This document shows positions 1 to 54,662 of a DNA stretch of 54,662 bases, one piece after another. The translations under genes were made by a program, and so were the position numbers. How positions within the stretch are numbered: the first letter of the stretch is position 1; every line of letters starts with the position of its first letter. A model generated the notes under the pieces. It was not told where the DNA came from and did no database searches. It was given only the letters and a program-made list of their open reading frames with translations. Source of the DNA: Methanoregula sp. (GTDB lineage Archaea; Halobacteriota; Methanomicrobia; Methanomicrobiales; Methanospirillaceae); NCBI GenBank assembly GCA_026394605.1, contig JAPKXY010000027.1:1-54662 (forward strand). The letters are read 5' to 3'.

Positions 1-99
1 AGGAGCGCAAGGAACAATACCAACGTTATGGCAATCGCAGGAATAGGTTTCATATTCTACTACTCTATCCTCCCATTGATAAAGGATGTGTCTGGCTGA
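1..99 (+). CDS. C-terminal end of an unidentified, probably membrane protein (partial)
   Basis: An open frame enters from the left edge and ends at TGA (97-99), giving 32 residues. The visible part is hydrophobic around GIGFIFYYSILPL, which resembles a membrane segment near a C-terminus, and it ends KDVSG. The family cannot be recognised from so little. It runs toward the convergent ksgA end, and an A/T-rich stretch follows directly, as expected at the 3' end of an archaeal transcript. The frame could also be open by chance. Confidence 0.45.
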   Translation, partial: RSARNNTNVMAIAGIGFIFYYSILPLIKDVSG

Positions 100-525
100 T
101 GTTAAATTCCGGAAATTTTTAAAAAAAATTTAAAAAAAATCCATAACAATGCTGCAAGAAAATTTAAAAAAAAATTGTGCCAGACATGGTGAGCGGGAAA
201 TTTGTTGCCGAATTATTCGGCATCAAAGAGACCCCCGGCCAATATACCGGCAATCGTTCACCTGACCCGGCAGGTATTCATGTTCAAGGAACCCTGCGCC
301 TGCCGGTCACCGTACCTTTACACCTGCCGGCAGTTTATCCCGAGGAGAGCCATGTTTTTCGCATACTGTACGAACAATCCGGAAACAGGGATGACGAGCA
401 CGGGAAAAATCACCGGAGATAATCATCCTGCCCTCATTCACCACACTGGTGGATGCTCTCGATGCTCAGGATTGTCTCCCAACAGTCTTTGTCATTGTTT
501 ACCATGACAACCCCAGAGAAAAAGC
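100..525. other. Intergenic region with A/T low-complexity tract
   Basis: These 426 bases lie between two convergent 3' ends. Positions 112-176 are almost pure A/T, with three repeats of an AATTT/AAAAAAAA pattern, which could act as a T/A-rich terminator zone for both genes. The remaining 350 bases have ordinary GC content and contain short overlapping open frames in two phases. None has a recognisable protein or a convincing ribosome binding site. No RNA gene or mobile element is visible. Confidence 0.5.
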
Positions 526-1290
526 TCACTCGATATTTGCAATCGTCGCAAAGTCTTCCAGGTACAATTCCTCGGGGCGGCTCGCAAGGATCTCGAGGGG
601 GAGCACTGCAAGCACCCGCTCAACCCATGCGGGATCGAGCATCCCTTTCGATCCCTTCAGGCAATTTCTCACCGTCTTGCGCCGGTGCGAGAAAAGCGCC
701 CTGACGGCATCGGCGTACCGTTTGTGATCATTGATAACAAAGATCGGTGGGCGGGGCACCATCCTCACTACCATCGAGTGCACCTGCGGTTTGGGCGAGA
801 AGCAGTTAGGCGTGAGTTCAAAGCACCGCTGCACAGATGCGTAAGTCTGCACCATGATCGAGAGCCTGCCGCAATCCCTGGTGCCTGCAGGTGCGGTCAT
901 CCGTTGTGCAAACTCGCTCTGGTACATGAGTACCGCGACCTCAAAACCGGTCGCAAGCAGCCGGAATGTAATTTTCGATGAGACCGAGTACGGCAGGTTT
1001 GAGACCACGAGCGAAAAGGGGGGGAGATCGCACCGGGTCGCGTCCCCGGATGTGACCGTGAGCCTGCCTGCAGCAATCTCGCTATAAAACCGTTCGGCGA
1101 GACCGTCGCAGAGTTTGCTGTCCAGCTCCACGGCATGCACGATCGCCCCGCGGTCAAGGAGCGCCTCTGTCAGCGCACCATTGCCGGGCCCGATTTCCAG
1201 CACCTCGCGATCCTTGACCTCAACAAGGGCAGTAATCCGCTCGACTGCCCGGGGATCGATTAAGAAATGCTGGTCGCGATACGCCTTCAT
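526..1290 (-). CDS. ksgA: 16S rRNA dimethyladenosine transferase KsgA/RsmA/Dim1
   Basis: This 254-residue protein belongs to the family that dimethylates two adjacent adenines in the 3' terminal hairpin of 16S rRNA during small-subunit maturation, using S-adenosylmethionine. The Rossmann motif I EIGPGNGAL is at residues 32-40, and the catalytic NLPY motif of N6-adenine methylases is at 98-101. Length is normal. The ATG overlaps the stop of the upstream DUF655 gene by 4 bases (ATGA), which suggests translational coupling. It is the last gene of the minus-strand block L21e-RpoF-DUF655-KsgA, an order common in euryarchaea. Confidence 0.96.
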   Translation of the reverse strand: MKAYRDQHFLIDPRAVERITALVEVKDREVLEIGPGNGALTEALLDRGAIVHAVELDSKLCDGLAERFYSEIAAGRLTVTSGDATRCDLPPFSLVVSNLPYSVSSKITFRLLATGFEVAVLMYQSEFAQRMTAPAGTRDCGRLSIMVQTYASVQRCFELTPNCFSPKPQVHSMVVRMVPRPPIFVINDHKRYADAVRALFSHRRKTVRNCLKGSKGMLDPAWVERVLAVLPLEILASRPEELYLEDFATIANIE

Positions 1291-1850
1291 TTCGTGGTAA
1301 AGACGTGGTACTTGACGTCCTTGTTCTGGAGCTCTTCCATGATCCGGGCGATGATCATCTTCTCCGGGTGCGGGATCGATTTGATCCTGGCCGAAATGTC
1401 AGAAAAGCTTTCAAACGGCTTTTTATTGCGCTCTTCTAGGATCTCCCACATCAGCTTCTTGCCGATGCCGGGGAGCAGGTGGAGCATATGCATCCGGGGG
1501 GTAATCGGCACCGCGATGTTGAAGAAATGAACAAAGTCCTGCTCCCGCTGTTTGACTACCTTTTCTACTAAAAACGGCAGCTCCCCGCGGGCGGTCTGCG
1601 TCAGATCCTCATACCCGATCCGGCGCTTTACCCGCTCGATCTTTTCCCGTTCGCCGTCGCCAATGTATAACATATCGTACAGTTCGATAGGCACCGCTGG
1701 CTTGGGGACGAGTTCGAGGAGCTTGAACTGTTCCAGCCCCATCGCCTGCACAAGGGGTTCGCGCTTGAATGGCGGGCGGGGGTCGTCAGGATGCCCTTTT
1801 GCAAGGACATCGAGTACGATTGCTTTGACCTCCTTCTTTTCGACCTTCAT
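1287..1850 (-). CDS. DUF655 family putative RNA-binding protein
   Basis: A 187-residue archaeal protein of the DUF655 family. The N-terminal half has an OB-like basic segment. The C-terminal half contains a helix-hairpin-helix signature, LLPGIGKKLMWEIL, at about residues 123-137, typical of non-sequence-specific nucleic-acid contact. The family is nearly always beside rpoF and ksgA, so a role in rRNA maturation or ribosome assembly is commonly inferred but not proven. Its stop overlaps the ksgA start by 4 bases, and it begins 9 bases after the rpoF stop, so the three genes are probably cotranscribed. Confidence 0.9.
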   Translation of the reverse strand: MKVEKKEVKAIVLDVLAKGHPDDPRPPFKREPLVQAMGLEQFKLLELVPKPAVPIELYDMLYIGDGEREKIERVKRRIGYEDLTQTARGELPFLVEKVVKQREQDFVHFFNIAVPITPRMHMLHLLPGIGKKLMWEILEERNKKPFESFSDISARIKSIPHPEKMIIARIMEELQNKDVKYHVFTTK

Positions 1851-1859
1851 TGCACCACC

Positions 1860-2210
1860 TCAGAAGTGGGATACAACGGTCTCGACAATGGCATCGAGTT
1901 CTTCTAAAGAGAGCGTGAAGCGCTCCTTGGCATAGATTGCCCGTAGCTCGTCGCGGGTCCTGGGCATGATATTGGCGATGCGATAGGCGATCTCGGGCTT
2001 CATTTTTTCGAGTTTTAAGAGTTCTGCAACAAGCGCCTGGGATTTTTCCGGGCTAGTTTTTACGAGCTGATTGGCATGCTCGATGCTGCGGCGAAACTCA
2101 TAGGACATCTCTTTTTCTGCAGCGATCCTCTGCGACTCGACACCCAGAAGAACCTCGCGTACCTGGGGGAGTGTAACCTTCTCTTCGCTAAGAATACCCT
2201 TGACTTTCAT
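1860..2210 (-). CDS. rpoF: DNA-directed RNA polymerase subunit F (Rpo4/Rpb4)
   Basis: A 116-residue Rpb4-family subunit. With Rpo7 (RpoE) it forms the stalk of archaeal RNA polymerase, which helps open the promoter and binds emerging RNA. The C-terminal HRDC-like helical domain is clear (EIAYRIANIMPRTRDELRAI). The ATG at 2210 is chosen because an AGGTGA ribosome-binding sequence lies a few bases upstream; a GTG at 2219 would add three residues. It follows L21e closely, in the conserved pairing of ribosomal and polymerase genes. Rpo7 is not in this window. Confidence 0.94.
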   Translation of the reverse strand: MKVKGILSEEKVTLPQVREVLLGVESQRIAAEKEMSYEFRRSIEHANQLVKTSPEKSQALVAELLKLEKMKPEIAYRIANIMPRTRDELRAIYAKERFTLSLEELDAIVETVVSHF

Positions 2211-2231
2211 GCCAATCACCTGACAGAAACT

Positions 2232-2522
2232 TTACCTTTGTGCTTTTAGATGTTGTGGTCTTGCGATGACGATCTTTTCGGCGTTGCCGTCGCTGATCTC
2301 AAGCATCCAGGCGCGTCCGCGCTGGCCAATGACCGTTCCGGTTTTGCCATGGAACCGGTGATGGGGCATGCCCTTCTGGATGCTGGGGTTGCAGACGATG
2401 TGGACTTTTTCGCCGATCTCAAACTGCTGGATGACCGATGTCACCGGTGGAAGCCCACGGCGCCGCAGCTCCTTCTTGAACTTGTAGCGTGTCTTTTTCC
2501 GTGGTCCGTTGTGGTGTGCCAT
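2232..2522 (-). CDS. rpl21e: Large ribosomal subunit protein L21e
   Basis: A 96-residue protein matching archaeal and eukaryotic L21e. It has a basic N-terminus and the SH3-like core GTVIGQRGRAWMLEI near residues 61-75. It is an integral protein of the 50S subunit. Length is normal. It sits 3 bases after the pus10 stop and 20 bases before rpoF on the same strand, so it is part of a long translation operon. No odd features are visible. Confidence 0.96.
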   Translation of the reverse strand: MAHHNGPRKKTRYKFKKELRRRGLPPVTSVIQQFEIGEKVHIVCNPSIQKGMPHHRFHGKTGTVIGQRGRAWMLEISDGNAEKIVIARPQHLKAQR

Positions 2523-2525
2523 ATG

Positions 2526-3755
2526 TTATTCCTCCTTTTTCTCTTCGACCAGCACGACATCGAGGCTGGTGACGCGGGCGGGAACTCCCAGAGCCTCTGT
2601 AAGGCTCGGGTGAGTCCTCCCGTTGTCCCCTGATATCAGTTCCTTGATATAGAGTCCGGCTTCGCCCGTCACTTCGATGATAAACCTGCCGGCTTCCTTA
2701 CCAGAGCATTCGATTGCAAGGACCCTGCGTTCGCGGATTTTATCGGCACGCCGATGGGCGACCCTTTCCGGCGTGCGCTGGTGAATTATGGCGCCGGTTA
2801 AGGATGTTACTGCTTTTACGAACTCGTCCGCTGAGGGGGTACCCTCAACCTCGACTATGATCCTGTATTTTTTATGCGCCTTGGTTGATTTAAGGGTTTC
2901 CACCTCTGCCCGTTCGCTCCAGCGTTCAAGTTCAACCGTGACGCGCCCTTCTGCACCCTGGTTAATTAACGATTCAAGAACATGGAGATCCACCGTCCGC
3001 CGCTTCGGTACGACTACTTCAAGGATAAACGGTCTGCCGGTGCCGATCATCCGTGCATCGATATCCTCACGCCCTGCGCCATGGAGCACAGCGTTCTTAG
3101 CGGAAAACAATGTAATGACCGGGCGCCCGATCAGCTCCTCCACCGAGTCCTGGTACTGTTTTCCCGAAAAGTTGCACTTCTCGCACCCGGCACCATGGCA
3201 GCTGCGGCAGTCCCAGTGTGTCTGGGGGATGCCCCGTTCATATTTCCAGTATCTGCCATAGAAAAAGACCGGGTTGATCCGCACATCAACAGCTCCAGCT
3301 GCAAGGTCAAGCAGCGCCACGATGTCGGACTTTTTGAAATCCACGTCCCTTCCAGTAATGCCGGCAACCGCTTTGCCCACCTCACGGTTCACCTCCGACT
3401 TGAAGGGTTCAGGGTCGGCAAGGGAGAGATCGCTCCAGACCATCTCCTCGGACTCAGCGATAAGCGGGGGGACGTGGCACCCGACGAGAAATGTCGCGTA
3501 CTCGATCCCCTGCGTGGCGGCAACAACACGGTCTGCCCATTCCCTCACATGGTCAAAGAAGTTGCCGCAGATCCAGCAGGTACCGGAGAAGGGCTCGTAC
3601 GACAGGTTGCCGGCAATCGCGCGGGCAATCCGGATCGCTTTACCGCGCTCGTCATTTGCAAGCCCGTGCCCCCGTTTGCCAAAGAACCTGCCCAGGCAGT
3701 GGTCGCAGCACACACCGTATACAAGGATCTTTCCCACCGTTTCGGTCATGTCCAT
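2526..3755 (-). CDS. pus10: tRNA pseudouridine synthase Pus10
   Basis: A 409-residue Pus10 homologue, the archaeal enzyme that makes pseudouridine 54 and 55 in the tRNA T-loop. An N-terminal zinc module with CDHC and CWIC pairs (residues about 17-20 and 60-63) is followed by a THUMP-like region. The catalytic aspartate lies in REDIDARMIG in the pseudouridine synthase domain (about residue 230). The ATG at 3755 has a GGAGG sequence 8 bases upstream; ATG 3749 would give an ATGA overlap with trmY instead. The gene lies directly downstream of trmY, whose product methylates the pseudouridine 54 made by Pus10. Confidence 0.95.
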   Translation of the reverse strand: MDMTETVGKILVYGVCCDHCLGRFFGKRGHGLANDERGKAIRIARAIAGNLSYEPFSGTCWICGNFFDHVREWADRVVAATQGIEYATFLVGCHVPPLIAESEEMVWSDLSLADPEPFKSEVNREVGKAVAGITGRDVDFKKSDIVALLDLAAGAVDVRINPVFFYGRYWKYERGIPQTHWDCRSCHGAGCEKCNFSGKQYQDSVEELIGRPVITLFSAKNAVLHGAGREDIDARMIGTGRPFILEVVVPKRRTVDLHVLESLINQGAEGRVTVELERWSERAEVETLKSTKAHKKYRIIVEVEGTPSADEFVKAVTSLTGAIIHQRTPERVAHRRADKIRERRVLAIECSGKEAGRFIIEVTGEAGLYIKELISGDNGRTHPSLTEALGVPARVTSLDVVLVEEKKEE

Positions 3756-4330
3756 CCGGCATTCCTCCGGTCGATTTCGTTGAGCAGCACCGTGATCGCG
3801 TGGTCAGCGTGGAGCACCACAGGGCCAACCGAGTAGTGCGGGCAGTCCGCGATGATCGCTTCCTCGTCAGGAGTAAAATCCAAATGGTCGGAGAGCAGGA
3901 ACGCATCGGGAAGCTGCCCTGCCTTCCTGATATCGGTGCCCTGCTTGTCTAACACCCCGAAGGTGTGCTCCTGCAGCAGCCGCAGAAGGCCGCTCTTGCG
4001 CACAGACACTCCGGGCGATGCCTCGCGGAATTCCGAACCACAGGGAATGGAAAGCGCCTTTTTGATCAGTGCCGCAGGACTCCGCTCGTCAGGGTTCAGT
4101 GACCGCACGGTGCTTCCCGAAAACCTGACGGTTTTTGGCGGCACCGGCTGCCCCAGCAGGACAAGTGAGCACTCCACGTCACGCCGCAGCCCGTGAGAAA
4201 GAGTGAGCGAGGCGTTGACGCATCGACAGAGTACATCCATGCGTCCGGCGCCGCCCGCGCAGTCATTCAGGCTGAACGCTCCATCGGTGCGGGCGAGGTG
4301 CCCGACAATCGCAAACACAGTCATACTCAC
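3746..4330 (-). CDS. trmY: tRNA (pseudouridine(54)-N1)-methyltransferase TrmY
   Basis: A 194-residue SPOUT-class methyltransferase of the former DUF358 family. It converts pseudouridine 54 of archaeal tRNA to N1-methylpseudouridine using S-adenosylmethionine. The trefoil-knot SAM site is near the C-terminus ([18 protein letters not shown]), with the family cysteine in IADCPHYS just before it. Its ATG overlaps the SRP54 stop by 4 bases, and its stop overlaps the Pus10 start by 10 bases. Writing the two consecutive T-loop modification enzymes from overlapping genes fits coordinated expression. Confidence 0.94.
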
Positions 4331-5649
4331 TGCATCCCGGAGAAGCGCTTCATCAGGCGCTGCATGTTGAACTTGCCGCCCTGGCCCCGGAGCCCCTTGA
4401 GCGTCCGCTGCATCAGCTTGTAGTACTTCAGCAGCTCCCGCACCTCATCCAGTGTCGCGCCGGCACCGTGGGCGATGCGCTGCATGCGCGAACTGTTGAT
4501 GAGGGAGGGGTCATCGAGCTCAATGCTCGTCATCGAGTCCATGATGATTCGATACCGCACCATCTTGGTACTCGTCACATCGTAGACATCCGAGGGGAGT
4601 TCCATATTGCCGAGCGGGAGCATGCTCATGATCTGTTTTAACGGCCCCATTTTATTAAGCGCCTCCAGCTGCTGGTACATGTCGCGCAGGGTAAACTTAC
4701 CCTTCATCATCGAGGTGACGTCAACAGCGTCCGCCGTGATCGCCTCTTCCGCCCGCTCGACAAGCGCCCGCAGGTCACCCATGCCCAGCAGCCGCGAGAT
4801 GAACCCGTCAGGATCAAACCGGTCGAGGTCCTCGATCGTCTCACCGCTCCCGATAAAGACGATCCCGCTTTTTGTCTCGGCAACCGCAGAGAGTGCTCCG
4901 CCTCCCTTGGCAGTACCATCCATTTTCGTGATGATCACGCCGTCAATCCCGATCGCTTCATGGAACCGCCGCGCCTGCTCGCTCGCCTGCTGCCCGAGCG
5001 CCGCATCGATCACAAGCCAGCGGTGCGTCGCTTTTGTCAGCTTGTTCAGTTCGATGATTTCCTGGATCAGGTTTGCCTCAAGCGCGTGTCTGCCCTGCGT
5101 ATCGATGATCAGCAGCTCGAGGTCTTTGAATGCGGAGAGCCCCTGCCGGGTGAGTGCAAGCGGGTCATTTGCCTCCGGGTTACCAAAACAGGGCACGTTG
5201 ATCTTCTGGCAGAGCGTGACCAGCTGATCGTAAGCACCGGGGCGGAAGGTATCGGCACAGATGACTCCAACCTTGAGCCCTTTTTTCTGGAAGTAGCGGG
5301 CGAGCTTTGCGGTCGTGGTGGTCTTGCCACTTCCCTGCAGGCCTGCCATTAGGATGGTCTGGGGTTCCAGTTTCACATCCGTAGCTGTCCAGATGAGCCT
5401 GACAAGCTCCTGGTACACGATGCGGAGCACATGCTCCCGCACCCCCATGCCCTTCGGTGGCGGCTCGTCCAGCGACCGCGTGCGGATCGCCTTTGAAAGC
5501 TCCATTACGAGCTTGACGTTCACATCAGCCGAAAGGAGCGCCCTCTGCAGGTCTTTGACGAGCTCGTCAACCGCCGCACGGTCAACGACGGTCTTGCCCG
5601 CAAGCTTCTTGAGAGCGTCCTTGAGTGAGGTGGACAGAGAATCCAGCAT
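4327..5649 (-). CDS. srp54: Signal recognition particle 54 kDa protein (SRP54/Ffh)
   Basis: A 440-residue SRP GTPase that binds signal sequences and 7S RNA and docks ribosomes to the membrane through FtsY. It has the N-domain helices, then the G-domain P-loop [15 protein letters not shown] (about residues 104-118), the G3 element DTQGRH, the G4 element [11 protein letters not shown], and a C-terminal methionine-rich M domain ending FSGMQ. The usual DTAGR sequence reads DTQGR here, a substitution at a normally alanine position. The start shares TAATG with the stop of ftsY, so receptor and particle protein are coupled. Confidence 0.96.
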
Positions 5650-6668
5650 TAGCCATCACCCAGGAGTTCCTCGACCACCGCATGGGGAGAGAACGGCATG
5701 ATGTCGTCATATGCCTGCCCCGTGCCCAGGAACATAAGCGGCTTTCCGATGGTGTGGGCAATCGAGATCGCTGCCCCGCCGCGGGAGTCCATGTCTGCCT
5801 TGGTAAGTACCACCACATCAGCCCCAACGGTTTTGTCGAACTCTGCAGCCCGCACGATTGCGTCATTGCCTGCCACTGCCTCGTCAACATACACGATAAG
5901 GTCCGGCTTCATCACCCGTCGGATCTTTTCTAACTGGTTCATCAGGTTCGCTTTTGTATGGAGCCTGCCTGCCGTATCGGCAAGCACCACATCGATCTTG
6001 TGCGAGATTGCGTACTGCACGGCATCAAAAAGCACTGCGGACGGATCGGCGCCCTGCTGGTGCTGGATGATCTTGATCCCGATACGCTCCGCGTGCACAT
6101 CGATCTGCTCGATCGCCCCGGCCCGGTACGTATCCCCGGCGCCGATTACTACCGTAAATCCCTGCTTTTTTAAAAAAGCGCCGACTTTGGCGACCGTTGT
6201 CGTCTTTCCCGTCCCGTTCACGCCGGTAAAGAGGATTTTTACCGGGCGTTCGTGGGACCTGATATATTCGCTGAGATCAAACCCCTTCCCGAGCACGTCA
6301 AGCAGTGCCCTCCGCAGCGTCCCGACAACAAGTGCATCCACCGATTGCCCGATCCTGCGGTGACTGCCCACCAGGTCCCGTTTCACATGGCCAACGATCG
6401 CGTCGGTAACAGTGAGCGCTACATCGCTCTCTAAAAGCATGATTTCAAGGTCTGAGAGCGCGCCGGCAAGTTCACTGTCAGTGATGATCAGCTCGCGGTC
6501 GATGACAAACGTCTTTACTTTATCTGCAAAGGTTGCAGAAGAATGAAGAGGTTGCGCCGGCAGTCCGGGTGCTTCCCCGTGTTCTTTTTGGGGAGCGGCA
6601 ACTGCCTGAATGCTGCTGCCAATCCGGGCACGGGCAGTCTGCAATCGTTCGCGAAGCCCCTCGAACAT
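5649..6668 (-). CDS. ftsY: Signal recognition particle receptor FtsY
   Basis: A 339-residue SRP receptor GTPase acting at the cytoplasmic membrane. The P-loop [15 protein letters not shown], the G3 element [13 protein letters not shown] and the G4 element [10 protein letters not shown] are intact. The N-terminal A region (residues about 1-55) is short and rich in Ala, Pro and Gln, as in other archaea that lack the long acidic domain. It lies between prefoldin alpha and SRP54 in the translation block. The stop overlaps the SRP54 start in TAATG. Confidence 0.96.
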
Positions 6669-6682
6669 TCGGTGCTCCTGCC

Positions 6683-7153
6683 TTACGCATCCTGATCGCT
6701 GGGTGCGGATGGTGGCTGTGCCGCACGCTCTGCCTGAACCGCCTGCTGGTATCCCTGCTCGATCCGCCGTGCAATCTCGTTCATCTGGTTGCGCAGCCGG
6801 TCGAGGGTTTCGGCAACCTTCTTCTCAGAAGCTGCCATCTCGGTGATCCGGTCCTGTAAGAACTCGACCGCTTCCTTGTTGGATCGTTCAACAATCACGT
6901 CAGCACCGATATTGACCAGTACCTTCTCCGGTTCCAGCACCTGTGCTCTCATACTCGCCCCGCCTCCGATCTGCAGGAGCACTGTCCCGTCGCCGGACTG
7001 CAGCAGTCCCTGCAACGCCTCGATGGCGGCAAGCGCTTCCATCCTGCCATTCTCCAGTAGTTCCAGCTGACCGGTAAAAATCTCCGCCTGCTGCCCGTAT
7101 TCCTTTAGGTAGTGCTCAAGGGTCAGCAGTTCGCGCTGGTCCATCTGTTCCAC
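6683..7153 (-). CDS. pfdA: Prefoldin alpha subunit
   Basis: A 156-residue prefoldin alpha chain, one of two subunit types of the jellyfish-shaped hexameric chaperone that hands unfolded proteins to the thermosome. Two long coiled-coil arms flank a central beta segment (GDGTVLLQIGGGASMRAQVL). The GTG at 7153 is preferred because GGGTGA lies about 6 bases upstream, at the end of the L18Ae gene 2 bases away; an ATG three codons later is the alternative. The C-terminal tail is Ala/Gln/Pro-rich and variable in the family. Confidence 0.92.
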   Translation of the reverse strand: MEQMDQRELLTLEHYLKEYGQQAEIFTGQLELLENGRMEALAAIEALQGLLQSGDGTVLLQIGGGASMRAQVLEPEKVLVNIGADVIVERSNKEAVEFLQDRITEMAASEKKVAETLDRLRNQMNEIARRIEQGYQQAVQAERAAQPPSAPSDQDA

Positions 7154-7155
7154 AC

Positions 7156-7377
7156 TTATTCACCCTTAACTAGGGTAACGTCATCGATTTTGATATACAT
7201 TCGCTTGAGGTTGTGCTTGCTGCCGATAACCGCAAACGTGCGCTCCCGTGCCTGCTTCTCGTTGGGCGCGCTGATCACTTTTTTATACTCGTTGGGCGCG
7301 CTGATCACTTTTTTATAAGGCTTCCAGTCATCGCCCATCAGAAACGTGCCCTTAACCTCAAATGTCTTGTCTTCCAT
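7156..7377 (-). CDS. rpl18a: Large ribosomal subunit protein L18Ae (LX) with internal 10-residue duplication
   Basis: A 73-residue archaeal L18Ae (LX) protein of the 50S subunit, recognisable from FEVKGTF at the start and ERTFAVIGSKHNLKRMYIKI toward the end, and from its fixed place between aIF6 and prefoldin alpha. The ATG at 7377 follows GGAG by 8 bases; an in-frame GTG at 7386 overlaps the aIF6 stop. The segment YKKVISAPNE is present twice in direct succession, encoded by a perfect 30-bp tandem repeat (7258-7317). Without it the protein would be 63 residues. The reading frame is preserved. Confidence 0.93.
   Translation of the reverse strand: MEDKTFEVKGTFLMGDDWKPYKKVISAPNEYKKVISAPNEKQARERTFAVIGSKHNLKRMYIKIDDVTLVKGE
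7258..7317. repeat. Perfect 30-bp tandem duplication inside rpl18a
   Basis: Positions 7258-7287 and 7288-7317 are identical, unit CTCGTTGGGCGCGCTGATCA plus ten further bases ending TTTTTTATA. The unit length is a multiple of three, so ten codons are duplicated in frame within the L18Ae gene. The absence of any silent difference between copies suggests the event is recent, or that the copies are kept alike by slippage or conversion. It is not a CRISPR because there is no spacer. Confidence 0.97.
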
Positions 7378-7382
7378 GTAAT

Positions 7383-8045
7383 TCACTCCAGAAATCCAAA
7401 TACGTCCTCAATCCTGCCCAGTTCAAACCCGCTCGTCAGCGAACCTGCGAGATAACCACGGGTGTTGACCAGAAGTCCGGTGCCCAGCAGTACGCCACCC
7501 ATGTTGATCGTCCCCGTCCCGACAGGTACACCGCAGAACTCTGAAAGCCGGGCAAGTTCCTGCTCGGTTGCTCGGGGAGGCACAATCACACCGTTATTGG
7601 TTGAGGTGCCCGCCATTCCGACGGTCTTTATGCCCCCCAGTGAAACCTGCAGCACGTCAACACCGAGAAATTCACCGATTTCCCGGGCGGTATCCTTCTC
7701 CATTTCGGGATGGATGATCGCACAACGGTCGTTTGCAAGGATGACGTTGCCGGCTGCGTTCATGGTGCCCGAAAGCTGCATCACCTCGCGGTGTTCTGAG
7801 AGGGAGGCAATTTCGGTGCCGCTCGCAAGTCCACTCACCACAATCCCCCTGCAGTTGCCTGCAACAAGCGACCCGATAATCGCACTGCCCTGAATCGTCG
7901 TTTCGATGAGCTCGACGTCAAGTGCAGCGCGGACCGCCTGTTTGAAGACTTCAGGAGCTTCGGGAGGGATGATCGCAATCTCGTCCAGCACGCGGGAGAA
8001 TACCCCGATGTGCGGGTCGCCGGCAAACAAGGCTGTTCTTTCCAT
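7383..8045 (-). CDS. eif6: Translation initiation factor aIF6
   Basis: A 220-residue aIF6, the anti-association factor that binds the large subunit near L14 and blocks premature joining of subunits. The pentein-fold repeats are visible as recurring glycine/asparagine motifs (for example [44 protein letters not shown]). The start is set at ATG 8045 ([14 protein letters not shown]), 4 bases after the L31e stop; an 11-residue upstream extension would run into L31e and is not conserved-looking. It ends immediately before L18Ae. Confidence 0.95.
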
Positions 8046-8049
8046 ATAT

Positions 8050-8316
8050 CTACGATTCCTCGGCGAGCTCTGCCTCAACCTGCCCGTCTTCCATCTTCAT
8101 GGCGCGTATGCGGATCTTAGAGGGTGGTTTTGTGCTGCCCCGCTCCCAGACTTTCTCGTTGATGGTCTTATCGAGCTTGACCTCTTCGCTCTTCATGTGT
8201 CTGGCAAGGTATTTTTTAATGTCTTTTATCGCAGCGTTGCAGCGTTTCCACCGCGGTGCCCTCCGGGTGTCCCGCAGCGGGATGATGTAGATGTGCTCCT
8301 GTAATTTTTCTGCCAT
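8050..8316 (-). CDS. rpl31e: Large ribosomal subunit protein L31e
   Basis: An 88-residue L31e protein of the 50S subunit, located near the polypeptide exit tunnel. The family segment [16 protein letters not shown] is at residues 9-24. The start is placed at ATG 8316 (MAEKLQEH); the long upstream extension of the frame overlaps the L39e gene and is rejected. The stop of L39e is 2 bases upstream and aIF6 starts 4 bases downstream, in the canonical L39e-L31e-aIF6 string. The acidic C-terminal tail is common in archaeal versions. Confidence 0.95.
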
Positions 8317-8318
8317 CG

Positions 8319-8471
8319 CTACACCTTTAACGCGCTTTTGCGCCAGTTGCGCCGCTTGGGATGCGCAACAACCGAGCGCTTTGTCCTGATCATCACCCAC
8401 TGGGGCACGCGCCGGTTCTGGTCGCATGCCTTTGCCATACGAATCTTTCTGCCTTTGCTTAATTTGCTCAT
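8319..8471 (-). CDS. rpl39e: Large ribosomal subunit protein L39e
   Basis: A 50-residue, very basic protein starting [15 protein letters not shown] and ending WRKSALKV. It was read directly from the minus strand because it is very short. The conserved L39e core [11 protein letters not shown] and the terminal RRNWRKS segment are both present. The protein lines the exit tunnel of the 50S subunit. TAG is at 8319-8321, 2 bases before the L31e ATG. An AGGTGA sequence lies upstream of the ATG. Spacing and order match other archaea. Confidence 0.95.
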
Positions 8472-8487
8472 GTTCATTCACCTGATA

Positions 8488-9075
8488 CTAGTGCTTTTTT
8501 CCCACGACAAGCGACTGGTCATGATGGGGCGGGAACAGCGGGACGGGATCGATACCCGATTTCCTGCACGCCTCCCGTATCTCTGCTTCATAGTCTCCGT
8601 TTTCGATCGTTCCGGTCTCTCCGTATGTGACGACAAGGAACCGGTCCACGAGCCGGTCGACTTCGGGTTTTGTGTAGCCTAACAGAGGGCGGATATAGGA
8701 ACATTTCGTCCTGCTCTCCAGGCTCTGCACCTCTGACAGCGAGAGCATCGGGACGCGGTCGTTAAACCGTGTGCCGTCACCGACAACCTTATACTCACTG
8801 CAGAGGGACTCAACGGCGGTGCGGTGCACCAGGTTGATCGCATTGTTGGGATACATTCGTTCCTTCACCAGTTTCACCGCCTCATTCAACAATCCTTCCT
8901 TCAATACTCGTTTTTTAAGGGGGAACCCCAGCACCCGTGCCGCAGCTTCAACTGACGGGATGTTTCGGGCGGAGTCAAAGACGAACGTGTTAAGTTCGAC
9001 TTCATAATACGTACCCAGCATGATTGCTGCAAGGGAACTGTCCTTTCCGCCGCTGTACAGCACTCCCGCATTCAT
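8488..9075 (-). CDS. PP-loop ATP pyrophosphatase-family protein
   Basis: A 195-residue protein with the PP-loop signature SGGKDSS at residues 8-14, the ATP-binding motif of N-type pyrophosphatases that activate a substrate by adenylation (tRNA thiolases, asparagine synthetase, diphthamide ligase). A second motif, VVGDGTRFNDR, resembles the substrate or tRNA-contact region of the tRNA-modifying branch. The C-terminal basic tail HHDQSLVVGKKH is short. The precise substrate is unknown to me. Its place among ribosomal genes, with the start overlapping the PDCD5 stop in TAATG, suggests a role in RNA modification or translation (inference). Confidence 0.85.
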   Translation of the reverse strand: MNAGVLYSGGKDSSLAAIMLGTYYEVELNTFVFDSARNIPSVEAAARVLGFPLKKRVLKEGLLNEAVKLVKERMYPNNAINLVHRTAVESLCSEYKVVGDGTRFNDRVPMLSLSEVQSLESRTKCSYIRPLLGYTKPEVDRLVDRFLVVTYGETGTIENGDYEAEIREACRKSGIDPVPLFPPHHDQSLVVGKKH

Positions 9076-9416
9076 TATTTTCGCGTGATCGAGTAATCCC
9101 GCTTCGCCGGCGCAAGCTGGCGCAGCAGCTCCTTGAGCTGTGCATCAGTGATCTTCTGGCGCACCCTGCCACTCTGGGCAAGCATGATCAGCTGCTGCTC
9201 AACCGCACCGGCAAACTCCGGCTTGGTCAGTTTGATAGTGTTCAATCGCTCCCGGGCATCCGGCTCAAGGATCTGCATGAGCGCCATCTGTATCTGAGCT
9301 TTTGCACGCTGCTGACGTTCGAGGTCATCCTGCTGCATCACCTGCTGCTCAGCTGCCTGCTGTTGCAGTTGCGCCATCCTTTTTCTTCGGATTTCCGCCA
9401 GCTCGTCGTCTCCCAT
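9075..9416 (-). CDS. PDCD5-like DNA-binding protein
   Basis: A 113-residue member of the PDCD5/TFAR19 family, small helical nucleic-acid-binding proteins conserved in archaea and eukaryotes. The family start MGDDELAEIRRKRMAQLQ, a Gln-rich helix, the core LEPDARERLNTIKLTKPE and the basic end are all visible. The start at ATG 9416 is chosen because the frame upstream overlaps the S19e gene in a lysine-rich region that makes no protein sense in this phase. It lies 10 bases after the S19e stop, the usual neighbour in archaea. Confidence 0.93.
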   Translation of the reverse strand: MGDDELAEIRRKRMAQLQQQAAEQQVMQQDDLERQQRAKAQIQMALMQILEPDARERLNTIKLTKPEFAGAVEQQLIMLAQSGRVRQKITDAQLKELLRQLAPAKRDYSITRK

Positions 9417-9426
9417 ACCGACCCCT

Positions 9427-10032
9427 TCACTCTTTCTTCTCAGATTTTCTCGCTTCTTTTGCCTCTGGCTTCTTTCCCTCAGCCTTTGGCGCATCGGACT
9501 TCTCGGCTTTTTTTGGCTCGCCTTTCTTTCCCGATGGCTTCTTCTCTGCCTTGCCTGATTCGGCTTTCTTTGGCTCTGCCCTGTGCGGCTGCACCTTCTT
9601 TGGCACCGGTGCCGGCGGGTTTTTAACCGTATCCTGTGCCATTGCATCCATAAACGACTGCCCTTCTGGCGAGATCCTGCGCCCGGTTTTGTCATGCACA
9701 ACAAATTTGCACGTCTCGAGCTGCTGGAGCGCTCTGCGCAGGATGGAACCGCTCCCCTTGCGGAACGCGTTTGGTTTGGAGCCACGATCCTTTTTCCCGC
9801 CGTAAAAGCTGCGCATCCGCTGGACCCCCAGAGGACCATCGACGTAGACGCGCCTCAGTACTGCCGCCGAACGGACATACCACCAGTCCGGATCCTCGGG
9901 AGGCATCTCTTTATGGACACCGGTCTTTGCAAAGGCTGCCCATGCCGGCGGTTTGATCTCCTGCCGGGCCTTGAGCGCCTCTGCGACCTTGCGAATAAGA
10001 AGGTCAGCCGGTACATCGAACACGGTTGTCAT
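9427..10032 (-). CDS. rps19e: Small ribosomal subunit protein S19e with lysine/alanine-rich tail
   Basis: A 201-residue protein. Residues 1-140 are a normal S19e of the 30S subunit (VFDVPADLLIRKVAEALK, PPEDPDWWYVRSAAVLRRVY, GSILRRALQQLE). Residues about 141-201 are a low-complexity tail rich in Lys, Ala, Pro, Glu and Ser (KPSGKKGEPKK, KKPEAKEARKS) that looks disordered and roughly balanced in charge. Archaeal S19e usually ends near residue 140-150, so the tail is an unusual extension. The frame is continuous with no sign of a frameshift. It heads the S19e-PDCD5-PP-loop-L39e string. Confidence 0.92.
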   Translation of the reverse strand: MTTVFDVPADLLIRKVAEALKARQEIKPPAWAAFAKTGVHKEMPPEDPDWWYVRSAAVLRRVYVDGPLGVQRMRSFYGGKKDRGSKPNAFRKGSGSILRRALQQLETCKFVVHDKTGRRISPEGQSFMDAMAQDTVKNPPAPVPKKVQPHRAEPKKAESGKAEKKPSGKKGEPKKAEKSDAPKAEGKKPEAKEARKSEKKE

Positions 10033-10138
10033 ATCTAGACCTCACTGTTGCTGTAATAAATAACAGTCTTATCTTATTTGTGAGGTGAGTTCATATATAT
10101 TTCGAGCGAGAGAAAGATCACCCTATGCCAGAGAAAAA

Positions 10139-10387
10139 TTAACGGATGATCCGAATTTTTCCTGGCAGGGCAAGCACCATGGTCCTTCCCCGTACCTCGA
10201 CGAGATCCGCACCCGCACGGTGGGCGATTGCTTCAGGGTCGATATCGGTATTATGCAGCCACTTTACCTTGACCAGCTTTTTCTTCTTTAACTGGGTCTT
10301 GATCTCGTCAATCATAGTTTCGGAGCACCCCTGTTTGCCGATCCATACCGTGGGCTTGAGATCCTGCATCAGGCGATCACGGTTCAT
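10139..10387 (-). CDS. YhbY/CRM-family RNA-binding protein
   Basis: An 82-residue single CRM (YhbY) domain protein, a fold that binds pre-rRNA in bacterial 50S precursors. The family motifs are visible: a start region LKPTVWIGKQGCSE and the C-terminal strand GRTMVLALPGKIRIIR, with the GKxG-like loop at residues 18-20. The ATG at 10387 overlaps the stop of the RNase P gene (ATGA), which argues against the longer upstream frame. A 106-base gap separates it from S19e. Its pairing with RNase P component 4 suggests RNA processing. Confidence 0.9.
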   Translation of the reverse strand: MNRDRLMQDLKPTVWIGKQGCSETMIDEIKTQLKKKKLVKVKWLHNTDIDPEAIAHRAGADLVEVRGRTMVLALPGKIRIIR

Positions 10388-10704
10388 GTGGAGGAAGGCC
10401 TCCCCACCGGGTACCGCCGCCGCTTGCCGCAGCAGAGACAGGTGACCACGACATGTCCGCTGTGCACCCGCACCCGCGAAGTGCTGCCCGGCATAAGAAA
10501 CGAGGAACAATGCCGGCAGAACTGCCGGCGGAACTCGCGGTCGATCCTGATTCGCTGGCGCATTGCGATCCGCCGGGCGAGTTCCACGTACCGGTTGCTC
10601 CGCTCGGGATGCGTAAAAAATGCTACCCGGGCCTGGGTAAAGAGCACGGCAATCCGATCGCGGGCAATCTTTTTTGTTGCCGGGTTACGAGATCGTTCCT
10701 TCAT
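10384..10704 (-). CDS. rnp4: Ribonuclease P protein component 4 (Rpp21/Rpr2)
   Basis: A 106-residue Rpp21-type subunit of archaeal RNase P, the ribonucleoprotein that trims 5' leaders from pre-tRNA. Two N-terminal helices rich in Arg/Lys are followed by a zinc ribbon with CRHC (about residues 63-66) and CLCC (about 89-92). The tail is basic. It is the first gene of the minus-strand translation block and overlaps the YhbY gene by 4 bases. Length is typical. Confidence 0.93.
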   Translation of the reverse strand: MKERSRNPATKKIARDRIAVLFTQARVAFFTHPERSNRYVELARRIAMRQRIRIDREFRRQFCRHCSSFLMPGSTSRVRVHSGHVVVTCLCCGKRRRYPVGRPSST

Positions 10705-10771
10705 GGATATCTCCTGGAGCTCTACGCATACGTATCAGCGTTTTTAAGTAAAAAAGGAAGGGGCTCACTGT

Positions 10772-11377
10772 TCAGACGATGCGCACCGTTCGTCCTTCAA
10801 TATGCAGCCTGCCCTCGCAGAAAAGCCGGATCGCCTCCGGAAGGCAGCGGTGCTCCTGTTTGAGAATGCGCACAGCAAGCGTATCCTCATCATCCCCTTC
10901 GAGAACCGGGACGCACCGCTGGACTATAACCGGACCGCCGTCAAGGTTCTCATCCACGAAGTGGACGGTGCAGCCGGAGACCTTTACGCCATGGAGCAGT
11001 GCCTGCCGCTGCCCGTGCAGTCCCGGAAACGCCGGGAGCAGAGCGGGGTGGATGTTGATCATGCGCCCAAAAAACGCCTGCACGATCTCGTTTCCGACGA
11101 TTCTCATATAGCCGGCGAGCACAAAGAGGTCGGCATTGCACTGCTGCATTACGGAAAGGAGCGCCCGCTCATACGCCTCCCTCGCAGAAAACGAATCATA
11201 CTCAACCACCATAACCGGGATCTCTGCCGCACGCGCCCGCCCGATCGCATATGCCTGCGGGTTGTCGGTGATGAGCGCCACGCATTCCGCGGGCACCATC
11301 CCTTCCCGTATGGCATCGATCACCGCCTGGAAATTCGAACCCCTGCCCGATGCCAGCACCGCAATGCGCTTTGTCAC
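10772..11377 (-). CDS. purN: Phosphoribosylglycinamide formyltransferase PurN
   Basis: A 201-residue GAR transformylase that transfers a formyl group from 10-formyltetrahydrofolate to glycinamide ribonucleotide in purine synthesis. The phosphate loop ASGRGSNFQAV is near the start, and the catalytic Asn/His/Asp triad sits in NIHPALLPAFPGLHG and DENLDGGPV. The start is taken as GTG 11377 because AGGAGG lies 7 bases upstream; the frame extends 11 residues further without support. Many methanogens use PurT instead, so folate-dependent PurN here is noteworthy but not rare. Confidence 0.94.
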   Translation of the reverse strand: MTKRIAVLASGRGSNFQAVIDAIREGMVPAECVALITDNPQAYAIGRARAAEIPVMVVEYDSFSAREAYERALLSVMQQCNADLFVLAGYMRIVGNEIVQAFFGRMINIHPALLPAFPGLHGQRQALLHGVKVSGCTVHFVDENLDGGPVIVQRCVPVLEGDDEDTLAVRILKQEHRCLPEAIRLFCEGRLHIEGRTVRIV

Positions 11378-11414
11378 CTTTCTTCCTCCTGTATGTGATG
11401 TGCGGGGCACTCTT

Positions 11415-12686
11415 TTAATGATGGTTATTTCCGTTGCCGGGGTGCACGACGATCTTCACTTTGACGATCCGCCTCCCGTGCATCTGCATGACCACGAGCG
11501 TCACCCTCCCCGTCTCAATCTCTGCCTTCTCACCCGGGTGCTGCGGGATATGCCCGAGCTGGTCAATGAGCAGCCCGCCGATGGTCTCGTACGATTTATC
11601 GACCGGCAGGGTGACACCCAGCTGTTCATTGAGGTCGTCGACCCACATCTGGGCGTCTACCACGAACACTCCATCAGCAAGTTTCTGTACCTCGGGCTCT
11701 TCTTTGTCGAACTCGTCCATGATGTCGCCAACTAGTTCCTCGAGAATGTCCTCGACTGTCACAATCCCGACAAAGCTGCTGTACTCATCGATCACAATCG
11801 CGATCTGCACCCGCCGCACCTGAAGCTCTTTTAACAGGTCATCAATCTTGATGGTCTCGGGAACAAAGTAGGGGTCGTACATGATCTCCCTGATCGCCGT
11901 ATCTTTCCGCCGGGATACCATCGCAGAGAAAACGTCTTTTACATTCAGGATGCCGGTAATGTTGTCGATCTGTTCGTGGTAGACCGGGATCCGGGAGAAA
12001 CCGGTCTCGTTGAAGATCCGGATCGCCTCCTCGAACGTTGCCGTGTCCTCCATGAATGTCACGTCCACCCGGGGCGTCATAATCTCACGGGCGGTGGTAT
12101 CGCCGAACTCGAGCACTGAGTAGAGCATGTCCTGCTCCTCCTGCTCGATCGTGCCCTCCTCCTTGCCCACGTCGATCCACTCCTTGATCTCCTCCTCGGT
12201 CACCGAGAGTTCGGGCTGGTCCCGGTAGAGGGGCAGCGAATGGCTCACCTTGTCCACCAGCCAGATGACGGGGGTGAACACGAACGAGAGCCAGAAAACC
12301 GGTCGGGCAACCGCGAGCGCAAATCCCTCTGACGCCCGTGCCGCATAGACCTTGGGGCCGATCTCGCCGAACACGAGCAGGATGATTACCACTGCGCCGG
12401 TTGCAATCCCGACGCCGATACTGCCAAACGCCGTAATCGCAGTCGCGGTGGCGATCGCTGCCGCTGCGATGTTGACGATGGTGTTGCCGATCAGGATCGT
12501 GGTCAGCAGGTGGTTGGGTGATTTTTTGAGCCGTGCAAGTGCGAGCGAGCCGGGCCTGCCCTCATTTACGAGCGTCCTTACCTTTGCCCGAGTGATCGAG
12601 ATTAGCGCCACTTCAGAACTCGAGAAAAATGCCGAGAGGAGCACGCAGATGATAAAAAGGGCGATACTGATAGGATCGATGATCAT
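11415..12686 (-). CDS. CNNM/CorC-HlyC family membrane protein with CBS pair
   Basis: A 423-residue protein with the DUF21 membrane domain (about residues 1-150, starting IDPISIALFIICVLLSAFFSSSEVALI, four hydrophobic segments), a CBS-domain pair (about 190-315) and a C-terminal CorC_HlyC domain (about 330-405). The family is linked to magnesium or cobalt extrusion and tolerance. The CBS pair probably senses adenine nucleotides. ATG 12686 is chosen over an upstream TTG because the conserved membrane segment begins directly after it. The C-terminus has a His/Asn-rich end (NGNNHH). Confidence 0.9.
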   Translation of the reverse strand: MIIDPISIALFIICVLLSAFFSSSEVALISITRAKVRTLVNEGRPGSLALARLKKSPNHLLTTILIGNTIVNIAAAAIATATAITAFGSIGVGIATGAVVIILLVFGEIGPKVYAARASEGFALAVARPVFWLSFVFTPVIWLVDKVSHSLPLYRDQPELSVTEEEIKEWIDVGKEEGTIEQEEQDMLYSVLEFGDTTAREIMTPRVDVTFMEDTATFEEAIRIFNETGFSRIPVYHEQIDNITGILNVKDVFSAMVSRRKDTAIREIMYDPYFVPETIKIDDLLKELQVRRVQIAIVIDEYSSFVGIVTVEDILEELVGDIMDEFDKEEPEVQKLADGVFVVDAQMWVDDLNEQLGVTLPVDKSYETIGGLLIDQLGHIPQHPGEKAEIETGRVTLVVMQMHGRRIVKVKIVVHPGNGNNHH

Positions 12687-12781
12687 CGAATCCACACCGC
12701 AGTGCGGTAGCCAGGACAACGGGTATTCATAGAGCAGGTAACAATACTCATAGGGCGGGGAAAAGAGATAAAATTAGCGGA

Positions 12782-13609
12782 TTACCCTAGTAACTGCGCT
12801 AAAAACGCGCGATCAGCGTTCAGGATCGCAACTTTTTCCGGCGATGTAAGCGTTCGGTCAAAGTTTAAATCATCGATCTCAAGCGTGATCGGTCCGGTAT
12901 AACCGCAGTCCCGCAGCGCCCCGACGACCCGTGCCATGTCCTCACTGCGGTCCAGCGGGAGGTGCAGCCGCTTTGCCTCGACCCTGCTGAGGTGGACATT
13001 GACGAGACGGTCGGCGCAGAGCTCGATATAGGTGAATACCTCATCAGGCGAGCCTGCCATCGCGTGAGATACGTCCAGGGTGAAGTGGAGCCACGGCTCG
13101 TCATCAAGCAGCGCCCGCACCCGCGCCGGTGTGCAGAGCAGTGAGTTGACGATGTGCTCCATATTCTCGATGCCAATCTTTTGGTCAGTCTTGAGTGCAG
13201 CGTCACGGAGGACGGCGATGAAGTGGTCGAACCGCTTAAAATCCGCATCGGATGGCGGGCGTTTTGCCGTGCGCCTGCCAGGGTGCACGGTGAGCACACC
13301 TGCGCCCAGCTGTTCAGCAAGCCGGATTGAACGCACAGCGTACCCGATCGATACAGCCGCAACACGGGGATTGATCGAGCAGGGGTTCAGGTCGAGGATC
13401 GGGGCATGGACATTGATGGTCGGGATCTCGGGATGGGATTGCATGCATGCCGTGACTTCCCCCACAGGGCAATTCCGGAGCCAGAAATGGGGGGTCTCGA
13501 GCCAGAACTCGATACCATTGAGCCCCGAAGCACTCACAAAGGAAAAGATCTCTTCGCACCGGTATTCATGGAAGAACATGCTTGAAACGGCGATCACGGG
13601 CATGCTCAT
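12782..13609 (-). CDS. Sugar phosphate isomerase/epimerase-like TIM-barrel protein
   Basis: A 275-residue member of the xylose isomerase-like/AP endonuclease 2 superfamily. The metal-binding residues expected for the barrel are present: Glu in IGIENMEH, Asp and His in FTLDVSHAMAG, His in VNVHLSR, and Glu in ITLEIDD. Substrate is unknown. Several ATG codons lie close together (13615, 13609, 13603), and no strong ribosome-binding sequence decides between them. The gene is divergent from xseA with only about 36 bases between starts, so both transcripts are probably leaderless or have very short leaders. Confidence 0.85.
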   Translation of the reverse strand: MSMPVIAVSSMFFHEYRCEEIFSFVSASGLNGIEFWLETPHFWLRNCPVGEVTACMQSHPEIPTINVHAPILDLNPCSINPRVAAVSIGYAVRSIRLAEQLGAGVLTVHPGRRTAKRPPSDADFKRFDHFIAVLRDAALKTDQKIGIENMEHIVNSLLCTPARVRALLDDEPWLHFTLDVSHAMAGSPDEVFTYIELCADRLVNVHLSRVEAKRLHLPLDRSEDMARVVGALRDCGYTGPITLEIDDLNFDRTLTSPEKVAILNADRAFLAQLLG

Positions 13610-13645
13610 ACTCATTAATATGCATTTTGCGCATAATAGTTGTTC

Positions 13646-14893
13646 ATGGACTGGTTTGGCGGTACAGAAAAAACAGATAGGAACGGAGCCGCCATCCTGC
13701 AGGTATCGCAGGTCTCGTTGATCGTCCAGGAAGTCCTCGACGACAGCCGGCTGCAGGATATCTGGGTGCAGGGCGAAGTGACCAACTATAAGCATCACAG
13801 CGCCGGTCACCGCTACTTCTCGCTCGTCGAGACCTCTGACAAGAACTCGTGGTCGCTGAAGTGCAAGATGTGGCGATCCAGCGCCAATTCCCTTTCCTTT
13901 GACCCTCAGAACGGCATGAAGGTCATCACGTTCGGCTCCATCAACCATTACGCCCCGTATGGGGAGTACAGCCTGATCGTCCAGGAGATCCTCCCGGCTG
14001 GTGAAGGGGAGAAGCACCTGCTGGTTGAACGCTGGAAAAAGGAACTGGCAGCGATGGGGTATTTTGCCCTGGAACGCAAGCGCCCGCTGCCCCGCTTCCC
14101 TGGAAAAATAGGGATCGTGACATCGGAAACAGGCGCAGTTCTGCAGGATATAAAAAACGTCATCAGCCGCCGTTTCCCGCTGGAAATCATCATTTCACCG
14201 ACCGCAGTGCAGGGTGAGGATGCGCACCAGCAGATCGCCGCTGCGATCCGGCGCATCGATGGTAGGGTTGATGTCATCATTGTTGCACGCGGCGGGGGGA
14301 GCTTTGAAGACCTCTTCCCGTTCAACCACCCCGAGGTCGTGAAGGCGATCGCGTCATGCAGGACGCCGGTGGTGAGCGCGATCGGGCATGAGGTGGATGT
14401 CACGCTCAGCGACCTCGCCGCTGACGTGAGGGCGCCAACGCCTTCAGCAGCTGCAGAACTGTGTGTACCTGACCGGGGGTCACTTGGGGAACTGCAGCAG
14501 TCCCTTTCCGCCCAGCTCAGGCATGTCCTTCTGCAGCGGCTGGAACGTGCGATGGGTGAGGTCCTGGACCTCCGCGACCGGTTGCGACCGCGCCGGTTCG
14601 AACGGAGGATCCATGAACGCCGGCAGGAAACCGCAGACCTTGGCGAACGGCTGGGCCGTGCCCTGAACATGCGCATTGACCATGACCGCCTCGTACTGAA
14701 CCAGCTGCGGGCGATCATCGACGGGTATAACCCGCAAACTCTCCTCGCACGGGGGTACTGCGTGATAGAAAAGGATAAAAAGATGGTAACGACCGTTGAC
14801 GCACTCTCCAGCGGTGATGTCCTGAATATCAGGTTCATCGATGGGAGATGCGATGTACGTGTGGAGCGGATCAGACATGGCAGAAACGTATGA
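13646..14893 (+). CDS. xseA: Exodeoxyribonuclease VII large subunit XseA
   Basis: A 415-residue XseA, the catalytic chain of the single-strand DNA exonuclease VII common in bacteria. The N-terminal OB-fold (LQDIWVQGEVTNYKHH) is followed by the nuclease domain with GKIGIVTSETGAVLQDI, VARGGGSFEDLFPFN and IGHEVDVTLSDLAADVRAPTP, then a coiled-coil C-terminal region. ATG 13646 is preferred over a TTG at 13640. All key segments are intact, so the gene should be active. Exonuclease VII is sporadic in archaea and was probably acquired from bacteria by an ancestor (inference). It overlaps xseB by 17 bases. Confidence 0.95.
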   Translation: MDWFGGTEKTDRNGAAILQVSQVSLIVQEVLDDSRLQDIWVQGEVTNYKHHSAGHRYFSLVETSDKNSWSLKCKMWRSSANSLSFDPQNGMKVITFGSINHYAPYGEYSLIVQEILPAGEGEKHLLVERWKKELAAMGYFALERKRPLPRFPGKIGIVTSETGAVLQDIKNVISRRFPLEIIISPTAVQGEDAHQQIAAAIRRIDGRVDVIIVARGGGSFEDLFPFNHPEVVKAIASCRTPVVSAIGHEVDVTLSDLAADVRAPTPSAAAELCVPDRGSLGELQQSLSAQLRHVLLQRLERAMGEVLDLRDRLRPRRFERRIHERRQETADLGERLGRALNMRIDHDRLVLNQLRAIIDGYNPQTLLARGYCVIEKDKKMVTTVDALSSGDVLNIRFIDGRCDVRVERIRHGRNV

Positions 14894-15074
14894 GGACACA
14901 ATCCGGCAATTAAAGGAGATCGTGGAGAAGATAGAGGACGGGAACACGAGCCTTGAGGAGAGCATACGGCTCTACGAGCAGGGCGCGGCACTCGTAAAGC
15001 GGTGTGAAACTCTGTTAAACAACGCCGAGCTCAAGATCACGATACTCAGCCGGGACGCTGAGCGACCATCGTGA
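14877..15074 (+). CDS. xseB: Exodeoxyribonuclease VII small subunit XseB
   Basis: A 65-residue helical protein matching XseB (TYEDTIRQLKEIVEKIEDG, SLEESIRLYEQGAALVKRCE). Several copies wrap around the helical stalk of XseA and are needed for activity. The ATG at 14877 lies inside the end of xseA, giving a 17-base overlap and probable coupling. Its 3' end overlaps the convergent DUF371 gene by 29 bases, which is a tight packing of opposite transcripts. Confidence 0.94.
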   Translation: MAETYEDTIRQLKEIVEKIEDGNTSLEESIRLYEQGAALVKRCETLLNNAELKITILSRDAERPS

Positions 15075-15474
15075 CCAGCAGCGGCCGTCCCGCTTTGAGA
15101 AGACCGACCAGCCCGCCGGGAAGTGTCACTGCCACCTGATCGGAGTAGATACCGATAGTCCTCCCGCAGACAAAATTGCTTTTCCGCCAGACCAGGTCTG
15201 TCGGGTGATTGAGGGTCATTGCAGCGCTCCCGCGGGAGTGCACCGCAACTGCGAATTCTTCGCACGAAAGGATGGTTAAAAGTGATGCGTCATCGTGGCA
15301 GAGCACACCCTTAAACCGGGGTGAAAGTAATAACGCCCCTTTGTCCGCACCGATGCCGACAATGCAGTGCCCCTTTCTGGTAAGCCTCCCCTCCATCGTT
15401 ACCTCAAACGTGGTGGGGTGACTCGCCGATATGAGCGGGTGACCGCGGCAGCGGATGACTTCAGTTGCCTCCAT
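15046..15474 (-). CDS. DUF371 family protein
   Basis: A 142-residue archaeal DUF371 protein with a beta-rich pattern (EVIRCRGHPLISASHPTTFEV near the N-terminus and DLVWRKSNFVCGRTIGI later). The conserved HPTT and the GIGADKGA segments are present. The family has no established function. In archaea it often sits beside informational or DNA-metabolism genes. It converges on xseB with overlapping 3' ends, and its start is only 33 bases from that of the divergent zinc protein. Confidence 0.88.
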   Translation of the reverse strand: MEATEVIRCRGHPLISASHPTTFEVTMEGRLTRKGHCIVGIGADKGALLLSPRFKGVLCHDDASLLTILSCEEFAVAVHSRGSAAMTLNHPTDLVWRKSNFVCGRTIGIYSDQVAVTLPGGLVGLLKAGRPLLVTMVAQRPG

Positions 15475-15507
15475 GCTTTATTACGTGAGGGTCGCTATTG
15501 ATAATCA

Positions 15508-16083
15508 ATGTTTATTTCCATCCACTGCCCCCAGTGCGGGGAGAAGTCAGAGCACGAAGTCGTGGCAGACTCCCGTGAGAGGCTCGTGCGCTGCACGACC
15601 TGCAATCATGTCCACCGGCTTAAAAAAGAGAAAGCATCCGAACCAGTCATGGTCAAAACGATTGTGAGCCGCGGTGATAGTTCAATGGTCTGCGGGATCG
15701 AACTGATGGGAGATGATGAGTGTAGTATCGATGATCATCTCGTGGCAGAGTGCGGGGACGAGGCGTTCGGTGTCGAGGTAACCGGCATTGAACGCGGGGA
15801 GCGGCGGGTGAAGCGGGCACGGGCGCAGGAGATCACCACGCTCTGGACACGGGTCATCGAACAGGTAATCGTCAAGATCTCCATCCATGATGGCAGAAAG
15901 ACGATTCCGCTCTACAGGGATTGCGATGGCGAGGATCCTTTCATCGTTGGCGAGATCTGCACGGTCCAGGGCAAGCGGTTCAAAATCTCGCAACTCAAAC
16001 TCCGTGACGGCCCGCTGATGCGAAAAGAGGGGTGGAAAACCGTTGCGCACCGGATCAAACGGGTGTATGGATACCGGTTATAA
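15508..16083 (+). CDS. HVO_0476-type zinc-finger protein
   Basis: A 191-residue archaeal protein with an N-terminal zinc ribbon, CPQCGEKSEHEV and CTTCNHVH (Cys at residues 8, 11 and about 29, 32), followed by a basic RNA-binding-like body (ERRVKRARAQEITTLWTRV). It resembles the family annotated as HVO_0476 zinc finger proteins, whose function is not known. The last 6 bases overlap the convergent thioredoxin-like gene. Short divergent spacing with DUF371 means the two promoters share about 30 bases. Confidence 0.85.
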   Translation: MFISIHCPQCGEKSEHEVVADSRERLVRCTTCNHVHRLKKEKASEPVMVKTIVSRGDSSMVCGIELMGDDECSIDDHLVAECGDEAFGVEVTGIERGERRVKRARAQEITTLWTRVIEQVIVKISIHDGRKTIPLYRDCDGEDPFIVGEICTVQGKRFKISQLKLRDGPLMRKEGWKTVAHRIKRVYGYRL

Positions 16084-16338
16084 ATATTTTTTAATTGCCC
16101 CTTCCAGCTGTTCGCGGTGCACAACGCCTTCGAACCTTTCCTTCACGGCATTATCCTGTACGAGTATGATCGTCGGTGTCACTTTCAGGGAATACTGCCT
16201 GACGTACTGTGGGTTTTTTAACGCATCGATCTCTTCGATCGTAACATGGAGCTCCTGTGCCACCTCGCGGTTGATCGGGCTCTGCTTCATGCAGCCCATA
16301 CAACCGGGCTGGAAAAAACTCATCACGGAAACTGCCAT
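16078..16338 (-). CDS. Thioredoxin-like protein
   Basis: An 86-residue thioredoxin-fold protein with the redox pair CMGC at residues 13-16 and the cis-proline element VTPTIIL near residue 54. The N-terminus MAVSVMSFFQPGC leads straight into the active site. It lacks the long N-terminal extension of classic thioredoxin, as in many archaeal small thioredoxins and glutaredoxin-like proteins. It probably reduces cytosolic disulfides; the partner reductase is not in the window. Confidence 0.88.
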   Translation of the reverse strand: MAVSVMSFFQPGCMGCMKQSPINREVAQELHVTIEEIDALKNPQYVRQYSLKVTPTIILVQDNAVKERFEGVVHREQLEGAIKKYL

Positions 16339-16388
16339 AGGTACAGAAACGAGAGGGTGTGATAAAAAGGATGCGGTGGGGGAGAGGT

Positions 16389-17075
16389 TCAGGCTTTATT
16401 GACCGCAACAATCCGTACATCGATTGCCGGGTACCCGAAATCGATGGTGACACCTTCCGGGGTCTTTTTCGTCACCTCAGCGATCCTCACATAATGGGTC
16501 TGGGATGAGGCGTTCTTTGCAAGATCCGGGGAATCGGACACCCCCATCACAATACTGTCACCGATGTTCACATCGCTTAAATTGAGTCCGTTGCTTTTCA
16601 ACTGGGCGACCGACCAGACCTGGGACATGGAATCCTTAAACGGGATGTTAATGGATTTCTGCTCGTTCTGCTTCATCCCGATGATGCCCTCGCTCATTGC
16701 ATCATGTTCGCCGCCAAACAACGCAAATGATGTTGACCAGCCGCTCTGGGTAGTATAGATGGGAATCGGCACGACTGCTTTTGTCGAGCTCTGGTTGGCC
16801 TGAAGCACGAGCTGTTTTGAAAAGAAGACCCCCCCGCCAGAACCGGTCATTTGTTTGTAGAGCTGCTGATCCGAAGTCACGAGCGGCTGGCCGTTTTTAT
16901 CATGGATTGTGAAATCGATGGTTACCGTGTCACCGGGTTTGATGACGGAAAAGTAACTGATCCACCCCGAGCCCATCCCTGAAAGAACCATCAGGACGAC
17001 GAAAGTGATACATGCGATGACCACCAGCGCTTTGATCCAGTTCTTTGTCTGTTGTTTTGGTTTTTTTTCTCCCAT
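16389..17075 (-). CDS. Membrane-anchored FKBP-like peptidyl-prolyl isomerase
   Basis: A 228-residue protein with a lysine-rich cytosolic N-terminus (GEKKPKQQTKNWIK), one membrane segment (ALVVIACITFVVLMVLSGMG, about residues 15-34) and an outward domain. The domain begins KPGDTVTIDFTIHDKNGQPL and contains SEGIIGMKQNEQKSINIPF, which match the FKBP pattern seen in archaeal long FKBPs. It probably assists folding outside the membrane. ATG 17075 has AGGAGG 9 bases upstream, so the longer frame is rejected. Catalytic activity is uncertain because conserved aromatic positions are hard to align by eye. Confidence 0.8.
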   Translation of the reverse strand: MGEKKPKQQTKNWIKALVVIACITFVVLMVLSGMGSGWISYFSVIKPGDTVTIDFTIHDKNGQPLVTSDQQLYKQMTGSGGGVFFSKQLVLQANQSSTKAVVPIPIYTTQSGWSTSFALFGGEHDAMSEGIIGMKQNEQKSINIPFKDSMSQVWSVAQLKSNGLNLSDVNIGDSIVMGVSDSPDLAKNASSQTHYVRIAEVTKKTPEGVTIDFGYPAIDVRIVAVNKA

Positions 17076-17190
17076 TGCTGCGATCCTCCTTATTAATTCA
17101 TCACCCATTTAAGATAAACCATTCCGATTGACTGCACCAGCTACGACGTTCCCTTATCCCCCTTGAAATGCACCAGAACCCGTTTAAGAA

Positions 17191-17205
17191 ATATTTAAAT
17201 ATAAT
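17191..17205 (+). promoter_or_regulatory. Candidate TATA box for hsp20
   Basis: ATATTTAAATATAAT lies in the 200-base divergent gap between the FKBP-like gene and hsp20. TTTAAATA (17194-17201) fits the archaeal TATA consensus and is preceded by an A/G-rich stretch (AAGAA) suited to TFB binding. Start of transcription would be expected near 17222-17228, leaving a leader of about 50 bases with a GGAGGG ribosome-binding sequence before the ATG at 17275. The A/T palindrome could serve either direction. Confidence 0.65.
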
Positions 17206-17274
17206 AAAAACTAACTCAACGTTACCCTGAATGGTCAAGACTGAAGGGAACAAGCGGGAAAGGAGGGAAGAAAA

Positions 17275-17748
17275 ATGACATGGAGACGATATCCGTTTGA
17301 ATCTATGTGGCGGGACATGGAAGAGATGAGAACTGAACTGGAGAACATGTTCCAGCATGCATATACCGGTGGCAAACTGCTCCCGCCTGATGGAGTCACC
17401 GGTAGGATGCTCCCTGCAATCCGGGGTGAGTTCCGTGTTGATGTGCGCGACCATGATGACGAAGTCATCGTGGTTGCCGACCTGCCGGGCGTTGAGAAGG
17501 AGGATGTCTCACTGCAGCTCGTGAATCCGCGGGCGCTGGAGATCTCCTGCGAGCGCAAGGGAGAGAAAGAGGAGCGGTCTGAAAGCTTCTTCATGAGGGA
17601 ACGCGTGTACGGTTCGATGAGTCGCGTCGTAGCGGTTCCCACGGATGTAACAGAAAATGGCTCCTCTGCAAGCTTCAAGAACGGGGTGCTCGAAGTCCGG
17701 CTTAAAAAGGCTAAAACCCAGCCGTCGACACGCATCCAGATCGAATAA
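17275..17748 (+). CDS. hsp20: Small heat shock protein Hsp20
   Basis: A 157-residue small heat shock protein that holds unfolding proteins in oligomeric cages. The alpha-crystallin domain spans about residues 50-145 (EVIVVADLPGVEKEDVSLQL, ASFKNGVLEVRLKK), and the C-terminal I-x-I anchor is I154-Q-I156. The N-terminus is Trp/Met-rich (MTWRRYPFESMWRDMEEM). AAAGGAGGG precedes the ATG. The strong TATA-like element upstream fits a regulated single-gene unit. A T-run follows the stop (17752-17760). Confidence 0.95.
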   Translation: MTWRRYPFESMWRDMEEMRTELENMFQHAYTGGKLLPPDGVTGRMLPAIRGEFRVDVRDHDDEVIVVADLPGVEKEDVSLQLVNPRALEISCERKGEKEERSESFFMRERVYGSMSRVVAVPTDVTENGSSASFKNGVLEVRLKKAKTQPSTRIQIE

Positions 17749-17806
17749 ATCCTTTTTTTATCGCCTCAACGATGAGTTCAAGTAATCTGCACCACAAGCT
17801 GTAGTG

Positions 17807-18592
17807 ATGGACAAGAAAAAGGTCAGGGACTACATGACCTACGACGTCGTGAGTGTCGATCGCAACGGCACCGTGCAGAATGTCATGGAAAAGATCCAGA
17901 CCACCCACCATGACGGTTTCCCGGTGCTCTCGGGTAATGAGGTCGTCGGTTATATCGCTGCCCGGGACCTCCTGTTCGTCCCGCCTGACACAGCGATTGA
18001 AAAGGTGATGTCGGGCAACCTGATTGTGGCAGACCCCAACATGAGCATCTCAGATGCGGCGCGGGTAATCTTCCGGTCCGGCATCCAGAAGCTGCCGGTC
18101 GTGAATGAAAAGAACCATCTGCTGGGGATCATTTCCAACTCCGATGTGATCCGCTCGCAGATTGAACGCGTCTCCCCGGAAAAGGTCTTCAGTTTTATGA
18201 CCACGTTGAAAAAACTTTACGGTGTCGATCCCACACTCAACCGCGGCACCGTGCCAATCGCTGATCTCGTTCCCACACAATCCAAGATTTATGAAGACGA
18301 GCTGGAAGGGAGGGTCTACGAGATCAAAAAAGGGCTCGCCGAACCCATCATCGTGGTGAGGCGTCCGGGGAGGGCCATCCTTGTAGATGGCCACCACCGT
18401 GCCGTCGCTGCAAAAAAACTGGGGATCACCGCGCTCGATGCATACATCATTGAGATTTCGCAGGAAGTGGAGCTCGGCATGGAGCGGACGGCGCACGCGA
18501 TGAACCTGCGGACGCTGGACGACATCCAGGTACTGGACTACGCCCGCCACCCGCTCGTCGCCCTCACGCACCGGCTGGCAAAGAGAGGTTAA
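17807..18592 (+). CDS. CBS-domain protein fused to a ParB-like domain
   Basis: A 261-residue two-part protein. Residues about 1-125 are two CBS domains (VRDYMTYDVVSVDRNGTVQ, KVMSGNLIVADPNMSISDAA), which bind adenine nucleotides in many regulators. Residues about 140-240 resemble the ParB/sulfiredoxin-type nuclease fold, with EPIIVVRRPGRAILVDGHHRAVAAKKLG carrying the GHHR motif. CBS-ParB fusions occur in methanogens, but their targets are unknown to me. A CTP- or ATP-dependent enzyme under nucleotide control is possible (inference). The gene converges on the nucleotidyltransferase with a 4-base overlap. Confidence 0.85.
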   Translation: MDKKKVRDYMTYDVVSVDRNGTVQNVMEKIQTTHHDGFPVLSGNEVVGYIAARDLLFVPPDTAIEKVMSGNLIVADPNMSISDAARVIFRSGIQKLPVVNEKNHLLGIISNSDVIRSQIERVSPEKVFSFMTTLKKLYGVDPTLNRGTVPIADLVPTQSKIYEDELEGRVYEIKKGLAEPIIVVRRPGRAILVDGHHRAVAAKKLGITALDAYIIEISQEVELGMERTAHAMNLRTLDDIQVLDYARHPLVALTHRLAKRG

Positions 18593-19767
18593 GACCCCTC
18601 GCAGTGCACGTCAAACTTTTCATTCAGCACGTGCTCTTTTACAATAGTCCCGTCACCAACAATGACTTCCGGCCAGAGCCGGGTCTTGGAATGGACAATC
18701 ACGTTATCCCTCAGCACCACACGGGGTCCGATCACCGTGTCGTTCTCAATGCTGCAGCCTGCACCGATGTGGGTATCGTTGTCGATGATGCTCCCGGAAA
18801 TCGTCGTGTTCATGCCGACGATGACCCGGTTGTACAGTGACGAAGAAAAGATTTTCACATTATTCTTAAGTATGCAGTTATCGCCGATGCTGGTATAAGG
18901 ACCGACGAGCACAGAATCCCCGATGGTCGTGCCCGCACCGATCGCTACAGGTCCGATAACGCGCGAGTTCTTGCCCAATGTGACCGCGTCCCCCAGCTCG
19001 ACCGGGCCCATAACATGCGCCCCCCGCATGGAGAGGTCGCCGTTGATGGTTGTGGAGGCGATTTCTGCAAGCTTCCAGCGTTCCGCCTGCCGCAGCAAGT
19101 GCGGGCTCCCGACGTCAGTCCAGTTCCCGCGGGCCAGCCAGCCCTTGAGGGTAACCCCTTCCTCCATCATATGGGGGAAGAGGTCCCGGGCGAAATCAAA
19201 TTTTTTTCCGGCGGGAATGTAGTCAAAAACTGCGGGACTGCAGACATACATGCCCGTGCTTGCGAGATTTGAAAAAATTTCTCCGGGTGCCGGTTTCTCC
19301 TTGAACCGTTTTATCTCGTAACTGACATCGATCTCGGCAATGCCGTATTCGCCCGGGTCATCGATGCTGATCAGCCCGATGGAGACTGCCGCCTTCTCCT
19401 TTTTGTGTGCACGATAGAATTCAAGCAGATTCAGGTCGGTGACATGGTCCCCCCCGACCACCAGAAAGTCCTGACCGTCAAGATACTTCTGGGCGTTCTT
19501 CACGCTTCCGGCGGTGCCGAGCTTGGTCTTTTCCCGCACATAGGAGATCGTGGTATTAAACAGTGACCCGTCGCCAAGCGCTTCCTCGATTGCCGTACCC
19601 AGGTACCCGATGGTAATGACGATATCGCGGAACCCCAGGTTCGACAGGTGTGCAACAAGATGTTCGATGGACGGGCGGTTGACGATGGGGATGCACGGTT
19701 TCGGCCGCTCGAAGGTAAGCGGACGCAGGCGCGTTCCCTCTCCCCCGCACATGAGACACACCTTCAT
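18589..19767 (-). CDS. Sugar-1-phosphate nucleotidyltransferase with left-handed beta-helix
   Basis: A 392-residue enzyme that activates a sugar phosphate to an NDP-sugar. The N-terminal Rossmann-like domain has GGEGTRLRPLTFERPKPCIPI (residues 6-26) and the metal-binding VGGDHVTDL. The C-terminal part (about residues 240-385) is built of hexapeptide repeats (for example IGDSVLVGPYTSIGDNCIL), which form a left-handed beta-helix. The best match is a mannose- or glucose-1-phosphate-type transferase; the beta-helix could carry an acetyltransferase, as in archaeal bifunctional GlmU-like proteins. ATG 19767 is chosen because the 44-residue extension upstream is unlike the family. Confidence 0.88.
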   Translation of the reverse strand: MKVCLMCGGEGTRLRPLTFERPKPCIPIVNRPSIEHLVAHLSNLGFRDIVITIGYLGTAIEEALGDGSLFNTTISYVREKTKLGTAGSVKNAQKYLDGQDFLVVGGDHVTDLNLLEFYRAHKKEKAAVSIGLISIDDPGEYGIAEIDVSYEIKRFKEKPAPGEIFSNLASTGMYVCSPAVFDYIPAGKKFDFARDLFPHMMEEGVTLKGWLARGNWTDVGSPHLLRQAERWKLAEIASTTINGDLSMRGAHVMGPVELGDAVTLGKNSRVIGPVAIGAGTTIGDSVLVGPYTSIGDNCILKNNVKIFSSSLYNRVIVGMNTTISGSIIDNDTHIGAGCSIENDTVIGPRVVLRDNVIVHSKTRLWPEVIVGDGTIVKEHVLNEKFDVHCEGS

Positions 19768-19834
19768 ACAGAGGTTTTTGTGCTCGATCGTTTTAACTAT
19801 ACTGATACGGTAATACTGATGAGGATATTCACTG

Positions 19835-20101
19835 ATGGGCGATGACAGGTACCGGGCGCTCCCGGTTACACAGGGGCGGGTGCAATGCCTTCCTGACAAA
19901 AAGGAACCTGTCGATCACTGCCGGTTCTGTATCCATGCACGGGAATTTTTAATACAGGGTAAATATGTGAAATCCCCTTCACTTGCCTATTGCCTCCAGT
20001 GCCGGGCGACTGACGAAGTAAATCTCACATTAGTCGAAGCAGTGAAGTGCGCGGACCGGCAGTGCGAAGGGTTTCATTCCATCGCAAACATCATCGGATA
20101 G
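19835..20101 (+). CDS. Small cysteine-rich protein, unrecognised
   Basis: An 88-residue protein with seven cysteines, including CRFC (about residues 29-32) and CLQC (about 53-56), plus one near residue 18 and two later (CADRQC). The CxxC pairs suggest a zinc ribbon or a small iron-sulfur site. No hydrophobic segment is present. I do not recognise the family. It is divergent from the nucleotidyltransferase gene and convergent with cobQ. The reading frame is well-formed, but a real function is an inference from the cysteine pattern alone. Confidence 0.65.
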   Translation: MGDDRYRALPVTQGRVQCLPDKKEPVDHCRFCIHAREFLIQGKYVKSPSLAYCLQCRATDEVNLTLVEAVKCADRQCEGFHSIANIIG

Positions 20102-20132
20102 TATACGGGCAGTCCTCATGACTAAGAAGATC

Positions 20133-21581
20133 TCATGATCGTTCAGTCACGAGGGTAGAGATAGCATCCATATTGACGTGCCGTTCAAACAGTGCCGCGA
20201 GTTCATCGTAGGGATCGGGCACATCCGGAGGGACGGGCGTGAACTCCTGCTGTTTTTGTGCGGCAAGATACGACAGGAGCGCGTTTGCTGCTGACGGGTT
20301 TGAGAAGAGCCCGTGCATGTACGTGCCGAAGACCAGCCCGTCTTCTGTCACCCTGCCATCGCCGGAAAATGCCTCACGGTCGTTCCCTGCTTGTGTCTCC
20401 CCCATATGGATCTCGTACCCGGTCACGTCCCCGATTGTAGAAAGGATGGGGGGTACATTGCTGGCGTGCCGGAGAACCTGACGGGTTTTTTTCTCGTAGT
20501 TGCCAAACCGGGTAACACAGTCCAGCATGCCAAGCCCGGTATAGGTACCGGCGCGTGACTCTATACCGGAGTCGATGATCTGTTTACCCAGCATCTGGTA
20601 CCCCCCGCAGATGCCGATAATGGGGATGTTGCGTTCGCGAGCCCTGCGCAGCTCGTCTGCCATCCCGCTCTGTTCCAGCCGCTTGAGATCCTCCACCGTG
20701 TTCTTGGTGCCCGGTACGATGACACAGTCATAGCCGTCCAGAGGTACATCCAGCGGGACGTAGTCCACCGCGGCATACCGTTCGAGCAGCTCAAAATCCG
20801 TGAAGTTCGAGATGTGGGGGAGGCGGACGACCGCAATACGTATCGCAGAGGCACGGGTTTTTTTGTCGGCAATCGAAAGTGAGTCCTCGCTTGGCAACGG
20901 GATATCAAAATACGGAACAACACCAAGGACAGGAATCCCAGTACGCTCCTCGATCATCCTGATACCCTGTTCGAATATCGTAGGGTTCCCGCGGAATTTG
21001 TTGATAATGATGCCCCGGACGAGTGGCCTCACATCGTCAGGCAGGAGATCGAGCGTCCCGAGGATTTGGGCAAAGACGCCCCCCCGCTCGATGTCGGCAA
21101 CAAGGATGAGGGGGATCGCGAGCACCCGTGCAAGCCTGATATTGGCGATATCACGGTCGTAGAGATTGAGTTCCGCAGCACCACCGGCGCCTTCGACAAC
21201 GACCTGCCCGAAATCGTTCCTGAGACGATGGTATGCCTCCACAGCGAGGCCCAGAAGCCGGTCCGTCTCAAGGTAGTAATCGGTGATTGGCACGTCCTTA
21301 TACGGGCGTCCGAAGAGCACAATCTGCGATATGCAATCCCCCTTTGGTTTTAACAGAATCGGGTTCATGTCAGTCTGCGGGGGGATCTTTGCTGCATGTG
21401 CCTGCATCGCCTGTGCCATTCCGATCTCACCACCATCATATGTCACGTACGAGTTCAGGCTCATGTTCTGGGACTTGAACGGTGCAACCCTGATGCCCCG
21501 GTTCACAAGGCAGCGGCAGATGGCAGCGACGGTCACACTTTTTCCCACGTGGGAGGCGGTGCCGACCACAAACAGAGACAT
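20133..21581 (-). CDS. cobQ: Cobyric acid synthase CobQ/CbiP
   Basis: A 482-residue enzyme that amidates four side chains of the corrin ring in the synthesis of vitamin B12. The N-terminal P-loop-like dethiobiotin synthetase domain starts [19 protein letters not shown]. The C-terminal glutamine amidotransferase domain has the nucleophile in [10 protein letters not shown] and the histidine in [11 protein letters not shown]. Length is standard. Methanogens need cobamides for methyl transfer, which fits the suggested host. It is transcribed alone on this strand. Confidence 0.96.
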
Positions 21582-21712
21582 GCAAGTTATAGGTTAAAGC
21601 GGGCGTAATAAAAAAGGGATAGTCCGGTCATCAACGATCGGGGAAAATTCGGCCGATCATATCCATGGCAATGCCAAGGAATAAATAAACAGGACAGATA
21701 AAAATAAGAATA

Positions 21713-22018
21713 ATGATTGGTGGGATTTGCTCGACGTGTGGTCTACCTAAAGAATTATGTATTTGTGAGGAGGTAGCAAAGGAACAGCAAAGGATCAATG
21801 TCAAGGTCAATAAACGCCGGTACGGGAAAGAGGTCACCGTAATCGAAGGACTCGACCCGACCGATATCGATCTTGAAGATCTCTCAAAATTCATGAAAGG
21901 AAAACTTGCCTGCGGCGGAACGGTCAAGGGCAACTCAATCGAACTACAGGGCAATCACCGTGACCGTGTCAAGGAACTGCTCACGGTAAAGGGATACAGC
22001 GTGGATAACATTTCCTGA
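21713..22018 (+). CDS. Translation initiation factor aIF1 (SUI1)
   Basis: A 101-residue SUI1-family factor that monitors start-codon selection in the 30S initiation complex. The N-terminus carries four cysteines (C6, C9, C16, C18), a zinc-binding module common in archaeal members. The core [20 protein letters not shown] and [18 protein letters not shown] are diagnostic. An AATAAATAAA stretch in the gap upstream may be its TATA element. It is followed by a strong T-run. Confidence 0.94.
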
Positions 22019-22021
22019 AAC

Positions 22022-22036
22022 GTTTTTTTTTATTAA
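22022..22036 (+). terminator. T-run terminator after aIF1
   Basis: Three bases after the aIF1 stop, GTTTTTTTTTATTAA contains nine consecutive T residues. Archaeal RNA polymerase stops at such T-tracts without needing a hairpin, so this is a good intrinsic terminator candidate. No stem-loop is obvious. Confidence 0.6.
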
Positions 22037-22213
22037 ACAGTATTACCTTCGTTCTCTTGTTATCCACAGACATGAATTTGGGAATTATTGAGTTGAGGAC
22101 GTAGTTCTGTCAGCAATAAAAATGAGCAGAGAAGTATTTCTGGAATTGTTTTTTCACGCTCACCTGACTCACAGCGCCACCACCCGGATGCCTTCCAGAC
22201 CTGAGTTCCTGCG

Positions 22214-22417
22214 TTAGCGTTTACGCAGATACACAAACGCGAGGAGAAGAAGTGATCCAATGGAAAAAACCAGGATCGTCATTTCCCGCCATTCCTCAAA
22301 GAACTGCCTGAAGATGATATTTAATGCTGTCATGAAGAGCCCCAGCCCGCTTCCGACGAGTATAGCAATTAATTTTTTCTTTAACGGGAGTTTTGGGATA
22401 TATTCATGCACCTGCAT
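22214..22417 (-). CDS. Small two-helix membrane protein
   Basis: A 67-residue protein with two predicted membrane segments (LIAILVGSGLGLFMTALNIIF and MTILVFSIGSLLLLAFVYL) separated by a charged loop FRQFFEEWRE, ending in YLRKR. No family is recognised. It lies alone between aIF1 and the Tad-like operon on the same strand as the latter, but more than 130 bases downstream of it. Composition and layout look real, though no strong ribosome-binding sequence precedes the ATG. Confidence 0.65.
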   Translation of the reverse strand: MQVHEYIPKLPLKKKLIAILVGSGLGLFMTALNIIFRQFFEEWREMTILVFSIGSLLLLAFVYLRKR

Positions 22418-22552
22418 AGCTTATGTTCACACTTTACCTTCACTGTCTTAATACCCGCTGGTGTATGGTTCCGTGCGTTCATGAGTTTTTATTATACACG
22501 CGATCGGATACTTCGCCGTCGATATAAGCTTGAATGCATGGAGCACAAAAAA

Positions 22553-23590
22553 TTAAATAAAGAACCGGAACGTCACCCAGGCGATAATGACCATCAGTGC
22601 AGAATATTTGAATCCGGCAAGCGCCCTGCCCTCACCCATCTGTCCTGCCATGAGCCCTGAGAAGAATCCCTGAAGTATCGCCGCATGGGAGAAGAGGCGT
22701 TTGTATGAGGGAATATCGATACTGCCGATGAACTGGGTTCCGGCACCGGATGACGAGGCGGCAGCACCGGCAGTGGCCATCGTGGTAAGGAACGTGCTCA
22801 CGAGGATGGCAATGACAAAAAGGAACACCGCAAACGAGACAAGCACGATAACCATGTAGATCAGCATGTTGTTGCGCCGTTCCTGTGCCAGGTTCACCAC
22901 TTCGAATGTGTCGGCTGCCGCCGCACGCAGCACCTCGCTGACATCCCCCCCGGCCTTGCTTGCTTTTGCAATGAGGTCAACACTGCGGTCGGCAAGCGTG
23001 GTGCCAAGACTGCTGCCAAAATGAAAGAGCCCTTCGACAAAACCCACACCCCACGACATCTCGTTGTCCAGTTTGCGGATATGGGGGGTTAATGTTCCGT
23101 ACTCTGCACCAGCAACGAGATGTACGGCATTGGGGAGCGTCATACCGCTGTCATTCATGCCGGCAACATCGCGGAAGAAGTTGGGCAGTGCTTCCTCAAG
23201 AAACCTCACGCGGCGCTCTTCCATGAAGTCCAGAACTGCAAGCGGGATAATGGAGAGCAGGACCGCAAAGATCGCAAAGTCGTCGATCACGGTTGAATCA
23301 AAGAGCACCGAAATGCCATGGACCTGAACCATGGAAATAAAACCCCCCAAAAAGACAATGATCGAGAGGGGAATGCAGAGAATCAGGATGTTGATCGGTT
23401 TTTCAGTCAGCACCTGGACCGGGTGTTTGAAAAACCTCCCCATCCCTTCACGGCTTTTGCGTTCAATATCGAGCTTCTGGGTGATCTCATGAACCTCGTT
23501 TTCAGCCCTGATCAGATCACCCGCGGGAATCTTTTTTTGTTTGAACCCCCCCCTGTTGAAGAGGTTGTTAACGATGTCCTTGGCTGCCAT
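22553..23590 (-). CDS. Type II secretion F/TadC-type membrane protein
   Basis: A 345-residue protein of the T2SS-F/TadC/ArlJ superfamily, the polytopic platform of type IV pilus-like machines. Hydrophobic segments lie at about residues 65-90, 105-125, 245-275 and 320-345, and the cytosolic T2SF domain around residues 125-240 contains FRDVAGMNDSGMTLPNAV. A KKIPAGDLIRAE N-terminal helix precedes them. It forms a pair with the similar gene directly upstream (1-base gap), as TadB and TadC do. Substrate pilins are not nearby. Confidence 0.88.
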   Translation of the reverse strand: MAAKDIVNNLFNRGGFKQKKIPAGDLIRAENEVHEITQKLDIERKSREGMGRFFKHPVQVLTEKPINILILCIPLSIIVFLGGFISMVQVHGISVLFDSTVIDDFAIFAVLLSIIPLAVLDFMEERRVRFLEEALPNFFRDVAGMNDSGMTLPNAVHLVAGAEYGTLTPHIRKLDNEMSWGVGFVEGLFHFGSSLGTTLADRSVDLIAKASKAGGDVSEVLRAAAADTFEVVNLAQERRNNMLIYMVIVLVSFAVFLFVIAILVSTFLTTMATAGAAASSSGAGTQFIGSIDIPSYKRLFSHAAILQGFFSGLMAGQMGEGRALAGFKYSALMVIIAWVTFRFFI

Positions 23591-23591
23591 A

Positions 23592-24515
23592 TCATGTCTC
23601 CGGTGTCATTGAACTGATCATGATCACAAACAGCACGCTGCCAAACGGGATCATCAGGTAGGTGATGATGTAGAGCAGGAGCGGGTTCTTCTCACCTGAG
23701 AGTACTGACATGATCGATTGCAGGATGATCAAAAACAGTGTGCCGGCGACCATCGCGGTGACATAGGACTCTGCAATCAGTCCGAGAGTATCTAAAAACA
23801 TCTTCTGCGTCTGGCGGTTCTCAAGTGCGTACTGGTTTGCCTTTGTCCTGAAGTATTCGGTGAGGTTGCCACCCGCCGAGATGCTGGCCATGGCGCCCTG
23901 TAAAAATTCCTTCATCCGTGCGCTCGGGGTGCTTGCAGAAACAAAACGGAGTGAATCGACAAGATCCCTCCCAAAGATATCGATCTCCCGGGCGATATAC
24001 CGTGCCTCAACTGAACATTCGCCATAGATCGGACTGTCCCCAAGCAGGCGGAAGACCTCAGCCGGTGTGATGCCGGCAGTGGACATAGATGTGATGTAGT
24101 TAATCGCATAGGGCAGTGTTGCATCGATGCTGCGCCGACGGTTACCCGCAAGGATGTTCGGGTAGATCAGGAAGGCGATATAGGTGAACCCCCCGAAAAA
24201 GAGAAGCGAGAAGAGGACTGCAAAAATCGTGCCAAGGATGAGGCTGTACTGCGAAAGTCCGGTGATCGCCTCGGGAACATTCCCCCGATAGGTTATCAGG
24301 TTCGGGATTTTGAGCAGGTACGTAACGGCACCAAGCAGGACAGCCATGCCCAGACCAACGATGACCGAACTGATCAGGGCGGTCGAGATGAAGACTTCAA
24401 AGGGTGTCTTTGACCGGGCAGAGATGAGATCGTTGCGCAGCTGATGATACTGATCCCGTTGTGCTTTCATCCGCTTGCCAAGAAGATTGAAGCAGAACCG
24501 TTCGTAACTATTCAT
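23592..24515 (-). CDS. Type II secretion F/TadB-type membrane protein
   Basis: A 307-residue membrane protein of the same superfamily as the next gene. It has hydrophobic stretches near residues 45-70, 90-120, 245-270 and 280-300 and a central cytosolic helical domain with YITSMSTAGITPAEVFRLLG. Such proteins transmit ATPase motion to the pilus base. Its start overlaps the end of the ATPase gene by 8 bases, so the three are translated together. Divergence from its partner suggests a heteromeric platform rather than a recent duplication. Confidence 0.88.
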   Translation of the reverse strand: MNSYERFCFNLLGKRMKAQRDQYHQLRNDLISARSKTPFEVFISTALISSVIVGLGMAVLLGAVTYLLKIPNLITYRGNVPEAITGLSQYSLILGTIFAVLFSLLFFGGFTYIAFLIYPNILAGNRRRSIDATLPYAINYITSMSTAGITPAEVFRLLGDSPIYGECSVEARYIAREIDIFGRDLVDSLRFVSASTPSARMKEFLQGAMASISAGGNLTEYFRTKANQYALENRQTQKMFLDTLGLIAESYVTAMVAGTLFLIILQSIMSVLSGEKNPLLLYIITYLMIPFGSVLFVIMISSMTPET

Positions 24516-26934
24516 AGAGGTCTTTCCTCACCTTTTCAATGACCGCCTCGGGATCGCGGTGGTACGAGATCAGGATCTTTGATACGTCCTTATAATGCCG
24601 GATCTTCTTGATCCGCATCCACTCGAGCACTTCCTGCCGGCGTTTCAGCTCTTCCCGCATCCGGTTGTCACTCCACCCTTTCGCCTCCATTATCTCTTCG
24701 AGAATATAGGATTTCCCCGAGTAGCTGATCTCGTCGGTGGCTGACCGCCATTTGAAGACCTCGTTGGTGATCAGTTCGTTCGTTCTCGGGTCGATATCCA
24801 GAATCTCAATAATCTGCTTGTTCCGCCTGATACGTTTCCCGCCGACCCGTGCCTGTATCTGGATACAGATAAAATCGAGCGCGGAGAGCATGTTGCGCGG
24901 CACGTCCATCGGGGGGTTCTCGATACGGTGAACGACACTTGAGACGGAGTCGGCGTGAATGGTCGAGTAGGTCACGTGACCGGTACTCATCGCCTGGAAG
25001 AGTGTCTGGCATTCCTTGCCACGGACCTCACCCACGATGATGTACTCAGGACGCTGACGCATCGCAGCACGCAGCAGTTCATACATATTGATTTCGCCCC
25101 TTCCTGCAGCATCGAATGAATCACGGGTAACGCTGGGGATCCAGTTGGGGTGCGGGAGCTTCACTTCGCGGGTATCTTCAAGGCTGACGATTTTTGCCAT
25201 CGGTGGAATGAAAAGCGAGATCGCATTTAAGGCTGTTGTCTTTCCTGATGCGGTTCCACCTGCAAAGATCGCGGACTTGCCGCTCTCAACAGCGAGCCAG
25301 ATATACGCGATCGAGAGCGGGGCAAAGGTATGCCATTCGATAAGATCCGTGGGAGTTATCGGTTCGTCCTTGAATTTACGGATAGTGAAGGTGGAACCGT
25401 GAGCGGTAACCTCCTGGCCAAGCGTCATCTGGATACGGGAACCATCACTCATCGACGCATCAAGGATCGGCTCCGCGATGGAGATGTACTTGCCTGCCCG
25501 CTGGGCGAGCTTGGTAACAAACGAGTCAAGTTCTTCGGCACTATGGTAGGAGAGCGTGGTCTTCATCGATTCGTAGCTTGCATGGTACGCAAAGATCAGG
25601 CTGTTGACACCATCACAGGAGATATCTTCGATGTACTTGTCGTGCATGATCGAATCGATCATACCATCTCCGAGAAAATCCTTATACATGTTGTACAGGA
25701 TCTTTTCACGCTGGATTGGCGATAACTTGAGCCCATAATCATGCATGATGTTGTCTGCAGCCGTACGGAGCCTGATCCGTGCCTCCTCTTTGGAAATATC
25801 TTTGGTGTTGATATCAAGGGTCTCGAACAGGCGCTCCTTGAGCTCCTTTAACAGGTCCTTTTCCGGCTCGGTGAGGACGGGTTCGAGGACCTGGTAGGTA
25901 TATTCATGCGTGGCATGGTCATAGATGATGCGGACATAGGCATAGGGTTCGTTAACCGGATAGATTTCTATCTCCTCGAGACCGGGTTTTGGCTGGAAGG
26001 TGATGTCGAGAAGCGGACCATGGATCTTGGGGTTGTATTCTTCAACTTCCGCCCGGATTGCCTTGAACAGGTTTGCTAGACCGAACCTTTGAAGAGGCGC
26101 GGCCCGCGCTTTCTTCTCCTTGATGATATCAGTCTCTAGGTCAAGGTCCTTGAAGCCGGCAGTCAGGAATTCACGCTGCCAGATCTCATTAATCTCCGGC
26201 GGAAGTGTACCGGTACCCTTGCCCTCGAATATATTGACGCGGCTGTGGAGCTTGATCTCCTCCACCATGAAAGTTGCTCCCTTCGGGAGAACCAGATCCG
26301 AAAGATCGGTGAGCTGGTCCACGGAGATGATCTTTTCATCCGCTTCGGACGGGGCAACCGCAGCGGGGGTTGCTGCCAATCGCACCGCTTTTACAGCGGG
26401 TTTATCGGGTGGCTGGAGCACAGGGGATTGCAGTTCGGGAGCTTGTTCAGCATCATCATAAATATCGAACTGAGCCGGGGGAGATGGCAACGGTTTTTCA
26501 ACGGAAGCAGGCTCCTTTGCACCCATTTCCGCCATGATCTTTCCAAGCGATTCGCGAACGTCATGAGCATTCAGCTGCTGTGTTCCTTCCGCAGGAGATA
26601 CTCTTTTTATCAGGCCGGATGGAGGGATGCTCTCTTTAATAATGGCATCTGCCGGAATTCGGGCGGGGGATATGATATCAGGCCGGGTTGCAGTCACTGG
26701 TTTGACAGGTTGCGGTGGTGAGTCGGGAGGGGCAATGGGCTCTTGTGGTTTTCCTGCCCCGAGCTTTTTGATCAGGGCGCTCAAATCTCCGGCATCTGAA
26801 TCACCCGTTTTTATTATTTGTTCTACGGGCTTTGCCGGTTCTTGCGTTTTCTCCGGATCCCTGGGTTTTTTTAAGGCATCAAGGATTTTCATCAAAGAAG
26901 TATCTTCTGATTCTGGATCATCAAGGTCTGTCAA
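24508..26934 (-). CDS. Type IV pilus/Tad-type secretion ATPase with long disordered N-terminus
   Basis: An 808-residue GspE/TadA/ArlI-superfamily ATPase. Residues about 1-210 are Pro/Ala/Glu-rich and look unstructured. The N-domain follows, then the motor with Walker A GGTASGKTTALNAI (about residue 560), the Asp box SLEDTREVKLPHPNW, Walker B-like EYIIVGEVRGKE and the His box MSTGHVTYSTIHAD. All catalytic elements are intact. The start reads TTG at 26934 with a G-run upstream; ATG 26892 is an alternative. ArlI and TadA are usually 450-550 residues, so the N-terminal arm is unusually long. Confidence 0.92.
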   Translation of the reverse strand: MTDLDDPESEDTSLMKILDALKKPRDPEKTQEPAKPVEQIIKTGDSDAGDLSALIKKLGAGKPQEPIAPPDSPPQPVKPVTATRPDIISPARIPADAIIKESIPPSGLIKRVSPAEGTQQLNAHDVRESLGKIMAEMGAKEPASVEKPLPSPPAQFDIYDDAEQAPELQSPVLQPPDKPAVKAVRLAATPAAVAPSEADEKIISVDQLTDLSDLVLPKGATFMVEEIKLHSRVNIFEGKGTGTLPPEINEIWQREFLTAGFKDLDLETDIIKEKKARAAPLQRFGLANLFKAIRAEVEEYNPKIHGPLLDITFQPKPGLEEIEIYPVNEPYAYVRIIYDHATHEYTYQVLEPVLTEPEKDLLKELKERLFETLDINTKDISKEEARIRLRTAADNIMHDYGLKLSPIQREKILYNMYKDFLGDGMIDSIMHDKYIEDISCDGVNSLIFAYHASYESMKTTLSYHSAEELDSFVTKLAQRAGKYISIAEPILDASMSDGSRIQMTLGQEVTAHGSTFTIRKFKDEPITPTDLIEWHTFAPLSIAYIWLAVESGKSAIFAGGTASGKTTALNAISLFIPPMAKIVSLEDTREVKLPHPNWIPSVTRDSFDAAGRGEINMYELLRAAMRQRPEYIIVGEVRGKECQTLFQAMSTGHVTYSTIHADSVSSVVHRIENPPMDVPRNMLSALDFICIQIQARVGGKRIRRNKQIIEILDIDPRTNELITNEVFKWRSATDEISYSGKSYILEEIMEAKGWSDNRMREELKRRQEVLEWMRIKKIRHYKDVSKILISYHRDPEAVIEKVRKDLYE

Positions 26935-27085
26935 GCAGGACCCCCCTTCACGTCTGATAAACGATTGTATGAAATGCTTAAATGATACATTACCATCTTA
27001 GTATATCTACTCTCTGGACGCTGGTCCATGCAGGGTTGTGTATTCATTGGTGTTTCCTCTGCACTATCATATACTATACATAATG

Positions 27086-27787
27086 TCAGGTTTCCTTCTG
27101 CAGGTCTGACTGGAGATTCATGATTGCCAGCCGCAGAAGTCCGAGCTGGGCATCATTCTGGGTGAACACGCATAAAAACAGGTCACCGCAGGGTGCGATG
27201 ATGATTTTGTTGGTAGCGGTCTCAAGTATGAGCTCTTCGAGGTTTCCGATCTCCATCTCACGCGTGATCTTTATGCCAGCCCGCAGCAGGTCTTCAGCAA
27301 GAGCTGCAACGTGTTCGAAATCCGCATCACCTATTGACTGGACACTGAATCCTTCAAAGAAGGCTGATATTGCAACAACCCCCGGGAGAGTGAGGATCTT
27401 TTTGAGTTTTGTTTCATCCATGAGGTTGGGGAGCTGCGCAATCGATCCCTTTTTCTGTTCAGACAACACCAGCTCTTCGTCCTCAGAGATCACAACCGCC
27501 CTCTGGAACTCGTCGTCGTTGTAGGCACGGAGCGAGAACGTCTGCCGGAAACCGGTATCGTCTGGTTGTACCTCACCCATATGGTCAAGGGCAGCCTTTC
27601 CCCTGAACGATCCGCTCAAATCCTTAAAAAAGGCAGCTACCAGGGTGCCGCGGTTCGTGAGGATGAACCCGTGTCCTGTCTGGGTATCGATCTCGATCGC
27701 CCCACGGAACCCTATCAGCTGCTGGATAGCGCCATCTTCCTGCGGGTTCGTGATGACACCTGCGTCCGTGCCTGCTGGAAGATCCAT
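27086..27787 (-). CDS. Two-domain protein: PATAN-like region plus roadblock/LC7 domain
   Basis: A 233-residue protein. Residues about 15-95 (QQLIGFRGAIEIDTQTGHGFI, LTNRGTLVAAFF) follow the pattern of small PATAN/DUF4388-like signalling domains (a guess by pattern). Residues about 125-225 are a roadblock/LC7 domain, recognised by LPGVVAISAFFEGFSVQSIG. Roadblock proteins regulate small GTPases or multimerise; bacterial MglB is the best known. It lies 150 bases upstream of the secretion ATPase and 2 bases after the next roadblock gene, so it probably belongs to the same transcription unit. Confidence 0.78.
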   Translation of the reverse strand: MDLPAGTDAGVITNPQEDGAIQQLIGFRGAIEIDTQTGHGFILTNRGTLVAAFFKDLSGSFRGKAALDHMGEVQPDDTGFRQTFSLRAYNDDEFQRAVVISEDEELVLSEQKKGSIAQLPNLMDETKLKKILTLPGVVAISAFFEGFSVQSIGDADFEHVAALAEDLLRAGIKITREMEIGNLEELILETATNKIIIAPCGDLFLCVFTQNDAQLGLLRLAIMNLQSDLQKET

Positions 27788-27789
27788 AG

Positions 27790-28137
27790 TCAGAGGGCTG
27801 CGATAATCCGTTCCTTATTTTTCTTTAATTCGTACCGGATCCTTCCAATATTCGACGAGCTGTCTGCCACAATGGCGATCAGCTCATCTGCAGAGAGTGG
27901 TGAGAGAATAATCGGTCCCTTCTCGAGCTCAACGAGCATCTGGGAAAGTTCGCCCTTGCCAAGGGTGGTGCCCATCGCCTCTGATGTGCCAAGACCCGTT
28001 GACGCCATGGCACCGAGGGCTTCGATATCAACCTTCCCTGAAACTGCACTCTCGATCACAAACCCGTCACGTCCAACCACGACAGCTGCTGATACTCCCT
28101 CCACTTTTAAAAATTCTTCCAGTAAAGGCTTAAGCAT
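27790..28137 (-). CDS. Roadblock/LC7 domain protein (MglB-like)
   Basis: A 115-residue single roadblock domain protein: LLEEFLKVEGVSAAVVVGRD then GFVIESAV, a central helix and a C-terminal helix ending KNKERIIAAL. The segment DELIAIVADSSSNIGRIRYEL is the conserved last strand and helix. Related proteins act as GTPase-activating dimers for MglA-type GTPases, but no GTPase gene lies in this window. It is the first gene of the minus-strand unit leading into the Tad-like machine. Divergent from the plus-strand gene at 28351, with A/T-rich promoter DNA between. Confidence 0.86.
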   Translation of the reverse strand: MLKPLLEEFLKVEGVSAAVVVGRDGFVIESAVSGKVDIEALGAMASTGLGTSEAMGTTLGKGELSQMLVELEKGPIILSPLSADELIAIVADSSSNIGRIRYELKKNKERIIAAL

Positions 28138-28317
28138 CTTGTCACCACTTCCCTGACGTATTGTTCTCGTCCCGTTCTATTAAAACTTTAGGCTTAATTT
28201 TTTAAAAATATCTCTTGTTTTGCTTTGGAATACAAAAAAATTCATAATCCTCATGTACCCTGCTGATCCTGTCTAACAGCCATGAAACCATTGCGTTTCC
28301 CCTCGGGCACCAATAAG

Positions 28318-28325
28318 ATTTAAAC
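28318..28325 (+). promoter_or_regulatory. Candidate TATA box before the 28351 gene
   Basis: ATTTAAAC lies 26 bases upstream of the ATG at 28351, the right distance for a leaderless or very short-leader archaeal transcript. The preceding AATAAG is purine-rich, as expected for TFB recognition. The 210-base gap also holds a TTTTTAAAAAATTAAG tract on the other strand near 28195-28215 that could drive the roadblock gene. Confidence 0.5.
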
Positions 28326-28350
28326 CCGAAACGGTGATAATTAAAATACC

Positions 28351-29031
28351 ATGGATCTGCCCCGCGGCACATTTCGCTCCTTACAAAAGGGTGAACAACT
28401 GAGAGATATTCTCAACAAGATTGTAAAAACGCGGTTCTCCGGCATCTGCACCTTCTCATCAGGCAACACGATGAACGGGACGCTGGTGTTTAACAGCGGT
28501 ATCTGCATCCTTGCCAATATCCAGAATCAATACGGCGCAGCGGCATGGGACGGGGTACAGGCACTCCTGGATCAGGTTTTTGATATTGCATTGTCCGATT
28601 TTGACAGCACCCAGCTGCAGCTCGCACTCGACTTCAATAAAAAAGCCCATGTGCAAAAAGGGGGCAACCGACGGGGAGCAGTACCGCAGAAAGCAAACGG
28701 AGCGGATCATTTGAAGGAACAGAAACAGCACGGCGCACTGACCAGGCACAGGACCGGGGAACATGATTTCACACAAACAACACATGTCACCTTCGGTCAA
28801 TCGGGACCTGATACTCCCGCAGAACAAAAAACCCCTGTCCCCCATCAGGCGGAAAAGAAAGAGCCGTTTCCTGAGGGTCGGTCAGCTCCTGCACCCGATG
28901 GGGCGTCCAGCGCTGAAAAGGATTTTGATACCTTTGACTCCATGGATCTTGACGACGTAGCGCAGAAGATCCGCAAGGACTGCAAGATCATTTTAAAACA
29001 GCTCCAGCTCGACCACCTGACGGAAAAATAA
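28351..29031 (+). CDS. PATAN/DUF4388-like N-terminal domain protein with charged C-terminal arm
   Basis: A 226-residue protein. Residues about 1-105 show the strand pattern FSGICTFSSGNTMNGTLVFN then SGICILANIQNQ, which resembles PATAN/DUF4388-type domains and the N-terminal half of the gene at 27086. The middle (about 105-195) is rich in Lys, Gln, Pro and His and looks disordered. The last 30 residues (MDLDDVAQKIRKDCKIILKQL) form a helix. The family is not certain. It heads a plus-strand pair with the membrane-anchored roadblock gene, separated by 18 bases. Confidence 0.68.
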   Translation: MDLPRGTFRSLQKGEQLRDILNKIVKTRFSGICTFSSGNTMNGTLVFNSGICILANIQNQYGAAAWDGVQALLDQVFDIALSDFDSTQLQLALDFNKKAHVQKGGNRRGAVPQKANGADHLKEQKQHGALTRHRTGEHDFTQTTHVTFGQSGPDTPAEQKTPVPHQAEKKEPFPEGRSAPAPDGASSAEKDFDTFDSMDLDDVAQKIRKDCKIILKQLQLDHLTEK

Positions 29032-29049
29032 TTTTAAGGAGGGTTTTTT

Positions 29050-29643
29050 ATCGAACTCAACCTTCTTGGCTTCGCGGATGTCACCACTGTTGCGATCATC
29101 TGCTTCATCATTGCACTCATTATCATCATCGCATGGTACCAGACAAAAAAAATTTTACAAAAGCGTGAGCAGATTGCCAGGGAACCTCCCCCCGACGATA
29201 TCTTCAAGCTTGTATCGAGAATGAAATATCCCGCCAGGGAAGCAGAAAAAACCAGGCAATCCGGAGAATTTTCACCTGCCGTTTCAAAATCAGGACCTGA
29301 AAAGAGCCCCAAACCGGTCGACCTCTTACAAAACCGAAAGGATATTACCTCAAGCCTCCAGGCCCTTGCCGAAAAGTATTCACTCGCCGAGATCACGCTT
29401 GCTACCGACGATGGTCTGGTCCTTGCATCATCCGCAGGGCATGATGTACAGGGAGATGCTGCACACTACAGCCAGATCATCAAACGCCAGTCGGCACCCG
29501 ATGACCCCGAGGTCTCCCTCTTTGAACTGAAACACCGGGATGCGGGCGTTATCGGCATCATCAGGATGAGCACCAACCTGCCCCAGAACTGGAAAAAAGG
29601 GATCAGGGAAGATACAAAAGTTATTTTACAGTGGTGGTTATAA
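29050..29643 (+). CDS. Membrane-anchored roadblock-like protein with apparent ATC start
   Basis: If translation begins at ATC 29050, the product has 197 residues: ELNLLGFADVTTVAIICFI, a membrane helix (about 13-29), a charged linker, and a roadblock-like domain from about residue 98 (LAEKYSLAEITLATDDGLVLASS) to the end. The first ATG/GTG/TTG in frame is ATG 29221 (140 residues), which would remove the membrane helix. An AAGGAGGG ribosome-binding sequence (29036-29043) sits 6 bases before the ATC, and the frame has a TAA at 29035. Both facts favour initiation at the ATC codon; a sequencing error or mutation of an ATG is the alternative. Confidence 0.7.
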   Translation: MELNLLGFADVTTVAIICFIIALIIIIAWYQTKKILQKREQIAREPPPDDIFKLVSRMKYPAREAEKTRQSGEFSPAVSKSGPEKSPKPVDLLQNRKDITSSLQALAEKYSLAEITLATDDGLVLASSAGHDVQGDAAHYSQIIKRQSAPDDPEVSLFELKHRDAGVIGIIRMSTNLPQNWKKGIREDTKVILQWWL

Positions 29644-29671
29644 CAGAATTATAAGGATAAATTGATTAATC

Positions 29672-29680
29672 TTATATAAA
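29672..29680 (+). promoter_or_regulatory. Candidate TATA box for the MinD-like gene
   Basis: TTATATAAA sits 36 bases before the ATG at 29716 in a 72-base A/T-rich gap. Transcription would begin near 29704, giving a leader of about a dozen bases that includes AGGTG at 29707-29711. This suggests the MinD-like gene can be transcribed separately from the roadblock gene upstream. Confidence 0.55.
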
Positions 29681-29715
29681 TTTACCAGAAATTCATTGAA
29701 GATAACAGGTGCTGA

Positions 29716-30501
29716 ATGGTCAAGGTTTATACAATCGCTTCCGGTAAAGGGGGGACCGGGAAGACCACCGTTGCAGTCAATCTCGGAACGATGCTCTCGC
29801 AACTGGGAAAAGAGACCTTCCTCATGGACGCAGATATCGGCATGGCGAACGTGGGACTCATCCTTGGCCTCCAGGATGCACCGGTCACCCTCCATGAAAT
29901 CCTTGCCGGCAAGGGCACGCTTGACGAGGCAGTCTACGAGGGCCCGGCTGGCCTGAAAGTCGTCCCGAGCGGACTATCGCTCCAGGGGTTCCAGCAGGCA
30001 GACCCCGAACGGATCCGGGATGTGATGGGCGAGATTATCAAACGGTGCGAGTTTTTGTTAATCGACGCTCCTGCTGGAATCAGCAAGGACGGGGTCGTTC
30101 CGCTTGCCGTCGCTGACGAAGTGATCCTGGTCGTAAACCCCGAGTTGTCCTCGATCGTCGATGCCCTCAAGACCAAGATCCTGACGGAAGTGGTTGGCGG
30201 GCAGGTGCTGGGCACGATTATTAACCGGGTGGATCAGGACAAGGTTGATGTCATCACCAAGAAGATGGAGAAAGTGCTCGGCGTGAAAGTGCTCGGGATC
30301 ATACCGGAAGACCCCAATGTCCGCAGAGCATCAGCGGCAAAGACGCCGATCGTTATCAAATACCCGTCATCGCCTGCGACGCAGGCATTCAAGCGGATCG
30401 CATCCGACCTTGTGGGGGTTGCCTACAAGGAGGAGAAAGGAGCGGTGCAGAGAGAGGGGTTCATCGACCGGTTCTCAAAAGCCCTGTTCAAGAGAAAATA
30501 A
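29716..30501 (+). CDS. minD: MinD/ParA-family ATPase
   Basis: A 261-residue deviant-Walker ATPase of the MinD/FlhG group. The P-loop SGKGGTGKTTVAVNLG has the signature lysine K11 and K16, followed by the switch MDADIGMANVGLIL and the DAPAGISKD element. The C-terminal helix FIDRFSKALFKRK is amphipathic and basic, like the membrane-targeting sequence of MinD. In halophilic archaea a MinD homologue (MinD4) positions archaella and chemoreceptor arrays. Sited beside roadblock and pilus genes, a polar positioning role is plausible (inference), rather than cell-division site choice. Confidence 0.93.
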   Translation: MVKVYTIASGKGGTGKTTVAVNLGTMLSQLGKETFLMDADIGMANVGLILGLQDAPVTLHEILAGKGTLDEAVYEGPAGLKVVPSGLSLQGFQQADPERIRDVMGEIIKRCEFLLIDAPAGISKDGVVPLAVADEVILVVNPELSSIVDALKTKILTEVVGGQVLGTIINRVDQDKVDVITKKMEKVLGVKVLGIIPEDPNVRRASAAKTPIVIKYPSSPATQAFKRIASDLVGVAYKEEKGAVQREGFIDRFSKALFKRK

Positions 30502-30645
30502 TATTTTTTCCATTTTTAACATAGTAACTTTTTAAAAATACCGTTCAATCGAATCAATGTTTTTTGTACAGTTTCTGATTGGGTGTTATTGTAAATTCCA
30601 GATTATGCATAAAAAATATTGTAAAAACCGGTCTATTCCGCTTTT

Positions 30646-31764
30646 TTATGGTTTGTTGGTGATGGCAAAAACACAGTGTTCATCACCCTTTGACCGGCAC
30701 TTGATCTCGCGACCCTGAACTTTGATCCCAAAAGCGCCCTCAACGATCCCCGCGAGGAGCCCGGCAGTACAGAAGCAGACGTTCTTTCCGGTGGTGCCGA
30801 ACGCTTCCGATTCAACCGTGTGTTCGAGCGTGATCGTCTTTGTCTTTGCCGCTTCATTCCACTCCATTTTGATGATCCTGAACCACCCCATCTGGGAGTA
30901 GAAGGCAAACGCCATATCGGCAAGGATGTTGGGGGTCGTGATGCCCATCTTCTTGTAGTGCTCAACATTTTCCTTGCCCATATCCATATACGCCCGGTAA
31001 TTTACACCGCCCGCAGGTATCTCCCCCATCGTCTTTTTTAACGATCCCATCATCGATGTAAAGATGAAGCGCGGCATCATGACGACCGGATCATCGATCA
31101 GCTTGATCCTGCCTTCAAGCGGCTTGTGCTCGATATATTCAGTGATGGCAGAGTCACCTTTCACGATTGCCACTGCCTTCCACTTCCAGCTGGATTCAGT
31201 CTGATCGGCAACAAACTCACAGCAGTCATCACCGTTTGCATGGCATCTGGTCTCAAGACAGAACCAGTTTTTACCGGTGATGGCGAAAAGCACACCCTCA
31301 ATCCAGCCCCGATGGATACCACAGACCGGCATCTTCCAGTCCTTCATGACCTGGGATTCAAAGGTCTGTCTGGTACGGAGCAGGATCTTTTTATCACTCT
31401 GCTCAACAAGCTCAAACGGGGCACCCCAGCCCTGCTGGTGCTGCAGCTTGAATACAAGCATGAGGAATTCTGCGGGTTTTAAGTCCATTCCCAATTTCTT
31501 TAACAGGTTCTGGAAACCGACAGAACCCATACCAACTGATCGGAAGAGCTTGCGCACCTCCTGTACGGCAAGCTTCCTGTCCAGGTTGGCTTCATACATT
31601 TCATAAATGGCTTTTATAAGGTAATTCGGGTTGCTCGCAGTCCTTACGCCGAACACCGAATAGGTACCTGCAGCAGGATCGAGGTCGATATAAGGGGTGA
31701 TATCCTTTTCACCCTTGAGTAAGGCTTCAAAATCCTCGCGCCCGATCGTTTTCTTCTTCTCCAT
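30646..31764 (-). CDS. Protein with two V4R domains
   Basis: A 372-residue protein carrying two copies of the V4R domain, a small-molecule-binding module. The first (about residues 135-190) has GIHRGWIEGVLFAITG then CLETRCHANGDDCCEF, and the second (about 315-372) has LLAGIVEGAFGIKV then CRSKGDEHCVF. The cysteines suggest a metal or heme-type ligand. The N-terminal 90 residues are helical with LRRSVGMGSVGFQN-like features. V4R proteins occur next to regulators and methanogen signalling genes. The ligand is unknown. It is convergent with minD. Confidence 0.88.
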   Translation of the reverse strand: MEKKKTIGREDFEALLKGEKDITPYIDLDPAAGTYSVFGVRTASNPNYLIKAIYEMYEANLDRKLAVQEVRKLFRSVGMGSVGFQNLLKKLGMDLKPAEFLMLVFKLQHQQGWGAPFELVEQSDKKILLRTRQTFESQVMKDWKMPVCGIHRGWIEGVLFAITGKNWFCLETRCHANGDDCCEFVADQTESSWKWKAVAIVKGDSAITEYIEHKPLEGRIKLIDDPVVMMPRFIFTSMMGSLKKTMGEIPAGGVNYRAYMDMGKENVEHYKKMGITTPNILADMAFAFYSQMGWFRIIKMEWNEAAKTKTITLEHTVESEAFGTTGKNVCFCTAGLLAGIVEGAFGIKVQGREIKCRSKGDEHCVFAITNKP

Positions 31765-31867
31765 GGGGCATAGCTCTGCAGTCTATTTACTAAAGTATTT
31801 CGTCTTGCGGTTTTCTGATACTACCAGAATGCGATTAAAAACAAGATGGCAGATTTTTTTTTAAATT

Positions 31868-32479
31868 TCACATCACCAGCGGGATGAATGTGTGCGATGC
31901 ATCGAACTCGATCCGGTATTTTGTGACCACCTGCGCCTTATCCTGAACGATGCAGTCATAGACCCCATACGCGACACGGAACCCGACAGTACCATCATTG
32001 GTGGTGACGTCGCTTCCCACAATCTTTCCATCTTTCCTGATCGAGACGCGGATGCCGTTCTGCGGGACTCCTTCCTTTTTCACTATGATGGAAAGGATAC
32101 CGATACCCCCGGACGGCCCCCCGATCTCAGGAACTACGCAGGAGATCGTCTTTTTCAGCCGGTTCTTATCAAAGATCCGGCACCCCATCACAAGCGCTTC
32201 GACAACATCAAGCGTGGTCTCAGTGAGGACAAAGCTCTCCTTTACCTGGATCATCAGGACCGCTGTATCACCGAACAACACTCCCTTCCCGTCAACATAG
32301 ATAGCACCCTCCGCCTCTCCTGCAACGAACGCAATATAGAATTCCCTGCCATCACCTTTTGCCACCGCGACACCGTTGATTTCCCGCGAAGAGGCGAACT
32401 GCAGGAGATCTGATAAGTCAAACGTCCCGAGATATCGCGACCCTTTCAGGACATTATCCAGCAGTTCATGGATCTTCAT
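31868..32479 (-). CDS. PATAN/DUF4388-like protein with beta-rich C-terminal domain
   Basis: A 203-residue protein. Residues about 1-95 (GTFDLSDLLQFASSREINGV, GREFYIAFVAGEAEGAIYVD) match the DUF4388/PATAN strand order by pattern, similar to the genes at 28351 and 27086. The C-terminal 80 residues (LSIIVKKEGVPQNGIRVSI then DGKIVGSDVTTNDGTVGFRV) look like an immunoglobulin-like or carboxypeptidase-regulatory-like beta sandwich. Start ATG 32479 is chosen; ATG 32494 adds five residues. It faces the divergent prepilin peptidase gene across a 207-base gap. Confidence 0.68.
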   Translation of the reverse strand: MKIHELLDNVLKGSRYLGTFDLSDLLQFASSREINGVAVAKGDGREFYIAFVAGEAEGAIYVDGKGVLFGDTAVLMIQVKESFVLTETTLDVVEALVMGCRIFDKNRLKKTISCVVPEIGGPSGGIGILSIIVKKEGVPQNGIRVSIRKDGKIVGSDVTTNDGTVGFRVAYGVYDCIVQDKAQVVTKYRIEFDASHTFIPLVM

Positions 32480-32686
32480 GGTACGGCATCCCATTGAATG
32501 AGCGATCGGTGGAACAATGAAAGAACGCACATTCCTTGATCGGAATATTCGACCCTGACATAATATTAATGTGTGGATGTGGTGCAGGTACCTATTCTCT
32601 CCACTCACCATGATACCATATGACCGGGTGCGAGCACGGGCATCGCCAACCATAAGTGGTACTGAAAACAACGATAGAATGAGGAT

Positions 32687-33490
32687 ATGTTCGCTGATCA
32701 GGTCCAGACACCGATGATCATATCAGCTGTGGCCGTGCTTGTCACCCTGCTCTACGCATCGGTCCTGGACATCAGGGATCGCAGGGTTCCCTTCAGGACA
32801 TGGTACCCGATGCTTGCCGTGGGGATACCAGCGGCTGCGTGGTTCTACGTATCAATCGGGCTTTCCGGCAGGTGGGGACTCGTCGCGGGCTACATCGCCC
32901 TGAGCATCATCTTTTCCCTGATGTTTTACCTGTTTGCAGCAAAGAACCTGTTCGGCGGGGCGGATGCCTGGGCGCTGATCTTTTGCGCTGCTTGCATCCC
33001 GTTTTTCCCTGTCACCCCGCTCTTTGGTTATCCCCCGCTCGGGTTCCTGCCCTTTACCGTACTCACCAACGCCGTGTTCCTGAATCTTATCGTCCCCGTT
33101 GGCATCTTTGTGATGAACGTGGCAAAAAAAAACCGTGCACCGGTCCCATACATGTTCTTCGGGTTTCCAGTCGATGGCGCAAGTATTCAGAAGACATTCG
33201 GGTTTGTGATGGAGGATATGGAGGAAAAAGAAGGGGTTCTTATCAGAAGGTTTGTGGGCATGCGCGAGTCGTTGCGGCGGATGGTTTCAGGTGAGGGGCG
33301 GATCTATACCAAAGACCTTCGTCTCCACCCGGAACAATTCAAAAAAGAGCTGGCGCTCTACAAACAAGCAGGAACTGTCTGGATCTCATATGCGGTGCCA
33401 TTCATCATCCCGATCACCGCAGGTCTGATCAGCGCGATTGTGCTGGGGGATTTCCTCTTTTTAATCATGAAAGCCGTCATGGGTGTCTGA
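32687..33490 (+). CDS. A24-family prepilin (preflagellin) peptidase
   Basis: A 267-residue polytopic membrane aspartic protease that cleaves type III signal peptides of pilins and archaellins. The first catalytic aspartate lies in [10 protein letters not shown] (D28 or D31) and the second in GGADAW (D93), close to the GxGD motif. There are six to seven hydrophobic segments. A long cytosolic loop (about residues 150-235) is a feature of the archaeal branch. Being close to the Tad-like machine suggests that it processes its pilins, but no pilin gene is recognisable in the window. Confidence 0.9.
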
Positions 33491-33491
33491 T

Positions 33492-33848
33492 ATGATTCCA
33501 TTGAACTTTGATAACGGGTTGATTCCGGTTATCGTGCAGGACGCGGATACCCGCGAGGTGCTGATGGCCGCGTATGCAAACAACGAGGCAGTGGAACTGA
33601 CGAGAACCACCGGTTATGCCCACTATTACAGCCGGAGCAGGAAAAAGCTCTGGAAGAAAGGTGAGGAGAGCGGGCATGTCCAGCGGGTGGTGCGAATTCT
33701 CGTTGACTGTGACGAGGACTGTCTAGTCTACGAGGTGAAACAGACCGGGGCGGCATGCCACAAGGGGTATCCCGGCTGTTTTTACCGCACGCTCGATGGG
33801 AACATTATTGCACAACGGGTGTTTGATCCGGAAAAGGTCTACAAATAA
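33492..33848 (+). CDS. hisI: Phosphoribosyl-AMP cyclohydrolase HisI
   Basis: A 118-residue enzyme of histidine synthesis that opens the adenine ring of phosphoribosyl-AMP. The conserved [18 protein letters not shown] segment, the metal-binding [15 protein letters not shown] and the cysteines in [13 protein letters not shown] are all in place. ATG 33492 is used; the GTG at 33483 overlaps the upstream gene by 8 bases. It starts 1 base after the peptidase stop, so the two may share a transcript by chance rather than by function. Confidence 0.96.
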
Positions 33849-34014
33849 TAATCCAAACGACCATTACCTCCTTTTTATCCGTTTTTTGCTTTCACGTCAT
33901 TATCAGGGATGTTCTTGTGCAATCCTGAATTGATCAATTGACCAGTTCGTGGTTGATGACGTAGCTTTTAATACTGGATTTATCAAGTATGTCATTATAA
34001 GAGGTGTTTTAACG

Positions 34015-34293
34015 ATGGTCTTTGTCCCTGATTTAGTCCCAATGATCAATATCCTGCTCTGCACGATTATTGTTGTCCTTGGGATTATCGTATATACGAG
34101 AAAAGAGGCGATCGGTGCCCTGCTGATCGCAATCGCGTTCGGGCTTTTTGGCATTTCCCATATCTATACCCTCATGGGACTTGGCCCAAGCTGGGAAACA
34201 GCCATGATCACGGCACGGACATCCGCCTACCTGTTGGTTATCGCTGCATTGTACCTGTTTCTGAATGGCAAGGATACGATAACCCCAAAATAG
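34015..34293 (+). CDS. Small three-helix membrane protein
   Basis: A 92-residue protein with three hydrophobic segments (MINILLCTIIVVLGIIVY, AIGALLIAIAFGLFGISHIY, AYLLVIAALYLFLN), short charged loops and a KDTITPK end. GAGGTG precedes ATG 34015, so this start is preferred to an upstream one at 33949. The family is not recognised. It stands alone between hisI and a convergent gene. Confidence 0.7.
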   Translation: MVFVPDLVPMINILLCTIIVVLGIIVYTRKEAIGALLIAIAFGLFGISHIYTLMGLGPSWETAMITARTSAYLLVIAALYLFLNGKDTITPK

Positions 34294-34458
34294 TTTTTTT
34301 CTCGTTTTACTGCGTTTGATGCCATGGATTTACGGGCCATCCATTGACAAATGTTACCATCCATAGACTTGGTGAGCCGACAGCCCGAATTGCTGCTGGA
34401 GTGGGAATACGAGGAGAAAAAGAAGAGAAGGAGAGGGAAGGCTTACGCAGTTGATGGA

Positions 34459-34887
34459 TTATTTCCGCATATACGCCTTCACGTCACGGTATGCCGGTTT
34501 ACTGGGCATGACGGGGTAATGGGTTGATTCGAGTTTGAAGAACCGGTCCTTTTCCATATATTTCTGATGGATTCGCTGTTCGATGGCTCTAAGGAAGATC
34601 TCGTAATACCGCTCACTGCCCTCTGCCTCATCAAGACCGATCCGGTCCATGAGGCTACCGACGAGGTTCTCGATAGCTTCCTTTGAGAAGATCCTCTGCA
34701 AGCCTTCTTTGTCATACTCCTGTACGATCAGGATGAGATCGTCGATTGCAAGGTTCGCCTGCTTCTCCATAGCAGCATCTAACTGATTCCGCTGACTCTC
34801 GGAATACTTCTCTGACCGCCCTTTTTGTGAAGTATTGAGGTACTCCCGGCACGGTTCTGTCAAAAAGCCGGATTTTTTTCCCGCCAT
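34459..34887 (-). CDS. Conserved hypothetical helical protein
   Basis: A 142-residue, mainly helical, charged protein starting MAGKKSGFLTEPCREYL. The opening resembles a group of archaeal proteins of unknown function known from halophiles, a likeness recalled by eye only. A central segment ENLVGSLMDRIGLDE and a basic end YRDVKAYMRK are visible. No enzyme motif is present. It diverges from the PIN-ATPase gene with 271 bases between, and its longer upstream frame is rejected as unlike protein. Confidence 0.72.
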   Translation of the reverse strand: MAGKKSGFLTEPCREYLNTSQKGRSEKYSESQRNQLDAAMEKQANLAIDDLILIVQEYDKEGLQRIFSKEAIENLVGSLMDRIGLDEAEGSERYYEIFLRAIEQRIHQKYMEKDRFFKLESTHYPVMPSKPAYRDVKAYMRK

Positions 34888-35075
34888 GCTTATTGCCTTA
34901 GGAACTATCAGATGGAACGTTATATTAAATATTGCATGTTCGACCGGACGCTGATCCACCTGAATAGTGGGTGCCGGAACGATGACACCCCCACATTGCA
35001 GCAGGCAACCCCCAACCCGGCCAGAGTAATTCCGCGTACGCTTATAAACGTTTGCAGCACATACCAGTACCGTAC

Positions 35076-35094
35076 CAACGATAACCGATCGTTG
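35076..35094. promoter_or_regulatory. 7-bp inverted repeat upstream of the PIN-ATPase gene
   Basis: CAACGAT (35076-35082) and ATCGTTG (35088-35094) form a perfect palindrome with a 5-base centre, 64 bases before the ATG at 35159. The gap is divergent, so a regulator binding here could act on either gene. A TATA-like CTTATAAACG lies at 35041-35050, 26 bases to its left. The element might also be a chance hairpin. Confidence 0.35.
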
Positions 35095-35158
35095 AACGGG
35101 TAGAATAGAATATCGACCAATATCTACAGGAAATAGCAATACAGGAGCGAACATTTTT

Positions 35159-37105
35159 ATGAACTTGGTACCGGATACCAGCGTCCTGATCGACGGACGC
35201 ATTACCTCGATGATAAAAACCGGGGATTATAAGGGTGCAACAATAATTGTCCCTGAAGCGGTTGTCGCGGAACTCGAAGCGCAGGCGAACCAGGGGCGGG
35301 AGATCGGGTTTTCCGGGCTCAATGAGCTTCAGGCACTCTGCAGACTTGCAGAGGAGAAAGTGATCGAGCTCAAATTTTCCGGCACCCGGCCGACACTCGA
35401 GCAGGTGAAGCTGGCAAGCGGCGGGGAGATCGATGCGTTGATCCGCAACATCGCGATTGAGAACGCTGCCCAGTTCATCACGAGCGACAGTGTGCAGGCA
35501 GAGGTTGCGCGGGCAAAGGGGCTCAATGTCATCTACCTCAAACCCCAGGTGACGGACTTTGTACCGTTGGGCATTGACCAGTTCTTTGATGAGCACACCA
35601 TTGCGGTGTATCTCAAGGAGCGCATCTGCCCGGTTGCGAAGAAGGGCACCATCAATGCGATGAAGCTTGTGAAGATCCGCGACCATCTGACCACAGAATA
35701 TGAGCTTCGGGCGCTCGCGCAGGAGATTCTCGAACGGGCAAAGCGTGACCCCGACGGGTTCATCGAGGTCGAGAAGCGCGGGATCACCGTCGTGCAGATC
35801 GGCTCGATGCGGATCGCGATCGCACGCCGTCCGTTCTCGGACGGGATGGAGATCACAGCAGTCCGCCCGATTGTCGATATGACGCTCGAAGACTATGTAA
35901 AAGCAGATGTTATCAAGAGCAGGCTTGCAGGTGAAAAGCGCGGGCTGATCATCGCGGGATCGCCGGGGTCGGGCAAGACGACCCTTGCCCAGAGCGTGGC
36001 TACGTACCTTTCTGAAAACGGCTTTGTGGTCAAGACCATGGAAGCCCCCAGGGAATTGCAGGTGCCCGACCAGATCACGCAGTACACGATGCTGGATGGC
36101 AGCATGCAGAACACTGCTGACGTGCTCATGCTCGTGCGTCCTGATTTTGTCATTTTTGACGAGCTGCGCAAGAACGAAGACTTCCGGATTTTTGCCGACA
36201 TGAGGCTTGCGGGAATGGGAATGGTCGGCGTCGTCCATGCAACGGATGTCCGTGACGCGCTCCAGCGGTTCTCGGATCGCGTGGATTATGGCGTGCTCTC
36301 GCAGATCATCAATACGATCATTTATGTAAAAGAGGGCGTCATCACGCGGATCTACGATCTCGGGTTCACCATCAAGGTACCGGACGGCATGGCAGATGAT
36401 ATGCACGTCCGCCCTGTTACAACCGTAACCGATTACGATACCGGAGCGCTGGCCTTCGATGTCTTCCGGTATGATGGTGAGACGATCATCATGCCGGTGA
36501 TGCGATCCGCAGACCGGAAGGCAGCACCTCCCCCAATGGTGTCACGCGGAATCCCCGCTGTTCCGACAGTCCAGATTACACCGCAGATCCGGACGCCCGG
36601 CTTTGAACCGCCCTCCAGAAATGAGGGAGACGAACGCACCGCATGGAAGCTTTCGGAAAAGGAGATCCAGCGCGAAATCGGGCGGTACACTGATGGCGTT
36701 GTCGATGTGCAGATGATCAGTGACACAAAAGCGGTCGTGTATATCGATGACAGGGATGTTCCGGCAGCGATTGGCAAGGGCGGTAAGAACATCTCGGCGA
36801 TCGTCAATAAGATCGGCATCGGGATCGATATCAAGCCAAAAAGCGATCTGGACAAATCGAAAAAGGATGAGGATGAATTCAGCCTCGGCGGTGGGGTGAA
36901 AATCCAGACCGATAAAAAGCAGCTGACGATTGTCGCCCCCGACCATAACGGAAAGATTGTTGATGTCTTTGCGGGCAAGGAGTACCTCTTCACCGCAACG
37001 GTCAACGAGAACGGCGAGATCCACCTTTCGAAGAACTCCAGCATCGCACAGGAAATGATCCGGCGGTCAACCGCAGGAGAGCTCATCAAACTGCGACCGG
37101 TGTAG
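35159..37105 (+). CDS. PIN-domain, PilT-like ATPase and KH-domain protein
   Basis: A 648-residue archaeal protein with three parts. An N-terminal PIN nuclease-like domain (about residues 1-130) starts LVPDTSVLIDGRITSM with an acidic residue at the expected position. A secretion-type ATPase follows with Walker A GSPGSGKTTLAQSV (about residue 266) and VIFDELRKNEDF near 340. A C-terminal KH domain (about 525-560) carries AAIGKGGKNISAIVNKIG. The combination implies RNA handling driven by ATP; the biological role is not established. AGGAG lies 11 bases before the ATG. It precedes leuS by 34 bases. Confidence 0.92.
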   Translation: MNLVPDTSVLIDGRITSMIKTGDYKGATIIVPEAVVAELEAQANQGREIGFSGLNELQALCRLAEEKVIELKFSGTRPTLEQVKLASGGEIDALIRNIAIENAAQFITSDSVQAEVARAKGLNVIYLKPQVTDFVPLGIDQFFDEHTIAVYLKERICPVAKKGTINAMKLVKIRDHLTTEYELRALAQEILERAKRDPDGFIEVEKRGITVVQIGSMRIAIARRPFSDGMEITAVRPIVDMTLEDYVKADVIKSRLAGEKRGLIIAGSPGSGKTTLAQSVATYLSENGFVVKTMEAPRELQVPDQITQYTMLDGSMQNTADVLMLVRPDFVIFDELRKNEDFRIFADMRLAGMGMVGVVHATDVRDALQRFSDRVDYGVLSQIINTIIYVKEGVITRIYDLGFTIKVPDGMADDMHVRPVTTVTDYDTGALAFDVFRYDGETIIMPVMRSADRKAAPPPMVSRGIPAVPTVQITPQIRTPGFEPPSRNEGDERTAWKLSEKEIQREIGRYTDGVVDVQMISDTKAVVYIDDRDVPAAIGKGGKNISAIVNKIGIGIDIKPKSDLDKSKKDEDEFSLGGGVKIQTDKKQLTIVAPDHNGKIVDVFAGKEYLFTATVNENGEIHLSKNSSIAQEMIRRSTAGELIKLRPV

Positions 37106-37139
37106 CACATAAAAAAGCAGGGTTTTTTTAAGGGGTTGA

Positions 37140-39926
37140 ATGTCGTTGGCCGAATTTGATCCGGATGCGTTCGAACACCAGGCGCAGGAGCGGTGGCAGC
37201 ATGCATTCGAACCGGACCCGACAGACTCGGAGAAATATTACCTGACCGTCGCCTACCCGTACCCGAGCGGGGCCATGCATGTCGGGCACGGGAGGACATA
37301 CATCGTCCCCGACGTGATCGCGCGGTTCTGGCGGATGCGGGGCAGGCAGGTGCTGTACCCGATGGCGTTCCACGTGACCGGTGCGCCCGTGATCGGGATC
37401 TCCAAACGAATTGCACGCAAGGATGAGAAGACGATCCAGCTCTACCGCGACCTGTACAGGGTTCCGCCCGATGTGCTGGAGAGGTTTGTCGAACCGCTCA
37501 CGATCGTCAAACACTTTTCCGACGAGTACCAGCGGGTGATGACCGCGTGTGGTCTCTCGATTGACTGGCGGCGCAGGTTCACGACGGTCGATCCGACCTA
37601 TTCGAAGTTTATCGAGTGGCAGTGGAAGCACCTGTACGGTGCGGGGCACGTGATTAAGGGAGCGCACCCGGTCCGGTACTGCACGTACGATGAGAATCCT
37701 GTCGGCGACCACGACCTTCTGGAAGGAGACAAGGCAGAGGTGATCAAATTCACGCTCGTCATGTTCACGTGGGGTGATGCCGTGATCCCGACCGCAACGC
37801 TGCGCCCCGAGACCATTTACGGGGTCACTAACCTCTGGGTAAACCCGAACGTCGTGTATGTCCGGGCAGTTGTTGACAAGAAACCGTGGGTCATCAGCCG
37901 GGAGGCGGCAGAGAAACTCCAGCTGCAGGACCACACTGTTGCCATCGAGAGGGAAATTCCGGGCACCGACCTCATTGACAACAAAGTATCCCACCCCCTC
38001 TGCGGCGAGATCCCGGTCCTTCCTGCGGAATTCGTGGATCCTGACATGGCGTCGGGCATGGTGATGAGCGTCCCCGCCCACGCACCGTTCGACTATATTG
38101 CACTCCGCGACCTCCAGCGGCAGGGGAAATATACATCCATCAAACCTGTACCGCTGATCAAGGTGGATGGCTACGGCGACATGCCAGCGCAGGATGCCGT
38201 GGAGAAGGTGGGTATTACCAACCAGCTCGACCCCCGTATGGAGGCGATCACACAGGAGGTCTATTCCGCAGAGTTTGCAAAAGGCAGGCTTTTTGAGAAG
38301 TTCGGCGGAAAGCCGGTACGGGTCGCACGTGACGACATTGCCGCGCTCATGGCTGACAAGTACGGGTCCGTCGTGATGTTTGAGTTTGACACCCGCCCCG
38401 TCGTCTGCCGGTGCGGCAACCGGGTGAAGGTGAAGATTCTCCACGACCAGTGGTTTTTAAAATACAGCGACCCGGCATGGAAAAAGCAGGTGTCGGACCA
38501 GCTCAAGGAGATGGCGCTCGTGCCGGCAGAAGTCCGTGCCGAGTTTGACCGGACCGTGGACTGGCTCAAGGACTGGGCATGCACGCGCCGGGTCGGGCTC
38601 GGGACGCGGTTTCCCTGGGATACCTCCCAGCTCATCGAGCCGCTCTCGGATTCGACCATCTACATGGCATACTACACCATCGCCCACAGGATCCGTGAGA
38701 TGGATCCCGGACTACTCACACCGGATGTATTCGATTATATTTTCCTTGGGAAGGAGTCGCCCAATCTGCCCGAAAGGAAGAGACTGGACGCGATGCAGAC
38801 AGAGTTCCTCTACTGGTACCCGTACAACTTCCGGTTCTCGGCAAAGGACCTGATCTCCAACCACCTCACCTTCCAGATCTTCCACCATGTGACCATCTTC
38901 CCCAGAGACAAACTGCCGCAGGGGATGGTTGTCTTCGGCATGGGGTTATTAAATGGCGCCAAGATGTCCTCGTCCAAGGGCAACGTCTTTTTGCTTGAGG
39001 ACGCGGTCAGAGAGTTCGGAGCCGACACCGTGCGGATGTTTCTTGTGGGCAGCGCCGAGCCGTGGCAGGACTTTGACTGGCGCAACGAACTGGTCATCTC
39101 AACACGAAAGCAGATCGAGCGGTTCTATTACGCCATCCGCGAGATGAAGGATATCGGAGGAGAGCCGGCAGACATCGATGTCTGGCTCGCGAGCCGGTTA
39201 CAGGAGCACATCCGGAAGACAACCGAGGCGCTGGACAATTTCCAGACCCGGCAGGCGCTGCAGGAGTCATACTTCGGGATCGAGAACGACCTGAAATGGT
39301 ACCGGCGCCGCCTCGCACAGGAGCGTGACGGCAGCAGGATGCTCTTTTCAATCTGTTCGGCATGGGTGCGCCTGCTCGCCCCGTTTATCCCGTTCACCTG
39401 CGAGAGGCTCTGGCAGGAGCTCGGTGAAGAGGGGCTTGTCTCGTTTGCCGACTGGCCGGTTGCCGATGAAAAGCAGATCAACCGCCGGATCGAACTTGCC
39501 GAGGAACTGCTCCTGCGCACCGTTGAGGACATCGAGTCGATCAAAAAACTCATCCAGATCACACCGGAATCGATCACCATCGCCCTTGCACCGGCATGGA
39601 AGCACGAAGTCTTTGCCACGATCGCCTGTGCGCCGGACAAGAACCTCGCCATCCGCGAGGTGATGAAGGACGAGGCGATGCGCCGGCGCGGCAAAGCGGC
39701 AACCGATGCGGCAAAGCAGTGCACGACCCTGATCCACCGCCTGCCCCCGCAGGTCGTCGGGCTCATTGCAAAGGACGGCATCAACGAGCGTGCGGTCTTT
39801 GAGCAGGCAAAGGCGTTTTTACACAAAGAGTTCGGCATCCCCGTCCACATCACCGATGCCGAGGGCAGCCGCCACGCCAAGGCGGCGGCGGCGCTACCGT
39901 TCAAGCCGGCGATTGTGATCGAGTGA
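37140..39926 (+). CDS. leuS: Leucyl-tRNA synthetase
   Basis: A 928-residue class I leucyl-tRNA synthetase of archaeal type. The HIGH-type signature is [15 protein letters not shown] (about residues 39-53), and the second signature reads KMSSSKGNV (about residue 607; the third position is Ser where Lys is common). The CP1 editing domain is present (for example [16 protein letters not shown] and [11 protein letters not shown]). The archaeal C-terminal tRNA-binding domain ends [18 protein letters not shown] lies before the ATG. Length is typical. Confidence 0.97.
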
Positions 39927-39999
39927 GAGAAGAAAAAGAGAGACCGGGTATCCAGTTTATTGGGGGAACGCGAAAAAATTAATTTTTTTTGTTAAAAAG

Positions 40000-40570
40000 T
40001 TAATGTAACCATCGTTTCCCGATAACAACGACACAGAGCCCCAGTGCGGCAACGACTATCACCACGTCCACGCCCGCATACGTGGTCCGAACCGCACCGG
40101 CACCACTCTGCTGCGAGAACGGGGTTGTCTGCGCAATACCCGCACCGCCACCGGACACCATCACTGCCCAGATGCTGAACCGGTTGGTGGTCGCAGACAA
40201 GGTCATCGCTCCCGCATCGACATCTGTTTTCAGCGCTGACCACCTGGTATCTGATTCATCGTACCATGCGAGGACGAGTTTTGATGCGTCGCTAACGGCA
40301 GCGTTAAGGTCCACTGTCGAATATTTTACCTTCATTGTTGCATCTTTTGGCAGGAGCCCGGACAACCCGTAAACCCGGAACAGGGTGCTGGCAGGGGCCA
40401 TGCCCGCCGGGAGGGGTTGGATCAGGTCTTTTATCACCGGTTTAAGGGTGACTTCGGTCTCAGAGAAGACCGAACCTCCAGGGAATTCGATGGTCACGCG
40501 CCCTTCAGGGGTCGTAAAAACAGCCGGACTATGGGGGCTGAGTTTGATGCTGCCCGCCCGATTGGGTAAA
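40000..40570 (-). pseudogene. Remnant of a surface-exposed protein gene (C-terminal part)
   Basis: On the minus strand, from about 40570 down to TAA 40000-40002, a protein-like stretch begins SIKLSPHSPAVFTTPEGRVT and passes through a beta-rich domain (VTIEFPGGSVFSETEVTLKP, KVKYSTVDLNAAVSDASKLV). It ends in a membrane helix and basic tail (VVIVVAALGLCVVVIGKRWLH). This is the C-terminal end of an anchored surface protein. Upstream of 40570 the frame turns to non-protein-like sequence, so the N-terminal part and signal peptide are missing. It meets a second remnant head to head. Confidence 0.65.
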
Positions 40571-40946
40571 CAGTCATGGTGGGTTTGCGGCAATTTCGAT
40601 CGTCCGGTACTGAGATGACCACAGCACGGATATCCTTGATACCCACCCGGTGTATGACAAGGACGGGAATATATTTGTCGACGAGAACGGGAATATGGTC
40701 TTTGAGGCATTCTCACCCAAGGGTCTCTCCATTTTCGGGATGGTCTCCGCCAAGGCATCAGCAATAAAGCAGCAGGAAGAGCCCGGGGCTACCATCCAAC
40801 CCATCACGAAGCCGGCAATGTTCACCGATATCGGCATGTTCAGCTGGATCCTTGCTATCCTTACAGCGAATCCGATACTACTTGTCATCATCATCGCGTT
40901 CATTGCCTTAGCCTTGTATTTTGGCGTGTTGAGACGTAGAATATAA
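40570..40946 (+). pseudogene. Remnant of a second surface-exposed protein gene with in-frame stop
   Basis: On the plus strand a protein-like frame begins near 40570 (GGFAAISIVRY), hits TGA at 40611-40613, and continues in the same frame with DDHSTDILDTHPVYDKDGNI, FEAFSPKGLSIFGMVSAKA, and a final membrane helix (NPILLVIIIAFIALALYF) with tail VLRRRI. The only later start would be GTG 40650, which cuts into the domain. The 5' part is lost, so a decayed gene is the best reading. A T/A-rich tract follows. Confidence 0.65.
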
Positions 40947-41173
40947 AAAAACAAATAAAAAATTTTTTAGTTCATCCCATTCCCGCTGGTACAGGTTAAA
41001 ATACGGTACCATTTCGATTACTCATGAGACCTGTGCATCGGGCACGAACTTGATGCTCATGGTTAATTCCGGCTTTTGGTTAAAAAGGGGGGAATGATAC
41101 ATCCTTTCGAGAACACCGCGCCATCTGTTGATAGTGTGTGAAGGATGTACCCGACACTATTATTAAAAAAATT

Positions 41174-41491
41174 TTATTTCTCGATTCCACTCTTTGCCCG
41201 CTTCACCCGCTCCTTTGTAGAAAAACCGGTAACCGCATCGAGATATTTACGGAACCGCCTGTTGGTGTCGAGAATAACCTCATCGCTCACGCTTATGTCA
41301 GATTCAGTGTCGATAATAACGGACTTTCCCCCCATCCCTGCCTTCACATCGAGCCTTTTTAAGGCGCCGGAACTGATCCGGTATGTCCCACCGGATTCGG
41401 TCGGTTCGGAACCGAAACAGTCCTTCAGCTCCGTGGCGATCCGTGTACTAAGGTCTTTTGTTAATCCCCGTTTAACCGGATATTCCTGCAT
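41174..41491 (-). CDS. DUF5611 family protein
   Basis: A 105-residue archaeal protein of the DUF5611 type: MQEYPVKRGLTKDLSTRIAT at the start, a beta core with GGTYRISSGALKRLDVKAG, and a C-terminal basic helix RVKRAKSG. No enzymatic motif is seen, and function is unknown. It is divergent from the PAC2 gene, with about 45 bases between starts. The pairing of DUF5611 with PAC2-like genes may be local. Confidence 0.8.
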   Translation of the reverse strand: MQEYPVKRGLTKDLSTRIATELKDCFGSEPTESGGTYRISSGALKRLDVKAGMGGKSVIIDTESDISVSDEVILDTNRRFRKYLDAVTGFSTKERVKRAKSGIEK

Positions 41492-41535
41492 AATACTTTT
41501 TTAGCTCCATGGTCTATGTTAACCTAGTGATAGCA

Positions 41536-42318
41536 ATGGGATTGCCACAGCAACTGATTCCAAAATCTCCTGATGGTGAAGGGAAAAACAGATCTCCATC
41601 ATCACCAGGATCCCCCGATCTGAAAATTTTTTCTCAACCGCTTGCCCCGGACACCGCCGTGCTCATGGGCTTTCCGGGTAGCGGGCTTGTCGGGAGCATC
41701 GCGCTCCAGTACATGGCCGACCAGCTCGAGTTTGAGCTGATCGGTACCATGACCTCCAAATACTTCCCGCCGCTCGCAATGATGAACAAAGGGGTGATCA
41801 ATGATCCCGTCAGGATATACGCAAAAAACAACCTTGCCGCGATCGTCGCCGATATCCCGATCCACCCGATGATCTGCTACGAGGTCGCCAACGGGCTCAT
41901 GGACTGGCTGGCGCCGTTCAAGCCGAAGGAAGTCGTGGCGATTGCGGGCATCATCACCAACGAACCGGAGAAGCGCGTTTTCGGCGTTTCGACCACATCA
42001 GCGGCTCTCCCCCGGATCGCGGACCTCACGCTTATCCTGCCCATCGGCAGCATCTCGGGGATCGCGTCAAGCATCCTCACCGAATGCAAGATCCGCGGCA
42101 TCCCTGCGTACGGTCTCATGGGCGAGACCGTGAACGCTCCCGACCCGAGGTCGTCAGCAGCAACCATCGATGTGCTCAACAGGATGTACAACCTGAACCT
42201 TGACACCAAGCCACTCCTCGAACAGGCAGTGGAGATCGAACAGAGCATGCACAAGCTCGCCGAAGAAGTGCAGTCCGCAGAGCAGACCCCAAAAAAGGAC
42301 CTGCCGATGTACGGGTGA
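41536..42318 (+). CDS. PAC2-family protein (proteasome assembly chaperone-like)
   Basis: A 260-residue archaeal PAC2-family protein, related to the chaperones that help proteasome assembly. Diagnostic segments are MGFPGSGLVGSIALQYM, PLAMMNKGVINDPVRIY and IPAYGLMGETVNAPDP. The C-terminus is helical and carries the tail TPKKDLPMYG, reminiscent of the proteasome-binding C-termini with a penultimate tyrosine/hydrophobic residue. ATG 41536 is preferred to ATG 41509, because the extra N-terminus would be unusual. The last bases overlap the GTGA option of the next gene. Confidence 0.88.
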   Translation: MGLPQQLIPKSPDGEGKNRSPSSPGSPDLKIFSQPLAPDTAVLMGFPGSGLVGSIALQYMADQLEFELIGTMTSKYFPPLAMMNKGVINDPVRIYAKNNLAAIVADIPIHPMICYEVANGLMDWLAPFKPKEVVAIAGIITNEPEKRVFGVSTTSAALPRIADLTLILPIGSISGIASSILTECKIRGIPAYGLMGETVNAPDPRSSAATIDVLNRMYNLNLDTKPLLEQAVEIEQSMHKLAEEVQSAEQTPKKDLPMYG

Positions 42319-42323
42319 TTGCC

Positions 42324-42722
42324 ATGAGATGTCCAGCATTAACCAGCATTTCCCCGGAAATCATAAAAGAGATCAGGACCGGGCGTCCCCGTACGCTCGA
42401 GCTCCAGAGCACGCACAACATTATCACGGTTGCAAATATCATCCCGGGACCCGAAACCCATCTCTTCATGACCAACATCGATATGGAAGACCTCGGTACG
42501 GGCGATACCGGCATCTGCGTGTATGTTCTGTCGGTTAATATCACGATGAAGCGGATCGTAGAGTTCGTGCACGGGCTGCACTACGAGGAGCGGGAGCGGA
42601 TGTCTGCCCGTGTTCAGGTGAAGTACTGCGCCTCATCGGTCGTCAAAGCGGTCTACCATGAAGGGATCATCCAGCCGACGTCGGTTGATGTGCTGAAATC
42701 ATCGTGCTACCATGCGGGCTAG
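42324..42722 (+). CDS. DUF473 family protein
   Basis: A 132-residue archaeal DUF473 protein: MRCPALTSISPEIIKEIRTG, then VANIIPGPETHLFMTNIDMEDL and YVLSVNITMKRIVEFVHG. The family is mostly restricted to methanogenic archaea, which supports the taxonomic suggestion, and its function is not known. The ATG at 42324 follows GGTGAT; a GTG at 42315 would overlap the PAC2 stop by 4 bases. The two genes are likely one transcript. Confidence 0.88.
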   Translation: MRCPALTSISPEIIKEIRTGRPRTLELQSTHNIITVANIIPGPETHLFMTNIDMEDLGTGDTGICVYVLSVNITMKRIVEFVHGLHYEERERMSARVQVKYCASSVVKAVYHEGIIQPTSVDVLKSSCYHAG

Positions 42723-42855
42723 GAAGGGACTTTATACTTTTTTTTCTCTCACTCATTCACAGGTTGCAGGATACGACAGAAAGTGTGATCATCCTCATAT
42801 GAGAAATATCACATATATTTTTTGGGTCTGATAGATACTATTGAAAAGAAAACAT

Positions 42856-43140
42856 ATGACAGGAGATATGGCACCGGACAGGCAGGATAGTCAAAAGTCA
42901 TTTGAATGGATCATTCCCTTTGCTGGGGGAGTTCTCGTCCTTTTCAGTATTGCCATGTTTGCTATCTATGCCGGGAACATGGACGTCTACACCATCGCGA
43001 TTGCGCTCTTCGGTGTCGGGGGCGCTGCACTCTGGTTCGGGATTGCGCATTTGGATACCCAAAAAACTGATGATAAAATCGAGCACATCAAGGACAGGGC
43101 TGATCGGGTAATGAAGATCCTTGAGAGAAGGAAAAAGTAA
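42856..43140 (+). CDS. Small two-helix membrane protein with charged tail
   Basis: A 94-residue protein with two membrane segments (WIIPFAGGVLVLFSIAMFAIYA and VYTIAIALFGVGGAALWFGIA) and a charged helical tail ending MKILERRKK. The family is not recognised. The ATG at 42856 (MTGDMAPD) is one choice; a TTG at 42841 is another. An ATATATTTTTT TATA-like tract lies about 35-45 bases upstream. It sits just before the tRNA-Arg gene. Confidence 0.68.
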   Translation: MTGDMAPDRQDSQKSFEWIIPFAGGVLVLFSIAMFAIYAGNMDVYTIAIALFGVGGAALWFGIAHLDTQKTDDKIEHIKDRADRVMKILERRKK

Positions 43141-43241
43141 CCAGATCCATTCCTTTTTTATGCAGTTTCATTGGTCCGGAAAGGAAAACTACCAGACACA
43201 GATTAATTATGCAGGGCTCCCTATGTATTAGACGTTCATAT

Positions 43242-43316
43242 GGGCTTGTGGCTTAGCTTGGACATAGCGCCGGGCTTCTAACCCGGATGTCGGGGGTTCA
43301 AATCCCCCCAGGCCCG
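43242..43316 (+). tRNA. tRNA-Arg (anticodon TCT)
   Basis: A complete cloverleaf. The acceptor stem pairs GGGCTTG (43242-43248) with CAGGCCC (43309-43315), and G follows as discriminator. The anticodon arm CCGGG-CTTCTAA-CCCGG has TCT, decoding AGA. The T-arm is CGGGGGTTCAAATCCCCC. CCA is not encoded. A TATA-like TTAATTAT lies about 35 bases upstream. It is followed by the 3' end of the convergent nusA gene after 141 bases. Confidence 0.95.
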
Positions 43317-43457
43317 TTATTTTCTGCCATAAAAAAATACCGGTTAATCCGTCTTGGAACATGCACCACGAAGGCAGCAGCTCTCGATTTGCAATGTACG
43401 CGATACAGTCCCTCGAGGAACGCATAGATCCAAAATTCAAAATAGAAAAGAAAATTA

Positions 43458-43931
43458 TTATCGGGTCTGATCTGCGGTCTGCTCTTCTATCATCGGTTTC
43501 TGCAGTATCTGGACATCCATGATGTTGTGTTGGCGCTGGGCGAGCTTCTTTGCCTTGAAGATGTTTTTTCCGTCCTTGCCAATCGCAATGCCGCGGTCCT
43601 CGTCCCTGACCTCGACCTGAACGGTCTGCTCTCCGGGCTCACCCTCAAACGTCATCGAGGTGACCTGGGCGGGTAAAAAACAGTTCTTGATGAACTGCTC
43701 GGCGTTGTTGTTGTACTCGACGACCTCGATCTTCCTGCCCATGACTTCCGAGGCTTTCTTGATGCTCGCACCCTTTTTCCCGATCGCAAGCCCCATGTCG
43801 CCAGGGTTCACCACAAAGATGAGCCTGCCATTGCGCTCATCAATCACGCAGTCACGGCTGCCGGCGCCGGTCAGGCTCTCAAACTGGGAGATCAGGCGCA
43901 TGCAGTCTTCGGTAAGTTTTACTTCCGGCAT
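43458..43931 (-). CDS. nusA: NusA-like transcription factor (KH domains)
   Basis: A 157-residue archaeal NusA. It lacks the N-terminal polymerase-binding and S1 parts of bacterial NusA and consists of two KH domains with GMAIGKKGASIKKASEVMG-type (GLAIGKKGASIKKASE) and GIAIGKDGKNIFKAKKLAQ motifs. It is thought to act with RNA polymerase on the nascent transcript. It is the last visible gene of the polymerase operon and starts 1 base after the L30e stop. Confidence 0.93.
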   Translation of the reverse strand: MPEVKLTEDCMRLISQFESLTGAGSRDCVIDERNGRLIFVVNPGDMGLAIGKKGASIKKASEVMGRKIEVVEYNNNAEQFIKNCFLPAQVTSMTFEGEPGEQTVQVEVRDEDRGIAIGKDGKNIFKAKKLAQRQHNIMDVQILQKPMIEEQTADQTR

Positions 43932-43932
43932 A

Positions 43933-44223
43933 TTACGCCCTCTTTAAGGAAAGGATGTCTGACTCTCCCGGATCAACGACGGCAAGTGTGCTCACCATGA
44001 ACGGCTTACCACAGGCTTTGCCGAGTGCGACGCTCGATCCCTCGAACGTGTGGATAAAAAGATTCTGGTAGCTTTTCAGCTGGGTTCGGAATTTTTCCGG
44101 GCAGTTCTGTGCGATGACAACGATCTGTACCTTGCCCTCTTGGATGCTTTTTTGCGTGTTATGTTGACCGAGGATAACAGTTCCGGTTTTTATAGCTCTG
44201 CGCAGGGAGGAATTAAAATCCAT
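43933..44223 (-). CDS. rpl30e: Large ribosomal subunit protein L30e
   Basis: A 96-residue L30e, an RNA-binding protein of the 50S subunit related to L7Ae. Conserved segments are LRRAIKTGTVILGQHNTQKS, VIAQNCPEKFRTQL and GSSVALGKACGKPF. It lies between the polymerase A'' and NusA genes, the standard archaeal arrangement. The stop is followed 1 base later by the nusA start. Spacing and length are normal. Confidence 0.96.
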   Translation of the reverse strand: MDFNSSLRRAIKTGTVILGQHNTQKSIQEGKVQIVVIAQNCPEKFRTQLKSYQNLFIHTFEGSSVALGKACGKPFMVSTLAVVDPGESDILSLKRA

Positions 44224-44234
44224 TCACAATTCTC

Positions 44235-48043
<3,809 letters not shown>

Positions 48044-48054
48044 CGTAGACCTCC

Positions 48055-49869
48055 TTACACCACGTCCTCGAGTTTGAGGCGCGGGGCTATTCCCATACTC
48101 TTCATCTCGTCAAGCAACAGCTTGAACGCGTAACTCATCTCGACCGGGTAGATGTCCGTCTCGTTCCCGCATGCCAGGCAGCGGGTCATGTTGCGTTTCC
48201 GGTCAAGCATCGCGACCATGCCGCAGTGGGCGCAGACGTACTCCTGCACCTTGTCAGACTCATCAAGCAGGCGCTCTTTTAACGCCATTGCCGCGCCATG
48301 CCCGATCATCACGTCGCGCTCCATCTCACCGAACCGCAAGCCGCCTTCCCGGGCGCGACCTTCCGTCGGCTGGCGCGTGAGCACCTGCACCGGGCCACGG
48401 GAACGGGCGTGCATCTTGGACGAAACCATGTGGTAGAGCTTCTGGTAATAGATCACACCGATATAGACATCTGCCTTGAAGGGTTTGCCGGTGATGCCAT
48501 CATACATGACCTCCCGTCCGGTATGGGAAAACCCGAGCTTTTTCAGCGACTGCCGGATCGTGCTCTCCGACTCTCCACCGAATGCAGTGCCGTTGATGCG
48601 CCTGCCTTCGAGCGCACCTACTTTGCCGCCGATCATCTCGAGCATGTGCCCGATTGTCATCCGGCTCGGGATTGCATGGGGGTTGATGACAAGGTCTGGC
48701 GTTATGCCGCTTTCAGTGAATGGCATGTCTTCCTGCTGGGTAATCAGTCCGACGACCCCTTTCTGCCCGTGGCGGGAGGCGAACTTATCTCCTACTTCGG
48801 GAATGCGCAGGTCGCGGGTCTTGACCTTGACAAGGCGCGAGCTGTTCTCGCCTTCCGTGATGATGACGGTGTCCACGATGCCATGCTCGTTGCTGCGCAT
48901 TGTCACGGATGTGTCACGGCGTTTCTCAACCGTGATCAGGTCGCTTGTCGGTTCCTCGAGGAACCTTGGGGGTGAGGTCTTGCCGATCAGCACATCTTTT
49001 TCCATGACAACCGTTTCAGGGTTGATCACGCCGTCCTCGTCAAGGTTCTTGTACGCTTCCGCACCGTGGGCGCCGCTCACGTCCTCATCGGGGATCTGGA
49101 TCCGATCCACCTGACCACCGGGATACCTCCGCTCCTCGCCTTCGTATGTCCTGAAAAAGTGTGAACGCCCCAGTCCCCGGTCAATAGACGCTTTATTGAA
49201 AATAAGGGCATCCTCGATGTTGTAACCTTCATAGCTCAAAATCGCCACGACAAAATTCTGCCCCGCAGGCCGGTCGTCTGAGCCGATCAGCTCTGAAGTC
49301 TGGGTGTGGGTGAGCGGTTTCTGCACGTAGTGGAGCAGGTGCCCGCGGGTGTCAGGGCGCAGCTTCATATTCGCGGCGCCAAAGCCAAGCGCCTGCTTGA
49401 CCATGCCGGCACCCATCGTAACACGCGGACTTGCATTGTGCTCGGGGAACGGGACGTGCGCAGCACCGATTCCCAGGATAAGCGAGGGGTCGATCTCCAG
49501 GTGCGTGTGCTCGGGCGTCGCGTCCTCCGGGTTCATCGCGATGAAGAGGTCTTCCTCCTCTTCCGCATCGACAAACTCAATCATGCCGTGCCTGACGAAA
49601 TGGTCGAAATCAATTTCATGGCGTGCAAGTTTGTCAAGCTCGTCATCGCTGATCAGCGGTTTTCCCTCCCGCAGCACAATGAGCGGGCGCCGCGCCCTGC
49701 CGCGGTCAGTCAGGATTACGACATCGCCGTTATACTCCTTGTACGAGACGTTCATTTCGGCAGGGATGGCATTCTGCCGGCGCATGGCACGGATATTGTC
49801 TACCAATGACTTCCCGTCAGAGGCGAGGCCAATCAGTGCCCCGTCAACAAACACGCGTGACTTCTTCAA
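48055..49869 (-). CDS. rpoB1: RNA polymerase subunit B' (Rpo2C)
   Basis: A 604-residue C-terminal half of the second largest polymerase subunit, split as in methanogens and halophiles. Family segments include [20 protein letters not shown] and [19 protein letters not shown], and a C-terminal zinc ribbon ([23 protein letters not shown]). Its ATG overlaps the B'' stop by 4 bases. The split of B into B' and B'' supports a euryarchaeal methanogen. Confidence 0.97.
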
Positions 49870-51431
49870 CGGACCTCACCCCCGATCTTCTCGACACCGA
49901 GTGAATGCAGAATCTTCATTACTTCTACCTCGTTGTCAACGCCTTTGCTGATCTCCACCATCTGTGCAAAGTTCTTCACAAGACCACAGTTTGGACCTTC
50001 AGGGGTCTCGCTGGGACAGATCCTGCCCCATTGGGTCGGGTGCAGATCGCGCGCTTCGAAGTGGGGTTGTGAGCGCGAGAGCGGGGAGATGACCCGGCGC
50101 AGGTGAGAGAGCACACTCATGTGATCGATGCGATCCAGCAGCTGCGAGACGCCGGTCCTCCCACCTACCCAGTTGCCGGTTGCAAGCGGGTGGAGCAGCC
50201 GTTCAGTCAGCACATCAGCACGCACCGCAGTTGCAATCGACAGGTCACGGTGGCGCATGCTCGCCCGCTCGAGCTGGTACTTGATATCCCTTGTTAAACG
50301 ATTGAGCGAGATGCGGAACAGATCCTCCATCAGATCACCGGCGAGTTTTAAACGCTTGTTGGAGTAGTGATCCTTATCATCGATCCGGCGTTTATCGAGC
50401 ACGAGGTCAAAACAGGCTTCCGCCATGCGACCCAGAAAGTGCGCCTTGGCGAGGCGTTCGCTATGGATTGATTCCAGGTATCCCTCATCGCCTTCCTTGA
50501 GGGTCCCGTGCTGGAAATTAAGGTGGGGCAGCAGGTAGTTGTCCAGCACGAACTCAGCACGCTTACGCTGGTAGTCCTTGGTCTGGTTCGGTGCCAGTTT
50601 CTTCCCTACGTACATGATGCCACAGTCCACCGAATCGCACTCGCTCTCTTCGAGGTTCTGCATCATGAAGGTAAGGATTTCCTCATCGGTGGAGACCGCG
50701 TTCACGACTTCCTGATCATTGGTCAGGCCCAGTGCCCGCATGAGATCGACAAACTTCAGGTGCCCTGCCACCGAGGGGAACGAGACTTCTAAAAGATTCT
50801 TCTTGTTTCGTTCGACCACGACAAGGGCACGGTACCCCCGGAACTGGGAGAAGACCTTTGCAACATAGATGCGCTCGTTATAGCGCTCGGTAAATTCGGT
50901 CATGATCTTATTGGAGGCAAGATCTTCAAGTGTCATGAGCACCCGCTCGGTACCGTTCACGATAAAATAACCGCCAGCATCAAAGGCATCCTCGCCATGG
51001 GCAACCCGCTCAGCACCATTCATACCGAACAGATTACAGGAGGCCGACCCCACCATGATGGGCAGCTGTCCGATCGTGGTTATCACCGGTTCCTGCCGGT
51101 CGTCACCTTGTACAAGCGTGAGACCGAGATGTATCGGCGCCGCGTAGGTGAGGTTCCTGAGCCGGGCTTCACTGGGGTACAATTCACCCTGCGATCCGTC
51201 CGCCTCCCGCACGAGGGGCTTTTTCACCACGATTGTTGCCAGTTCCACCCAGACCGGCTCGTTGTTCTTTCCGCGGTTCTCGATATCGGTCTCGATGACC
51301 CGCTGTTCGTCCACGACCTTCTGAAGATTGTGGGTTAAGAAATGGTTGAAGGAGTCAAGCTGGTGCCGCGCCACGTGCTCCCGTGAAAAATATGCCCGAG
51401 ATAATACACTTCTATCTATCAGATTGATCAA
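49866..51431 (-). CDS. rpoB2: RNA polymerase subunit B'' (Rpo2N)
   Basis: A 521-residue N-terminal half of the second largest polymerase subunit. Segments such as [40 protein letters not shown] and [20 protein letters not shown] are characteristic. It starts 7 bases after the RpoH stop and overlaps the B' start by 4 bases. Together B'' and B' form the wall and hybrid-binding part of the enzyme. Confidence 0.97.
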
Positions 51432-51438
51432 CTCTGAA

Positions 51439-51690
51439 TTACTTCTTTGGTCTTCTGATCACAAGACGGTACGATTCAGCCCTGCCCGCTGTATGGCTGA
51501 TTCTTACGATGCGGATTACATTGTCGACCTTTGCGTCAATCGCCTTTACTGCAGGATCGTCATGGAAAATTTTTGGTAATTGTTCAGTCGTAATGTTGTA
51601 TTGGGAGAGCAGCGTTCTGACATCTTCCTCGCTCATTATAGTATGGTCTGGCACCATCGCGTGCTTCAACACATCAAGTTTGGTGCTCAA
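51439..51690 (-). CDS. rpoH: RNA polymerase subunit H (Rpo5) with TTG start
   Basis: An 83-residue Rpb5-C-like subunit: [22 protein letters not shown], then [12 protein letters not shown] and the end [11 protein letters not shown]. It sits on the lower jaw and contacts downstream DNA. The start is set at TTG 51690, where GGAGGT lies about 7 bases upstream; the ATG-initiated frame from 51765 runs into the tRNA region and is not RpoH-like. It is the first gene of the operon rpoH-B''-B'-A'-A''-L30e-NusA. Confidence 0.93.
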
Positions 51691-51743
51691 ATAAAAACCT
51701 CCGTAGCGATTACAAATCCTCTCAAATACATCACCGGAAAAAC

Positions 51744-51762
51744 CCACGATTTTTATTCGTGG
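51744..51762 (-). terminator. Hairpin with T-run between tRNA-Lys and rpoH
   Basis: On the minus strand CCACGA (complement of 51757-51762) pairs with TCGTGG (complement of 51744-51749) around a 7-base A/T loop, and the strand continues GGGTTTTTCC. The hairpin begins 3 bases after the tRNA-Lys 3' end and lies 54 bases before the rpoH start. It may end the tRNA transcript or help 3' processing of tRNA. Function is inferred from structure only. Confidence 0.5.
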
Positions 51763-51765
51763 CAA

Positions 51766-51839
51766 CGGGCCCGGAGGGATTTGAACCCCCGACCACCTGG
51801 TTAAAAGCCAGGCGCTCTACCGGACTGAGCTACGAGCCC
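51766..51839 (-). tRNA. tRNA-Lys (anticodon TTT)
   Basis: A complete cloverleaf on the minus strand: acceptor GGGCTCG pairs with CGGGCCC, discriminator G, D-arm GCTCAGTCCGGTAGAGC, anticodon arm CCTGG-CTTTTAA-CCAGG with TTT (Lys codons AAA/AAG), and T-arm CGGGGGTTCAAATCCCTC. No CCA is encoded. It lies directly upstream of the polymerase operon on the same strand. Confidence 0.95.
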
Positions 51840-51879
51840 CCAAGGTAAGACGTACAGCATTATTACAATGCAAGAAAAG

Positions 51880-51887
51880 TATATAAA
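51880..51887 (-). promoter_or_regulatory. Candidate TATA box for tRNA-Lys
   Basis: The minus strand reads CTTTTATATACTTTT here, with TTTATATA as the TATA element about 40-48 bases upstream of the mature tRNA 5' end. A leader of some 15-20 bases would be removed by RNase P. The surrounding 95 bases contain no gene. Confidence 0.55.
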
Positions 51888-51933
51888 AGTTCTTACAATA
51901 ATAGAAGTGATTTAACTCTGAGTATTGACTTTT

Positions 51934-52563
51934 TTAGAGATTACTGGTGAACAAGTCGTTGATCTCTTTCAACCGCGCCTCACTCGATGCAATTTTCTCT
52001 TCGAGTTTTGCGATGTCAGCGCGATCGGTCTCATTCACCTCTTTGCCCTTAATTACCATGCCGCTTGATGCCCGAAGGACATTAACCAGGTTTCTATCGA
52101 CATCGATGGTTTTCCGCAGCGATGAGTATTCCTCGAGAATCTTTGGGTCTAATCCCGCGTCCTTGGCTAGGAGCACCTCCATTGCCACATCTTTACGCCG
52201 TTCAAAGATCTGCTCGATTGATTCGAGGAGCTGCGCGGGGTTCACGGGTTTTGAGACAAAGTCATCTATGCTCATGCTGTGCTCCTGCGCCTCAGAAGGC
52301 GTGATCTTTTTTGCGGAGAACATGAGCACCGGGATCTCCTTTGTGACGGTGTTCTTTTTGATATTCTCGAGCGTCTCCCAGCCATCCATCGGTTCCATCA
52401 TGATATCTAAAAGGATGAGATCGGGCTTTGTTGTCCCAAGAAGGCAAAGGCACTCATCTCCACCGTGGGCGGCAATTGGCTGGTAACCCTTGCGTTTGAG
52501 CAGCGCCACGAGCCCGTCGACAATATAAGGGCTGTCATCCACGATCATGATGGTATTATTCAT
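51934..52563 (-). CDS. Response regulator with helical C-terminal arm
   Basis: A 209-residue protein. Residues 1-125 are a receiver domain with acidic pocket D9/D10, phospho-acceptor D53 in ILLDIMMEPMDGWETL and lysine K105 in FVSKPVNP. The remaining 80 residues are helical (AKDAGLDPKILEEYSSLRKTID, then AKLEEKIASSEARLKEINDLF), resembling a coiled coil and not a DNA-binding domain. It is closely similar to the next gene along the whole length, which suggests duplication. A histidine kinase is not in the window. It probably signals by protein contact. Confidence 0.92.
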   Translation of the reverse strand: MNNTIMIVDDSPYIVDGLVALLKRKGYQPIAAHGGDECLCLLGTTKPDLILLDIMMEPMDGWETLENIKKNTVTKEIPVLMFSAKKITPSEAQEHSMSIDDFVSKPVNPAQLLESIEQIFERRKDVAMEVLLAKDAGLDPKILEEYSSLRKTIDVDRNLVNVLRASSGMVIKGKEVNETDRADIAKLEEKIASSEARLKEINDLFTSNL

Positions 52564-52694
52564 ATGCGTTCACCTCAGGTGAGAGAGGGGTGCTGGAGTG
52601 CACGGGCAGAACACGTACACATTTCCACACCATGTAACCGCCGCATGAAGTTCCACTAAACGGTGTCCTCTTATTATCTGCCGCTGCGACAATT

Positions 52695-53339
52695 TCAACC
52701 TGTTGCATCCTTGGAGAGGGTACCCGAGAGCTCATCCTTGATCTGCTGGAGCCGTCCCTCTTGGAACTTGATATTGGTTTCCATGCTCTTGATCGCACGG
52801 GAGATATCCTCAGAAACTCGCATCTTTACATCATTGATATTGTATGTCGTTTCGAGGATCTTCAATAACCGTTTGTTGACATCGATGCTTTTACTAAGCC
52901 GTGCATATTCGCTGATCACCTGTGCGTCAAATCCAGACTGGCGGGCGATGTCAACATCAGATTTGATCGCCTGCCGCCGGTTGAGCACGTGCTCGATTGC
53001 GTCATACAGCTCCCGGTGGGTGATGGGCTTTAACACGTAGTCCTCAATATAGATCCCGTACTCCTGCGCTTCGACAGGGGTGAGCTGTTTTGCTGTGAGC
53101 ATAAGCACCGGAATCTCCTTTGTTGACAGGTTCTCCTTGATGCGTTCCAGCGTCTCCCAGCCATCCATCGGCTCCATCATGATATCTAAAAGAATGAGAT
53201 CGGGCGTGACAGTCTTAAGAATTTCAAGGCACTCTTCCCCACCGTATGCGGCAACCGTGCGATACCCGCCACGCTCAAGCATGGTGACAAAAACATCGAC
53301 AATGAACGGGCTGTCATCGACAACCATAATCGTATACAT
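52695..53339 (-). CDS. Response regulator with helical C-terminal arm, paralogue
   Basis: A 214-residue receiver protein beginning MYTIMVVDDSPFIVDVFV, with phospho-acceptor D52 in LILLDIMMEPMDGWETL and lysine in VLKPITH. The helical arm contains SEYARLSKSIDVNKRLLKI and KSMETNIKFQEGRLQQIKDEL. The ATG at 53339 shares TGATG with the roadblock stop; a GTG codon precedes it. Homology to the gene at 51934 covers both the receiver and the arm. The arm of this type is shared by both paralogues and is therefore functional. A 131-base gap separates it from the second gene. Confidence 0.92.
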   Translation of the reverse strand: MYTIMVVDDSPFIVDVFVTMLERGGYRTVAAYGGEECLEILKTVTPDLILLDIMMEPMDGWETLERIKENLSTKEIPVLMLTAKQLTPVEAQEYGIYIEDYVLKPITHRELYDAIEHVLNRRQAIKSDVDIARQSGFDAQVISEYARLSKSIDVNKRLLKILETTYNINDVKMRVSEDISRAIKSMETNIKFQEGRLQQIKDELSGTLSKDATG

Positions 53340-53698
53340 CACATCACTTCCCCTATCTTTTGAGCAATTGATAGAATCTGGTCATGGGCTTTTCCCTGAT
53401 CTGCCCGGTTGTCAAGAATCGCAGCAACGAGAAAATTGTCGCCGGCACCCATCACCATGATGGAAGAGTCGAAACCGCGAATCGTCACCGAGTCCATGGA
53501 ATGCATCCTGATGATATTTGCCGCAGATTCCGCAGACGCAAGGATGGTTGCCGTGAGTGCGCCAAACCACGGTTCATTCAGTTCACGTTCAAAGGATTTT
53601 CCCGCGACAATGCCGTCCCGGGATACGACAGCACATGCAGCCACACCATCGACCGATCGGATTTTATCGATAAAACCGGAAATTTTGTCCTTTAACAT
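53339..53698 (-). CDS. Roadblock/LC7 domain protein in a response-regulator operon
   Basis: A 119-residue roadblock/LC7 protein: FIDKIRSVDGVAACAVVSRDG, IVAGKSFERE, then a helix with ATILASAESAANIIRMH and the strand MDSVTIRGFDSSIMVMGAG. It precedes two receiver genes with a start/stop overlap (TGATG). ATG 53698 is chosen over 53713. This ties roadblock proteins to two-component signalling in this genome. A TATATAAGG element about 55-60 bases upstream on the minus strand probably drives the operon. Confidence 0.86.
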   Translation of the reverse strand: MLKDKISGFIDKIRSVDGVAACAVVSRDGIVAGKSFERELNEPWFGALTATILASAESAANIIRMHSMDSVTIRGFDSSIMVMGAGDNFLVAAILDNRADQGKAHDQILSIAQKIGEVM

Positions 53699-54074
53699 GG
53701 TATCCGCACCCAATAAACCAACCTTGGGTAATTCATAATACCTATGGGTTCCTTATATACATATCTTTTTTATTTGTGCCGTGATTTTCGGGTTGTTGGT
53801 AAAGTTATCACAAATGAGGGTAGTCCTGATCCGGTGACCTTTATCGTTCTTGTAGGCCCATATTATTCTGTGAATTTTTTTTTAGAAGAATACTTAAAAA
53901 TCCCTTTTTTTAACAAGGCAGTTCTCGTTCATATCATTTGAGGGAACGAATTGAATAGCATTATATATAATTCAACCAAGAGATTGTAACGGGTTAGAGC
54001 GGTGGCCGGGGCATCGCGATAGCGTCGTGCAGACATAGTGAAGAGTTCAGGTTCGGGCGGTTGCTGGTGAGACC
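53699..54074. other. A/T-rich intergenic region with two promoters and a GC-rich leader
   Basis: This 376-base stretch separates two divergent genes. Near 53751-53760 a TATATAAGG element on the minus strand suits the roadblock operon. The middle is A/T-rich, with one 65-codon frame (53744-53941) that is not protein-like. A TATA-like TTATATATAA at 53961-53970 faces the plus strand. From about 53990 to 54070 the sequence becomes GC-rich and can fold, with GCATCGCG/CGTCGTGC-type pairing near 54012-54032. This section would be the leader of the next gene, or a small RNA. Confidence 0.5.
53961..53970 (+). promoter_or_regulatory. Candidate TATA box upstream of 54075 gene
   Basis: TTATATATAA lies about 105-114 bases before ATG 54075 in A/T-rich DNA. 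Transcription should begin near 53992-53997, where the composition changes to GC-rich, so a leader of about 80 bases is expected. Such a long leader is unusual for an archaeal gene. Confidence 0.5.
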
Positions 54075-54296
54075 ATGGCATATGAAGCGTATTTACTGGT
54101 GATCTTCGGGCTTGCGATTTTTTTCCAGCAGTTCATCATGTACCTGATGTATGTAAGAATCAAACAACTGATACGGGAACTGGACACCATCGAAGGCAAG
54201 ATCAAGATCAGCGATAATGAATTGGAAAACCTTATCCAGCGGGTGGAAGAGTTCAAATATTACAATTACGGGGATGAATGGCAGAAATCCTCGTAA
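54075..54296 (+). CDS. Small membrane protein with coiled-coil arm
   Basis: A 73-residue protein: an N-terminal membrane helix (YLLVIFGLAIFFQQFIMYL, residues 6-24), then a charged helix (KQLIRELDTIEGKIKISDNE, ENLIQRVEEF) with coiled-coil character and a hydrophilic end WQKSS. No family is recognised. GGTGAG lies before the ATG. The layout is like small adaptor proteins that tether a partner to the membrane. Confidence 0.72.
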   Translation: MAYEAYLLVIFGLAIFFQQFIMYLMYVRIKQLIRELDTIEGKIKISDNELENLIQRVEEFKYYNYGDEWQKSS

Positions 54297-54364
54297 AAAA
54301 CGCACCAATTCCTCCTTGTGCAACGATAAGATAAATATGCCTTATGAACGAATAGTATGAAAGC

Positions 54365-54438
54365 GGGGCCATAGGGTAGCCTGGCCATCCTAGGAGACTG
54401 GGGGTCTTCTGACCTGCGTTCAAATCGCAGTGGCCCCA
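54365..54438 (+). tRNA. tRNA-Pro (anticodon GGG)
   Basis: A complete cloverleaf: acceptor GGGGCCA (54365-54371) pairs with TGGCCCC (54431-54437), discriminator A, anticodon arm GGAGA-CTGGGGG-TCTTC with GGG (codon CCC, CCU by wobble), and T-arm CTGCGTTCAAATCGCAG. CCA is not encoded. A TATA-like GATAAATATG lies at 54330-54339. Confidence 0.95.
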
Positions 54439-54441
54439 TCA

Positions 54442-54449
54442 TTTTTTTT
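54442..54449 (+). terminator. T-run after tRNA-Pro
   Basis: Eight consecutive T residues (54442-54449) begin 3 bases after the tRNA-Pro discriminator base and precede the DUF89 gene by 10 bases. This is a typical archaeal tRNA terminator. The DUF89 gene would then need read-through or its own promoter. Confidence 0.55.
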
Positions 54450-54459
54450 GCGGGATACC

Positions 54460-54662
54460 ATGAAACTCACCGATGCCTGTATGCACTGCCTTCTATCCCG
54501 GGTGCAGCTTGAATGTTCGCTCGCAGGTGTGCCTCCTGGTCTCACAAAGCAGGTAACAGCAGAATGCAACCAGATGCTGCTTGACCTCAAAGACTCCGAT
54601 CTTCTCCATCCTCAGATCGCCAGCCGTATACACCGTCACGCCTGCACCATTGCGGGAGATCC
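54460..54662 (+). CDS. DUF89/ARMT1-like family protein (N-terminal part)
   Basis: The frame opens at ATG 54460 and runs off the right edge (67 residues visible). It starts MKLTDACMHCLLSRVQLECS, with the C7-x-x-C10 pair typical of archaeal DUF89 proteins, metal-dependent phosphatases that repair or remove damaged metabolites. The next segment (TKQVTAECNQMLLDLKD) is helical, as in that family. Full identification needs the rest of the gene. It lies 21 bases after tRNA-Pro. Confidence 0.75.
   Translation, partial: MKLTDACMHCLLSRVQLECSLAGVPPGLTKQVTAECNQMLLDLKDSDLLHPQIASRIHRHACTIAGD

Follow-up and report, generated by a model that had tools for sequence, protein, structure and literature searches.

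The Roadblock/LC7 protein and the receiver-MetOD2 (REC-MetOD2) response regulator encoded by one operon of the window very probably work together, because the two genes stand side by side in all 103 genomes of the order Methanomicrobiales that carry this roadblock type, recur as a pair in two other contexts and, in relatives, adjoin homologs of a second roadblock-containing locus, found at 22.5-33.5 kb of the window. The window is the whole stretch of DNA analyzed, 54,662 nt of contig JAPKXY010000027.1 of a Methanoregula sp. The genome carrying it comprises 1.62 Mb in 60 contigs, and in a contig sequence scan the named records closest to it were those of Methanoregula and the MAG HGW-Methanomicrobiales-3. 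That the roadblock-REC-MetOD2 unit spans the order, recurs elsewhere and is linked to MinD and pilus loci appears to be undescribed: neither a roadblock-MetOD2 operon nor a partner of MetOD2 was found in the literature searched (supplementary tables and subscription papers lay outside its scope).

We tentatively propose, at somewhat less than an even chance, that the operon encodes a phosphorylation-controlled scaffold, in which the helical arm of the regulator would dock on the roadblock protein and the complex would steer an NTPase that places a surface machine. This proposal draws on sequence (domains, phosphorylation residues, pairing, recurrence and neighborhood), on the predicted fold of each protein, and on analogy. 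It bears on how archaeal response regulators without DNA-binding domains deliver their signal. Archaeal roadblock proteins are much debated in relation to eukaryotic scaffold proteins, and the pairing would assign a function to one of them.

The operon lies on the minus strand in the order RB1, RR1, RR2, followed by a tRNA-Lys gene and then by an RNA polymerase operon, whose genes were identified by eye from their translations. Its features are:

53751..53760, minus strand: TATA-like element GTATATAAGG, read by eye
53339..53698, minus strand: RB1, Roadblock/LC7 protein (P0001, 119 aa), first gene of the operon; Pfam Robl_LC7, 4e-9
53337..53341, minus strand: TGATG stop/start overlap of RB1 and RR1, seen in the sequence, with base 53339 common to TGA and ATG
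52695..53339, minus strand: RR1, REC-MetOD2 response regulator (P0002, 214 aa); Response_reg 4.3e-24, MetOD2 1.5e-35
52722..52979, minus strand: MetOD2 arm of RR1; PF18548 and AlphaFold2 helices
51934..52563, minus strand: RR2, REC-MetOD2 paralog (P0003, 209 aa); Response_reg 9.6e-23, MetOD2 4.6e-19
51943..52200, minus strand: MetOD2 arm of RR2; PF18548

A sequence-only reading of this DNA had described a roadblock gene overlapping a first receiver gene in TGATG, with a second receiver gene after it, and the coordinates and strand hold. The TATA-like element lies 52 nt 5' of the RB1 ATG, and is a possible promoter of the operon. RB1 matches Robl_LC7 with 36.5 bits (cut-off 23), the two receivers match Response_reg with 85.3 (RR1) and 80.9 (RR2) bits, and their arms match MetOD2 with 121.4 and 68.6 bits, respectively (cut-off 30.6).

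Both receivers keep the phospho-acceptor Asp and the Lys, as had been read. The phosphorylation residues are D8/D9/D52/K104 in RR1 and D9/D10/D53/K105 in RR2, with switch residues T82/Y101 and S83/F102, respectively, and D8, D9, D52 and K104 are invariant across 24 sequences. The receiver of a close relative, 76% identical, is available as a solved structure (3c3m). The description of the two receiver proteins as closely similar holds for their paralogy and somewhat overstates their closeness, as RR1 and RR2 are 48% identical overall, with 61% in the receiver and 30% in the arm.

Profile searches found MetOD2 in 114 of the 150 genomes of the order and in 33 of its 35 genera, so that the arm occurs far beyond the duplication in the window. 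RB1-type roadblocks, called as matches of 92 bits or more to a profile of RB1 orthologs, are present in 103 of the 150 genomes. All 103 carry MetOD2, and the 36 genomes that lack MetOD2 also lack the RB1 type. In each of the 103 the roadblock gene lies directly upstream of a REC-MetOD2 gene on the same strand, as established for the window itself, for 70 genomes from fetched DNA and for 32 by coordinates. Of the 113 MetOD2 genomes other than the window's, 80 were examined in DNA at their main locus; 69 of these 80 regions have the roadblock directly 5' of REC-MetOD2, and genome G017 has the pair in its locus L135, which brings the count to 70 of 80 genomes. The one-base stop/start overlap seen in the window is found in 50 of the 70, another 19 have the two genes within 3 nt, and one has a larger overlap. 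In the 32 further genomes the two matches share a contig and a strand and are spaced 363-369 nt apart, which equals the receiver length, except for one spacing of 496 nt that involves a partial match. A candidate partner encoded by an overlapping gene and never found without the regulator makes signal delivery by MetOD2 a question of direct binding.

Intact RB1 is absent from 11 of the 114 MetOD2 genomes (six of family f3, in which the REC-MetOD2 gene stays in place without the roadblock, and G109, G113, G121, G131 and G139), and the regulator can therefore act without the roadblock. At L067:5968-6870 of G113, a decayed roadblock lies in frame with an intact REC-MetOD2 gene, and the regulator outlives its partner there. 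This arrangement was considered as a 'Rosetta stone' fusion and rejected, the roadblock being a remnant without its N-terminal part that is in frame with the next gene. In genus g24, which accounts for 24 of the 150 genomes, MetOD2 and both roadblock types are missing and no archaellum ATPase exceeds the cut-off, which makes the genus a candidate for joint loss.

The second roadblock-containing locus of the window includes the following features:

22553-23590 and 23592-24515, minus strand: two T2SSF/TadC membrane proteins; T2SSF 3.5e-14 and 5.8e-15
24508-26934, minus strand: type IV pilus-type ATPase; T2SSE 2.3e-31, PilB3_C 1.1e-6
27086..27787, minus strand: RB2, third roadblock-type protein; Robl_LC7 2e-8
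27790..28137, minus strand: RB_27.8, second roadblock protein, in a conserved context; Robl_LC7 1.9e-16
28351..29031, plus strand: DUF4388/PATAN-like protein (weak assignment), neighbor of the operon in relatives
29221..29643, plus strand: O29.2, small conserved protein between the PATAN-like gene and MinD; no Pfam family
29716..30501, plus strand: MinD-family ATPase; TIGR01969 minD_arch, 318 bits (cut-off 201.75)

The 28351-29031 protein has no Pfam match, and its relatives match DUF4388 at only 0.033-0.066. O29.2 is kept beside MinD in many relatives and, judged by eye, may be roadblock-like. Positions 22553-33490 also hold a prepilin peptidase and a V4R-domain protein, and the locus is conserved in relatives.

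The pairing recurs in a third type of locus. Six of the 20 secondary MetOD2 loci fetched (L122, L126, L127, L129, L131 and L138, from genera g2 and g11) have the order roadblock, second roadblock, REC-MetOD2, with gene ends overlapping or abutting. Their first two genes are homologous to those at 27790-28137 and 27086-27787 of the window, respectively, with 36% and 25% identity in L122. The other recurrence is in another order, where L224:5618-7964 of genome G195 holds an overlapping operon of a membrane histidine kinase (read by eye), a MetOD2-like regulator (MetOD2 sub-threshold, E 7e-4) and a roadblock gene. This operon is one of 29 roadblock places in 5 of the 11 genomes of that order; no receiver was seen alongside the other 28 within the fetched flanks. 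The G195 genome has 13 roadblock matches.

The pair has a divergently oriented MinD homolog on its upstream side in 53 of the 80 regions fetched, spread over 21 of 32 genera, and homologs of the 28351-29031 and 29221-29643 genes lie beside the pair in 30 and 25 of the 80 regions, respectively. In the window itself MinD is about 22 kb from the pair and not adjacent to it, standing beside the type IV pilus engine. RB_27.8 occurs together with RB2 in 20/20 of the second-roadblock loci fetched, many of which have MinD, the ATPase, the two membrane proteins or the prepilin peptidase alongside. Two MinD genes per genome are common in families f2 to f5, and in several f2-f5 genomes fetched for both loci one MinD stands beside each roadblock type, so that two modules of the same plan exist. 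The window's genome keeps a single close MinD. In a MinD tree the operon-adjacent and pilus-locus positions are not cleanly separated, and the window's MinD falls among the module-B copies from its genus group, within a clade otherwise made up mostly of operon-adjacent copies. The adjacency of MinD may in part be synteny inertia, because the RNA polymerase operon downstream is also conserved.

The sequence-only reading had linked the operon to the 22.5-33.5 kb locus, and had suggested that receiver and roadblock proteins work in one pathway. The link is supported by gene order in relatives, where MinD lies beside the pair, and the common pathway by the pairing in 103/103 genomes, the two recurrences and the homologs of the locus that adjoin the pair in relatives. 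The second locus gives that reading less support in the form stated: in the window it holds two roadblock genes, but no receiver was recognized among its main proteins, although some relatives carry a receiver gene in the pilus-type locus. The roadblock family arCOG02603 and FleN/MinD (arCOG00589) have been tied to archaeal type IV pili (Makarova et al. 2016, PMC4858521, in the text available), and the window's locus is of that kind. The word 'Receiver' occurs 0 times in that text, and the RB1-REC-MetOD2 operon is a separate unit.

A MinD match (E ≤ 1e-30) is present in 88 of the 103 genomes with the pair and thus not in every one. The 15 others lack both this match and a Ras-like GTPase; therefore neither MinD nor the GTPase is the sole target. 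Profiles run against MinD, the pilus ATPase, the archaellum ATPase and the Ras-like GTPase revealed no single NTPase that tracks the pair; the pilus ATPase query matched 145 of the 150 genomes and was too broad to discriminate. The archaellum ATPase exceeds its family cut-off in 95 of the 103 pair genomes and, as counted by eye, in 13 of the 15 without MinD and GTPase, and the 24 g24 genomes have neither the pair nor an archaellum ATPase match. These counts would suit a chemotaxis or archaellum switch adaptor, in which REC-MetOD2 joins a kinase to the motor, the roadblock only stabilizes it, and MinD and pili are uninvolved. However, the correlation comes mainly from one clade: outside g24, 12 genomes have an archaellum without the roadblock and 8 show the reverse. 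We consider this explanation unlikely.

The AlphaFold2 model of RB1 shows a clear roadblock fold (pLDDT 93.9). Its best structural match is Asgard Roadblock3 (9jue, Z 19.9, rmsd 1.6, 118 residues), and it also resembles MglB (Z about 18). The latter resemblance would agree with a roadblock that acts as GAP or regulator of an orphan MglA-like small GTPase under the control of REC-MetOD2, in a Myxococcus-like polarity switch. A Ras-like small GTPase of 170 aa is encoded in the same genome (L233:1339-1851), and is found in 85 of the 150 genomes of the order (at least 110 bits). MglA GTPases of 'Group 4', which lack conserved neighbors, occur in methanogens (PMC4316618, in the part of the text available), and the L233 protein is a candidate member of that group. 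Against a GTPase target, the gene does not track the pair, being absent from 33 of the 103 genomes, and its place is on a different contig, next to an elongation-factor-like gene (annotated by eye). Such a switch is accordingly judged quite improbable.

The arm, previously read as having no known function, is by sequence a family that already has a name, Pfam MetOD2 (PF18548), a methanogen output domain without an assigned function; the earlier statement thus holds for the function and not for the family. The family goes back to Galperin et al. 2018 (PMC5847659), who described it in Methanocellales and Methanomicrobiales as four predicted helices, tentatively a divergent helix-turn-helix (HTH), and the available text of that paper mentions no roadblock partner. 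RR1 and RR2 are members by score, with the same REC-MetOD2 architecture and methanogen lineage. Of 392 genomes sampled from the phylum, 77 carry MetOD2, seven of them outside the order; four of the seven pass the cut-off, and three of these four belong to family f14, in which no roadblock lies within 6 kb of MetOD2 (0/3). In a contig scan, the ten best of the 80 loci listed (L139-L148) carry MetOD2 by the arm profile, and the other 70 are mostly bacterial and match in the receiver. A scan of viral contigs returned zero relatives.

The HTH proposal leads to another explanation, that the arm binds DNA or RNA and makes REC-MetOD2 a transcription regulator of the usual kind, perhaps of the adjacent RNA polymerase operon, with the roadblock as passenger or modulator. 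The operon precedes rpo genes in most genera (26 have these neighbors), a position that would fit such a role. The AlphaFold2 model of RR1 (mean pLDDT 88.7, pTM 0.83), a prediction built on 14 sequences, instead shows three long helices at residues 108-134, 139-165 and 177-212 (27, 27 and 36 residues) and no compact HTH. The first of these is the last helix of the receiver running on into the arm, and the model is less certain at residues 161-180 and at the C-terminus. The net charge of the arm is near neutral (median +2, 24 sequences), and a transcription regulator would leave the strict pairing with the roadblock unexplained. We therefore give this explanation a low probability as well.

A sequence search with the arm alone against solved structures gave a best E of 0.033. 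Structure comparison of RR1 is driven by the receiver, so missing arm matches are uninformative as to the novelty of the fold. Foldseek alignments to PorX span about 200 columns, but with an rmsd near 16 Å, and were not read as kinship of the arm.

Frozen synteny next to the RNA polymerase operon, with no common function behind the gene order, is a very improbable explanation: the rpo neighborhood is conserved in 26 genera, yet the fast-evolving roadblock (median distance 1.21 vs 0.26 for the receiver) was never seen apart from the regulator, the start/stop overlap is kept, and the pairing recurs at other loci.

In the phosphorylation-controlled scaffold that we prefer, a histidine kinase encoded elsewhere would phosphorylate the REC-MetOD2 receiver at D52. 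The genome has 13 HATPase_c places, not every one of which need be a kinase, and in relatives REC-MetOD2 paralogs adjoin large PAS-rich sensor-kinase-like genes (L046, L130, L134 and L226). The change in the receiver would be passed to the arm through their shared helix, because the last helix of the receiver runs straight into the arm. The arm would then dock on the roadblock protein translated along with it, which is presumably a homodimer, and the complex may recruit or gate a P-loop NTPase, most often the MinD of the neighboring gene cluster. The NTPase, in turn, would help to place or switch a type IV pilus, an archaellum or a chemosensory array.

RR2 would be a later duplicate that serves as a second input or a competing partner in its group of genera. 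RR2 copies form a single group in the regulator tree, the sole point used from this tree, which has long branches and unsettled bootstrap values; the clade holds g1 and g3 copies and one g7 gene only. Among the regions examined, RR2 is restricted to genera g1 and g3 (the window's genome and 10 others), and the g7 gene is possibly an arm-less relative. Because its arms have diverged, RR2 may have another partner or play a competing role.

Docking of the arm on the roadblock was also approached through evolutionary distances. With RpoB held constant (54 sequences), roadblock distances correlate with those of the arm at r 0.22 and with those of the receiver at 0.15; for the 44 sequences with MinD the values are 0.28 for the arm, 0.21 for the receiver and 0.12 for MinD. 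When the receiver is also held constant, the arm correlation remains at 0.18, with 0 of 500 permutations as high, and the reverse gives 0.05; the effect is small and the permutations do not keep phylogeny. These distances give weak support to an arm-roadblock contact.

A known parallel in design is the RomR-MglC-MglB system of Myxococcus xanthus, which likewise combines a receiver protein bearing a C-terminal helical part with roadblock proteins, and has an NTPase and type IV pili downstream. The C-terminal helix of RomR alone binds the roadblock protein MglC with a KD of 2.6 nM (PMC12719032; PMC10329633, in the parts of the texts available). The RomR helix is acidic and follows a disordered region, whereas the MetOD2 arm is near neutral and follows the receiver directly, without a low-confidence linker. 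The RomR module uses a small GTPase, whereas here the GTPase does not co-occur with the pair (33/103 without it) and the neighboring NTPase is of the MinD type. The likeness lies in architecture and predicted binding, and does not imply kinship of REC-MetOD2 with RomR.

Archaeal ATPases of the FlhG/FleN/MinD group are linked to pili and motility, and the window's MinD matches the archaeal MinD family TIGR01969. Haloferax MinD2 and MinD4 place archaella and chemosensory arrays (PMC11588486); in the available text of that paper a roadblock protein has 0 occurrences, and the window's MinD is not adjacent to the pair. A fuller version of the scaffold proposal, which we regard as doubtful, would be a two-component polarity module, in which the regulator holds a roadblock adaptor on its helical arm and a MinD-type ATPase places pili or archaella, with RomR-like logic, a different arm family and NTPase, and two paralogous modules, one of them tied to pili. 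If this positioning model is true, a polarity pathway switched by phosphorylation, similar in design to that of bacteria, would exist in archaea.

Six further loci (L120, L121, L123, L128, L133 and L136), beside which no roadblock was recognized, encode longer proteins of 418-477 aa with REC-MetOD2 at the end, perhaps the MetOD3-REC-MetOD2 architecture named by Galperin.
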